Positions 1-64,000 of a stretch of 64,000 nt of DNA are shown one piece after another (position 1 is the first letter of the stretch; every line of letters begins with the position of its first letter). The stretch is from NCBI RefSeq assembly GCF_000003815.2, contig NC_049996.1, positions 13,427,297 through 13,491,296 on the forward strand, written 5' to 3'. The notes under the pieces are model-generated. The model made no database searches and had not been told where the DNA came from. It saw nothing but the letters and a program-made list of their open reading frames with translations. This stretch comes from Branchiostoma floridae. Taxonomy: Eukaryota; Chordata; Leptocardii; Amphioxiformes; Branchiostomatidae. A program made the position numbers and the translations under genes.

Positions 1-300
1 ATTGGCATTCCCCTAATCGAAACAATTCCAAACTCTCCTCTCTTTCTACATTGAACAAGGATTACAAGCAAGAAAATTACATTTCAACCATAAAGAGCCT
101 TGACGTTCGTAGGGCAATCACACAACTCAGAATTGGCTGTCACAAAATAAATATAGAAACCGGGATATTTAAAAAAAATCCCTATCGACCAGAGGGTTTG
201 TCCATTCTGTCCGGAGCTAATTGAGACAAATATCACTTGATGGTTGTATGTCCCAAATATTCCGATATACGCATTTCTCTACACAGAAGGCTATCATTTT
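1..300 (+). pseudogene. Decayed C-terminal end of a LINE reverse transcriptase
   Basis: Two plus-strand frames joined by frameshifts resemble the region after the reverse transcriptase of many animal LINEs. They read R-R-A-I-T-x-x-R-I-G-C-H, then I-E-T-G, then a C-P-F-C zinc-knuckle-like piece, then V-C-P-K-Y-S-D-I-R. This order (R..H..IE.G, CxxC, CP.Y..R) is typical of that C-terminal segment. Stops and frame changes show it is dead, and the left part is cut by the window edge. The family cannot be named from this fragment. Confidence 0.5.
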
Positions 301-380
301 GTACACAAGGATTTATCTCTATGGACCTGAAGTGCTAATTCAAATACATCATGACTTTTGACAATCCCTGCATGGCAGAT

Positions 381-390
381 ATAGGAATAT

Positions 391-455
<65 letters not shown>
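381..455. repeat. (AT)n microsatellite
   Basis: Nearly pure AT dinucleotide run interrupted by a few AAAT units. It creates a spurious Tyr-Ile ORF on the minus strand. The flanks (300-380 and 456-555) show no gene. Confidence 0.95.
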
Positions 456-458
<3 letters not shown>

Positions 459-555
459 GTTAAGACATAAGGAATTCCTGAAGTGATTATAAAATCCTCC
501 AATGATAGTAAGAAACTTATACCATACTACAACTCCTTTATTAGTTAGATAATCC

Positions 556-690
556 TTAACCCTTGAACTGCCAAACCCGGATAATTCCGGCACACATTTA
601 CATGTCCTGTGTACCACACCTGTATATATCCGGTATAGCGTTTTCCCCCCAAGTAACAACTTTGCGCACGCGTAGCGCACGAACCCAATT
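556..690 (+). mobile_element. Single piggyBac-like terminus beginning at TTAA
   Basis: TTAA at 556-559 is followed by CCCTTGAACTGCC and then a subterminal palindrome around CCCGGATAATTCCGG. The piggyBac element at 46,256 starts with the same layout (TTAA, CCCTTGTCCTGC, then a CCCGG palindrome). I could not find the matching opposite end, so this is a truncated copy or a solo end. The family assignment rests only on this end. Confidence 0.5.
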
Positions 691-717
691 TTTTTTGCAT
701 CTCGCAAGTTTGTGAAC

Positions 718-1228
718 ATCACATGAAATTCACATTTCTCAGCATGCGAGTTGTCTGCACATTTTTTTTTCACATTTCTTGCTGCATTTCACATAAGTTA
801 AACATGAAGTCATATTTTATAAAACGTGGTTCAATTTAACATTATTTCGCTTTTTCATCAAAAGCCCTTTTCACATAGAAATCACATATTATTCATTAAT
901 TAAGTAAAGACAGTCGAGACGTGTAACGACAGTCACATTATTTCACATAATGGCTGTAAAGCCAATGTCACATTGTAACATGTTTTCACATTTCAAAATG
1001 TGATTCTTCAAGAACGTTTAGGGGAACTGTGAAAAAATGTGATGTAAACTAATAATTTTTTTTCACAGAAACCTCAATTTCTGTGCCATCCCTGGGAAAT
1101 GTGACGTGAATTTCATGTGATTATATGTCAAGTTATGTTATAAAATGTGATGCTGTTGAACCTCAAAATGTTTCACATTATATCACATTTTCATGGAATT
1201 GTGCAAACAATTCACATAATTTGCACAT
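718..1228. repeat. Dense cluster of CACAT/ATGTG words
   Basis: About twenty copies of CACAT or its complement, many extended to TTTCACAT or TCACATTT, occur in roughly 510 bases at irregular spacing on both strands. The copies are not a simple tandem array. The function is unknown: it could be the interior of the element that starts at 556 or a cluster of protein-binding words. Confidence 0.6.
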
Positions 1229-1453
1229 ATATGCACCTTGTGGTAAAATAGCAAGAAAAACTCGAGACCTCATTTATTTTTAATATCTAAACCGAAATCA
1301 GTAAATTTGGTGAAATATATCTGTCATAAACCCGTTGTCATGGCAACACGAAAATCACAAACACATAGTTTTGTCGTAGAATTATTGACAGCAATATTTT
1401 AGGAAAATTCGCAAAGTTTTGTAGTCCTAGCGCACGTCGTTAAGCAGTTATAA

Positions 1454-2259
1454 TACCCCCCTCACAATAGGCGCGATTCGATCGGAAGACTAGTTTACGA
1501 ACTCTGAATGACATTTTCGTGAGTAAGACGTCCGGTGTTCTCACGATCATCTTGCGATTTTTACGGATCGCCGGCAGTTTTCAGCAGTCTTACGACGGTC
1601 GCGGTGCAGCGAAACATGTTCTTAACATATGCGACTAGTCGAAGGAAATCTCCAAAATCGCACAGCTCGTTACCGAGTCGCAGATTGTGCGTACAAATCG
1701 TGCGTACCTTGCAAGGGTATCGGTCAATAGTCTTGCGTCAATCCAACGATTGAAGACCGATAGGCGAGCAAAGACATAGTTATTAATCATCGAGCGCAAA
1801 TCGGATGGCGAACGCCCGTCAGTTGGGCAACGTTCAACTGGACTTCCGTTTGTTTACAAATATTGAATTTCTGGGAATGTGAGGGTAATTCTAACATTGT
1901 GGCCGCTGTGGCAGTATGTAGGCTGGCTTTGTGACACACTTTCTTTTCTTGCGTCATTTCTATTATGCCCGCGCATTCCATTCATTGGTTAAAAAGATTA
2001 CGACAACAAAATAAGCAACATTTATTGATCTCTTGCCTTTTTTGAGGAACGTTTTGTGTTACCTTGTCCGCGTGCAAGAGGTCATGGGAGGTTTATTATC
2101 ATAGATTTATTCACCGTCGATCTCACGAGCCTCGCGTATATGTGAGGGGGGCAGTTTTGAGGCGAAAAATACGCAAAACCATCTTAAGATCTTAAAATCA
2201 GCCGACCTTCCTGCGATCGCGAAGAACGTCCGAAGATCGTATATAATGTGAGGGGGGTA
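1454..2259. mobile_element. 806-bp MITE with TACCCCCCTCAC ends and TAA target duplication
   Basis: The left end reads TACCCCCCTCACA and the right end is its inverse (TGTGAGGGGGGTA). Both are flanked by TAA (1451-1453 and 2260-2262). The inverted repeat continues imperfectly inward through the GATCTTCGGACG region. No transposase ORF is present. A 3-bp TAA duplication is typical of PIF/Harbinger elements. A shorter copy in the opposite orientation lies at 42,567. Short ORFs inside are not conserved between the two copies. Confidence 0.75.
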
Positions 2260-2439
2260 TAACGACGTCAACGTTGGCGTGGGCACTTTAGCCCCCTTTT
2301 AGGTAAGGTTAAAGGTAAATGGTGTAGTTTTGCGTACGATCATTAATCAAAGACTGAGATTTGAATCTTATAGGCTTTTGAAAATTTAAAGTGAATATAA
2401 TACACTACATTTATCTAATGCATTGAAACGTATTAAAAG

Positions 2440-3310
2440 ATAGAAAACTACAGTCCGGCGATCTCATACCTCCATAAGATATTTAGAGCTTTTATAAATT
2501 GCATGCCAATGACATAAACATTTACATAATGTATTCATTGTGATGTTCATCATTGATGAACGTACACAATTCACAAATATAAAATTCCAATTATTAGTCA
2601 TTAAGCAGATATGCATTTTTTTAAGGATCTGCTAATGTTTCACCTATCATAATTTAAATGTGTTACGTTTACTGAAGTCCAGTTATTGAGAACAATGGAA
2701 CTATATAGTTTCCTTATTACAAATTAAGTCCTCAGTTGCATAACATGTATATCATTAGAGTATCAAAACCATATCATGTCCGGGACAACCTTACCTTAGA
2801 CCTTAGAACCTCCCGCAACACTGTTGTATTGGTCGACTCGTTGATACAATACAAAAAAACTGCTATAATAGAATATTCTCATTAATGATGCAAATGTAAT
2901 CATGTTTTGCATAATTAGTATTTCATCTTGTACAACATTGTCCTACATACCAAAAATCATGAAGATCCGTTGTTCATTTCTTGAGTTACCCTATTCAGAA
3001 GTTTTTGACAAAAACGGCCCTGCTATCCCAGAACTAGCCGCTAGGGAGCCAAACCTATGGCACAAGAGCTTTCTAACACCCAAAAATCATGACCATAGCT
3101 TGTTCAGAGCACGAGATGGCAAACCGGAAGTTGGGCTGCAGTACCAAGAGAAGCCCCTAGGAGACCCAAAGTCTAATCATTTCTAGCTTTCATCACACCC
3201 CAACAACACACCAAGTATGAAACCACCCAGCCGTTCTTCAGTTATCATGTACACAGACAAACGCTAGTAAAAATATAACCTCCATGAAATTTAATGGGGG
3301 TAATAAAAGA
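2440..3310. repeat. Interspersed repeat, 'CTCATACCTCCAT ... CCTCCATGAAAT' family
   Basis: It starts near a CTCATACCTCCAT motif and ends near TATAACCTCCATGAAATT. Its interior words (CCAAAAATCATGA, AAGTATGAAACCA, CAGCCGTTCTT, TGTACACAGACA) recur at 10-11.7 kb and partly near 30.2 kb. No transposase is present and the class is unknown. The ORF at 2,902-3,186 belongs to this repeat. Confidence 0.55.
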
Positions 3311-3549
3311 ATGTAAATTTTTATGTATAGCCTTTGAAACTCAAATTGCAGTCTTTATCTCGAAAGCAAAAATAATCTGAGGCAAACAAAAAAAACTTAC
3401 AAACGAGATTCGTTATGATAATTATTTAGGGACCTTTTAAAAGAATGAACCTGGCTCCCAAATATCTCATGCTTTGAAGCAATGGAAGGTTAAGTCAGCA
3501 TTTTGAAAACAATACCTATATACTAAGAGTTCCAATCAACAAATGTTAC

Positions 3550-4566
3550 CTCGTTGTTCTGTTTGTTCGGGCGATCCAGGTGTGTACATTGCGTTGCCAA
3601 TCATGCCGATTATGTTCCTGCGTATATTTACTGGGAATGTACTGCTGGCTTTTATACCCGTTTCCTGTTCACCGTCTCTCGTTGGGTCCCTAGTCTGCTG
3701 TTGGTCGTTGTTGTCACTTATGTGGCTCACTGGGCCGTCAGAATCATTGTTCCTTTCGTTGGTTTCCTTTTCTGTAACAGATTTGGTGGTTTTGTAAAAT
3801 TACATATAGACCATCGGGTGTTTTAACTTTTCAATTTCGATATGTAAATCAACCTCGTCAAAGTACTAAAGCATCTAATTGCATGTAGATTTTCAGCTTG
3901 AAAATAATTTCATCCCTGTGGAATTACCTTTGTGGTAATTTTATGTCTTAAAATTAGCCTTGTAGTCCAAGGATTGAGTATGGACAGGGTCTCAGTAGGA
4001 CATGTAACAGCCAATGTCTCTGTTACAGGTTCTTACCAATTGAAAGACGCAGAGACGACTTGCAGTTCACAATTCTTTATTTTCCAATCTGTTCAAGATG
4101 TTTAATTACAGTCTTCTTCCCTGGATCTCTAAATTCAGACTCCGCTCTTCTCTGGACCTCCTGTCCAGACTGACTGTCTGCCCCACTTTTCCCAGACTAC
4201 ATCATTATCTAAACCGGGGCTCGTTCTCTAACTTTGGGGGGTGGGGTGGGGTGGGGGGTTTAATACCGTACGAAATGCTTTTCTCTATTGCACTTCTCTA
4301 TTCCCTATTCTCAACTTACAACAGTCTCATTATAAATGGTGAGCCCGTTTTGTCGTTACTTAAATTCTGGGCTTTGTGTTTCATTCAAAGTCACTTGACG
4401 ATAGGAATTGCTCACGTAATTGTAAAATACTATTTTCAACGCATACTGCACACTTAGCCTTAGGGAATGTAGTTATGTGGCATTAGATGCCTTGGTACCT
4501 TGTATAGTTGTTTTGAAATGAAGTCATTATTATATGACTGTAGAATGACTGTAATTATCTGTTATA

Positions 4567-4605
<39 letters not shown>

Positions 4606-7600
4606 CAAACTTTATTAACATTTACATAACAATACATTCACATAACAATCAGATAACATTATAATACATAAGTAGTTGTGATCAGACTGTATCACCTTAC
4701 AAGGCTATTTCTATACTATTATTTACCCTGTTCTTAAAATGCGCAAAGTTTGGTTTCATGTTTTTCACATAACATAGGTATATACAGTATTTCGCCAAGA
4801 GAATATAATATATAAGTGTGGTACTGGCAGTACGATGACAGCATACACCATACACAATCAAATTTTCATCCAGCACTATATCTTGGTTTTCGTAGCTCCT
4901 CCACCAAAGACAGAATTGCTTCCAAAAAATTTTAACCTCTTTGCAGTACACAAATAAATGTACTATGGTATGTTTTTCCTTACAGTTATTGCATCGATCG
5001 GTTTTTACTAGATTTGTTTTTTTTAACCAGCTGTTTGTAGGTAGGAAATGGTGAATTATCTTGTACTGAAAATATTGTAAATTGGTTTCTTTAGTGACAT
5101 TAAAGGCGGTAGTATAAACTTTCTCGATGTTGTCTTTGCCAATTTTTCGTATGATTTCGTTTTCTCTAGTGGGTGGTACAACTTGTTTTTCTATAAGGGT
5201 ATCGTATATCTGCTTACATGTTGTTGTGAGGGGATGGATTCTCTCCGTGTATTCAATGATAGTTTTAGAGGCGCACTTTTTTCCATTGTTTTTTATATTA
5301 TCTTTCCAATTTTTTGGTATTGCCGCTTTTATAGAATTGTAATTCAATATTTGTCTTGAATCCATGGTCAAACCATATAAATTGTGTAGGTCTTTGTTTG
5401 TAAGAAAAGATCCATCCCCGTACAACAAATCATTCAGAATGATAATTCCGGCATCTATCCAGATTTTGTAAAATATCGGTGCATTCTTTACTAAAATAAA
5501 TCTATTGTTCCACAAAACTTGCGAACATATTTGTCTGTGTGTTTTGGGTTCGTATCCTATCACTTCTTCCCATGCAACTAAAACATCTTTGTAAAATAGG
5601 GGCATGTCGTTAAGATCTAACTGAGAAGTAGCGTAATTGCATCGGAAAATCAAGAAACCTCCCCATCTTGCAAACAAGTGCTCTTTTTCTTTTGATGGGT
5701 CCATTACAAATCTTTTAATCCATATGGCTTTTAAGGCCTTGTTCATTACATTAAAATCGATCATTTTAAGTCCACCTTGACATTTTTTGCCAATCAGAGT
5801 TTTCATTTTTACTTTTGGAGGTTTCTCTCGCCAGATATACTTGAATATGTATTCGTTTACTTGTTTTACAAATTGGGGAGGGACATGCATGACTGAACAA
5901 ATATAGATCAACTTAGAGATGCCGATGGTTTTCACAATCAATATCCGACCAATCAAGGTCAAGTTTCGTTGTTTCCATATGCTGCACGCTTGTACCATTT
6001 TTGTATAATTCTTATCAAGGTCTTCCTTATAGCATCTATGTCTGTCATGGCCAAAGTGCGCGCCCAGTGCTTTAATGGGACCGTCAGGCCAACGGATAGG
6101 GAGTGGCTTATCTTGTCTATCTTTGTTTGAGCCTATCCACATAGCTTCAGTTTTTCCATAATTTAGATCAAGACCACTACAATCCTTAAAGAGGTTCAAC
6201 GTTTCTAACAGTTTCAGTGCAGAGGGTATATCTAGTAGTAGTGATGTCATGTCGTCTGCGTACATTGAGAGTTTTTGCATTCTACCGTACACTTGTAAAC
6301 CTTTTATGTTTATATCTGCTCTAACTGCTGAAGCTAACATTTCAATACAGATTATAAACAAGCTAGATGACAGTGGATCCCCCTGCCTTACACCTCTATG
6401 AACACTAAACCATGGAGATATATAGCCATTATTGAGCACACAGCTTGTTATATCAGTGTATAGCAATTTAACCCATTTGATCATGTTGTGTCCAAAGTTT
6501 ACAGTTTCTAGTACTTTTAGTATGAAGGAATGTTCGATACTATCATAAGCTTTTTTGAAGTCCAGAAACATCAACAATCCCGGTTTCTTCTTTTTATCGT
6601 AATAATCTATTGTGTCATAGATACGCCTAATGTTTGTCCCTATATATCTTTGTTTGACAAACCCTGTTTGGTCTTCGTGTATTAGGAAAGGGAGTAAACG
6701 TTCAATTCGTAGTGTAAGTGCTTTACTGACAATTTTATAATCTACATTTAATAGACTTATCGGTCGCCAATTGTCTAGATTACTTGTGTCTAACCCTTTC
6801 TTGGGAATTAGCCTTATTACTCCACGTCTTAGTGAGATGGGTAGTAAGTTATTGTGGTACGCATCATTAATTGTATTAAGAAGGTAATCTTTTAGTAAAT
6901 TCCAATACTTAATATAAAATTCTATCGTGATACCGTCACATCCTGGTGACTTGTTTTTATTTTTTGACATAGCTTGTAAAGCTTTTCTCAGTTCTACCTC
7001 TTTCATTTCACCATCACAACTGGTCTTTTGTTCAGTGTTTAACTTTTTAACGTCATCATTGTCTAAAAAATAAGTTGATTCCTTCATGTCTGGGTAAGAA
7101 GAGGTATATAGTTTTTTATAGTACTCAGCTTCTTCCAATAAAATTGTTTTAGGGTCTGTTGTTATTGATCCGTCTTCCAAAGTCAAAGACGAGATAGTCT
7201 TTTCTTTGTAGTTTCTTTTTTCCAGGTTGAAGAAGTATTTTGTACTCTTCTCTCCTTGTTCATTCCAATTGCATCTACTTCTAATGATAGCACCTTTAGT
7301 TTTGTGAGTTTGTATACTTTCTAACCTTTCTTTTGTTTCACAGATTAATTTTTGTTTTTCAGGATCATCAAATTCATCTGTCTCCTTCATCAAGGAGTTT
7401 AATTGTTCTTCTAATTCTTTCTCCTCATTTTTGCGACTGCGCGCTTTATTTTTAGAGTATTGAATACTAAGTGATCTTATTTCCATTTTAATCATCTCCC
7501 ATTGTATACCAGGCTGTTGGATATCTTTTAGTTTGTCCTTGATATTAGTGAGTAGATCTGTCATTTCTTTATCAAAAGTTTGATCCTCTAACAAAGAGTT

Positions 7601-10600
7601 GTTTAAACGCCAAAATCCTGGCCCTCTCTTTTGATATCTAGGCGACTTGACTGTCATTATTACCGCCCTGTGGTCAGGGACGGGCGCTACCTTAATGCTA
7701 CATTCACTTAAGTTTATTAAATTGTAAGGTGCAAACCAGTAATCTAGCCTACATTTTATATTTTCATTTTGCCAAGTGTATTGTCTAGTATTGGGGTTTT
7801 TTTCCCGCCATACATCAGCCAGATTAAAAGACTTTAATAGGCATTGCATTTCTTTGATTGCATAATTTTTGTCGTCAATGGGTCTTCCTCCTGTCTTGTC
7901 TAATTCTGTTAGGGAAATATTACAGTCACCGCCAATGAAAACTGTCCCACTAGCGTTTTCTTGAGCTAGCTTGTGAATTTCTTTGAAGAATTTCACTTGT
8001 TCTGTCCTTTTGTTTGGTGAATAAAGGTTAATTAAACTTACGACATTATCGTTTACTCTACCATTTACCATTATGTATCTACCGTCTTGATCAAGAAGTG
8101 TCTGTTCTAAGTCTATATCTGCTTCAGGGTTAAAGAGCATCATTACTCCTTTCCCGTGAGCTGTGCCATGGCTAAAAACTATTTTCCCGCCCCATTCATT
8201 AGCCCAAAGTTTTTCATTTTCTTTAGCCGAGAAAGATTCCTGTAAAAAGGCTATGTCTGTTTTCTGGTTATGTATCCATCTAAATATTTTTTGTCGTTTC
8301 AGTTTGTTATTTAAACCTCTAACATTTAAGGAGATAAAAGTTAATTTGGACGTTAGAGAGTTTGATGAAGACATGTTAAAAGAGTTATAACAAAAAAAAA
8401 TATCTAAGCATTAACAAGAGCATGACTTGATATGGATAGTAAAAACTAATACCGTACAGTCCTAGTTGTTGGCAGTCCCGCGATCAGAGATCACAAGTTT
8501 ATCATACCGTATGTGAGCCACTTGACCTCGTTCTCTGGCTGCCCGTAGTGCTGGTAGTAAGTCTTTCCTCTTTTGTCTGATCCTTTCCGAGTAGTCTTCA
8601 TTAATGTAGATCGATGTACCTTTCAGCAGTTTTGCGTGTCTTAATATGCTCTGTTTGTCCTTGAAGCGTGAGAACTTCACAACAATGGGGCGTGGTCGAT
8701 CTCCTGGTCTGCCATTACGATGAGCCCGTTCGATTTCTATTGCGTCGGTGTTCAGACGCAACTTGGTCTTCAGTACTTCTTTAACCTTGACTTCAGATTG
8801 TTCCCATGTCTCCTTCTTGTCGTCTTTGATCCCATCGAAGATAAGATTGTTCCTTCGTGACTGGTTCTCGATGTAGTCCACTTTGTTTACAATCTCAGTC
8901 ACTTCGTTGTTGTAGGTCAGGATGTCTTGTTCCAACTGTTTTATTTTGTCCACGTTCTTTCCACTTACCGTTTTCATGTCACCGAGCTCTCCTTGTGAGA
9001 AGTTCAGACTGTTTTTTAAATCCTGCATCTCTCTGACGAGATTATCCATCCTTTGATTGGTTGAATCTGTTATTATTTGTACAAATGAGCGGAAATTTTT
9101 TTCCTGTTGGTCCAGGAGATCTTTGTAGTAGATTTTTTGTTGTTCCAGCATCTCTTTCATAAAAGCTACACTAACGGGTACTTCCTCGTCCATGACCGCG
9201 TTAGTGTTTGTGTTTCTCTTTGGTGGCATGGTGGCGCTCAGGAGGTTGAACTAATCTAATTATCTCTCTCAAACTTGTCTCTAAGTGCAAAATACACAGT
9301 ACAGCCCTTTCTTGGTTCTATATAGTTCACAATTTCGTTAAATAAGTGGATTTTACCGGTTTGTTGGAGAGATTTCGTTTCTTCGGTGTAGTGGTCCTGG
9401 ATACGTTAATTGCACACACCGGCGTGCGTTGTCTGCACACGAACAAAGGACGCACTCTCCGCCCTCCCACCTATGCAGGTCTGTGATCCAAAATCCTGGA
9501 GAAACTGGTCCCGTCTCCCCAAAAATCTTCTTCGAAGTTGTACAAACTGTCTCTGCAACACTTCAACTCAAAAGTTCTCCTTTGGATGCGATAAATCACA
9601 TAAAAAACTCATTCTTTGGAACAACATACGGAGAGACGTTGAATACCTGGCTTCTACCGTAAGCGCCACCTACCGATTCATTTGTTATACATATGGATTT
9701 CAAACATCAACTGTGTCAGATAACAGGCCTCTACTATAATGAAACGCCACTGCAAGTAGGATGATATAGTCTTGTTTGTACATTTTTATATGTAGTTTCT
9801 TGTCGTTATATCAAACTTAATGTCAACTTAAGAAAACCATCGGTTCTCATTTCTACTCTTGTTAAAGGTGCTGCTCATTTGTTGTTATGTTATCGTTGTA
9901 TTTATCATTTTTTAAACACAATACAGGCCTAATGTTTTGTAAGGGTTCAGCCCACTGTAATTTAAAATAAAACGCGGGCAGTCAAAGAAAATTATTTTGA
10001 ACTAGAGTTCGGGGACCTCATACCTCCATGAAATATTTATTGCTTTCTTGTGGATGGTATGTATGTTTATAGTTGATTGTATTTGAGAGTGAAAGTTATA
10101 TATGTCCTAAGCAGACATAAATAAAACTACTGGGGGTTCCCCAAACAGCTGTCATAGAAATCACCTCACTATCTGCTTGCAGCTAAGCCCATTAACAAAC
10201 ACATAAAGCACGATGCTTGTTCCAATATATCTCAAATATAGGGGTGATTTCTGATATTATTACATCAATTATAACGACAGATACGGCTCCCAAAATCCCA
10301 TAGATTCGAGCTTTCATCACACCCCACCAACACAACAAGTATGAAACCAATCCATTCAGCCATTCTTGAGTAATCTTGTACACAGACAGAGACACATAAC
10401 ACACCCAACCGACACAACAAGTATGAAACCAATCCACCCAGCCGTTCTTGAGTAATCTTGTACACAGACAGCCAAAACTCGGGGTTCCCCAAACAGCTGT
10501 CATAGAAATGACCTCACTATCTGCTTGGAGCTAAGCCCATTAACAAGCACTTAAAGCACGATGCCTGTTCCAATATATTGCAATTATAGGGGTGATTTCT

Positions 10601-13380
10601 GATACGTGCATCGTTTCACGACTGTGTACAGGCACACCAAACCATATGCGAATATCGCAAACGGGACATCAACTATAGTTGAAAAATCACAGACAGTAAG
10701 GACTCATTTTCCAGGACAAGCAATATGTCATACATATTAGGTAAAACTGCAACTGTATGCTTTGTCATAATATCACATACGAGAAAACCAAGGAACCAAC
10801 CTGCATCGTAGGACGACTGTGAACACCGGGCACACCAAACCATATATAAATATCGCAAACGGGAGCAAAATATAGGTGCGGAAACCACAGACAGTAACCA
10901 CTCATTTTCCAAGACAGGCATTATGTTCTACATACTGGGATAAATCGCAACTGTATGATTTGTCATAATATGACATATGAAAAAAACACTACTGCAATAC
11001 AAGAAATACAATACAGGATACAAACACATCATCAACACAGCCAAAAGGACATGAAATATCCGACAACCAATACCTACATGTATGATACGGGGACAAGTTG
11101 ATGCCCGATATATAATAATGCAAGTACTTACCAACACAACATCAGCATAAGCCACACGGACCACAAAATCTAACAGCGCGAACAAAGTATAACACACCAG
11201 GTCCCCAAAGGCACAAGTGGCTAAATACAAAGTTATTTATCATATTCAAATTGTCCAGCATCGGGAAACAGTTGCCCAGCATCGGGAAACAGTTGTCCAG
11301 CATACTAACGAAACTTCCGGGTTACGCAGCCCAAAACAGATGTTCTAGAATGTTGGGCTGGGCAAACAGGGGCACTAATGTGCCAACTGTTACAAATATT
11401 TGAAACGGTCCTAAGCAGACATAAATAAAACTAATGGGGGTTCCCCATACAGCTGTCATAGAAATCACCTCACCATCTGCTTGCAGCTAAGCCCATTAAC
11501 AAACACATAAAGCACGATGCCTGTACCAATATATCTCAAATATAGGGGTGATTTATGATATTATTACATCGATTATAACGACAGATACGGCTTCCAAAAT
11601 CTCATCGTTTCAAGCTTTCATCACACCGCACCAACACAACAAGTATGAAACCAATCCATCCAGCCGTTCTTGAGTAAACATCTACACAGACAGAGACACC
11701 TAACAGAAAATATAACCTCCATTCCATGACATTTCATGGAGGTAACAAAGTATAATGGAATTCCACAGCGACTGCTATCAAATGGTTTCATTCTGGTTGC
11801 CGTGTATAGCCCTTTAACACAATTGGGGCTATTATAAACCTTGATACTAAAAAAACAACTCAAATCTCGACAAATATATTTACACTATCCTTGGAAAAAG
11901 GTATGCAAAGGTTCGCTAATGAATATTTTCTACTAGATCAGGATATCAGAAATTGCTTGCATCATTACTAAGACAAGAGAAGAACTCAGAGTTATATCAT
12001 TAATTATGTTTATGAAGCCAAGATTCTGTTTTCCTACAGATATTCTTCCAAAACGCAGGGAAAAGCTGGGGCTGTACCATGCTTTCTACGTTTCCAGCTT
12101 TTTGATATATATCGATTGGCCACAAAAGGGAAGGGCTTTTCTCAGGAACACGTCACATGTGAACATATCAGTAAAACGCTCGCTCAAACCGGGATCCAAT
12201 GAAAACACAGATGACAAAGCATTTGGCTGTAGAATGCAACTTTTTGCTTGGCCGAAAGGCTATGCTTGTCATCGAATGAAACAATAAACACACAGGACTA
12301 AAACCGGCCGGGCCGCCTTGTGCAACTTAACCAAATAAGGTGAAACATCGGCCCATAGTTGTGTACACCTACGTAGCATGACGGGGAGTGAAAGGGCATT
12401 GGACGCTGAAAAGCGCAGGTGGAGTCCTGTAGGGGAATTTTTTATTCCCCATTTTAGACATGTTTATTGTATTTACAACGTTTTCATCTTGCGAACAGGG
12501 CATCGTTCATTTTACACGCCTTTTTCATTTTTTTTTTCAATTGAACTCAAAAGACGGCCCAACGTGCGGAGCGTTATGGTCGGACGGTCCGTGTGGGGAG
12601 GGGGCTCGCCTGAACCTGAATCGCTAGACTCGAGACCGGACCTGATAGGTACTGTACTTTATATAGGTACACAGCACTACTATATGGGGCACCTAATGAC
12701 ATACTATTGTATGTAAGAAGCTTGACAAAATGCCAGGGGAAAGACGTGAAAATGTTGCCTTTCTAGTTGTTTCTTTTCTTGCGATTTTTTTCTTTATTTT
12801 TCCTTCGCAAACATCCTGCATTTTTTTAGATATTGCCTTTGTAGTTAATCTGAAACAGTTTGAGGCCCGAAGCATGTCCCTAGACCTTATACAGTACTGA
12901 CATAACACAATGAATGATGATGCATAGATAAATATGTCTGCATTTTTGTCCGCAAAGTTTGAAAGTAAAATGCAAAAATATTTAATGGAAAAATTTCGAT
13001 ATAACTAAACAACATAGTCCTGATGATAAGTATAAAGAGCACCTTACAAGAGTCTTACTGGTTACTACAGAATGTCGATCAGCAAGAGACCCACCTTCAT
13101 TTCTCGAACGTTGTTGGTAATCTCTAGTGCAATCTTCGTCACAAGGATCTCCATTAACGTAGGATGCTGATTCTCTCTGTTGAACGGATGACATGTCGGA
13201 CTGTGGGCTATAGGACAATGGCTCTGAGAGTAACTCGGAATGCGCGCTATACAACACCGGCTCTGAGAGTAACTCTTCGCCTGCTTCTGAGTTAAGCTCT
13301 CCCTCTGCCTGCGTATGATTGGCATTTGCTATCGCCTCGCCGGTATTGGCATCTGGACCATCAGCACCATGTACCTCCAT
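3550..13380 (-). CDS. Type II receptor cytoplasmic-tail gene, partial (two exons seen)
   Basis: Exon 1 (13,380-13,095) starts at an ATG and encodes 95 hydrophilic residues. It contains a tandem 14-residue repeat (LLSEPVLYSAHSE then LLSEPLSYSPQSD) and a further SASYVNG, and ends at donor AAG|GTGGGT in phase 1. Exon 2 (3,771-3,550) has acceptor TTACAG, is phase 1 to 1, encodes about 74 residues with NAMYTPGSPEQ near its end, and has donor GAG|GTAACA. The same exon style (phase 1-1, Asn-x-x-Tyr-x-x-Gly near the donor) builds the tail of the gene at 41,378-32,998. A membrane exon would be expected next on the minus strand, but I see none before the window start. The gene is therefore incomplete or truncated. 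The 5.1-kb L1 copy lies in its intron. No binding domain is visible, so its specificity is unknown. Confidence 0.6.
3840..4556. other. Intronic stretch, no gene seen
   Basis: Apart from a short G-rich (GGGGT)n run near 4,236-4,258 I see no coding signature. The ORF at 4,098-4,457 has no recognisable domain and no supporting splice context. Confidence 0.5.
4697..8374 (-). CDS. L1-type ORF2: AP endonuclease and reverse transcriptase
   Basis: 1,225 residues, about the usual size for L1-clade ORF2. An N-terminal apurinic-type endonuclease shows LNVRGLN (16-22), FLQE with catalytic Glu46, Tyr118, GGDCN with Asp150/Asn152, RLDYW (Asp211) and Asp234-His235. The reverse transcriptase follows, with NWRPISLL, the FLDFKKAYD block, RQGDPLS and the YADD active site (Asp707-Asp708). 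A C-terminal zinc knuckle (CNNCKEKH...C, from about Cys1128) closes the protein. All key catalytic residues are present and there is no internal stop, so the copy could be active. The product would nick target DNA and copy its own RNA. The small spacer to ORF1 means translation after termination or re-initiation is needed. Confidence 0.95.
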   Translation of the reverse strand: MSSSNSLTSKLTFISLNVRGLNNKLKRQKIFRWIHNQKTDIAFLQESFSAKENEKLWANEWGGKIVFSHGTAHGKGVMMLFNPEADIDLEQTLLDQDGRYIMVNGRVNDNVVSLINLYSPNKRTEQVKFFKEIHKLAQENASGTVFIGGDCNISLTELDKTGGRPIDDKNYAIKEMQCLLKSFNLADVWREKNPNTRQYTWQNENIKCRLDYWFAPYNLINLSECSIKVAPVPDHRAVIMTVKSPRYQKRGPGFWRLNNSLLEDQTFDKEMTDLLTNIKDKLKDIQQPGIQWEMIKMEIRSLSIQYSKNKARSRKNEEKELEEQLNSLMKETDEFDDPEKQKLICETKERLESIQTHKTKGAIIRSRCNWNEQGEKSTKYFFNLEKRNYKEKTISSLTLEDGSITTDPKTILLEEAEYYKKLYTSSYPDMKESTYFLDNDDVKKLNTEQKTSCDGEMKEVELRKALQAMSKNKNKSPGCDGITIEFYIKYWNLLKDYLLNTINDAYHNNLLPISLRRGVIRLIPKKGLDTSNLDNWRPISLLNVDYKIVSKALTLRIERLLPFLIHEDQTGFVKQRYIGTNIRRIYDTIDYYDKKKKPGLLMFLDFKKAYDSIEHSFILKVLETVNFGHNMIKWVKLLYTDITSCVLNNGYISPWFSVHRGVRQGDPLSSSLFIICIEMLASAVRADINIKGLQVYGRMQKLSMYADDMTSLLLDIPSALKLLETLNLFKDCSGLDLNYGKTEAMWIGSNKDRQDKPLPIRWPDGPIKALGAHFGHDRHRCYKEDLDKNYTKMVQACSIWKQRNLTLIGRILIVKTIGISKLIYICSVMHVPPQFVKQVNEYIFKYIWREKPPKVKMKTLIGKKCQGGLKMIDFNVMNKALKAIWIKRFVMDPSKEKEHLFARWGGFLIFRCNYATSQLDLNDMPLFYKDVLVAWEEVIGYEPKTHRQICSQVLWNNRFILVKNAPIFYKIWIDAGIIILNDLLYGDGSFLTNKDLHNLYGLTMDSRQILNYNSIKAAIPKNWKDNIKNNGKKCASKTIIEYTERIHPLTTTCKQIYDTLIEKQVVPPTRENEIIRKIGKDNIEKVYTTAFNVTKETNLQYFQYKIIHHFLPTNSWLKKTNLVKTDRCNNCKEKHTIVHLFVYCKEVKIFWKQFCLWWRSYENQDIVLDENLIVYGVCCHRTASTTLIYYILLAKYCIYLCYVKNMKPNFAHFKNRVNNSIEIAL
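8462..9229 (-). CDS. L1-type ORF1 RNA-binding chaperone
   Basis: 255 residues. After a short basic start (MPPKRNTN) comes a long heptad-rich coiled coil (about 25-120). A central RRM-like part begins at the SRRNNLIFDGI motif. The C-terminal part (about 190-245) is basic, with ERAHRNG and a conserved INEDYSERIRQKR stretch. This order (coiled coil, RRM, CTD) is that of L1 ORF1p (Transposase_22), which trimerises and coats LINE RNA. The start is the first in-frame ATG, about 450 bases inside the element's 5' end. The ORF is fully open. Confidence 0.88.
   Translation of the reverse strand: MPPKRNTNTNAVMDEEVPVSVAFMKEMLEQQKIYYKDLLDQQEKNFRSFVQIITDSTNQRMDNLVREMQDLKNSLNFSQGELGDMKTVSGKNVDKIKQLEQDILTYNNEVTEIVNKVDYIENQSRRNNLIFDGIKDDKKETWEQSEVKVKEVLKTKLRLNTDAIEIERAHRNGRPGDRPRPIVVKFSRFKDKQSILRHAKLLKGTSIYINEDYSERIRQKRKDLLPALRAARERGQVAHIRYDKLVISDRGTANN
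9740..10004. other. Intronic stretch, no gene seen
   Basis: AT-rich sequence right of the L1 target duplication. I see no exon or repeat I can name. Confidence 0.4.
10620..10990. repeat. Two-copy tandem repeat, unit about 190 bp
   Basis: Units start near GACTGTGTACAGGCACACC (10,620) and GACTGTGAACACCGGGCACA (10,813). Both continue through CACCAAACCATAT, ATATCGCAAACGGGA, CACTCATTTTCCA and TTGTCATAATAT. Confidence 0.75.
11258..11302. repeat. Short tandem repeat, 22-bp unit
   Basis: CCAGCATCGGGAAACAGTTG is repeated twice, followed by a partial third unit (CCAGCAT). Confidence 0.85.
11765..13094. other. Intronic stretch, no gene supported
   Basis: This lies inside the intron of the minus-strand tail gene. 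ORFs at 12,006-12,287 and 12,378-12,716 have no recognisable domain or codon signature. A GC-rich patch (12,560-12,640) is of unknown nature. Confidence 0.4.
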
Positions 13381-14933
13381 GTCAGTAGGCTACTTTTGGG
13401 ATTTAAACTGGAGCAAAAAATAAATAGAATTCTTCTTAATAGTTGTTTTTAAGCTGCGCTTGTAATTTGTGGACGTCGTGTGGCTGTTTCGTCACAACGT
13501 AAAAAAACAACTAGAATCAGACTTACATATGCTGTTATGTTGATTGTCTGCGTTTAACTTAATACATAAATATTACGACGGTTTTTCAAAATGTGAAGGT
13601 CTAACCTGTCCAGCCTCCACCAAAATTGTAAATAAAATAAATCCGTGTTTTGTTTTGAAATTAGAATTTAAGCAAATGTTAATACTTTTGTTGGGAGTGT
13701 TTCAAATCGTGGTAAACCTATCTTACTTGTTATTGCATGCTTTGATTGTCTGAAGCTACCCCTGTCTATTAAACCTGTAACCCTCGAAATGAATGCCCTG
13801 GTATGATTCCGACTGCACAACCACAAAAATCGTTCAGGCGTGCCAAGTGTATCCTAGCAAAATCTTTCAAATAAAAAGCACTACAGACGTACTTTATGGA
13901 ATATACTTTATTACATTTTAAACACACATAAAAACACACGCAAGCGCGCGCGCACACACACACACACACACACATAATGGGAACGCCCAAACATGGCACG
14001 CGCCCTAAGCTTGGGTCTTAAATGGAAAAAGGGGTCCTACTGGGCACCTAAAAGACACCTTATGGCCCAGGGGCTCTTTTAGACCCGGTCGGTTTTTGTG
14101 ATAACTAAAATTCGACTTAAAATGAATCCGGGGTCCGGTAACAAATTACATAACCATGGGGAACACCAAGGGTACCTCCGGTATCCGCCTGTCCATACCC
14201 AACTATGCACTGTTGTAGGGGCTACCCATCTGTTTCAAGATGAAATAAATAAATAAACTAGTATGTAATTGACTTACCCACCGTCAATGCCCTAACTACA
14301 CCCATTTTACATTTTTCATATAAATACCTCATTTTACCATTGTTTCTATGATTGCTGTTATTGATTTTCTTATATTTGTTATTATAGTTGTTGATATTGA
14401 TATTGGTATTACTACTATGGCACTACCATTCTCATTATTTATTACCCTTGTAATTTTTATCAATGTTTCCATTATTGGCTTTTTTATCATTTTTATCATT
14501 TTATATTTTGTACGGGAGGCAACTCGAAGATGTGTTTTACACCTGCTTTTGCCTCCCCATCAATTTTATTACTGTGTACGGTGAAGTTCAAATAAATGAA
14601 TAAATAAAAAAGACAAAAAGATAAAGAGGGCTGAGAGAAAACTTTCATTTGTCATTATTTTCTCACTTTAAGTTACAATAAAAATTTAACGTACCAGGCG
14701 TCAAATATTTTGTTTACAACAATCCTGGCCTAGATGAGTGGCCTGAATGTATGCATGCGAAACTCGTTTCTATTGGCTGATAGAGTCTCACTCACACAGC
14801 AACTGAAACATGTTATGTGTTGAATAGGCCATACCAATTGAAAATCCAGTTTTTCTCATATTTAAACGATATAGCACTGAAGGAGTAATCATTAAGTCGT
14901 ACATAAAACATTCGAAGTAAAAATCTGTACCTT
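13381..14933. other. Region between divergent genes, retroposon-like debris
   Basis: It lies upstream of the minus-strand gene start at 13,380, so promoter sequence should be here, but I cannot point to a TATA box. A (CA)n run sits at about 13,948-13,975. Segments near 14,160-14,263 and 14,510-14,610 each end in (AAATAAATA)-type tails, as LINE 3' ends often do. No ORF is convincing. Confidence 0.4.
13948..13975. repeat. (CA)n microsatellite with GC-alternating edge
   Basis: CGCGCGCG followed by a CA dinucleotide run. Confidence 0.9.
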
Positions 14934-17012
14934 AGGACAATGTAGTCAGTGGGTTTCCTTCTGTAACATGCTTCGATGAACAATAACCACGATTATAGAT
15001 GAAATAATATAGTAAACTTTAATTTTTCTCCCAGTCCCATGTTTTAATGCTGTCCTCATGGTGATATTTGCTGAGAAACTTACGTATAAAATAATGAAAT
15101 GAATGGGTTTGCGCTTACGATTATGGTAACAATGAATAACAATCATTTGAGCATGGTTGTTAATCCAGATGAGATGAAAGATGAGGGTGCAATAAAAACA
15201 TGTTTTATCGTAGCACAAACAGTTCTAATCTATTCATTAGTCTACCAGAGCACCTGCTTATACCTTATGATTACGTGGAGCTGAAACGACGTGTTTTGTC
15301 CGAGTTTCTGTTTTTCCACACTGATTCCGAGTCAGCTTAGGCGATTCCAGGAAGATCATCAGCTGCCAAAATTTTGCTCAAGATGAACAGTAAGTGTCAA
15401 GTAATATTCAGATTTATTAAGTTTGGTAACTAAGGGATCAGGGATATTTGTTCCTCAAGTAAAGTGCTATTTTTGCAAAGAATTTTCATTTGTCGTGGCA
15501 GTCTCATATTTTTTATCCCGGCAATCTATTTATTATTTTAAACGTTTTTATCATTGTCATGATTTGTACTTGTAAGCACGTTCCAAGTCAATTCTAACGC
15601 AATTCCGTCATTAAACGTACGTGGTCCTGTACTGTTAATCATTGTAATTTACAATGGCGTATTATTAGAAAGAAAAAAAGTTTCCATCTTCTGTCCGCCT
15701 CTCCTACTACCACACCCTTGTTAAAAAGCAAAGACGTACGCTTTGACTTGCTTTCCGTAATACTAATAGCAACGGTGTTTCTATTACTGTATTGGCAAGA
15801 AGGAGCCATATGGTATTCAGCGAGGGTGGTGGATAGGAAAAACATTTAGCAGAGGGAGAGGGCATAGAAACATTTTGTTGACGGGGAGGAGGGCCAAGGA
15901 AAAAATCGGTCTACCAGCAAAATTTTAAACTTAAATGGAAGAAATGGCGTTTCAGATGGTCAGATTTTTCTGGACCTCCGCAAGGCAGCGCCTGAGGTCG
16001 GGGTTGGGGACAATGAAAAAATGAAGGGGGAGTGGACGGCACTTAAGCATCGCTCTTGAAAACCATTTTCACTTACAGAAATGCCATTTAACTCGAGATT
16101 AGTCTGCCAGCAAAATTTAACTTTCAAAATGCAAGAAATGGTGTTTCAGAGCTCGATCGAGGGTAAAGATTAACAAATGTCCTTGGTCCCTTTTGACCGG
16201 CCCCGCGCCTTTTGTGGTCGACTTCGTGATAATCGTATCTTTGTCGGTCAACACAATATACCCCTCAAACTGCAGAATATAGCTTTTTTTTAAAAGGGTA
16301 AAGTCGCCCTTAATACTTTTTGGTATAGAAATGTTATCAAACCAGCAAATTCGCCCATCAAAATGCCGGAAATTTTTTAAGAATTCTCTGTTCCGCACAT
16401 GCATGATGAAAATTCCCTCAGTAATATTTCGCCCCCCATCCCCATATGAAATTATTTACCGACGTCCCTGTTGCCGCAACATAAAATGTTTTAGTACCCA
16501 CTAGTACACACGCGCACACTCGACCTCGACCCTTTCTAACTTTGGGGAGAGCCATGGAAAAAGTGTTTTCTGTGATGAATTCAAAATGTTTTGATCAAGT
16601 TCTGAATTACTCTAAAAAATTCAGGGCGCGCGCAGCAAAGAACAATTTTGCCCATCCCGTCATTTTTGACCGACAAAATCGATATACAAAAATCGTGGTA
16701 TTTTTTAAAGATCTCTTACAAGTCTGTTCCCTAACGACCGCCGGCAGCTAGAGAGAGGCGACCGGTCGAGCCCGCCGTGGGAAAATCGGCGTCACGCGTC
16801 GATGCCCCCCTCCCCATTACAGTTTTGGTTAGTCGCTGTTGTTTTTATTTGTCATTTTCCCCCACCTTTTACCTTTCAAAGTTGATAGGAGGGGAAAAGT
16901 CTTAGGGAAAAAAATGACATAAGGGGAGGGCCTGAGGACCGACCCCCTGAGGACAGAACACCCCCCTCCCCCCGATAAATACCGTACGGTCCCAAAAGCG
17001 GTTTAAAAAACA
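14934..17012. repeat. Tandem duplication, unit 1 (about 2.1 kb)
   Basis: Long blocks match unit 2 at about 17,013-18,562: the CCTTCTGTAACATGCT start, CTGGTGATATTT-like block, the LPEHLL exon fragment, GCAGAGGGAGAGGGCATAGAA, and the TGGTCGAC and CCTCAAACTGCAGAA blocks. Unit 1 has extra sequence (about 15,900-16,100 and 16,420-17,010). The shared end block CCCAAAAGCGGTTTAAAAA occurs at about 16,991 and 18,530, so the duplication is head to tail. Confidence 0.75.
15223..15389 (+). pseudogene. Exon-like fragment, copy 1 (frameshifted)
   Basis: After acceptor-like ACAAACAG the frame reads FNLFISLPEHLL, PYDYVELKRRV. It then hits a 13-base insertion and a 1-base run-length change relative to copy 2. 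A donor-like AACA|GTAAGT follows. The same peptide is kept in copy 2, so an ancestral coding exon is likely. I do not recognise the protein family. Confidence 0.4.
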
Positions 17013-18562
17013 CCACGGACAATGCAGTAAGAGGAGTTCCTTCTGTAACATGCTGAACAATAACAACGAATATAAATGAAAATGATATAGTACACTTTAC
17101 TATTTTTTTGCTAAGTCCAATATCTAATGTTGTACTCCTGGTGATATTTATGTTGAGAAACTTAAGTAAAAATAACAATGACTTGAATAGGTGTGCACTT
17201 ATAATTATGGTAAAATGAATAATATTCATCTGAGCATCGTTGGTTATCCAGATGAGATAAAAACTATTTGTGCTATAGAAAAAAATTCTTTCAGCATAGC
17301 ACAAACAGTTTTAATCTATTCATTAGTCTACCAGAGCACCTGCTTACACCTTATGATTACGTGGAGCTGAAACGACGTGTTTTTTCTGAGTCTCTGATTC
17401 CGAGTCAGCTTAGGCAATTCCAGGAAGATCATCAGCTGCCAAAATTTGCTAAAGAATAACAGTAAGTTTCAAGTTATTCTGATTTATTAATTTTGGTAAC
17501 TAACGGCTCAGGGATCCATTTTTACCTAAAGGAAAATGCTAGTTTTGCGAAGAAAGTCTTCCAATTGTTGTTGACCAATTTTTGTCATAGTATTTTTTTA
17601 TAATTGGTGCTGAAAAGGTTTTTATTTGTCGTGGCAGTCTTGTACCCTAATATTTTATATCCAGGCAAACTTCTTCCAAATTATTTCAAACGTGTTTATC
17701 ATTGTCGTGTTTTGTATTTGCAAGCAAGTTCCAAGTCAAATCTAACAAAATTAAACCATTTTGGCTGACAGGTTGAAACACTGTTACTTGTTTTTCAAAG
17801 TTAACCTCCAATATATACAATGCTGACAATGACAATACAGCTCATTAAAAAAACACAACTTGAAAATGCATTTTCCTTACGCGGTCCTGTACTGTTAATC
17901 ATTTTAATTTACAATGGCTTATGATTAGAAAGGAAAAAAAATGCCATCTTCCACCCGCCTGTCCTACCATCACACTCTTGTTAAGAAGCGAGGACGTACA
18001 AAATGCACGCTTTGACTTTCTTTCCGTAATGCTAACAGCGCAAGTGTTTCTATTACTGTATTGGCAATAAGGGACCGTATGGTATCTAACGGGGGTGGCG
18101 GCTACGAAAAATATTTAGCAGAGGGAGAGGGCATAGAACAATTTTGTTGACCGGGGGAAATGGCCATGGAAAAAAAACCTGTCTAGCGTTTCGGAACTCG
18201 ATCGACGGGAGATAATTTGCAAATATACATTAGTCCCTTTTGACGTAGCCGGCCCTGCGCCTCTGATGGTCGACATCGCGATAATGTGTTCGGGGGTGTC
18301 GGCCGCAACATTTTAAGCTGAAACCCTTCAGTATTTCCAAATGAAATGTCATTAATCTGAACTTTGTATGTCAGCAAATATACGCCTCAAACTGCAGAAA
18401 ATAGCTTTTCTAAAAGAGAAGAATATTTCAACATTTTTCCGTACCTCCCTTGCGACGCCTCGCGCCAGACATGGTGTTGGGGACACCGCCACACCACACA
18501 CCCCCTCCCCCCGCTAAATACCGTACCGCCCCAAAAGCGGTTTAAAAACCACCACGGACACT
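17013..18562. repeat. Tandem duplication, unit 2 (about 1.55 kb)
   Basis: Second copy of the unit described for 14,934-17,012. It is shorter because some segments of unit 1 are absent. Divergence looks moderate, with many substitutions and small indels, so the event is not recent. Confidence 0.75.
17309..17459 (+). pseudogene. Exon-like fragment, copy 2
   Basis: The frame is open from the acceptor-like ACAAACAG and reads LPEHLLTPYDYVELKRRV, then LIPSQLRQFQEDHQLPKF. It ends at a stop 2-3 codons before the GTAAGT that serves as donor in copy 1. Protein-level conservation with copy 1 suggests former coding use. The family is not recognised. Confidence 0.4.
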
Positions 18563-19922
18563 CCAGTTTCTACACACGGCAAATAAAAGTGAATCTAAAT
18601 TCATTTACAGGATGTAAGATAATGAAAGGATTACAAATAGGACACTTTAAATGAATGAATGACCTATTAGGAACGATAGTCATTATCCTATGTTGTGCAT
18701 CATTTTTTTTATACAAAGGCCCAACCGATTTGAATGTTTATTTGACATTCTTGGATCTAAAAAAAAAAACACTATAATATATCATAATTAGTCTGCCTTA
18801 ATAGGATCAGACTTGTTTTTCTCACAACATAATATATTTTCACATAAATTGCTATTATAATAATAATCGTATGTTCTGCAAGGCTGATGGTCTTTCTTAC
18901 GTTGGAAACTAGAATTAGTTGTCAGAATGAGATACATGTGTACATTTTTAAGCTCCTACTTAGGATCGTTATAAAGACTTTAATTTTTTTGTTGCATTGA
19001 TTTCTTTATTTGTAGTCTGCATTGTCTGGTTCCCGTGTAGAACAAAGAGACGTCATAGATTCGCTGGTGATGATTGGAACTTGAGAGCAGACAAAAGGAC
19101 AATCCTTAAACGGGCAATATTGCAAACTTTGAAAATACAGATAAGAAGACTCAGAAGTATAAATCCAAGGAACTGAATATGGCCGCTGGCTTGGGTATTT
19201 GCAAACATATTTTACAAATTGCTGGTGCATTTTGTAAACGATTTACTTGCAATATTAAAAAAAAATCATACATGGGTCGTAATGGTAGGTAATTAATAGC
19301 ACCAGATTAAATAACATGAACTGCGAAGCTTTATTTTCCTTTGGCCTTGAATTTTCATTTGCGATTTGCAGAAATATTCTGCAGACACCAAAAGCAGTGA
19401 CATACGTAGCTACCTTTCTTGTGATCATAACAGGAAAGTCTCTCTTTAATAATAAGATATATGGAAAATGTTATAACCCGCTTACGATCAAACATGACAT
19501 GTTAAGTATGCAATATAGTCTAGTCCAAACATGGAATAAGATTTGGAAGACATGAATGTCTTCATTATTTGCTGTTGCAGCACCATTGGTTCGATAATTC
19601 ACTTGTTAGAGGTTTTCCTTTCCTGTATATGCAAGAAAAAAAATCTGTGCCCAGGCTTTTCATTACTGATGTATGATCATTATACATAAATATGCTATGT
19701 TTGATATTTTCAAGTATCATAATGATTCTGCTACAAAAACCTAGATAATCTCTGATTAATGCTCATGCCGATAGGAAAATATTTCTAAGGAACCAAAAAG
19801 AAGTGGTCACAAATGAAGAAATCACTGGTAAATTCTTAACATTTGTTTTTCAAATGGTAGGTTGGCATTTTGATTCCATGGATATGTGTACCTAATAACA
19901 TATAGATTTCATTTTATTTCAG
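18563..19922. other. Upstream region of the SUEL-NHL receptor gene
   Basis: AT-rich, with no domain-bearing ORF. The plus-strand exon at 19,923 begins after an acceptor (TTTATTTCAG), so a non-coding first exon and the promoter should lie in or left of this stretch. I could not locate them. Confidence 0.4.
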
Positions 19923-22900
19923 CAGACACGATGAGCCAGGAAATCGAACAAGAAATCAATCCGATATACGTTACAAACCATGGGGAGTCAGATGGGTTGG
20001 AAAGCTCATTGCAAAATGAAAACAATCCAGATCCCAATTATGTAGCTGGCAATGAACCTGTACGTATGAGCAGCCGTACACGTCAGCCCGATACCACAAT
20101 TGACCATCATCATCATACTGCAGAAAATAGCGATATCCCCACAGGAGACACTGATATATATTCCGTATCCGATGGGAACAACACAGAAGAGTCTGCCATG
20201 TACACTGCCTCTGCCGAAAATGATGGAGAAGCTAATGATGTCGGACACATAGACGAAGAATCAATGTCATGGAAGAAGGCAGTACAGTTCCTGTCAACGT
20301 CAACACCAAAACAGGTGCTCACAGATCCCATCATGACACTGCAGATGATAGTGCTCATGGTGGTACCTGGCATGATGACCTCTCTGAAGGTATCGACATT
20401 GAACCATATGCGGTTTCAGATATGTTTGAAAATGAAACATACACAGCTGGAAAACCAGACTGTGGATCTACTGCACAGGATCACCACAAGATGCAGTCCT
20501 CAAATACGATGGGCGGAGCAAACGATGACTCTAAGAAAAACACTGGTGTAGACACGTACGGAGCAGACATTCCGCAACAAGCTTCAGATGATAACAGCCA
20601 TGACCCTGATGCTCACAGGCTTCGAAACCCCTTAGTCGCAAAAATATTTGGAGGTAAGATGGCTTAGGCCACAGCAAGTAAATTTTATGGATTTTATGGA
20701 AATTTTATCAGCGCAATCTGCAGAGCATGTCATCCATAAAATTTACTTGCTGTGGCCTTACGTTAACTTGTTGTGATTTTATGACATTATATAGACTTAG
20801 GTCTATGTGGACCTTGTTTTCATAAATTTCCTATTTGTAATAATCTCTTCATCTACCTTTCATGCATATATTCGCTCTATATACATTTTATTCTAACAAC
20901 GTGCAAGATGTTAGACTAGTGGGTGATTTCATCACTTAAAGTAAAATCTAGTCAATTCCTATTCCATTCTTTCATTGAAGTTGTATTAGTTTGTTTACTT
21001 CATCAAATAGCAATTCTTGTGTTTGTTTCAGGTAATATGGATATAATGTATGGGCTTTAGTTACTGCACTAGACATTATGCCAAACTGTTAGTCATGCAT
21101 GCACGGCCGTCCTCTATTATTGCGGCCACCGGCAAACAGTGCACCTCAATGTTATTAGGAAAATACCCCCTGGCACCCCTTGACCCCCACGTTCTTCGGG
21201 GGTTCTGTTGCCAGCTGTAAGGGAAACATCTATTGTTTTATTTATGTCGTGCCCACCTGAGAAAACCCATTTTCTTGATGCAAAATGCACCAGAAGTTGA
21301 ACAAATTTGGTGCCCTCGAACAAAAAAGTGTTGCAAATGTTCCAATGTCCGAATCAGGTATTCGAATTGCCAACCGTGCCACACGCACGATCGGCCCGTT
21401 CGAAATGGTTCGATTTACTCAAAGAAAGCCTGTGTGATACGCCTTTTGAATCTGTGCGATACGGGGGTTATGGCCCGGTCCGGAACACCCGTATCGAACG
21501 TTTTCGCGTCACAGGTATGACGAAACGTTGATTATCAAACAGACTGTTTTGCAGGGTATATTTATCGCTGGTTTGCTGCATTGGCGGTTTTCCTGATATT
21601 AAGCATCGTTGTGGGAGCGATCACCGCAGTATTCGTCAGAGGAGTCTACCACAACATCCAATACACTCAAACGGTAAGGTCAACAACACCCATTCTTCAA
21701 ATGATTTACGTATCAAGTAACTCTCAAAAAAATCAAAACAGACTAATGATAATGAAAGAAATTTATTGTAAATCTATGCTCAAACAAGCCAAGTACATGT
21801 CTTAGCGATAAGACACAATTAAGAAATGTGTTATATTTCTACATCTACAGAGACTAATATATGCAGATATGTACAGTATCAACCCCTTCTTCTCAAGACA
21901 GTTGTAAAGATATGAGCAGATGTAATCAATAATAAATGATTTATCTAGTTACATAAGGAATATTAATGTTTCCTTACTATTCATATAACGGACGTTATGG
22001 AAGAAATCTTATTTGCAATCCAAGAGAATGTTTCTTTCGATGGTGTATAAAGTACAGCCCACAATAAAGTGACACTCATCGTCTGTTAATGGTCATTAAT
22101 GGTCAGCTAACATTAATTGTGTTGCTGTTTTTTGTTTGTTCAGGCTAGCCCCATACAAAACATCAACATTTGCAGTACGTTCAGTGTACCGGAACTGACT
22201 CGTGCTCCTAAAGCTAACATCGGGAGCTCTGATGGTAATGGCCAACCTACCAGTGGCAGTATTAATGGTACAGACCCATCCAGTCTTGGCAGTAACCATG
22301 GTACCGAACCATCCAGCCTTGGGACCACTGATGGTACCAGCCCACCCATCCTTGAGGGTAACCGTGGTGACAAAGTACCCAACCCTGTAAGCATCAAAGG
22401 CATCAAACCAACAGTCCACATAGGTAAGTATTATTAAAATACAATAAGCGTTAGAAAAAAAAATCATAGCTATGAAATACATAATGCAAAAACTACTTAC
22501 ACAACTGGATATGTTTTTGAACAGTCCTTGGATAAACTTGGATACCAGGATGTCTAACTTTCATCAAAATATGAAAGACATGTGTTGTGTATGTGAATTA
22601 TCTGGAGGTTAACATTTTTTACAATGTTATTACAGTTTCTACCTTGTAACAAAAAAGCGTACTTACACGATATTTACTACAATGCTTATATTGTCTTCCA
22701 AAGTTGGATATTCGATAATTCCTCTTCAAACCCATTGATTTTTTATCTCGCATGTCCTTATATTTCGTTACATCTTCCACAGAGTTTCTAACTGGATTGC
22801 TACTACACGCCGATGTATGCATTAGCAGCACTCCAGTTAGAATCTCTGAGAAAGATGTCTGCCAGGCATCTACGCGTATGCAGATAAGAAACACTGGTTG

Positions 22901-25761
22901 TGAAAAAGAATTCTACAATGTCCTACATTTTACAAAGATGATGAAATTTGTTTAAGATATCTTCCAGTGTATAATTCAATTAACCTCTGTGGTCAAACAG
23001 GGTTCTAAGCATTCAAAATATGAACGATGCCTGAGACGGAATTTCATAAATAGATTCATAAACACTAAAGTTTCATTGAAGTTGTAATTATCTAATATTT
23101 CGCAAACTGTTAACATCACTTACAGCAGTTTGCTTTAAATAAGTTTGACGTTTGATGAAATGATGCTATCACCGATACAGAAAGAGCCTGCCAGAGAAAG
23201 ACATTGCGTTTGTCTTGTGCAGCAGACAGGCTGCTCGTGATCGACGGTGCTTTCTACGGACGGAGGACCAAGTGGGGCCGCTGCAGCTGTAAATTGTTCC
23301 GTCGCTGTAACACCAAGTGTCAAGGAAACTACAACAGGTAAAAACATTTGTATTCACACCCCTAGTGGCCCTCCGATTGCATTCATACCCTCCTACAAGT
23401 AATTGCCTCTATATTTTTTCTTAAGTCATGGTTTTTGTTTAAAGTCTGATGATCAACAGATCTCCCTCAGTATGGCAAGCGCAAAAGACCTAAAAATCGA
23501 CAATAGTGACGAATTTTAGGTGATAATAAAATAGTTACACTTGATCTGGTACAGTGGTCTACAATCTACGATTTTGGCTGATGACGTCATTAAATTATGA
23601 AACATCTACTAATATACTATACTTTATTCATGTAATAAATTAGCAATAATGTGGAAAAAAAATTAAAGATATATTGTTAGAACTGAACTTAATGTTTTTC
23701 GTCAAAAATACCTGTCAACAAAAACTTTTCAAACTGTTTAAAATTGGTACCAACTAAATTTTAAAAAAAGTCACCGAACTTTTTGGCTCTAGCGTAGGCC
23801 GTTCGACGTTATGCGACAAGTTGGTACAGGCCGCCAAAGCACCCCCCGCCCCGTCTGAATAGGATTAATCTGTGTACCATTGAAGCTTAGATATCTTCTA
23901 TCGAGATTTTCGAAAGATCGTCTTGTTTATGATCATGATTTGCACATATCTTTGCGTTTTGAACTTTCATCTGTCTCGGTGCATGGCATCTTTTCATATT
24001 ACCCTTAAGGTGTTCAAACAAGTCAATTCAGTAACAAGCTTTCAATTCAAATTAGTTTTAATGTGCCATTACTAACCTTGTATATGAAATTGTTTCTTGT
24101 AATAGCCCAACCTCCATCAGCCCCCATACCTCTGTAATGCGTAGATGTCAGGGCTTACAATCTTGCAGCGTACCGGCGATTAACCTTAACTTTGGAGACC
24201 CCTGTCCAAGTACAGAGAAGTACTTGGAGGTAGAATACCACTGCGAAGGTCAGCATACGTTTCTATTTTTTCCTATACGCGTAGGACTACGTAAAATGTT
24301 AAGGTAGTCCCATGAGGCCAGGTGGTAAATGTGTTACGACGCACGCGTGGGTGTCAGGAACTCAGGTAATATGTCAAAGTTGAAGGCCCTCAGACGTCAA
24401 ATGTCCGACGTCTCTATTATTGTTTATATTTGTGTAACAATGTTCGGAACGTAATGGCGCCTGCAAAATGCCCAGAGTTTCTGACACCCGCGCGTGTCTA
24501 CGCGCAGTATTGGTAGCCGCCTTACGCCTATAAGGTCGTCTATCATTGCCTGGATTCGGCCCACCACACAGAGCAAGTCGCACATGTTGAACTGTCACAT
24601 CGCTATCTCACAACAATGTCCCACATGTTGTACATCAGTGTAAAGCTAAAAAAAACGCTTGTTTCAAACATAGATGTTCATTCTTTAAACATTGCCTTGC
24701 GCGCGTACGGAAAACACTGCTAAGCACATGTATATTGGTAGCATGCGACTTATTACCCGAGGAGGTAATCAGTCCCGCATGATGCAACTACGCACGCGCG
24801 GAAACAAAATCCAACAATTCGTGTACAATTCTGGGAATTCTTTCCAAACGGACGTAGACGGGCCCTTGAAGCATCTCCAAAAAAAAGTATCTAATATGTA
24901 CAGTACTAATTGCTTTACTTTGTTTCACAAACAGAAATGAAAGATATGGTCACGTTCGGCGGGGCTGGAAAAGGTCCTGGTCAATTTCTGACTACAGGAG
25001 GACTGGCCGTGTCCTCGTCCAACGAGGTATTTGTGGCTGACGTGAAAAAGAAAAGAATCCAAGTCTTTAACATGAAGGGAATTTTCCTACGCAGTTTCTC
25101 CACAAGAAACATGAAACCACAGGACATCTCTATAGACAGCAACGATTCCCTATGGGTCGCAATGCACAGAAAACCCCCCAAGCAACCTTTTTATGAAAAT
25201 GCCGTCACTCAGTACAGCAAAGAGGGACATGTCCTTGCCACATTTAAGTGCAGTGGAAACTTTCTAATCTATGGGATTGCCATAGACAAGCTTTCCGACA
25301 AAATCATACTTGCAATGACACGCTATTCGGGTAGAAAACGGCACGCAGAGGCCGTGTGGTTAAGTGGTACTGAAACAACATGTAACATGAGCAGGTTTGG
25401 GTGGACAAAAGAGGGATATTTGCCACAGTATGTTACAGTTGACAAGAAAGGGAACATCTATATTGTTCATAAGGTAAACGATAATGTCTTAAAGTATGAT
25501 AAGAATGGTGTCTACCTTTCCCGTTTCGGTGGTCGAGGTAGTGAAGCTGGAAAATTGTTTTTCCCCTCGGGAATCTGTGTGGATAGTTTGGGTCGCATCA
25601 TTGTGGCTGATAGATGGAACAGTCGGTTGGAGATGTTCACACCTGATGGACGCCATATCCGTACTGCAGCCTATATGTCGAAACCAGAGCATATTGCTGT
25701 CGGTGTGGATGGGCAGCTTGTTGTGGCAAATAAGGATCACTTTGTAACCATATTTCTCTAG
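19923..25761 (+). CDS. Type II membrane receptor: Tyr-motif tail, TM, stalk, SUEL lectin, NHL propeller
   Basis: Six exons, all phase-consistent: 19,923-20,653 (ATG 19,931; ends phase 1), 21,555-21,673 (1 to 0), 22,144-22,423 (0 to 1), 23,181-23,337 (1 to 2), 24,106-24,248 (2 to 1), 24,935-25,761 (stop). Exon 1 is a hydrophilic tail of about 241 residues with NPIYV, NPDPNYVAG, SAMYTAS, IEPYAVSD and ENETYTAG. Exon 2 is the membrane segment (WFAALAVFLILSIVVGAI). Exon 3 is a Gly/Ser/Thr/Pro stalk with degenerate NGTDPSSLG repeats. Exons 4-5 form a rhamnose-binding Gal_Lectin domain (LRLSC, the YGR motif in GAFYGRRT, FGDPCPSTEKYLEVEYHC). Exon 6 is about six NHL repeats (FGGAGKGPGQF ... VADRWNSRLEMF). 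With no signal peptide and a tail before the membrane segment, the lectin and propeller should face outside. A one-base deletion-type frame change near 20,268 breaks exon 1; with that one base counted the total is divisible by three (about 749 residues). Confidence 0.85.
20255..20290 (+). other. Frame break inside the cytoplasmic-tail exon
   Basis: The first frame (DDVG-type acidic tail up to HIDEESM) and the next frame (EEGSTVPVN ... IEPYAVSD) are both tail-like, but they are offset by one base at about 20,268. No plausible short intron bridges them. This could be a sequencing/assembly error or a disabling mutation. Confidence 0.6.
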
Positions 25762-25885
25762 CGCTCTTTACTTTCTGTTGTCACCTTTGCCGTTTTAGTT
25801 GACTTGCGTAGTGTCGTAGTCTACATAGACTGACTGACAGTAGTAGTAGAAGTAGTTTACTTGTCAACCGGAACTGGGTTTGTAA

Positions 25886-25891
25886 AATAAA
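25886..25891 (+). terminator. AATAAA polyadenylation signal of the SUEL-NHL gene
   Basis: AATAAA lies 125 bases after the stop codon and 20 bases before a genomic A-run (25,911-25,925). Confidence 0.75.
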
Positions 25892-25925
25892 ATTGCTTAG
25901 ATTCATTCTTAAAAAAAAAAAAAAA

Positions 25926-26932
25926 CTAAATGTGGAAAACTAGCTCCGAGTTTGCAAAATATAAAATCTCTTGTTTTTGTTCTAGACCATCTAGAACTTT
26001 CTGTAGATCGTGAAATTTGTCCTGGAGAAAGAAAAAAAATGATGTTTTATATTTATTTTATTATTTTATATGTTATTTATTTATAGATTTTTGCAACTGA
26101 CTGCATATAATTTTGCATATATGTCTAACATATATTTATTTCAAATTGGATGTAAAATTTGTTTTAACATGCAACTTTACATGTATTATTGAGCTGTAGA
26201 TTTTTGCAACTGTATTTTTATGCTGTATATAAAACGTCTAATTTCGACGATTTCTTAGTGGTAAGATAGGTCCGGAAAACAACATAATTTCATCGTCAAT
26301 GGGGGAGAAATTGACCCGTTTCTATACGCCATAAGCCAAAATTCTCATTATTTTTTGGGGGAAGAAAATTAATTTTTATTGGTTTTTGCATTGCCAGGTA
26401 CAAAGTGAAACTGCCAAAATTTCATCTTCTAGCAAAATGGAATTGAACAATATATTTTTTTCAGGCTTTAGCGTATTTCAACCTAGTATGCAAAGTTATA
26501 TATGGAGGCTAAATGAGCTTGACTCAACCATTCAAAAATGCGATAAAATTAACAACAATATCATGTAGCCAAAATTGAGTTAAAATGACAAAAGAATCTT
26601 CTTCACAAGGATATATTCTGGGGGATTTCAAGTTAGAGCGGAAGAACTTTCCACTGAAAATGGCCTATCTATACTATGATACAGGCTCTTATATAGGCAC
26701 CCTCTTTTCCGACCTAGAGGTCATTTTGGTGCATGACGTCGAATAACTCTGGAAAATCCAAGATGGCCGCCGCATTTAGAAATGACTCTTATCTTTTAAT
26801 TCAATTTAGCCATAAAACAACATGAAACATTTACGCAGAAAGAGGCTTTAGCAAGGGATATAGGAAAGGAAACCTTGAATCAGACCTCACATTCAATTTC
26901 GTATTGTTGTATCTGTATCTGTATCTTTATAG
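25926..26932. other. Intergenic, AT-rich, no gene
   Basis: The 15-mer AGATTTTTGCAACTG occurs twice, about 110 bases apart (near 26,085 and 26,199). Nothing else is recognisable. Confidence 0.45.
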
Positions 26933-28085
26933 CCGGTGTGACAGCGATCTCGCCCCCCCGGCGATCTCGCCCCCCCGGGGGGCGAGATCACTAGCGTTTT
27001 CGCCCCCCTTTAGCGTTTTCGCCCCCCCCCCCCCCAGAGCAGCTGGCTACTACATATTACAGGTGCGCTACCTGGTACTATACTGCACCTGAGGAGTAAC
27101 GTATATGGTGTGTTACCTGGTACCTATATGGCACCTTATTACCGTACCGTAAGATGTCATACCTCGAAAGTCGATATTATATTGTTCGGTGCAAACATGA
27201 CATTGAAATGAAAAAAGACAATTTTTGCAGCTGAGGTGGCATAATACAGTGCTACTGCGAACGTATAAATCAACACCGTCTATGGTACGGAATACGTCAG
27301 TTATATGTTTTCAACTTGTCACAGTGTTTTCTTTCTTGTGCTGGAAACATTTCCAAAGCACTAACAAAAAGACATGTGAATAATAGTTTCTCATTATAAA
27401 CACTATCTACGCGCAAGTTGATATAGCTGTTGCTAAATGCTACACAAACACTGGTAAAGTACCTGTCTTAAGAAACACGGGTAAATGCATCAGTTCCTAA
27501 ATACTAGAAAAGACAGTCATGTTGGAGGTGAAGATATCCCTTGGCCAGGTGCATATACCAAAATGTGCGTTATTCTAATAAATATCTAATATTTGCATAA
27601 TTAATAAGACATTACATAGTTCTTTTGTGGTCACTTCATTGTAGAGACTTCATATTGGAGATATATAGGTTGCTTGAGGACAGGTGAATACAATGAAATA
27701 TATCTTATGTCAAGACTCAGGTATATGCAATAATGGGAATACAAGGGACCAAACCCTCCTTGTCTGAAACAAGTTCAACTATCTTATTACCATGTAATTA
27801 CGTTAATATTGATACTATGAATGGAGTTATGTATCAAACTCGTGTACTTATATCATTCTGAAACTACATTTTGTGATTTATACCAATCAACTTCTAAAAT
27901 GTCATGTAAACCCGTTTTTTTTTTGGGGGGGGCGAAATCGCTAAAGGGGGGCGAGGTAGGGGGGCGAGATCACTAGCCGGGGAGGGCGAGATCGCTAGTG
28001 ATTTCGCCCCGGGGGGGCGAGATCGCTAGTGATTTCGCCCCCGGGGGGGCGAGATCACGGGGGGGCGAAAACGCTGTCACACCGG
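26933..28085. mobile_element. 1.15-kb MITE with GC-rich CGAGATC/CTAGTGAT subterminal modules
   Basis: The ends are an exact inverted repeat of CCGGTGTGACAGCG (26,933-26,946 and 28,072-28,085). TATA-like bases flank both ends, so the exact duplication is uncertain. Just inside both ends are repeated modules (GGGGGCGAGATC, GCTAGTGATTTCGCCCC) that form stacked inverted repeats with long G or C runs. The middle (27,040-27,900) is AT-rich and lacks an ORF, so the element is non-autonomous. The superfamily is not recognised. Confidence 0.7.
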
Positions 28086-28830
28086 TATAACCGCCCTTTG
28101 GCGTAACACTCCAGTTGTAACAGAAGAGCAGTGAACACTTATGGAAATCTGTATTGGCGATAATATAAAAATAGGCAAGTTCAGGGTGTCATAATCTCAT
28201 CCGTGAACATTCCATGTCATAAGAACTCACCCCACACAGCAGCCCGCTATCTCAAGTGTCTAAAAGTCTGGTTTAAAAAAAATACGACCAGCGGAAGTTG
28301 CCGCAACCTTCAAATATCCCGCCATCTTGGATTTTCATTACGTCATTTAAGGTACTGACCACTTCAAATTAGGGGTCAGCACAGGTCTAAAAAAATGGAC
28401 CAAAACCTTGTTTTTTTGCCTTACCTGAACGTCTGCACCCTACGCTGTCTCACCAATATGAAATGTTTCTTACGTTTTTCTGTTACAAGTCAAAAATAGG
28501 CTAAAATACTATACTAAAATACTGCGGCTGCGTCAATTAGGGCCATTGCCCAGTAGGATGACTATTTGAATATATGTATAGTTCAGTTATGCGATAATCA
28601 AGTAACAGATATCATGTAGCAAACTTTGAATTACTGTAGTGATTGAATTAGACATAATGTAAGAATCAAGCTTTAGAAAGGTAATATTTATAGACAAGAA
28701 ACTATGATATACCCGTAATTTACGTTCATGCAAGTGAATTCCGATAATAGTACAATCCTCCATATATCCACAACGATTTTCTTCATTATAAAGTAAAAAT
28801 TACTACTCCAATCCATTTCGTAACTTCCTT

Positions 28831-28980
28831 TCACGTGTTGATCACACCTAGTCCTCGTGATTGCTTGCCCGTTGTAAACACCTGAAGACTTCTACTTTAT
28901 TCCCTTGTATTTCCCTTTATTGCCTTTACGTGTAGATCACGCCTTGTCCTCGTGATTGCTCACCGGTGGTAAACACCTGT
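28831..28980. repeat. Direct repeat pair, 53-bp unit
   Basis: The blocks (A/T)CGTGT(T/A)GATCAC, TCCTCGTGATTGCT and GTAAACACCTG occur twice, with starts 96 bases apart. Confidence 0.75.
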
Positions 28981-30515
28981 GTTACCCGAGAAATTCTATA
29001 ATTTGCTAGTTCCTTCCTGTAAGTGTAACCACTTCCTCGAATTACTTTCTATATAAAATTTACATTTATATAACGTCTTTCTGGAGTGAGAGAAGCAGCT
29101 TGAATTAAAACAAGTGCTTTTGAAAAAGCTGACGTTTGCCATTTATAGTGTGTCTTACAAGCTATATTGGAGATTTAGGAAGGAGAGGTAAAGTTGTTGT
29201 GAGGTTTTGTGGAAAGATGTATTTTTGGAGGTTTGAAATACTTGATTTGTAATTTTCTTTCGTTTAATAGAAGCAAGAAGATGGAAAATTAATATATCAA
29301 TAATATGTTAACATATGTTGATTTTTCATTATTTACTTTGAGTGGATTGCTTTGGTCAAAAAAAGAATATGGAATGGTGAGTATTCATATCAAACTTGAT
29401 TGTAAATGACACTTGAAGAGTAACAACAATGGCATATTGAAGACAAATCTAAAATCATGTGTTGTGTTAAAGAGGTAAGGTCTTTCATTGCGGAATGTTT
29501 TTCAAATGTAAAATTGACATGTGTAATGTAAGATGCCATTTCAAGTTGGGGCCAACAGAATGAAATAAACGTTGAACAATATGAGAAGTATAATGTTTTT
29601 TTTGTTTTTTTGTTTTGCTATCAGTTCAGTTTGAAATAGTGTCAAAAATTGGAAGATACAAGTAATATTATTTCACTTGATATAGGATCAATTTGTTTAA
29701 TTCTATCCAATTTGAAATTGAACACAAGGGTAATGATATCATGGTATACATATTACATGGACAGATACTGTTCGCTATGGGTACAACTGTAAAGTAGCCT
29801 GGACTGGAAGCTGGACCGTATATCCCCTTTACATGAGAAGGAATGGGTCAGAATGCCATCAGAACAAGAGTTCGCAGACCTCAGGCCTGCATGAAATTTA
29901 TTGGGTATTCGTCCGTGGTTGCGTGGTTAGAAAAGTGAGATTTTTACCGTGTTGGTTGTGCACCATGCAAAAGTCTGAAATTCCATTTTCGCAATGTGTA
30001 AGTTTGGGCATGGATGAACCTTACTTATTTTGGATTTCTTAAGCATGTAACCAACCACAGTACCTTGAAGTTGTTGAGACGACTTTTCCTACCTTTTTCT
30101 GTCTCAGATGGCCCATGTAGTTATTCTGTCACATATGATATATTCAGTACTGATATCTTCCTTTTTCAATGTACTGACTTAATGCAGCTGCTAAAAGTGC
30201 CAAAAAAATGTCACATTCAATGTCAAGTTCAAGCACCAGGAGGCCCAAAATCGAACCTAAGTGTCAAGCAACCACCCCCAACCCACGTACCAAAAATCGT
30301 CTTGCTCGCACCATCCGCTCCCAAGATACAGCGCCCTAAATCCCCAGCTTCCAAAAATTCCCACGCCCCTGAAAACCATACCTGCATACATGTAGGTAAT
30401 GACTATTGTCTGTCTATTGCTGGGTATTTGTAGTGCATTATAGATATTCTCACTGAACTTCAGTTATTCAATTCTCTATCCAATGAGATTAGAATTGTTT
30501 GAATGATGCTATAAT

Positions 30516-30567
30516 GTTGTATAATTATATTATAATTATAATATATTATAATTATATTATAATTATA
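30516..30567. repeat. AT-rich palindromic repeat
   Basis: Repeated ATTATAATTAT units that can fold on themselves. Confidence 0.85.
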
Positions 30568-32997
30568 CTGTCGTACAGATACACTTTGGATGCTGTTTGA
30601 CATTTTTTTTCACTTGAAATACATGTTGAAAGTTTAGTATAACAAAACATTTGGGACAAACACAGGAATGGGGACAAATGTCTGGAAGGCAGTGATTATT
30701 TCTAATATGCACTACAAATACTCAGGAATATACAAAGAATAGTCATTCTGACACAAGTATGATTTTTTAACTCAAATATTTAAGAGTTCAAGACTGGTAA
30801 CATTTATCTAATCAGCATGGAGCAAAGAATCACCAACACAAAGCAAAACACCCTTCAAAGTCCCACACTGCCGTTATCAGAGATTTAACATGAATACGTC
30901 AAGGCAAAATAGAGACAAAATTATCGTATATAGTGCATTCTACAGCAAAATTATATTTTTTATATGCATTCCATATATACAGCAGGTAAATAGTTGCAAT
31001 TATAATAGATTCCATTGTCTTTTTTCAAAGTTTGGTTGGCCCCATTATAAGGGCATAGCCCTTTGTATTTAAGGTACACGGTATTTAGTATGGTTGAAAA
31101 ATTAAATAAAACGAAAAATTAGATAATTCAAACAAGCTTAAGGTCTTAACAACGCGACGTGACAACGTCATTATGATGTCATTTATGTAAAATTCATTGG
31201 ATTAAACAATAAAAAAGTATTCCCTTGAACAATAAAAAAAGGTGTACCCTTGAACAATAAATAAGCTATACCATGAAAAACGTTATGGGATGTAACACAA
31301 ATTTAACAGAAAAAGAAGGAATCTTGATATTAGTATCTCATACGACTTCTGTTTTTGATAAAAGCAACGGCAGCAGAATCAATCGTTTTTTGTGGGTGGG
31401 ATATGCTATAATCAATGAGCCATCTTGGATTTATAAAATGCATTGCTTTAAACAAAAATCTCCAAAACTCAACAAAATGAAATGTTCGTTTGAAAATTCT
31501 TTTCCAGAAAATATACCCGGTAAAGAAACTTTTCGTAGTGGATTATTCCCGAGCTGAAGATATGGTGTATCATCTTTGGTTGTTACCACTGACGTCATCG
31601 AATTAGCCTGATTTATGGATACTTTCTGAAAGTTACTGTTACATACTATATGCGTATGGGTGAGAAAATAGGTTTGATATGGTTGGGCAACCTGGAAAAT
31701 ACATTCTAGAAATAGCAAATTTTATGAAATATGCCTGTCTAAAAAGTTACCATCGAAAGATACATAATAAGAAATTCAATAATATGAAGATGTTGCTACC
31801 AAAATTTTAGGAAAAGTCGACAAATTCGGTGTTTTTTTGCGTGTACGTTCCGGCGTTATTTGACACGAAATATAACACATGTATTACCCGCCAACACATC
31901 CAGTCTGAAAAGGGTTGACTAATGTATTATACATGTTTTGAGAAGTTAAAAAGTTTGATAGTTATGTTCTAGCGTTTCTGGTGAAAGTTGAACAGAGCTA
32001 GATAAATAACCTGTAGTTTTAGTTTCTTTGTACTCTACATGCTCTTCGTCATACGAATTCTTCTATCATGTTGCCCAGTGGCAGTTTAAACTCTTGCATT
32101 TTACACTGGTTTAATGTAATGTATTCTGTCATGTGCACACTCTCAACACTCTAAATTGAAACAAAGACACAAAAGCATAAATGAGGGCTCCAAACCCCCA
32201 AAACACATTGTTGGGGTAAAATGACTTAACAAACCCTTTTTTTTGGTTCAGTCATCTTCATTGTACACCTCGGTAGTAATTGTGCACACATGATACAAGT
32301 CCTTAAAGACACCAGAACTAAATTTTGCTCCAGAGACAGTAACATAATTGTCTACAATTTTGGCCCTGACTTTCCTAATAAAAAGACATAATGATAAGTT
32401 CATAATATTGAATTGACAATAATTCTGATAATTCATATATTGATATATAATAAAAATTAAAATGATATCTTAGAATTAGCACATATTAAAAGCTGCACAT
32501 TTTTTTTCTGCTACAACCTCACTCCGACTTGTTTTCTATCGTCCCCACTAAGTAAATAAGAGTTACTATGAGTATGGCTGAGAAAGTCATACAAAGAATT
32601 TTTTCCTGGTTCCTTAACGTTGGGGTGTTTAAGATAAAAACCAGTCTTACTTTAATTATGACATTCAGTTACAGGAAGGTATACTCTAGCAGTCCTTTCG
32701 ATAAAAAGTTACACAAATGGAATGTATGGAATACCACACCTCATCAAACGTCTTATCACCGTTGAAGAATGCATTTTCCAATTATGTCACATGCACATAT
32801 GGACACATGCAGATTATTTTCTGCCCCTCCCCCAAGTACTCACTTAAGTAACCAGATCAATTAATTAAAAATTTGAGCAAAAATAATGGTAAAAAGTTCT
32901 TTTTAGACTGGTGAGATAAATACACATAAAATCCCCATATTGGACACGATTTACAACGTGGTTTGTTACCATTTTGGCCCTTTTTGGTAACTCTTGT

Positions 32998-35900
32998 TCA
33001 TTCCAGAGAAGCTTGACAGATAAAACCGTGCTTGCGAGTACAGCTGCTATCATCCCACATGGGATCACCAGTGCGACCAGCCCAGTAGTACCGAACGCAC
33101 AAGTTGAATTCCGGCAAATGAACCCACCTTTTGCCATTAGGCTCTCCTAGATTCCATCCCTGTAAAACACAATGGAGCAGTTGATAGTAAAAGCAATACA
33201 CCGTTGTTCTATAGCACAAAACCAAATCCAATTAATGGTATCCTTTTTAAAAGTCAAGACTGATCCAGCACAAATTAAAGGCAAACGATACCTAATGGTG
33301 ATAGAGTATATACTTATTTGGCTGGAAACAAAGTTTAACCAACTGCATCTGCGAAAGAATACGAGAAAATCAAGTCCCTCAATGTAAACCTTCAAAAGAG
33401 TGGTCTCATATTTTGCCAATTTCCCATTATGACTAAGATTCTTCCTTGAAAAACAAATTATATTTGATAACTGGAAACGTTTGAACAGGTATGTCTTGTT
33501 GTACTCACCTTGTAATGGCCCAATTTGGAACCATCTTCCCAAAGCCAGTGTCTCTTACGAAGAAAGAAGCCCCCCTTGTTCCTCAAGCCAATCCAAAAGT
33601 TGATGTTGTGGCCTTCCTTCTGGACAAGGTTCCTTAGAGCGAGGTCCAGCTCTTCTGTTTCAGGCATGGCTAGTCTCGCACCATCCTTCTTGCAGGTCTT
33701 TCTTGCAGTTTTGTAGGACAGTTTTCGGAGGTTAAGCCGGATACAGGTTCCGGCGAGGAGTTTGTATCCGACCTGGCGGCAGCCAATCCTGGAAGCTAAA
33801 ACAGTGGACAAAAATAAAATGCCAAAAGAATTTTCATTATTGCTATGAAGGTATTTACCCTTGCCGAGAAGGTTATGTAATGTGTAGCATTTGTACGTAC
33901 GTATGTATGTATGTATGTATGTATGTATGTATGTATGTATGTATTTTAGTATGTATGTATGTATGCATGCATGAATGAATGTATGTTTGTACGTACTATG
34001 TAGAAGACCAGCATAACTCAAGAACGCCTGAATGGATTGTATCGATTTGGTATGCTGGTAGGAAATTAGCTTTTAGGCCCCCTAGCAGTCTGTTATGGTA
34101 CTGCATCAGAACATTGTTTTGGTTTTGGTTTGATATCTCGAGTTCTGAACATGCTGCGGCCATGCTTTTTGATTGGTAGACATGTCTTTATGCCGAAGGT
34201 AAGTGTAGTTGGTTTTGACCCTCTAACGACTTGTTTTGGAACTGCAATTAAGTGTCAGAATTTGAAAGGGAATAACTTAACAAGGCGTTAACAGATTGCT
34301 ATGATTTTTGGTGTGTTGATAGTTTAAGTGATGGTTCATATAATGACATATTGATTCTGCAGATTTGTAAATAATTTGCATAATTAATCAGTAAACAGTG
34401 TAAACACGCTCAGTTCCATTATAGGGCCATTGCTACATTTGGCATTTGTAACTGAGAAGGAGAAGAATATTGATAGATATATAGTATACAGTATATCTAT
34501 AGTATATAGTATAAAATCAAGATGTTATTTGCATGATTTAAAAGAAAATACTATAATGCCATTGTGGTAAATGGCGGGAAATTCTTACTTGGTGCATTTA
34601 GAAGTTATGTACAGGTGAACATCATTGAACAATAATAATGTAAATGAGATCTCATTTGCTTAAATTATCAGAAAATGCGATAAAGCCCTCTTTCTTATCA
34701 TTCTTAAGATTGCGTACGTCTGTTGTCTGGTGGAGGAGAATTAAAACAGCAGTTGTAAAGGTTAGGGTCATTTGGCAAAGATATGGGGTCGTGGAAACTA
34801 TGTTACACTTTATTGCATATCAAAATGTATAGAATAGCAAAACAAATTGTACAAGTCATTTAGATAACCAGAAGAGTGATTTGTACCCTTAGCTAAGTTT
34901 GTTTGACTCACTTTTCCTGGTCGTTGACGTGTCTTGGTTCGTATTTCCAAGAATCTTGCTCCGTTTCATCACGCCGGTCGCGAACAAACACTGTGACAAA
35001 AAAACAACAACAACAACGCGATGTCATGTTTGTGATGAATACGAAAAGTGCAACCAAAATATGAAATCAACATTGCATGACGAGACTTGATAGAAAACAT
35101 AAGTATTAAGATTTTTCAAAGCATCTCAGCGAGATAGGATAATCACGTTAAGAATAAGAATAAGACTGAGAATGCACTGATCTAGAAAACACTTCGAAAG
35201 AAGAGCGGTCTTGTTACCTCTCTGTATGTGGTTATCATATCCATCAGGATGGTTGTCACGGCTTTCAGTTCGGTTGTCACGACAGTCCTGGTAGTTGTAA
35301 CGTTAGGCACGGGGGTTGTTCCGTCTTGTAGCAGAGTTGTCACGGCTGGGGCTGTGGTTTTTACGACAGGAAGGGTAGTTGTCATGTTTTCCAGTGAAGA
35401 CGTTGTGTCAAGTTCATGCCCGGTGACCCCAAAAGATAAGTTGGTTGTAAAAGTTTGGTTCGCCAAGTGCTAAGTAAAGGAAGTAAAGAAAATAGAACAA
35501 CTAGAATTAGTCAACAAAGGAAACGATTAATATTGTAGTAACAGAGGGTAATATGAAAGAATGTAGATATTATTCAAGTTTTCATTCCATGTTGTTTCAC
35601 AGCAATTGTCTCCACCACATCCTTATAGCCAGTCATTTTGTTAACTTTGTGGAATACCTTTTGTGTATGGCAGTTTTTAGACTACATTTTTTTAGATACG
35701 AGAGACCCAATTATATTTATGTAGACAGAAGGTGAGAAAGCACACCAAGGGCTAGCTGTGTAGTTGGAAAATAAGAGAGGAGACTGACCGGATACATTTT
35801 TGCTTTGTTCTCCTTCGGTGTACCAGTAAGGTAAATGTTGATAATAACTGCTGAAGCAAGCAAGGCTGCCGCTGCAACAGCAATGATGACGCCACGGAGT

Positions 35901-38900
35901 AGATATGGGCGGAGACTTGTGCAGAATGACCATGTCTGGCCTACGACAAATCAATGATTTGCACAGAGGTGAAGATTTTAGTGCAACCACGGTGCATTTT
36001 TGCAACGACATTGTGGTCATTTTAGCTGGTTTTATTGGGCGTTATCAATTACCGAATTACATAGAGCCCCATATGATTCACACCCACCTGCTTAGATTAT
36101 AAACATGGGATATATAATTAGATAATCCAGAACGTCATACGTGCAAATGCTGATTAATTAATGTGTTCATGAATTTAATATAATGCAATTTATTAATGGT
36201 AGTGATATTGGTTCATCATCATCATCCTTGCTAAAAATCAGTCACCATTTAATGAGGCGCGTCGTCATTGTTCTCCACACGGATATCAGTTAGTAAACAC
36301 ACAAAGGAAAATGTTAATGGGTACAACGCAATGAAGCCGATGGACAGTGCAGGGAGTAATACTGGTTTACCCTCATAACTTTTTAAAAAGCATTTTAAAC
36401 TATTTCAACTTAATTTGAATGAGGCATCCTGGTTTTTGTTGACGAGAACGTGCTGTAGACATGTTACAGATAAAGACTACGGTCATATGTTGCCTAGTAG
36501 CATATCTAGTCTTGCCCAGAAGTAAGGGGACTTAATGCTTGTCTGAGGATCTGCTAATTAGGGTAATGGTGAGCATGATTTGGGCGTGGATCGCAGTGCC
36601 CCTCTTCCCATGTATAGAAAAAAAAACACTCTGAAATTTATATGCACCTTTCTTGTTATCTTGTCGAAGTGCACCAGGTACGTATGTTGGGTTGTTTAGC
36701 ATGTCCGAACCGTCCTTTTGTACATCTGTTGATGAAGTAGTGTCTTCCTCCTCATCAGCTCGTTGTTCTTTGTCTGTAGCAGCCCGCTGTAGACTGTTGA
36801 TGTCATCTGAGTCGGAATTATGGTACACGTGACTGTCGGCGTCTTCATCATTATCATAGGGATTTGCCTCTTCTTTGCTCCATCTGGGAATTTCTGGCAG
36901 TTCTGTGCAGTCAAATAGGCAAAATGACAGTATAAAAGTCAATAAATCCACAAGACGTAAACAAACAAAAAATGTTGCCAGAAACAATGAAAGCTCCGTT
37001 ATCATCGAAAAATACGAGTATACACAACTTTATAGATATTATTCTTATTAATTTTAATGTTGATTTACATCTACTTAAATCTGAAAACTGTAACATCCAC
37101 ATATATGCGCAAGACATTCCTAGACCTTTTCTTCCTTTGCAATATCATGCTTATTCTTTGCCATATTTATTATCTTGCTTATCATATGAATAAGACCATA
37201 TCCGTTTTTTTTTTAAATCTAATGGGATTAAACGTAAAAAAAGAATGCTGGAACCTCATACACTACCAAAAATTTGCTCGTTTTGCTTACCCCATAGACA
37301 ATTCTTATATGAAGAAAATTATTCTTGCGAGAAGAAAATGTAGAATAAAATTCTAAGCTAAACAAGCAAAACAAGAAACTACCAAAAAATCTTAATTTTC
37401 TTATTCTTCTTTGGTGAAGAAAATTTTTCTCACACCTAAGAATTTTCTAGAACTTTAAGCAAAATCTTCTTGTTTGTTTCTTATGATGCAAGAAAAAAAT
37501 TCTAGAAATGCTTGCTTTTTTATAACTCTTAAGAAATACAAGAATTTTTGCTCTTGATGGAAGAAAAGTATTCTTCGTGTAAGAATATTAATCTCAAAAA
37601 TGTGTCAAAAATTCAAGCAAAAATTTGCTTGCCCCATGGACAAGCACGTTTTTCTAAGATTTCTTGGGGACAGAATAATTTTCTTCCTGAAAGATATATT
37701 TTCTGCAAGGAAGAAAAACAAGATACACAAAAAAAAAATCATTTTTGGTAGTGTACCCCGCGAATCATTAGTTTAAAAAAACAGCGAGGGTCTTTAGACA
37801 CATACGCAGACTTTGACTACGTGTTTCTATTGAAAAAAAAATCAAAGAATACATCTTATAATGAAACTAAGTGGTCTAGATGAAACTGGAGAAGCAATAA
37901 TCGCAAACATTCTTGTTTTGTTTTGCGTAGGGTTGTTGCAGACATGTGATTGAGTTTTTTTTTATTTATATGCAAGACACAAGCTGTGGAATACTCGAAA
38001 AGATAATATTTAGAAAACGAAATGATCTAAAATGCGTATGTTTTTTACTAGATAAAACAGATTTTCTTCTCTATGTCCTAATTATATCTCATTTGAAAGT
38101 AAATGTTAACTTGTAACTGTGGTGTCTCAGTTTTTTTTATTTATATGCAAGACACAAGCTGTGGAATACTCGAAAAGATAATATTCCGAAAACGAAATTG
38201 TCTAAAATGCGTATGTTTTTAATAAATAAAACAGATTTTCTTCTTTATGTCCCGTTCATATCTCATTTGAAAGTAAACGTTAACTTGTAACTGTGGTGAC
38301 TCTTCCTTAAGCGTTGCTATTTTGTGTCACTCCTTAAGAAATCGGGATGTTTCCCATGCAATTTATTCATATTTTTCGTTGAAAGTGAAACTTCACCAGT
38401 ATCTACATGAAAAAAAAAATAAATACATAAACTAAATGTGTTTCATGACAAAAATTTTAAACTCATTAAATAATTACCAAGCAAATTTTCATTTCGCTGC
38501 AAATAAAACTTTATATATAACAAACAATATTGATATCAAACAAACAACAAGAAAATTTGAAGAACACAGACCTCCCTAAATTAACTAGGAGAGTTTTAAC
38601 AAGGGTGAGTCAAGGGTAGAACCAGCCGTTCTATAAAGTTATATAAAGCTTTCAATATTCTAATGAGATGAACTTTAGAATGAAATAAAGACATTTAGTA
38701 CATGTATTCCCGTAGTTTTGAAATATATCCATTTGTTGTTCAAGTTTTTATAGAGTGATAAAGTTGGTTTCAAAATTATCGCACCCTTGCGTGCCTGTAC
38801 GGTCGACGCGCGTGCCCTGTACAGCGAGTAGACAGGGTAAGGAAACTGTACGTATGCAGCAGGTGTAAGTACGCGTGCATACAGTAACGTGGACCCCGCA

Positions 38901-41378
38901 TAGAAATCGCACGTACAACTAATTTACCCCTTGCGCAACGTACGATGCGCGCAACTGCTCAAGACATGCAGACTGCATAGCATAATTGTCTACAAAACCC
39001 ATACGGGTATTTCTAAGAAGGTCTTAAGAAGACAACTTATTTAATTAGTAAATTTCTTGTACGGATAAGGCAGATGAAAAAAATGCATTCAAATTTGATA
39101 TCCAAGGCAACAAAAGGCAAGAATAAATATACTTATTATGAGGATCATTGCTACCTTTCCAAATCAACGTCTCCTCGAAAAGAAGGCAAATTAAAGTTAA
39201 ATACCAGAATATGACTTCAACAATGTTCTACAAAATATCAAATAGCAGGAATGGAATTAACCTTTGTCATTATACTATGAATAAGATCACAACCACGAGC
39301 AGAAAAAAAATAAAAAAATTGACCACATTTAACTACAAGAAAGGCAATACTTGAATCATTCATCTTCAAATTAAAAGACGAAGAAAAGCACATCTAGTTA
39401 AGATATTTTCTCATAAAATACAAACAAGAAGAATACATGTACCAATACCTATATATGCCAATAGAATACAAACGACAAAAATACCTCTGTGTCCAGATTG
39501 CTGGGGTGTTCCAGTCGTGTACATATTGTTTGCAGCCAATCCAATCAAATTTCCGCCAATAGTTATGGAAAATGCGTTCCCTGCTTCTATGTTAACCGAC
39601 TGGTCACCACTTTTCTTTGTGGCCGCAATCTGTTTGAGAGTGTTGTTATCATCCCTTTCCGTATGGACATGGCCACCAGGATTATCGTCGCTTTTGTCGG
39701 TAGCTGATAGTTTCATGGTATTTTTGATTCCTGTGACAAAAAGATTAGGTTTGAGAGTTTGTTTTTTTCATTTGCAAAATCTTGCCTGAATACTAATGTA
39801 CAGTCTAAATGTGAAAGAAAATCGAAATAGCAAATTTTACTACTTTCTGAACAATTCTTATGGTACCATGTTTATTATTATTGGTTTTGACTTTTAAAAA
39901 GTAATAGACTATGGAACAAACCAACTTCCAACATAATGAGTGTTTTTTTTTTGGTGATTTTTTAAAGTTTTCACATTTTGATGAATACCAAAAATGCTAA
40001 AATATAGGTTAACCATTCCTTCTAAAAACTCATTGAATAACGGAATGTTACCTGTCTAACGGCTCATTTTCCAATGTTGTCTAACGAATTAAAAACTAAC
40101 TTAAAGGAAGCCGACTTTAAGGAGATTTTAACATGATTGTGTTAATCTGGCCCGATCGACACAACGTGAATTAAGGACTTCTGGAAAATGAACTTATGCT
40201 CCAAATTTTATTGAAAATGAATTTATTTTTTCATCATACACACGTACTATTACATTGTACTTTATTACAAGATGTCTCAAGTTTTTAAAAGCTAAGCTAA
40301 AAAACGCTAATGTTCACGTGGGGACGTTCCGCTGTGCTTTGCGTGCTAAAAGTGGGAGGGATCGCCGCACCGACCAATTACATATTGCACTTTGATTTTA
40401 CTGGCTTCTGTCGTACTAGTAGTAGATTTTACTACTACAAGGGGTCCGTGTAGCGTTACGCCTAGAGCGTTGGAATCAGAATCAGTAGGTCCTGAGTTCG
40501 ATACTGACCATGCTCCTACCCCCATGAGGGTGAAGTGACGCCCACCGAGGCTCACGGCTAAAAGTTGCCCCCCCCCCCCCCCAAAAAAAAGAAAAAAAAC
40601 TACGGATTTTGTGCAGTGTCAACATCTGCACACTTTGCACTAAGACCCTTGAATTTTTTAGTAGTCGATTTTAAATGTAGAAGGAGTCCTAAAGGAGAAA
40701 AAAACGTCGGCTTCTTCGCACTTCGCAACATTTAACCGTAGTAAGGTTTGAAGCATGGTTCTGTTTGCCACGCTCAGTCAAACAATTTGGCGATCGTCTT
40801 AGGCGCTTGCGTTGAGCGTTCGGCCCGACCCGTAAACGCACCTCCCCCATGTCGGGGACAGAAATAAATTTAAAGCTTGAGATAGCAATGATCTAAAATG
40901 AAACCGATCATCACATACTGGTTGACGGATTTTCTGCACGCTCCATCCATCAAGCCATAATACGCCAGTACTTTTACTAGCTTTAGTAGTAACCGATGAA
41001 GTAGTAATGGTAGTAGTAATATCAGTAGAAGTAATATCGGTGGTTTAAGTTTTAAGTTATAGTGAAAGCAACATGGAAAGGCATACAGTGGATTAAAAGA
41101 AGTTCTTGGTCCTCCACGACTTTTTATTCACTGTATGCTAATGTCTGGGCAATGGAACATTGTAGTTCAGAACAATTTGATATAATCATAATACATTGCT
41201 GCGTGTAAAGGGCAGCTTAAAAGTTGCTTATGCATCTGTTTTATCTTGAGCATTGTGGGTAAAATGTATAATATCATTTCAAAAAATCAAAACAAAACCT
41301 ACCTGTAGGTACATAGTGTGTAGAAGTTGGCTCTCCATCGTGAGCCACCTGACGTTGCTCTTCTCCTTGTGCTCTCAT
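32998..41378 (-). CDS. Type II membrane C-type lectin receptor with mucin-like stalk
   Basis: Eight phase-consistent exons: 41,378-41,303 (ATG; to phase 1), 39,730-39,485 (1-1), 36,902-36,648 (1-1), 35,940-35,789 (1-0), 35,469-35,218 (0-0), 34,990-34,912 (0-1), 33,795-33,509 (1-0), 33,159-32,998 (stop); about 502 residues. Exons 1-3 form the cytoplasmic tail with THYVPTG, NNMYTTGTPQQ and NNPTYVPG (an NPxY-type motif) in acidic sequence. Exon 4 is the membrane segment (GVIIAVAAAALLASAVII). Exon 5 is a Thr/Val-rich stalk (repeated VVTT, AVTT) suited to O-glycosylation. Exons 7-8 form a long-form C-type lectin domain (GCRQVGYKLL, TARKTCKKDGARLA, FWIGLRNK, GEPNG, LC, MWDDSSC, GFICQ). EPN is the mannose-type Ca/sugar motif and WDD replaces WND. 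It is likely a cell-surface sugar receptor with tyrosine-based intracellular signalling or uptake. Confidence 0.85.
33897..33967. repeat. (GTAT)n microsatellite
   Basis: Tetranucleotide run in the intron just upstream of the first lectin exon. It produces a spurious Tyr-Ile-His-Thr ORF on the minus strand. Confidence 0.95.
37261..37753. mobile_element. 493-bp MITE, CACTACCAAAAAT ends, TA target duplication
   Basis: The left end CACTACCAAAAAT and its inverse at the right (ATTTTTGGTAGTG) are flanked by TA (37,259-37,260 and 37,754-37,755). The interior is A/T-rich with GAAGAAAAT/ATTTTCTT inverted words and no transposase. The TA duplication suggests a Tc1/mariner-type MITE. It lies in an intron of the C-type lectin receptor gene. 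Confidence 0.75.
37953..38303. repeat. Two-copy tandem repeat, unit about 177 bp
   Basis: Units begin at AGTTTTTTTT before ATTTATATGCAAGACACAAG (37,953 and about 38,130) and end in AACTTGTAACTGTGGTG. They are about 90% identical by eye. Confidence 0.85.
38304..39484. other. Intronic stretch, no gene seen
   Basis: Between tail exons 2 and 3 of the lectin receptor gene. A GC- and CG-containing patch (about 38,790-38,960, repeated GTACG and GCGCG words) stands out from the AT-rich surroundings. Its role is unknown. Confidence 0.4.
40438..40600 (+). mobile_element. Probable tRNA-derived SINE
   Basis: The head reads GGGTCCGTGTAGCGTTACGC and later GAGTTCGATACTGACC, in the positions of tRNA-like A and B boxes. 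A body with CCCACCGAGGCTCACGGC and a C-run/A-run tail (40,565-40,600) follows. No clear target duplication was found. It lies in intron 1 of the lectin receptor gene. Confidence 0.55.
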
Positions 41379-42566
41379 CGTCTGTCCGATGCCGGAGGAA
41401 CCAGAATAGTGGAATAAGTGGCGTGAGAATACGACAACTCTGCGCCAACGATACTTAATATGTCTGGTGAAAAGCCCATGCGAATAAAATGATCATAAAA
41501 AAACAAATATCTACAGCACTTTAGATGTTGGCAACTAAAGAGGTACACAGGAGTTGCAAGAACTGTCAAGACAGTTTGATGTTTAAATACAAATAGCCAA
41601 ATCTACATACTCCAGAATGAAGCATGTGATATCTAATGAATAATGTATTGTTTTAAAATTATCATTGTCCAATGTTGCAAAAGCGCGGAGCATGAGGTAA
41701 ATTAACCCTCTATAGTCAAAATAATTTTGAGGAAAGAGTTTCTGTAGTGCTGTTTTTTTCAACGCGTTTAGAAAAGGATTTTCGAATATTCTATAATGTT
41801 TACATGTTGAAACGTTTTAAGTCCTGACGTTATTGTTTGCCACGTGAATTTTGCAATTGTTTGTTTGAACCTTAATTTATTTATGAGACCTTCAAATCGA
41901 CCACTTTTCATTGAGACCATGAGGGAGGTAAGGGTCAGATAGAATATAACAGAGATACAGATACCAACACCGAGTTCTGATGAATCTATCAACATATATA
42001 TTGTATATATTATCATAGACATTTAAACAAAATGTTTATAACATAGTTTAGACGTTATAAGATAAAATAGAAAATATTTTTTAAACCGTATCGATTTGCC
42101 TTAGTTTGAGCATTTGAAGTTTTATTACATCTGAGTATCAAAAAGTAACCATAAAAATTAGTGATTACTCTGCGCTTTTAATGTTCTGCGTCCAGTTTAT
42201 AAAGACACATTTGATGAATTTAATTTTCTACAAAAGTATATGAGTAGGCGTAACAGTATTTTGACGATTACTTCATCGCTCATGATGTTTCATAATGGTA
42301 AAGTAAGCCCTTACTACCACTGCGGCCATGGGTCGTGAGTGAGTGATAGTATTGACACATTGCATGCCTTTGCACAGTTGATAACAATGTTTATCATATA
42401 CAAATCCCATAGATTTGTTAAGAATTATACTTGTAATTTTTACCTAATGGTATGTTCTTGCTTGATGAATAATAACAAACTGGCCGCACACTGGACTTTT
42501 GAAGAGTTTAATTCATTATTGTCCTCCCTCCAGGACTCTTAGCACCAGAGTGCCAGAGTGTGGTAA
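41379..42566. other. Upstream region of the C-type lectin receptor gene
   Basis: This should hold the promoter of the minus-strand gene starting at 41,378. It is AT-rich and I could not fix a TATA box or a first non-coding exon. No other gene was seen. Confidence 0.4.
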
Positions 42567-43045
42567 TACCCCTGTCACATTATACACGATCTTCGGACGT
42601 ACTTCGCGATCACAGGAAGAACGACTGATTTTAAGATCTTAAGAATGATGGTCTTGCGTATTTTCCGAAAACTGTCCCTGTCACATGAAAGCGAGGCTCG
42701 TGCGATCGTCTGCGAAAAAAATCTATGATAATGAACCTCCCATGACCTCTTGCTCGCGGACAAAATAACACAAAACGTTCATCACAGAAAGGCAAGGTAT
42801 CAATATATTTTTTTGTTGTCGTTATCTTTTTAACCAATTAATGGAATGTGCGGGCATACTTTAAATGAGGAAAGAAAAGAAATTGTGTGCAAAAGGCAGC
42901 CAGCATACTACCACAGGGGCCACAATGTCAGAATTACCCTCACATTTAAAGACATTAAATATATGCAAACTAACGTCAATCGGGCGTACGTCGCACGACT
43001 GATGAGCGTTCGACATCCGACTTGCGGTCGATGATAGATCAGTAG
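42567..43045. mobile_element. Second, truncated copy of the TACCCC...TCAC MITE
   Basis: It starts TACCCCTGTCACATTATACACGATCTTCGGACG after TAA (42,564-42,566). It runs antiparallel to the copy at 1,454-2,259, sharing TTAAGATCTTAA-like, CATGACCTCTTGC, GAATTACCCTCACA and GTGCTCGCC blocks. The far inverted-repeat end is missing, so it is truncated. Confidence 0.65.
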
Positions 43046-43119
43046 GTCTGTGCTCGCCTTTCAGATGGACAATGATTCATCATAGTTGCACCTGGACATA
43101 TGTCATGAATACCACACCC

Positions 43120-43127
43120 TATAAATA
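43120..43127 (+). promoter_or_regulatory. Candidate TATA box
   Basis: TATAAATA 44-51 bases upstream of the ATG at 43,171. The spacing fits a short 5' leader. Confidence 0.5.
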
Positions 43128-43170
43128 CCACGCCCCTACGTATTTTGTATACGTGTTCATATAGTCAAAT

Positions 43171-45825
43171 ATGGCGCCTAGGAAGAAAGGCAAAAAGGGT
43201 GGCCAAACAAAGGTGCCAGAAGAGTGTTGCTCCGTACATGAAGAAGTGGTAGAAGATAATGTTAGTCTCGAAAAAGAGGAGAACGAACCTGCCGGACCAA
43301 CCTACAAAGTTGAAGACGCTATAGCTAATTTCTTTGAAGCCAATCCTCTTTTTTAGGACAAGGGTCACCCGCGCGCGCGGCCGGAATTAAAACAAGAAAT
43401 CTTTTTAAAAAAGCTGTGCCTTGCCGCGTATTTTATGTTATTTTGGTAAGTTAGACTAGATTCTACGCTTAAAAATCCCGAGTTCCACATGTCGCCCCCC
43501 TCCCCCTCATTATCATAATTTATGTCAGATGAATTATTGGCACATTAAACAGGTTTTGTAAAACTTTTTGACCCACAATGAATATGCATTATTTTTTATT
43601 ACAAACTAAGTTCCTTCTGATGCAATTTGTGATATATATTTATATGAACATGGTGAGTTAAAGCGTAGATTTATTACGCTGGACCACATACAGTAACATG
43701 CGTCTAGAAGACCGTTTTAATACTCGCCTGGAATGTACCATTGTCTAACTAAGCCATGAAACTCGGCAAGGAAAGAAGGGCCTTTGGAAGGGGCTTTGGA
43801 AGGGCAGGGTTAAAAGGTCCGTCCATTGATCCATGGAAAAAAGCTGGCGTAAAGCCTTGCCTGGCGGCAAGGCAAAAAAAACAGAAGAAGAATGCCTTGA
43901 TGGAAAAAAATTCTCAAAGACGTCGGGCCTGGGGATCAAACGTAAGTCTCACCTATTCCTCCTGTCATTATCTCTGAAGTGGAGATATGAAAAGTTCCCT
44001 AACTTGGGAAGAAATTGCTATTATTTTGGTCATTGTTCCATGTCCCTTGCCACTGTCATTCAAATTCAAATGTATTATGCTAAAATGGAGTATTCGGGGA
44101 AAGTTATTCATAGTGGTTTCCCTTCACATCTGATGTTGTAGTGTTCTTTACTTTTGTGAAGCTGAGGACATCGTCTCATCGGACGGAATACCTTAGGCTG
44201 AAACTGGAACGCTACCGGTTTTTGGATCAATTCTGTGTTTCAAAACTACCAAAAGACCTGGGATCTGTAAGTATTGGTATGTTAGTGCATTGGTGAATTA
44301 ATGTTCAAGAATGTCTTACTCCTATCCGTGTTCACAGCAATATATTGAGCAACATGATGCACTTATGCTTCAGATTGTCAACACTGACAATTTGGAGGAA
44401 GGACTCGAAGAGGAGGCAGGGGATGATGGGAACGTTGCAGCCGGAACATGGCCGGCCGGAACATGGACTTTACTCTCTGTGGCCCCAACACTATTGGTTC
44501 CAAGGGTGTGAAGAGGCGTAATTTCAGTGACAATCCAAACACCAAAAAGAAAGCGGTCACCACTTCTAGTCTGTCTGACGTCTTGGCAAAGTTCCTACAT
44601 GACACAGACCAGGAGAAGAGCAGGGCACAGCAAGAATTAAACATTTACTTACTAGGCTTTGTTAAGTTAAACGTTTTGTCACAGTGACAACTCAGAATAC
44701 TTTATATTCTATACAATTAACATGTTTTCGTCTTCCTTGTTAGGTGGAAAACATCGCCAAGGAGAGTCACGAACCAGTGGATGAAAGGGTTGCGTGGAGT
44801 CAGTGGCTCACTTCAACTTGCTTTCGTGTCCCATCAGCCCATCACCAATTAGCATTGAAATCAGAAACAGAATAGGACCAACTGCATTTAGAAAATTGAA
44901 AAGACAAGCACATAAGGATTGCAACAAAGATTCGCATCCACAATGCCTGTGTACTCACTACGGTCATGTACGGAGCCGAAACCTGGCAACTAACTTCCAA
45001 CCAGGAAAAGAGATTAGATGCTGCAGACCAGAGATGGCAAAGAGCCATCCTAAGGATCAGATGGCAACAGCACATCAGTAAAGACACTGTCAAAAACCGT
45101 ACTGGACAACCTAGGCTCTCCACACTTATCCAGAAAGCAAGGTTACGGTGGCTGGGGCATGTTGTGAGAATACCAAGACAGCGACTCCCCAGAGTAGTGC
45201 TGAGCTGGTATCCAGCTGGAAAGAGAAAGAGGGGAGGACAACCCTTGGGAGGGAGTGCAGAGAGCAGCTTCAGACAGGAAGACTTGAAGAGCGATGTCGG
45301 CCCGCCTCAGCGAAGTCTGATATGCGGCGAGAATGAGTGAATGAGCGAGTGAGCCCATTTCTACCGGTACAGAGGGAGACCTTCGAAACGACCATACGCT
45401 TCAGTTTATTTATTTTACCAGGAATACATCTCAGGTCAGCGTTGACCTGTTTTTCAGGCAATCCTGGGCACATGCGCATACATAAAAACAACACAATAAC
45501 AATGAATAACAACATACTGTAAAAATAGCATTACTAAGCCATTAGGTGTAATTGGCGCCTAAATGTCCTGAACTTCATCATGCTTCGTGTTTCATGAGAA
45601 CGCTGGCTACCTAACGAACCAGTGGCACTGCCGAGGAGACCAATGCCAGACCCCACAGTCTTGGCGCCATCACGGCACAATACCCCTCACAAAGGATATA
45701 CTCCACTGCAGCCGCAGACACAACAGAGCACACCCGACCTTGTTCAACTGTATGGAGAAAATCAGCAGGTGGTACAGCAGCAACCTGTAATGGGGGGCCA
45801 GACGGACAGGTGTTCTACATATTAA
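43171..45825 (+). CDS. Unrecognised multi-exon gene, possibly transposon-derived, interrupted by a LINE
   Basis: Candidate coding pieces: 43,171-43,356 (61 codons, starts MAPRKKGKKGG, ends near AIANFFEANPLF, which loosely resembles the start of a MADF/Myb-SANT-like domain). 43,756-43,940 (basic, KLGKERRAFGRG). 44,163-44,270 (EYLRLKLERYRFLDQF, then donor TCT|GTAAGT). 44,339-44,640 (Asp/Glu-rich, then SSLSDVLAKFLHD). 44,744-44,868. A last exon, about 45,607-45,825 (Pro/Gln-rich, TQQSTPDLVQLYGENQQ), is followed by AATAAA at 45,863. A frame change sits at a small duplication (GGAACATGG twice, about 44,443-44,468). Exon borders are uncertain, and this may be a decaying gene or a domesticated transposon partner. 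No function is assigned. Confidence 0.35.
44870..45480 (+). pseudogene. 5'-truncated LINE 3' end (endonuclease-reverse transcriptase type)
   Basis: From about 44,915 the frame reads KIRIHNACVLTTVMYGAETW, then QRAILRIRW, RLRWLGHVVRIP and AGKRKRGGQP. This is the C-terminal signature of RTE/CR1-like reverse transcriptases (YGAETW ... LGH..R). The catalytic part is absent. The end is frameshifted and followed by a GAATGAG/GAGTGAG tail (45,332-45,353). It sits between pieces of the surrounding plus-strand gene, probably in an intron. Confidence 0.75.
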
Positions 45826-46165
45826 TTCTTTGTGGCTTGCTTATCAGTAAGGGTTTATTGTTAATAAAATGTAGCTTCCAAATAGTTCCAATGATATTCA
45901 AGTGTTCCTTTTATCTAATTTCCTAGGGGACCTAGATCAGTTAGTCCCGGCTTGGCTCCGATGACTTCGACTCCATCTGCAATGCGGAAACAGTAGGCTG
46001 CAGTATAGGAGTGTGAAACACCACTCTGGACGTACCGACGAAGATAACTAGCAGGTTTCTGATTGTGGCTTGTCGCACGATTTGGATGTCGTAAAAGTTG
46101 CAAACTCCTGTACTGAAACGCCTTCCTAGATTCAATATTTTGAATACAATACCAAGCGTCATGAA

Positions 46166-46253
46166 ATAGTGGAGGATACGTACATCAATAACTGAGATTT
46201 TCAGAGAAAATTTTCTTCAATATTAAAACACGGTGTGAATTAGTTTAACTCCT
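46166..46253 (+). repeat. Direct repeat flanking the piggyBac gene, left copy
   Basis: The block from ATAGTGGAGGATACGTACATC through ATTAGTTTAACTC matches 48,795-48,873 at roughly 90%. The right copy supplies the last nine codons and the stop of the transposase ORF. The preceding stretch (45,870-46,165) has no recognisable gene. Confidence 0.8.
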
Positions 46254-46259
46254 TATTAA

Positions 46260-48873
46260 CCCTTGTCCTGCGGGCCCGGTTATACAACCGGGTACACAAG
46301 CAGTGCCTGTGTGCGGGCCCGGTTATACAACCGGGTGGGTGTATTTCCGGTAAGAATGCGTCATACACCCGCGAACCGAGGGAAACCCGGAAGTAACTTG
46401 GCGGCATCTCCCGCCAAAAGGTTAAGGGTCATTTTTCCGATTGCGCAATCTATCCCGTGGTGCTTTGCGCGGCATAATTTATGTTAATGAGCAACATGGC
46501 GAACGTCGTCCGCTAGTTTGTTTACTTCTTTTGTTTGGGTGTTTCTGGCGGCAAATTTGTTATCTAAACGCCAAAATGAGTCGGTATTCGTTGAGACAAG
46601 TACACGAGGAGATTTTTTCGAACGATTCAGACCCAGAATATCCTACTTCGACCGAAGATTCTGATGAGAGCAGCAGCGAAGACGACGAGTCCCCACCTCG
46701 TTCTCCAAGCCCTGGCGGGGCTAGCGGAGAGGGACCCTCAGACGATCTTGATGAACTTGACACGGGCGACAACGGTGCCAATGGCCGTGGAAGAGCTCGG
46801 GGTACCGGCCGGGGACGTCGTGGACGAGCTCGAGGAGGTCGTGGACGTGGACGCGGCAGGGGAAGAGGCGCAAGTTCTGCAAGGGGGCGAGGCAGGCGTG
46901 GTCGCCCTGCAACCCGCGGACGTGGCGCTCGGGGACGCACAACTCCCGGTGGCACGCGCCGAACAGCTGTCTTGGATTCCCGTCTTGCCGATGAGAACTG
47001 GCAAGAGGTGGATGGTGACACTTTGCCCCAGCCTCCCCATCCTTTTACTGCAGAGCGGGGGTTTACTGACCAGGTAAATTAATCTTTATTTGTTATTTAT
47101 TTTGACACTTTTGCTATCTCTATCTACCATATGTGTAACGTTACTTCGTGTGATTCATTCGGTATTTGACATTTTTGGCTACTAAAGTGTATGTTATTAT
47201 TCTGAATACTATAAAAAAACGTGCCTTTAGATTTTCATTCTGTCTTTTGCTTTATATTTATATATTGATATTGATAATTCCCTCACATTGGTGGACTTTG
47301 CTACTATATCATTTCATTACCATTCTTGAACATACCTCGACATTGTACTTTTACTTCACAAGTGCACACAGACTTATTTGACTTATAAGATTATATTCTG
47401 TCATTCTTCAGGTCACATTGCCAGATGATCCTGTGGAATTGGACTTTTTAAACCTCATGTTCCCGGACCATCTATACAAAGTTCTCACAGAGCAGACTAA
47501 CAAATATGCGGAGGACTTCTTTGCCCAGAACCCTAAACCTGGCCTGCCCCCAAACTCACGTCCAAGGGACTGGCCGGAGAATGGAATTACCGAGCCAGAT
47601 ATGAAAGCATTTATGGCTTTGACTATAGCGATGGGTATCATTCACCAACAAGACATCAATGACTATTGGTCGGTGGATGAGGTGCAGGAAACACCCTTCT
47701 TCCGGTCAGTCATGTCGCGCGACAAGTTTCAGCTCATATTCAAGTTCATGCACCTCAATGACAACGATGAGTACAAGGCCCGTGGTGACCCAGAATACGA
47801 TCCGTTTCAGAAACTGGGGGTATTCTACCCAACTATCACACAGCAGTTTAAGTCAACATGGTCGCCCGGCAGAGAGATCTGCATCGACGAGGGCATGGTT
47901 CCCTTCAGGGGAAATGTGCATTTCCGAACATACAATCCAGACAAACCGGACAAGTATGGGCTCAAAGCTTACGAGCTGTGTGACTCAAGCAACAGCTACT
48001 GCTGTTGTTTTGAGCTGTATGGCGGGAAGGGCAAGGAACCATCAGAGAAGGGGCTGACGTATGACATTGTTATGCGACTAATGGAGCCTTACGTCGGGAC
48101 AGGCCGAACATTGTACTGCGACAACTACTACAGCTCGCCACAGCTATTCCTTGACCTTGCCGATGCCAACACCAACACCTGTGGCACGATGCGCAACAGA
48201 AAGGGCGTCCCAGACGCATTCAAAGACGCTTCAGTAACTACGCCCCAACAGAAGTTTTGCATGGCAAATGGACCCCTCCTTGCAGTGAAGTACAAGGACA
48301 GGAGGGATGTCAAGATGTTGACAACTGCACACAGTGCAAAGCTTGTCGGCACGAAGAAGAACAACCATCGTGGGGAAGAGAAAGTGAAGCCGGAGTGTAT
48401 CCATGAGTACAACCTGTCCATGGGTGCTGTAGACACCTCGGATCAGATGGTGGCCTACTTGAGCTTCAGAAGGCGCTCCCTAAAGTGGTGGAAGAAGGCT
48501 TTCTTCCACATTTACAGTCTTGGCATCTGTAATGCATTCATCCTGTACAAAGAACACAAAGAACAGCAAAGAGCACAGCAAAGAGCACAGCAAAGAGCAC
48601 TGCAAAGAGCAAACAACACGGATGGTGATGATGACGAGCAACAAGCAGAACCAAAGCCACTTCACAAGGTCTTCCGAAGAGAGATTGTGAAACAACTCAT
48701 CTCCACATCAGGATATGCGAAGCCACAGAGGAAAAGTCTGAGTGCAAGTGGCGCTGTCCTGCAACGGCTCACTGGTCGCCATTTCTTGGAGGATATAGTA
48801 AAGGATACGTACATCAATAACTGAGATTTTCAGAAAAATTTTTTTCGATATTAAAACAAGGGGTGAATTAATT
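46260..48873 (+). mobile_element. piggyBac element with intact 5' end, 3' end lost
   Basis: TTAA (46,256-46,259) is followed by the terminal CCCTTGTCCTGCGGG and two identical 23-bp palindromic modules (GCGGGCCCGGTT...CCGGG) at 46,270-46,292 and 46,313-46,335. The transposase gene follows. No inverted terminal repeat or TTAA end is found downstream. Instead, sequence duplicated from the left flank begins inside the last codons. The element is therefore probably immobile as it stands, though its transposase could act elsewhere. Confidence 0.8.
46576..48824 (+). CDS. piggyBac-type DDE transposase
   Basis: Two exons: 46,576-47,073 and 47,412-48,824. A 338-base intron (CAG|GTAAAT ... TTCTTCAG|GTC) is in frame between them; total about 636 residues. 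Exon 1 is an acidic Ser/Glu/Asp stretch followed by an Arg-Gly tract of about 70 residues (RGRGRGRG, GRRGRP). Exon 2 is the DDE_Tnp_1_7 domain (PDDPVELDFLNLMFP ... NDYWSVDE) with catalytic Asp325 (CIDEG), Asp403 (YCDNYYSS) and Asp507/Asp510 (VDTSDQM). The protein ends soon after RLTGRHFLED; the Cys-rich zinc domain that usually follows in piggyBac proteins is missing. All DDD residues are intact. The start is the ATG at 46,576, which has A at -3. Confidence 0.9.
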
Positions 48874-49436
48874 TAACTCAATAACAAATATATTCTACAT
48901 TTAAAGTACATTTCACGATGTCTTACTATGATTAGCAATACGTTGTGCTTCTGAGATTTATTTTGATCTTCCATTTTTGAGATAAATCAGCAATAGAAGA
49001 TTGTTGTAAGAAAGGCTGTTAGAAAGGAGGACATTTGCGTCAACCCGCGGTCGAATTTCCAAAGACGCAATTCTATCTTTCTGTTCTGTATGTATTTATA
49101 TTCATATTTGTGTGTGCATTTCTATGCATGTGTTCTTATATGTGCATGTCCCTGTTTGCGTGACTGTATTCATGTGTGCATGTCTATGTATGTATACGTG
49201 TCTGTAAATATGTTTGTATGCGTTTAAGCATATGATGGAGTATGCCACATTTGTGTGTAGAATACACATATTCATAGAGTATATATCCTCAAATAGTTGC
49301 TGTGTATAAAACTGTACGTATGTATGCGATTGTGCGTGTATGTGCGATTGTACATGTCACTTAAACTTTAACGAAATTCTATATAACTGTAAAGTAAGCC
49401 AGACTAAGGTACTGTTACAAACTAGTGAGTGGTATA
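48874..49436. other. Intergenic, TG/TA-rich simple sequence
   Basis: Cryptically simple TGTATGTAT/TGTGTGCAT sequence fills 49,085-49,370. No gene was seen. Confidence 0.5.
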
Positions 49437-50260
49437 CAGCATGTTGCATAAAGAACTTTGGACTTGGCGATGGACTGCTATACTCTATTGAGTATACTAA
49501 TACTTAACAGAACATTAAAGTGTTAGAAAAATTCATCCAAATCTATTTTTGGAGAATTTCAAATTACCCTATTGACAATCTCTTCTGTGATATACATTTA
49601 TGTACATGTATATCTACATGCGTGTGTTTGTGTGTGTTTTTATGATCGCACCTACCTGTTGACACGAACAGGAAATGGGTAAGAAGTACACAGACTAGCA
49701 GTCTGTGCGACCACCATAAGCCTGAATTAGCCATGTCAGCAAATGGCTCTTACGCCAGTGATTTTGTAGAAAATGGCGCCAATTTTTCGGAGCCTTTTAT
49801 TAGTCCTACTGACTACACGGTAACTCGTGCCAACTCCAAATGGTGGTAAGTGCCAATTATATCAACTGAATATGACGGTTTACACGTTCAAACATGATAT
49901 TTAGATTGGCCGAGCAGAGTCCAGACTCTGATATCGTTGGTGTGTAGACAGGTTATCGTTAATTGTTATTACCTCCACTAAGAAGGTAATGCTCATGGTT
50001 GCGTGAGCTTTTTTGTCTGTCTGAGTGTGTTTTTTTCTTTTTCTTTTATTCTACCGGGAGCCCATCAGAGCTTATAGCTGCCTTTAACCAAATATAAAGG
50101 TTTGCGCTAACAAAACCTGCATTACATTAATTTCGAAAAGATAAAATACTATGAGGTCAACAAAGAATACATTCTGCATTTTCAGGATAATGTTGCCTTC
50201 TAGTCTTCTAGATGTTCAGAAACTGCCTCATACAGGTAGGTGCTGTGCCTCGCATTACTA
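49437..50260 (-). repeat. Segmental duplicate of the Ig-gene promoter and first exon (empty site copy)
   Basis: It aligns with 62,161-63,925 except for the 940-base MITE present only there. Shared blocks include GCATGTTGCATAA, GAGAATTTCAAATTACCCTA, the signal-peptide exon, AGACAGGTTATCGTTAA, TTGTTATTACCTCCAC and GTAAAATACTATGAGGT-like sequence. Confidence 0.85.
49656..49734 (-). CDS. Orphan signal-peptide exon, paralogue of the Ig-gene first exon
   Basis: ATG at 49,734, 26 codons (MANSGLWWSHRLL, then a Val/Leu/Phe-rich core ending VST) and donor ACAG|GTAGGT in phase 1. It is identical in length and phase to 62,451-62,373, with only a few substitutions. No matching downstream exon is seen within about 220 bases, where the duplication ends; a piggyBac gene on the other strand follows. 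It is probably a non-functional fragment. An alternative first exon for a more distant minus-strand gene is possible. Confidence 0.6.
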
Positions 50261-51084
50261 CTCTAAGTTAGGTGGGTTCAAAGTCCAATGCAATGTTATC
50301 CAAATGAGAGAGCAGTACAAATGATATTTGTCTTTCTCACGGATTATAGCCCTCCCGTAGATTGTGCAGTTCAAATACTTGACATAAGACTGATAATAAT
50401 GGCACGACCCCGAACAAAACATCAACACAATGCATTCTCCCGGAGATTAACGATAACAAATAATCAATATTTCTAAAACGCCACAATTAAATAACGTCAA
50501 AATTTACCAAGAAGACATATTACATCTCTGCTAAAATGTTGCTTTTCCATATCTGAATCATTGGACGTTTTATTAAATGTATTCCTTCTAAAGCTTCTTG
50601 TTATACAGTATTTTATTTCAAAGAGTAAGATATTGCAGTGAAAAGAATGTGCAGACATGCAGACAAGAAACTTTGCAAACATTGCATTGAATCTTATTGC
50701 CAAGAAATTCGATTAATTCAAAGTTGTACATATAGTACGCATCTTTTGCTTTTATTTAAGTTAGACAAAAATAACTTTTAAAGACCAATATTGTTGTAAA
50801 ACCTATGTAATAGAAAATGTCACGAATGGTAAGTAGTTTGTACTTTAGTTTGATTGATTCCCGTTAACAGTGCGGGGATGATGCGAATTGAATTTTTATG
50901 AATGACCCCGTCAAGATTGTCTGTATATTGTGAATATTAGGCAATTTTTTATGAATACTTGGCAAACATAATATTGATGAAACTACGGTATATTGTGCAG
51001 CACATGAATTACTGTTATGTATCATGTTCCAAAAGGCAAATCCGGTTTCATAGACGGATAGAAAGATGCTCGAATTTAGTGGGA
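50261..51084. other. 3' flank of the EGF-lectin gene, no other gene
   Basis: A minus-strand AATAAA (complement at 50,751-50,756) about 330 bases past the stop at 51,085 is a candidate polyadenylation signal. Nothing else is recognisable. Confidence 0.4.
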
Positions 51085-54000
51085 TTAAGATCCTGGAGTA
51101 CAGGTGTAGCCAGTACGAGGACCGGTATCTTCACAGGTCCATCCAGAACCACAGGGGGACGCCATACAAAGGGTGGACCTGGCTTTCGCTCCATTGGGCA
51201 CTGTTGGAACATTTTAACAAGTATGTCCTGTTAACGGTGCTGAAATACTTTGAATGAAATCGACACTACAGCAATTTACCCATAGGATGTTGACTAAAAA
51301 GCGATAGTAACAGCATATTCTCGAGACTGACTCTAATACTTCTGTGTTGTAAAAATAATATAGATCATTTACATTATCATTGTTGTGGATCATATGTCCC
51401 TATGTCTATGTCCAGGGTAAATGAATATCCGGTTATTTTTTAAGGGTCATCCCAAATCCCCCCACGCTAATTATAAAGGCATAGTTCAGTGTTTGACCAC
51501 ATTGATTTCTGCAATGCAACGGCCCTGCAAAAACGTAAACGAATCGCCTAGATAACGCAGATTAGCCCCCAGACTATTAGACACGCCCCTACTATTACTC
51601 GAAGAAATCAGCCAATCACGTTACCTATTGGTCATCCACGGTGACGTAATTTGCTTTAATTTTTTCTTTCAATTACAGGAGGGGAGGGTATCTGATTAAC
51701 AGAACGGGATTTATCGATCCCATGGTCACTGTTTGAAGAACACATAGGGAGCCCTGACATGTGAGTGTGATATCTTTGCCAGTACATACAGATTGATTTT
51801 TGTGTTACAAAGATGTTGTTTTAAGAAAAAAAAAGCTTACCATCACAGTGAAATCCAACCTCTTGGTCCACACAGGTCCAACCAGGTGGACAGGGGCTCG
51901 TGGCACAGTAGTCGATATCTGTAACAATAAAGAGATATCTTAGATAATATGATTATTGCTAAATGTCAGCATAACCATCATAGATACTTAACACTTAGTC
52001 AAACATAGAAAATATATCTTGTCATAAAAATTAGGAAAGAAAAGTCAAGTCAAGTCAACGCCTTTCCTTACTGTCGATAAAATACACACAATATAACCCG
52101 TTTCAAACTTACCGTTTTCGCACACATCTCCGTCGTATCCAAGACGACAGAAACAGGCGAAGGAGTTGACATGGTCATGACACGTTCCACCATTCTGACA
52201 AGGGTTAGATGCACACTCATTTATGTCTGAAAAAGAAGAGAAATTGACGTGCTAGATATTCCAAGGGTGTAGAAACATTGAAGAAGTAGCACTGTCAAAT
52301 AAGGTAGATACATTTCAAAGCCAATTTCCTAATAGTCACCCGTTTCACAGAAAACGCCGGTGTATCCGGGACTACAGGCACACATGGGGGAACCATTGAA
52401 GCAGGACTTGCAGAATCCGCCGTTCTGACACACGTTAGGTTGGCATTGGATCACAGCTGTGGGAAGGGATGCAGGTACAGTTAGTGAGAAGGTCAACATG
52501 GTGCAAAAATTTAATATATCGAAAACAACCAATTTGAAAATAAATAGGCAATATATTAATTAACACACCCTCAAATGCATACTATTTAGCTACTATTGAC
52601 ATGTGCTAGTTAATAATTTAGCAAAAGTAAACGTATCTATGACTTACGGGACTCGCAGAAGTAGTTGTGCTGTTCTGTGCAGGCGTGGAAGTCTCCTTTG
52701 TAACTCTGTTCCCGGTCCAGCAGCACACAGATGTCGAACGGGCCGTAGATATCACTAGCCATCCAAGACGACTGCACTGTAAAAATAAAAAATAAAATAA
52801 ACGTAAACGTAAAAGGATACTGTATTTGTATATCAAAGGGGCTGGAAAACATACAAAGAACACAAAGTCCAATCAAATGCCCCCCAATCTACCAAGTAAA
52901 TGCTATCCACTCCAATCGCTGTCGGAATTTTCATTATACAGTTTCTGTCTATCTTCGTCAATACGTCTATACCCGGCGTGAAAAAAAGCCATAAAAGAAT
53001 AACTTACGAATATTAACTATATATATATATATATATATATACTATAATGAGAATGTTCTTAAAGTAAAATTTCCCTTAAGTTTTACAATGTGTATTCAGT
53101 TTTGTATACCCTAAAGATTAATGCAGCAAACAAGGGTGCCCATTAAAAATCTGACCCTTGTGACTGTAGAGTTCACTATTGTTGACTTGGCATACGTAAC
53201 TTACACGACAAGGTAGAACCATCGATATGGAGGAGTTCGGGGGACTGTGACTTCATGAATGTCCAGTGGGAGACATCGTTGGTGCTCCGGATGATGTCAT
53301 TCAGTATCTGCTGTTCATGAGGATCCTTGATGTCCACCAGCTGCCCTCCCATGAACACACAGGCTGCTGCGGCTTCCTTATGGGACAGGGCGTCTCGCGA
53401 CTGTCGGTAGCACTTGTTGTTGTGGACTGTAATGTTTTGGCAAGGTAATTGGCATAAGAAAAAAAAATCACAAAACAGTACAAGCTCAACAGTACAAATG
53501 TAACAGATGTAAAGCCCAGTACAAAATTCTTAGGGGCTACGGCATCCTTTTCTCTGAAAGAATTACAGGTTTAACAAATAAACGTCTAGCAATAATTCTG
53601 AGCTTTATCTAAAACACTGTGACCAGTGTGAAATTGTTAACCGAAGTCAATAAAAATATCTAAATGGAAAATAATGTCTAAAGCACATTCTGTGAGTTTG
53701 AAAAAAAATCAGAATTCTGGACACTGGGCGGAAGTGAATGGAACTTAACGAACAGTAAACACGCACCTGTTTCACAGTTCTGTCCCAAGGTCCCAGATGG
53801 ACAGGTGCAGGTGTAACTTGTTGAGCCACCCAAACACGTTCCTCCGGACCAACACGGATTTGCAGCGCAATAGTCTGTAATTGATAACGTTTACTTTAAG
53901 GTAAAGTCCTTCACGTCAAGAAAGTTAAACATGTAATGCTGTGCCATTTACTTTTGTATATGACCAGTTAATGTACTGACCAATTATCATGCTAGATTTT

Positions 54001-54298
54001 GGTTAACGTTAATGTATTAATACAGTCATATCAGTGGTATAGTACATGTTTTGACGATGTCAGTGAATACAAGTACCCCCAATGTTCACGTTTTCAATTA
54101 TCAAGTTATTACAACCCCCTGGGCGAGCTTATAGAGTACACGTATGCTAATGAAGGGTCCATGGGGCAACTTAAAACATGGTCAAATCCTGTAACAACTT
54201 TTTAACAGACACACGTCAATATATCACCCACCTGCTCTAGCCCGTGTTACACAGATTGCCAACACAACCGTCAGAATAAAACGACGGTGGATCATCAT
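51085..54298 (-). CDS. Secreted EGF / C-type lectin / EGF protein
   Basis: Eight exons, all phase 1 joints: 54,298-54,232, 53,874-53,767, 53,426-53,205, 52,776-52,648, 52,456-52,340, 52,226-52,113, 51,918-51,841, 51,200-51,085 (stop). Exon 1 is a signal peptide ([20 protein letters not shown]). Exon 2 is an EGF domain ([14 protein letters not shown] ... CTCPSG). Exons 3-4 form a C-type lectin-like domain ([20 protein letters not shown] ... [11 protein letters not shown]). Exon 5 is EGF, exon 6 is a calcium-binding EGF ([16 protein letters not shown]), and exons 7-8 are EGF-like pieces ([21 protein letters not shown]). The lectin domain lacks EPN/QPD and WND motifs and the usual WIGL, so it probably does not bind sugar through calcium. 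No membrane segment is seen. The acceptor of the last exon (TTCCAACAG) is weak but keeps frame. Confidence 0.85.
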
Positions 54299-56832
54299 GT
54301 TGAAGCCAAATGACGAAGATTTTTAAGTTTCAAAAATTTTACACACCGTCGAACCGTGTCAAGATGTCTACAATGGTCTCCTGGACCTTGTGCTGTATAC
54401 ATTGATTTGTTCTCGCCGAACAAACATCACGACTGGTGCTAAACTTTAGCCTGTTATCGTCAAGTGGAGACATAGTCCACAACTATGATTTCAATGGTGC
54501 CCTCGATAACCTTTTGGTGAATAACATATATTGGACTGGACTGTGACAACACGAATGGAGATAAGAATACTGACAATAATAAGCAATGTCCATCATTACC
54601 AACCATTACAAGGAATGTACCGACAGGTGTGACCGGTGCATTTAATATTAGCAACATGTTTCGCATGCAATGTTTTTCTTCGGGGCACATTTCGCTGCAG
54701 TCTCAAGGACAGTGGAGATCCCGGCCCTAATTTGGGACGTTGGTTCTATGTTTGTAGCTGCTAGGCATCGCCCTTTATTAGAATAGTTTGGTCTGTTTAT
54801 ATCAAAGATGGTGGTGTTTTACGCCCGCATGCTTGTTGTGTATCCTGTTTGAACACTGCTTTTCTGAGTTTGAACATTGCTTTTGCTGAGTATTTTCGGT
54901 ATTGATATGGCACCCCCGTCCCCCAAAAAATCCGTCACAGCTCTAGAAATAATCTGTGTAATAAAAACATTGGATACAAAAACAATATGCGTAGCCATTG
55001 CGCACCACCAACTGCCCTGTGTGCAGACAGTTTGAAAATAGAAGAAAGGATGGCAGGCGCAAGAGAGTTAAAGTTGAGGGCAGACCCAAATCTGAGCCAG
55101 TGGGGGCAGAACATACTGTGTACCTCAGCCACCGATACTACACGACTCTCTGCGCAGGCGGGGTCAAAAGTAGGTTTGTTAAATAATGCGAAATCGTAAT
55201 CTTGATGCATTAATATTTCCAACCGAAAGGGGTCGCATGGAGCTCATGTCAAAGAAAAAGAAAAGATGTCAACTTAAATATAGTACAATAAAATCTTACA
55301 GAGACAGAAAGAAATCAAGATCCATTATCACATGGCATTTGAATGAAAGCAAAAAAGTACTAAATAAAAATATGGCAAACACATTTGTTGTCAATATCCA
55401 AAATAGATCAATCAGAAATACACATACACATCATTAGCGCTGTCAGAAACATCCATCCATTGTCAAAGATTTGCAATCACATTTTGATGAGTCACTACTG
55501 AAAATAATCTATTTCAAAATATTCATAATGAAAATGTCTTTTCAATAACAAAAGATGCAACATTAATTTAATTTCCTATTTTCAATTACTAACCAAGTAC
55601 ATTCACAGTAATTGAATTGGGTGGAGTCTTTCAGTTAAACCATATGATTCTGAACTGTTTTATCTTTCAAAAACGCTGCATTTTGCATCAAAAAGGACCT
55701 ACAGCTTGTAACAAATAAAATGCTAAGCACAAATGAATGGATTTCAAACAAACATAACATCAGGATAGTCCAGTAAATATAGTGGCTGTTCCAGAAAACA
55801 ACAATAGGTTTAGAGTTTTCCCACTAGACATTGTCAATTTGCGATAAAGATATGTCATTGTCCAAACTGTCATATCACATACATTTTTAACCACATATTC
55901 AAATCTGATTACAAAAATGCTTTGCTTTTCCAACAAACAACAAAAAATACAAGACAGAATTTTGTTCTCCGTATGATTATTTCACCTTAAATCCAATCCT
56001 TTATCTACCAATGCTCCTAGAACAGCCAAACTATTCATGAAATAAAATGAATATGTACTGGTCATAAAAGCCGTATAAGCACACCAAAGTTGTGCCACCA
56101 ACACACAGAAAGCCCCATTAAACAGTGTTAACCACACAAACATTTAGTGTTTAACTGGAAGTTAAGACACACTGTTTTTCCAGGTTAGATGTCTGCCATG
56201 ATGAAGGGTTAACGACATGACACAAAAGAAGTGTAAGAGACAGACAGTTTAGTCGTTTGACCCATAATTGAGTAATGCCACACAGAAATGACAGGAAAGA
56301 TAACAAAAGACCATACTACAACAGTTATGAATGCTGTGACTGTGAAAAGACAGGTTAGCCACTAGGACAGCTATTATAAAGGGCATTAGGAGGTGTATGA
56401 AGTGCAATTTTGTACCAGAACCCAGAAAAGTCTTTGCTGTACCATTTCAGTTTCTTTTGATTTCAGTTTCAGACTAAACATTTCCCCAAAAAAATCCATG
56501 AACATTTAATCTTACTGTCATAGTTTGATGTCAGTTGCCAAAATACTTAGCAAAATGAAACTGTCAAAGCCAAAAAAATGAAATAAAAGCATACTATGTA
56601 CTAGAATTGGTAATGATTTCAAAACCATGTATAAAAGTTTTTAATCAACATTTTGCCTTGCTGATGAAACTTAAACATTTGGTACAATAAAGACTGTATT
56701 CTTAGTACCTGGGTTATCGCTAGGACACTGAGCCATCGTTTAAAAAATCTCCCCACAACAGTAATTAGGAGAAAAATCGCTTATGTTGCCACCATTCCAC
56801 CGCTCTGAATATTGAATTTACAAATATTGATG
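54299..56832. other. Intergenic, no gene supported
   Basis: The promoter of the minus-strand EGF-lectin gene should lie just right of 54,298, but no TATA box was fixed. The ORF-containing patch at 54,935-55,222 has no recognisable domain. From 55,430 on the sequence is AT-rich and featureless. Confidence 0.4.
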
Positions 56833-57185
56833 CTGGGCTCGAAATACTGGGTGCAGGTGCACCCAAAATTGGAGCTGTGCACCCAATTATTTTCTGTGGG
56901 TGCACATGGTGCACACAAATATTATATATGGGTTTCTGTATGTAAAGATATCAAAGTATACTAGTATACATCATATTCTTGACATCTAAGTGTTAGAAAG
57001 ATAATAAGAATTTCTGTCATGGTACTTGTTTAAGAATTTGATAATATGTAACTCGGTTTTGTTATTAGGTTTTTCTGACATTCTACTTAAATTAAAGTGG
57101 TGCACCCCAAAGTTTTTTGGTGCACCCAATTTTTTAAGCTCGGTGCACCAGTGCACCTAATCTCCAAAACGAACTTCGAGCCCTG
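56833..57185. mobile_element. 353-bp MITE, hAT-like ends, GTGCACCC-rich
   Basis: The left end CTGGGCTCGAA and right end TTCGAGCCCTG form an inverted repeat (one mismatch to CAGGGCTCGAA). Inside both ends, GGTGCACC words recur (GGGTGCAGGTGCACCC; GGTGCACCAGTGCACC). CAGGG-type ends are typical of hAT elements. The expected 8-bp duplication is not clear, so the copy is old or the class is wrong. Confidence 0.55.
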
Positions 57186-57831
57186 TAATGTCAATGCAAG
57201 ATACCCCCACAACCTGCAAGCAGCAAGGTATTTTTTGCTTGAAAAGTTTGCAATTTTAAGCCAAGTTGTTCACAAGACTATCCAGTGCTATAAAATGTCT
57301 TTATACATTTTTCATTATGGCTATTAATGTTTCTTACTTCTAATTCCGAGATTAACTCTTTATTAACTGATCATTTTGAAGATAATAAAAATCCAATTAC
57401 AAATTGGAGATGTAACACTATTACAAGAAAGAGGGTCTTGAAGAAAAAGTGCAATTTGGAAAAGCTGAAACCAGTCCTGTCCTTTTTGCATATATCATTA
57501 CATAGAATAATATTCTATGGAGTAAACATGTGCATATATTTTGAAGGAACTGTTTCAACAAGTTCTGCGTATGCTTGATAGAAAATGTTTCTACACGTTT
57601 TTTATATGATAGTTTGGCAACGGTTATTGGAAAAATACTCTATATGGGAACAGGACTGTTTGAAACATACTATGTTAGAAACAATGAGATCTGGACCGTG
57701 GCGCTACTTTTATTAAAACTGTTAGGAAAGAAGCTGTTATACATCATAGAAATCACAAACATGCTTACTGAGTAAACGGATACATTCTTAGAAAGTCGGA
57801 CCAGGATACATTATAAACAACATTACTAATA
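57186..57831. other. 3' flank of the Ig gene, no gene seen
   Basis: AT-rich. Short plus-strand ORFs have no recognisable domain. Further exons of the Ig gene could lie here but I found none. Confidence 0.4.
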
Positions 57832-60800
57832 TTACAATGTATGTTTTATTTCTAAATTTTTTATGGAAAGTTCGAAAAAGCCGATCCAGTTCCTCAGCAG
57901 CACTCTTACAGAGCCACAGTCCAGAGAGACCACGGACTTTGTATCCATACCTTCTTCCACTTCATCAATAACATGAGTGGCGGTCACGGCGTTCCCGATC
58001 CCGTTGGATGCAGCGCACTGGTAGGTTCCGACAGCGTCGTGCTGGATGGACCTCAGCCTCAGCGTGCCGGCGACCTTGTGTGTAATGGTTTTATTACGAA
58101 GAAGAATAAAAAAAAACGTATCACATTTGCAGCCCAAGGGCTGAATTGCAGTTGATATTACAATATAATAAACTGGATCAGTATCTATCACCGGGAAATC
58201 TTTAAAAATGAAATACTTATAAAATCAGACTACTATGTACATATATATCTGTAACGTTATATACATAATATCAAGCAGCGAATGAATAATTGATAATATC
58301 AGTGGCGTACTATACTATACTAGAATTAGGGCATAGGGACATTTGAACAGCAGAGTAGGCGACCCATGCACGGAATGGCACTGACCTTGTCCTCGTCTGT
58401 GTTGGTGGGGAGGGTGCCGTTGATTCGGCTCCAGGTGTATGTGGCGGGAGGGTTGGCGGTGTCCACGGCACAGCTGAGGGTGACCGTGCTCCACTGGACG
58501 ACCTTGTCCACTGGGTCCCTGGAGATGGTGGCAGAGCTGGGACCATCTGGGACAGTACAGGCGTTCAACTGAGAATGAAGGGCATGCTAGAAAATTCCTT
58601 ATGTTATTTCTGGCACTCGTAAAGGTACAAGCACACTCTGGAGACTATAGAAATCAGTTGCCTGAAACTGAAGTGGATTTTTCATCCAAATCAATAACAT
58701 GCATGCATAGTGCTATTGGTGACATTTAAGAGTTATCTCTATTTTGCAACAAAGTTCTACTGTGACAAAAACTATGTACAACCTGTTAAACTTATATCAC
58801 GGCATGATCCTGTTAACAAATCCATCTCTGTTGGACTTTCAAACTTTAAACATCGTGACCATCAGGGTCAGACTTTAGCAGTGTAGTAGACATCCATCTT
58901 AGAATCTCAGCCTACTGTTCTGTGAAACCAACAACTTACCTTCTAATGCTGAAAATCGAAGCAAAGGTAAAAGGGAGGAAAATTAATCCTTCTGTGATTA
59001 ACTTACATTGGACCTGGACATTGACACTGTTGGTCAGTGCTGCAGGGTCGTCTCCTGGGAGCTGCGGAACTCCGTTGTCAGCTGTGCAGGTGTACTGGCC
59101 TGCTGCGGCTCTCTGGATGTTGGTGAGCGTCAGGGTTCCCGTGTTGGGATCTTGTGCGGCATCGGCGGGGAGGTTAGCACCTGTCCAGGTGTAGGTGGGT
59201 GCGGGGATGCCACCTGCCTGGCAAGTGAGCAACACCTCGGTGACACCTTCCTGCGCTATCAGGCCAGGGGTGGCTGTGACTGTCGTGTCCTCTGGTGCAA
59301 CTAGACAAGAAGGAAAAGATCAATGGTGCACACACACTAGATAGAGATGTTTAGTAAAGAAAACAAAACTCAGTTGTTATTCTAGCTGACAAGATGTCCT
59401 TGATTCTCAGTTACAGTATTTTACTTTAAATTCATCCCCTGAAAGAATAGGTTGCTGTTAAGGATGTGCGGCCCAACCATGAGGACTATGCCCAAAATGT
59501 TCCAATTTTTCGCCTTCTATAAAGCATGTTTGTCAGTAGCAATACAAAAATGTTCCAGAATACTTTTACATATTCATTTTCACCAGATTCCACTTTTATA
59601 TTACATGTACATTTTCCTCAACTCCTGGTAATAAAACATATAGCTTACACTGGACGATGAGGGTCCTCTCTTTCCTATCCGAGGTGCCATCGCTGAAGGT
59701 TGTAGAGAGCTGGTACTCTCCGGCATCGTCCTTGGTGACAGACAAGAGTCTCAGGCTGGCCTCTCCAACAGGCTCTACCCTGCCCTGTAGGTTAGAAAGT
59801 AAAAGTTCGAGTTGTTAGAAAGTTCAAATTTAAGTTGCCCCTTAGGGGTGGCGTTCATTTCAATTTCTGTAGCCCTCGGCCCACACATTTGTGAAAGCCA
59901 CTACAGAAGGGGGCTAGTCTGCTGGTGCTGATGTGCATTTAACTCCCATAATCTTTAGCATAAGAGCTGAACAGAGAAAGCAGTATGTACCATTTCTTAA
60001 GTCTTAAGTATGACTTAGCCAGCAATCAAATTTACAACCTATGGAATGGAATGCAAGGCGAACACTCTACCCACTCGGCCATTGCACTGGCCTGTAGGTG
60101 TGCAGGTTAACATGACCATAACGTCAGATTCTCCTGTCTTGATTTAAGCAAGATTCGTTGAAAGACACACGCTGTTACCTGACTTTAAGCAATATTTGAC
60201 AAATACTCGGTCAACTCCAAATACTGTGTGCAACCTACACGTGCCTTCGTTGCTACACATCACTACATGTTAGCGATACTTACCCGATAAGCAGCAAAGA
60301 CATCAAATGATCCATTATTGGCCTTGTTACCAATGCCACTCGATGGCATCTTTTTCCACACCTCAAAAAGCATACTGGCACCAGGTTCGGTTGTATACCC
60401 GTATTCCAGTAAAGCATCATCGCCAAGGTTTGTTCGTGTTGTGCCATCATCAGGAAGGGTGACTGAATTTTGAGCTGAAAAAGACGAAGATTTGATCAGC
60501 CATATCTCTCTACATGCCATATTCCTACTCCCTTTAATATCTTAAATTACATTCGTCTTACTGTTAAGGAACTAAAAGTGGTGACATTTGGTTAGGTGGT
60601 CCTTATCATGTGGAGGTGGTTACCCGTACAGGTTTGAGTGTGTAGACTCTAAACCTATAGGGATGAGGACAGTATTGAAGGGTGGGGTAGAGGGACTACA
60701 ATATAAATTGTTGGTACATTTTGGCAAAAACTATATTTCAAAGATAGTGAGGAGAATAAATCATCACTAATGAGTCGAGACTGATTTGCCATGTAAGGCT

Positions 60801-62451
60801 TTGCTCTTCTTGTACTGACAAGATTAACTTTACATTGTGTCAACTAAGAGACAATAATGCTAAGATTAAATTCGTTAGCTGACAAATACGATTTAAAAAA
60901 TGTTGTCTTCAGATACCTCTGCTCAACTAGTGTAGAATCCATGGGAAAATTCTCTCTTATCTGAATCATATCATGCAGAAAAATCCTGAGGGCAGAACCT
61001 AACTTATCAAGCCGTGGGAGGGGGGCAGCGATCGTAAATTCAAGCAGTTTTACTTTTCGTCCTCACATTACACATTCATCATCACAGTAAATATAGCGAA
61101 AAATTAATAAACTGTCCATCCAAGACAACCAACATGCCTTGAAGTGTCCCTGTTTCGTGTACAGTGGTAGGCTTTGTCACATTTTAATTCAGCAGCCTTC
61201 CGAACATGCGCCATTTTGACAGCACGTTCCGTCACCCCTATTCTCAAAGTGCTCACATCCAAAGTCAGCAAGACGGATCTCACCGGCGAAACCAATAGCC
61301 CTGACACGAGGACGTACTGTAGGGAGTTGGTAGTGTTAAAGTTAAAAGTTAAAGTTAAAGTTACCCGTACGTAGGGGTGGCGCCCATCTCCATTTCTGTA
61401 GCCCTTGGGCCACACATGTGCAAGTCACTACAGCAGGGGGCTGGTCCGCTGGTAGTGATGTGTGTTTCACTTCCATACTCTTCCTCATTAGTGCTGAGTG
61501 CTAAGCAGAGAAAGCAGCATGTACCATTTTTAAAGTCTTTGGTATGACTCGGCCGGGGATCGAACTCACGACCTACCGAATGCAAGGCGAACACTCTAAC
61601 CACTAGGCCATTGCACCGTTGGTAGTGTGATGTGCGAAAATTTAGGGGAGCCATTCACAAACCATCGTATTTACCGCCATTTGCTTACCAAACAACGGGT
61701 GAAAAGTTTTATAGAACGTTATATCCGTGTAGTGGAACAGCAGAACGGATTTGCAATTGGTTGATGTGTTTTTGGGCCATGTTTTAATCGCGGCTTAATA
61801 ATCAGCAGTTTACCGACATGCTGATTTGCCAATTCAACCTTGTGTAAGTACCGGTCGATTGATACAAATTTGTCGTTCTAAATATGAAATTTGATAAACA
61901 GCCTCGTTATATTATTGTAACGGATTAAAGTTCCGCTGGGAATAGAATCCCAAGGGAGTTGCTATCAGTTACGCTCTCCTTGAAGTGTTATTTTCTGTAG
62001 ACACTACGGAAAGTGGGAGACCAATGCACGTGTACGAATGGTCGGGGAAACATAGTAAACAATGCACTAAACAGTTTCCAAATTGCTCAAAAGCCTGCTT
62101 GTTTTTTCATAGTTCAGTGCTGAATATGCTGGAATGTGTCGGATTAAGGTTCTTTGGCATTACAGCATGTTGCATAACTTAAGAAATTTTAAAGCAGCGA
62201 TGGACTGCTATACACTATTGAGTTTACTAATAGTTAACAGAACATTAAAGTGTTAGAAAAACAATCCAAATCTATTTTTGGAGAATTTCAAATTACCCTA
62301 GTGTCAATCTCTTCTGTGATATACATTTATGTACATGCGTGTGGTTGTGTGTGTTTTCGTGATCGCACCTACCTGTTGACACGAACAGCAAATGGCTAAG
62401 AAGTACAAAGGCTAGCAGTCTGTGCGACCACCATAGGCCTGAATTAGCCAT
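57832..62451 (-). CDS. Secreted immunoglobulin-domain protein
   Basis: Exons: 62,451-62,373 (signal peptide MANSGLWWSHRLL..., phase 1), 60,474-60,284 (1-0), 59,784-59,649 (0-1), 59,300-59,007 (1-?), 58,568-58,386 (0-0), 58,074 to 57,951 or 57,832. Exons 2-3 form a V-like Ig fold (DDALLEYGYTTE ... KDDAGEYQLST) in which both canonical cysteines are replaced. Exon 4 is a standard I-set domain (VLLTCQAGG ... GQYTCTADN). Exons 5-6 form a third domain (STVTLSCAVD ... GTYQCAASNG). The joint between exons 4 and 5 needs the weaker donor CAG|GTCCAA (59,014) for phase 0, or an unseen exon. The end is unclear: donor GAAG|GTATGG at 57,951 suggests more exons, while reading through gives a stop at 57,832 next to AATAAA. 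No membrane segment is seen. It is probably a secreted recognition or adhesion protein. Confidence 0.78.
59831..60088 (-). mobile_element. tRNA-derived SINE, older copy
   Basis: It shares its body with the copy at 61,337-61,617 (GGGGTGGCG, TTTCTGTAGCCC, AGCAGT/CATGTACCATTT, GAATGCAAGGCGAACACTCTA, CCATTGCAC) at lower identity and has no clear target duplication. It lies in the intron between the two V-like Ig exons. Confidence 0.7.
61337..61617 (-). mobile_element. tRNA-derived SINE with 11-bp target duplication
   Basis: On the minus strand it starts GGTGCAATGGCCTAGTGG (A-box-like). A perfect B-box-like GTTCGATCCC follows about 45 bases later, then a body and a (TTTAAC)n tail. GTTGGTAGTGT flanks it at 61,326-61,336 and 61,618-61,628. 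It sits in intron 1 of the Ig gene. The tRNA-like head does not make it a tRNA gene, because the 3' half does not fold back to an acceptor stem. Confidence 0.85.
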
Positions 62452-63925
62452 GTCGGCAAACGGCTCCTATGCCAATGATACTTTTAGAAAACGGTGCCAA
62501 TTTTTCGGTGCCTTTTATTCGTCCTACTGACTACACGATATCTCGTACCGACACCAAATGGCGGTAAATGTTGATTATATCGACAGAAGTTGACGATTTA
62601 GACGTGCAAACATGCTATTTAGATTAGCCGAGCAGAGTCCAGATTCCGATATCGTTAGTGTGTAGACAGGTTATCGTTAACCCTCATCCGACCGTTACAT
62701 TTTTACGACGAATCTGACCGTATGGGGTCATTTTTGACCCCATTTTGTTTTGCTCATAGACATATTTCTGCTGGCTTATTTTGTCATTTCTATGTATTTA
62801 CTGTTTCACCAATCTATGAAAAATATTTTGACAAGTTTTGGTGTCAGTAGTTATTACTCATTATCATAATTTATGCAGAAAATGAGGAGAAACCACATTT
62901 GCTCTGAAAATCTACCATACTCAACCTACTTAAACAATGTTTTGTCTTATCGATTTCTAAACAAAAGTTTTGATGCAGCAATAATGCTTATAGCATAATA
63001 ATGCTATCTAACAAGAAAAATACAATATTTGTGAAAAGTAACAAATTTATTACTTAATTATGCACCGTATTCCGCCATCTTAACACATACATACAATAAC
63101 TCTTGTGCATTTTCCCGCAAAGATCTTTCTTGTAGGTTCCTTCTGCACATTCTGTCCATATATTGTTTCTTAATTAATTAGAAACATTTTCACTTTCATT
63201 AGCAAAGGTAATTAGTGTGTATTATCATAATTTATGCAGAATGCCGAAAAACTGTGTTTTACACTTAAATACTAAATTTCTTTCAAAATATTCGGTGTTT
63301 AATCATCTAAGCAACTATAACATATTGCTGTAATAGCAATGGTGAGGAATGCCTGTTATTTTATTGAAATGTCTTGATATTTATGTAATTAATGATTCAT
63401 AATTGGCTGGGGTCATTTTTGACCCCACCGAACCAGACACAAACTTTCAAGTATAGCTTATACAATAATGGACAAAAGTCGGTGAAAAATTGGTAGATGT
63501 TGTAAGACATGTATACAAACAAATTCATGGGAGGAAATTTTTCTCCGATGAAAAATGATGCTATGACAGATAAAAATATACGTCTGGGGTCAAAAATGAC
63601 CCCATACGGTCGGATGAGGGTTAATTGTTATTACCTCCACCAAGAAGGTAATGTCCATGGCTGCGTGAGTTTTTTTGTTGCTGTCTGTCTGTGTTTTGTT
63701 TGTGTGTTATTCTTTTTATTCTACCGGGAGCAAACCAGAGCTTATATAAAGGTTTGCGCGGACAAAACCTGTATTAGATTTGATTTTGAAATGGTAAAAT
63801 ACTATGAGGTAAACAAGGAATACATCCTGCATTTTCATGATAATGTTGCCGTCGAGTCTTCTACATGTTCAGACACTACCACATACAGGTGTGTGATGTG
63901 CCCCGTATTGATCACTCGTTCTCAT
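62161..63925 (-). repeat. Segmental duplicate: Ig-gene first exon and promoter, with MITE insertion
   Basis: Counterpart of 49,437-50,260 in the same orientation. It includes the signal-peptide exon and about 0.5 kb of upstream sequence, split by the MITE at 62,681-63,620. Confidence 0.85.
62681..63620. mobile_element. 940-bp piggyBac-type MITE at TTAA
   Basis: The ends CCCTCATCCGACCG and the exact inverse CGGTCGGATGAGGG are flanked by TTAA (62,677-62,680 and 63,621-63,624). A near-palindrome GGGGTCATTTTTGACCCC lies inside both ends and once more at 63,409. No transposase ORF is present. The duplicated sequence at 49,937-49,985 shows the unoccupied TTAA, proving borders and target duplication. 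It lies 226 bases upstream of the Ig gene's ATG. Confidence 0.92.
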
Positions 63926-64000
63926 AGAAATGTCAAAAATGGCATTTTTTTGGTCGAAAAATAAATCGGCTTTATTTGAACATTACCTGGATGTTAAGGA

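Follow-up and report, generated by a model that had tools for sequence, protein, structure and literature searches.

A lancelet gene family joining an intron-split SUEL domain to an NHL propeller in a probable type II membrane protein

Can a single lancelet gene encode a membrane protein that carries both a SUEL lectin domain and an NHL propeller, and which of the two would then do the recognising? The question is raised by a locus in a 64,000-nucleotide stretch of the Branchiostoma floridae genome (the window), where a first-pass annotation had read six phase-matched exons as one receptor. It has particular weight in lancelets, for which exceptional domain shuffling has been claimed and also blamed on gene-prediction errors, according to the available text of PMC4967905.

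The window gene (Table 1) contains five GT-AG introns in phases 1, 0, 1, 2 and 1, and its exons 2 to 6, encoding the transmembrane (TM) segment, the stalk, the two SUEL halves (SUEL-a and SUEL-b) and the NHL repeats, are open in all 508 codons. These five exons of the proposed six stand as described, whereas in exon 1, with a coding part of 723 nt from its ATG (19931-20653), the reading frame is broken near 20264 in this assembly. A lectin acceptor at 23222 was rejected, as the missing Cys pair was found in frame upstream; the acceptor at 23180 adds ERACQRKTLRLSCA to exon 4 and extends coverage of the SUEL_Lectin profile (PF02140) from positions 9-80 (47.7 bits) to its full length, positions 1-80 (54.3 bits, cut-off 31.4). 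The Pfam scan thereby bears out both domain calls of the first reading, Gal_Lectin/SUEL over its cut-off and NHL (PF01436) in four stretches of exon 6 (E 2.6e-21). The SUEL domain is split by a phase-2 intron and its exon pair forms a symmetrical 1-1 cassette, as would be expected had it been shuffled into a gene for a type II NHL protein.

Table 1. Features of the window gene (window coordinates)
Feature	Position	Strand	Details
Exon 1, cytoplasmic tail	19923..20653	+	ATG at 19931; acceptor AG 19921-19922; phase-1 donor at 20654
Reading-frame break inside exon 1	20254..20266	+	codon-usage switch; adjacent paralogue-tail matches
In-frame ATG past the break, possible start of a shorter tail	20269..20271	+	sequence
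Exon 2, transmembrane segment	21555..21673	+	5' boundary in phase 1, 3' boundary in phase 0
Exon 3, Gly/Ser/Thr stalk of 11-residue repeats	22144..22423	+	a single NGT sequon; 3' boundary in phase 1
Exon 4, first half of SUEL domain	23181..23337	+	5' end corrected; 3' boundary in phase 2
Exon 5, second half of SUEL domain	24106..24248	+	3' boundary in phase 1
Exon 6, entire NHL propeller with stop codon	24935..25761	+
AATAAA, putative polyadenylation-type signal 3' of the gene	25886..25891	+	read from sequence

Such a gene might be an artefact, in which a SUEL membrane gene and a neighbouring NHL gene are misread as one. Lancelets offer a precedent, a predicted Lectin_C/fn2 chimera that was refuted by ESTs (PMC4967905, available text), and the one-gene model of the window is drawn from genome sequence. 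The evidence from the remainder of the genome, however, runs the other way. Both halves of the split SUEL domain are found at 15 loci, the window included, and the tail exon is present at exactly these 15 (29 candidates scored, giving 29 matches at E<=0.001, all inside them). At 13 of the 15, again counting the window, an NHL exon follows on the same strand, the other 12 being 53-58% identical to that of the window; a 14th locus (C18:4.00M) has a 62-residue NHL fragment, and at the 3.97M locus no NHL was seen. The part order proposed for the window is thus repeated at 13 other loci, 12 with long NHL matches and one with the fragment, which rules out chance. The SUEL-a acceptor (23180 in the window) and the SUEL-b donor are each kept at 15/15 loci, the NHL acceptor occupies the same place at the window and 12 paralogues and joins in phase 1, and the NHL exon begins without a Met at all 12 paralogues read. 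This conservation of splice sites and phases makes a gene-prediction fusion very improbable. A division into separate lectin and NHL genes, the danger that the first-pass annotation itself had recognised, is likewise argued against by the whole order at 12 loci and by the 13th with its fragment, all with the same splice phases, on genomic rather than transcript evidence. The genome itself shows the family, the order of its exons and the conservation of its splice sites; the lectin and propeller exons of the window are real and most likely parts of one gene.

In the SUEL tree the 15 family sequences form one clade (support 99/98). Some copies are damaged: besides C18:4.00M with its NHL fragment and 3.97M with no NHL seen, that on C13 has a stop where the tail begins and that on C7 an NHL end that departs from the family sequence. 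About 16 further places match the second SUEL half only, and no NHL match was found in 11 regions (102 kb) around some of them. In the open-access literature, a weak test, nothing was found that pairs SUEL with an NHL repeat or describes this family. We favour, with some reserve, the view that the window gene belongs to a family of 15 loci encoding single-pass receptors of type II, with the order tail, TM, stalk, SUEL, NHL.

Does this particular copy encode a protein? Frame 1 of exon 1 is open up to 20548, and only frame 2 reaches exon 2 in phase. Codon usage changes frame at about 20255-20265, and the segments 19958-20263 and 20266-20610 match consecutive residues, 60-153 and 155-270, of a single paralogue tail exon that is open throughout. 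A short intron within exon 1 was considered and rejected: 81 GT-AG pairs permit one, but coding potential continues without a gap, and among the best 25 of these pairs donors score no more than 6/9, those of the five real introns 7-8. On account of this break the window copy could be a pseudogene. It is possible, though we think it doubtful, that it is a recent one in which the break genuinely exists and no protein arises, or solely a form starting at ATG 20269, which would leave 128 codons of exon 1. No second near-identical copy of the locus was found in the assembly searched, and the closest NHL relative (C18:5.60M, 75% identity over residues 2-179) carries a stop. Against this, exons 2 to 6 are intact, the NHL dN/dS of the window copy is 0.28-0.50 compared with 16 relatives (including two partial sequences), the downstream ATG keeps the frame, and assemblies, too, contain single-base errors.

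The predicted protein has one strongly hydrophobic segment, LAVFLILSIVVGAITAVFV (KD peak 2.89, next best elsewhere 1.31), and basic residues, judged by eye, are commoner on its N-terminal side. It is probably single-pass and of type II orientation, in agreement with the earlier proposal that the membrane separates SUEL and NHL from a tyrosine-rich tail. The tail was credited with several N-x-x-Y and P-Y motifs, an overstatement for this copy, which has just one NPxY (NPIY) and one PY (EPY); the four paralogue tails read contain three to five NPxY each. The tyrosine motifs of exon 1 are NPIY, NYVAG, IYSVS and MYTAS in frame 1 and PYAVS, TYTAG and TYGAD in frame 2. A tail shared with the neighbouring C-type lectin gene was rejected (best E 1.6). 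TM sequences resembling exon 2 occur in L065, L066 and L067, and the 33-bp stalk repeat unit has similar counterparts, in longer arrays, in L050 and L065.

This topology is less unusual than was first supposed, as teneurins, too, are type II single-pass proteins with an NHL propeller outside the cell (PMC6428715, available text). The window gene differs from them in possessing SUEL, in giving no Pfam match for EGF or YD domains and in the kind of propeller: TEN_NHL matches below its cut-off (E 0.0067, 15.9 bits against 27.1), and the best solved relatives by sequence are Drosophila Thin, then TRIM71. It shares its propeller with the TRIM-NHL proteins (TRIM2/3/71, Brat, Thin) but has a TM segment and SUEL instead of RING, B-box and coiled coil, for none of which Pfam found a match in exons 2 to 6 or in the pieces of exon 1.

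The SUEL domain invites a reading of the window protein as a functional lectin receptor for rhamnose or galactose, able to sense microbial sugars, the meaning with which it was first called a lectin-type sensor. Its profile match is full length, and its best solved match is 5h4s, an 'L-rhamnose-binding lectin' (SUL-I; E 6.3e-30). With such sea urchin and fish lectins (5h4s, CSL3) it shares the SUEL fold and Cys pattern, whereas it is a single, intron-split and membrane-anchored domain in which the Glu after the first lectin Cys is replaced by Gln. The equivalents of latrophilin Lys120 (loop 2) and Tyr63 are kept, the Lys at 15/15 family loci, and that of Gly117 is Ser. The residue at the Glu position is Gln or His in the window and 10 of 14 relatives (11/15 loci) and Glu in the other four, of which the 3.97M locus also retains Tyr, Gly and Lys; in single-exon SUEL controls Glu is kept in 17/17 that were readable. 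The available text of PMC2430599 reports that E42Q in latrophilin-1 raises the rhamnose Kd from 1.78 to 141 mM (~80-fold weaker), its authors calling this Glu necessary. As the key sugar-binding residue is Gln in the window, sensing of rhamnose or galactose by this protein is not supported, and we consider it unlikely from sequence. Loss of the sugar-contact Glu is plain from sequence, and on the tree obtained it would have happened twice, in the window lineage and in a common ancestor of ten paralogues. Latrophilin and EVA-1 RBL receptors likewise carry SUEL/RBL on membrane proteins and have often lost sugar-contact residues (PMC2430599, available text). The window protein, in contrast, is single-pass, probably type II, with a C-terminal NHL; compared with latrophilin (ADGRL) the Pfam scan finds no olfactomedin, GAIN or 7TM, and the gene ends after NHL.

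The NHL repeats would form a propeller, presumably of six blades; a single-sequence model is propeller-like with 22 strands, though of pLDDT 66, and its four sister models have pLDDT < 45. Structure prediction to this extent bears out the propeller call. In the sequences compared, variation is concentrated on one propeller face: in nine young paralogues pN/pS is 1.14 in the top-face loops (bootstrap interval 0.82-1.61, spanning 1) and 0.41 in the bottom loops, and with two more sequences added the entropy of the top set exceeds all 278 circular shifts, the loop offsets having been set once the profile had first been inspected. Face diversification special to the SUEL-NHL family was nevertheless rejected, since nine other NHL genes on C17 have the same variable face, equally strongly (top 1.12, bottom 0.26). 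Top-face variation is thus shared with genes outside the family and, taken alone, does not show an extracellular ligand.

The window protein would most likely be a type II receptor for adhesion or recognition, binding through its propeller face, with SUEL a protein-binding module or a spacer. The family proteins would sit at the cell surface, where the extracellular propeller would recognise a partner by its loop-rich face, and stalk and SUEL would keep the propeller at a distance from the membrane or bind another protein; the tyrosines of the acidic tail may be phosphorylated or bound by PTB/adaptor proteins, leading to signalling or internalisation. More tentatively, these may be expanding receptors in which NHL rather than the lectin provides variable recognition, SUEL having twice lost sugar binding and been kept for protein binding, and the NPxY-rich tail serving signalling or uptake.

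The SUEL-NHL family offers a case of domain shuffling argued from the genome alone, in which about 15 copies share their order, their splice sites and a specific tail. It supplies natural Glu and Gln forms of one SUEL domain, and its paralogues with open tails allow a test of what an extracellular TRIM-like NHL propeller binds. If recognition through the propeller is the true reading, this would be an animal innate-recognition system based on NHL propellers.

Exons 2-6 of the window gene encode 508 residues in the order transmembrane (TM) segment, 11-residue-repeat stalk, SUEL (rhamnose-lectin-type) domain and NHL propeller, followed by a stop, and the five introns have GT-AG sites and phases 1,0,1,2,1, the phase-1 introns on both sides of the SUEL exon pair making it a symmetrical cassette. 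An acceptor at 23222 for the lectin exon, giving a SUEL match of 47.7 bits with positions 1-8 absent, was dropped; the frame continues upstream to an in-phase acceptor at 23180, which extends the exon by ERACQRKTLRLSCA. With this acceptor SUEL positions 1-80 are covered (54.3 bits) and the latrophilin-1 match moves from E 7e-7 to 1e-9. The equivalent acceptor position is kept at all 15 loci of the genome, the window included, that carry both SUEL halves (homologues of exons 4 and 5), the family considered here, distributed over contigs C18 (11), C1 (2), C13 (1) and C7 (1); the second half alone occurs at ~16 further places.

A lancelet Lectin_C/fn2 fusion has been shown to be a prediction error (PMC4967905). 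In the present family the SUEL-b donor GAAG|GT falls at the same codon position at 15/15 loci. In the window and 12 SUEL-linked paralogues it is continued in phase 1 by the NHL acceptor CAG|A, read from short upstream sequence at several loci (e.g. L051, L052, L056-L058). The NHL exon start has no methionine in these 12 paralogues. The shared splice sites argue that the SUEL-NHL order is no prediction fusion, and the unusual domain combination reported by the first-pass annotation is real and repeated.

All 29 tail exon candidates scored match at E<=0.001, every one at the 15 loci, that of C7 lying ~11 kb upstream. The NHL exon is present at 13/15 loci (141 of 747 candidates scored); it is reduced to a 62-residue fragment at C18:4.00M, and none was seen at C18:3.97M. 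The NHL exons of the 12 other family loci are 53-58% identical to that of the window, the other matches listed <=44%, with four exceptions that have no nearby SUEL match (see table). In the sequence upstream of one of these, at 6.89M (L069), we could make out the end of a tail, the TM segment AFAVFLVLVAMLATGLLVGVYHNTQ, which resembles that of the window, and an NGT repeat, but no SUEL, so a relative without SUEL may exist; nothing was recognised in the 5.35 kb read upstream of 13.60M (L068). The TM exon at locus L065 is like that of the window, those at L066 and L067 less closely so, and a Pfam scan of the L065 tail found no domain. The second, probable lectin gene of the window resembles the SUEL-NHL gene in layout, although their tails show no homology. 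Ig Pfam matches also occur among the pooled open frames.

Features of the window and related loci
Feature	Position	Strand	Remarks
Window gene	19923-25761 (C18:13447219-13453057)	+	own genome 513 Mb, 431 contigs
Perfect 27-bp inverted repeat	window 20666-20758		intron 1; possibly a small mobile element
LINE-type element	window 4700-8410	-	1237-codon open frame; endonuclease and reverse transcriptase domains
Second type II lectin gene (probable)	window 32998-37029	-	tail with NPTY, TM, Thr-rich stalk, C-type lectin exons
480-codon open frame	window 47382-48821	+	DDE_Tnp_1_7 (PiggyBac-type transposase), E 4e-80
Open frame resembling Ig domain	window 58939-59319	-	by motif
NHL without nearby SUEL	C18:5.60M		75% identity to window; carries stop
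NHL without nearby SUEL	13.60M		56% identity to window
NHL without nearby SUEL	6.89M		49% identity to window
NHL without nearby SUEL	10.92M		48% identity to window
Apparent SUEL-less relative (L061, L069)	C18:6890860-6897000		tail, TM, NGT stalk, NHL
Large NHL gene cluster (L085-L093)	C17:18.3-19.0M		nine genes read: top-face loops hypervariable, bottom turns almost invariant

The six phase-matched exons originally described do not hold for the tail, the frame of which is broken in the assembly. Frame 1 of exon 1 is open from the ATG at 19931 to 20548, and frame 2, the sole frame joining exon 2 in phase, from 20239; codon usage prefers frame 1 to ~20255 and frame 2 from ~20261, and a paralogue tail used as query gives two adjoining matches (residues 60-153 at 19958-20263, 155-270 at 20266-20610). 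At the 14 other loci the open frames that hold the matched tail are 228-833 codons long; a single piece, at C13, has a TAA at its 5' end. DNA search of the genome found no second full copy of exon 1, the sole full match being the window itself and all others lying at family loci (66-82% identity). The break may reflect an assembly error, an allele or a pseudogene.

The lectin domain of mouse latrophilin-1 requires Lys120 and also Glu42, the residue at +1 from its first Cys; with E42Q the Kd for L-rhamnose is 141 mM instead of 1.78 mM, and the authors postulate that receptor domains of this type bind proteins (PMC2430599). The window SUEL has Gln at +1 and Ser in place of Gly117, and retains the Tyr and Lys. 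Over the 15 loci the +1 residue is E in 4, Q in 9 and H in 2, with the Lys conserved in all; single-exon SUEL controls have E in 17/17 distinct sequences readable by motif (28 partly overlapping loci scanned, the best SUEL matches, with the off-frame L021 left out). The SUEL tree has a ten-member Q/H clade (support 99/94) that groups with two E-bearing loci to the exclusion of the window (95/93; fork of the window copy 93/85), and the simplest reading is therefore that Glu was lost twice, one loss and a regain being possible. The Gln weakens the proposed 'lectin-type sensor' reading for the window copy.

The window NHL exon modelled alone gives 22 strands in propeller order (pLDDT 66, pTM 0.69), the first blade being consistent with the loop assignment; its closest PDB sequence relatives are Thin (1.8e-40), then TRIM71. 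NG86 dN/dS against 16 relatives is 0.28-0.50, in a set that includes two partial sequences (L063, L064) and one, L020, whose end departs from the family sequence. Many NHL pairs of young paralogues fall at 0.5-1.07, and nine taken jointly have pN/pS 0.82. By blade position, with loop offsets chosen after the profile had been viewed, pN/pS is 1.14 in the top-face loops (DA, BC; bootstrap 0.82-1.61), 0.41 in bottom loops and 0.78 in the rest, and top-set entropy (with L059 and L060 added) exceeds all 278 circular shifts. For nine control NHL exons of the C17 cluster, whose open frames are 531-623 codons long, the corresponding values are 1.12, 0.26 and 0.60, and the top set again exceeds all 281 shifts, so top-face variability extends to one or more further expanded NHL families of the same genome.

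The architecture, its conservation, the Glu loss and the one-sided propeller variability are observed in the sequence; beyond these, we propose a receptor in which the propeller face would bind ligand and SUEL would serve as a spacer or protein-binding module. A type II orientation is suggested by the basic residues HRLRNPLVAK...R preceding the helix and by the known, acidic N-terminus MSQEIEQE, without a signal peptide by eye. The tail, with one NPxY motif in the window and 3-5 in each of four paralogues (one tail partial), may act in tyrosine/NPxY signalling or endocytosis.
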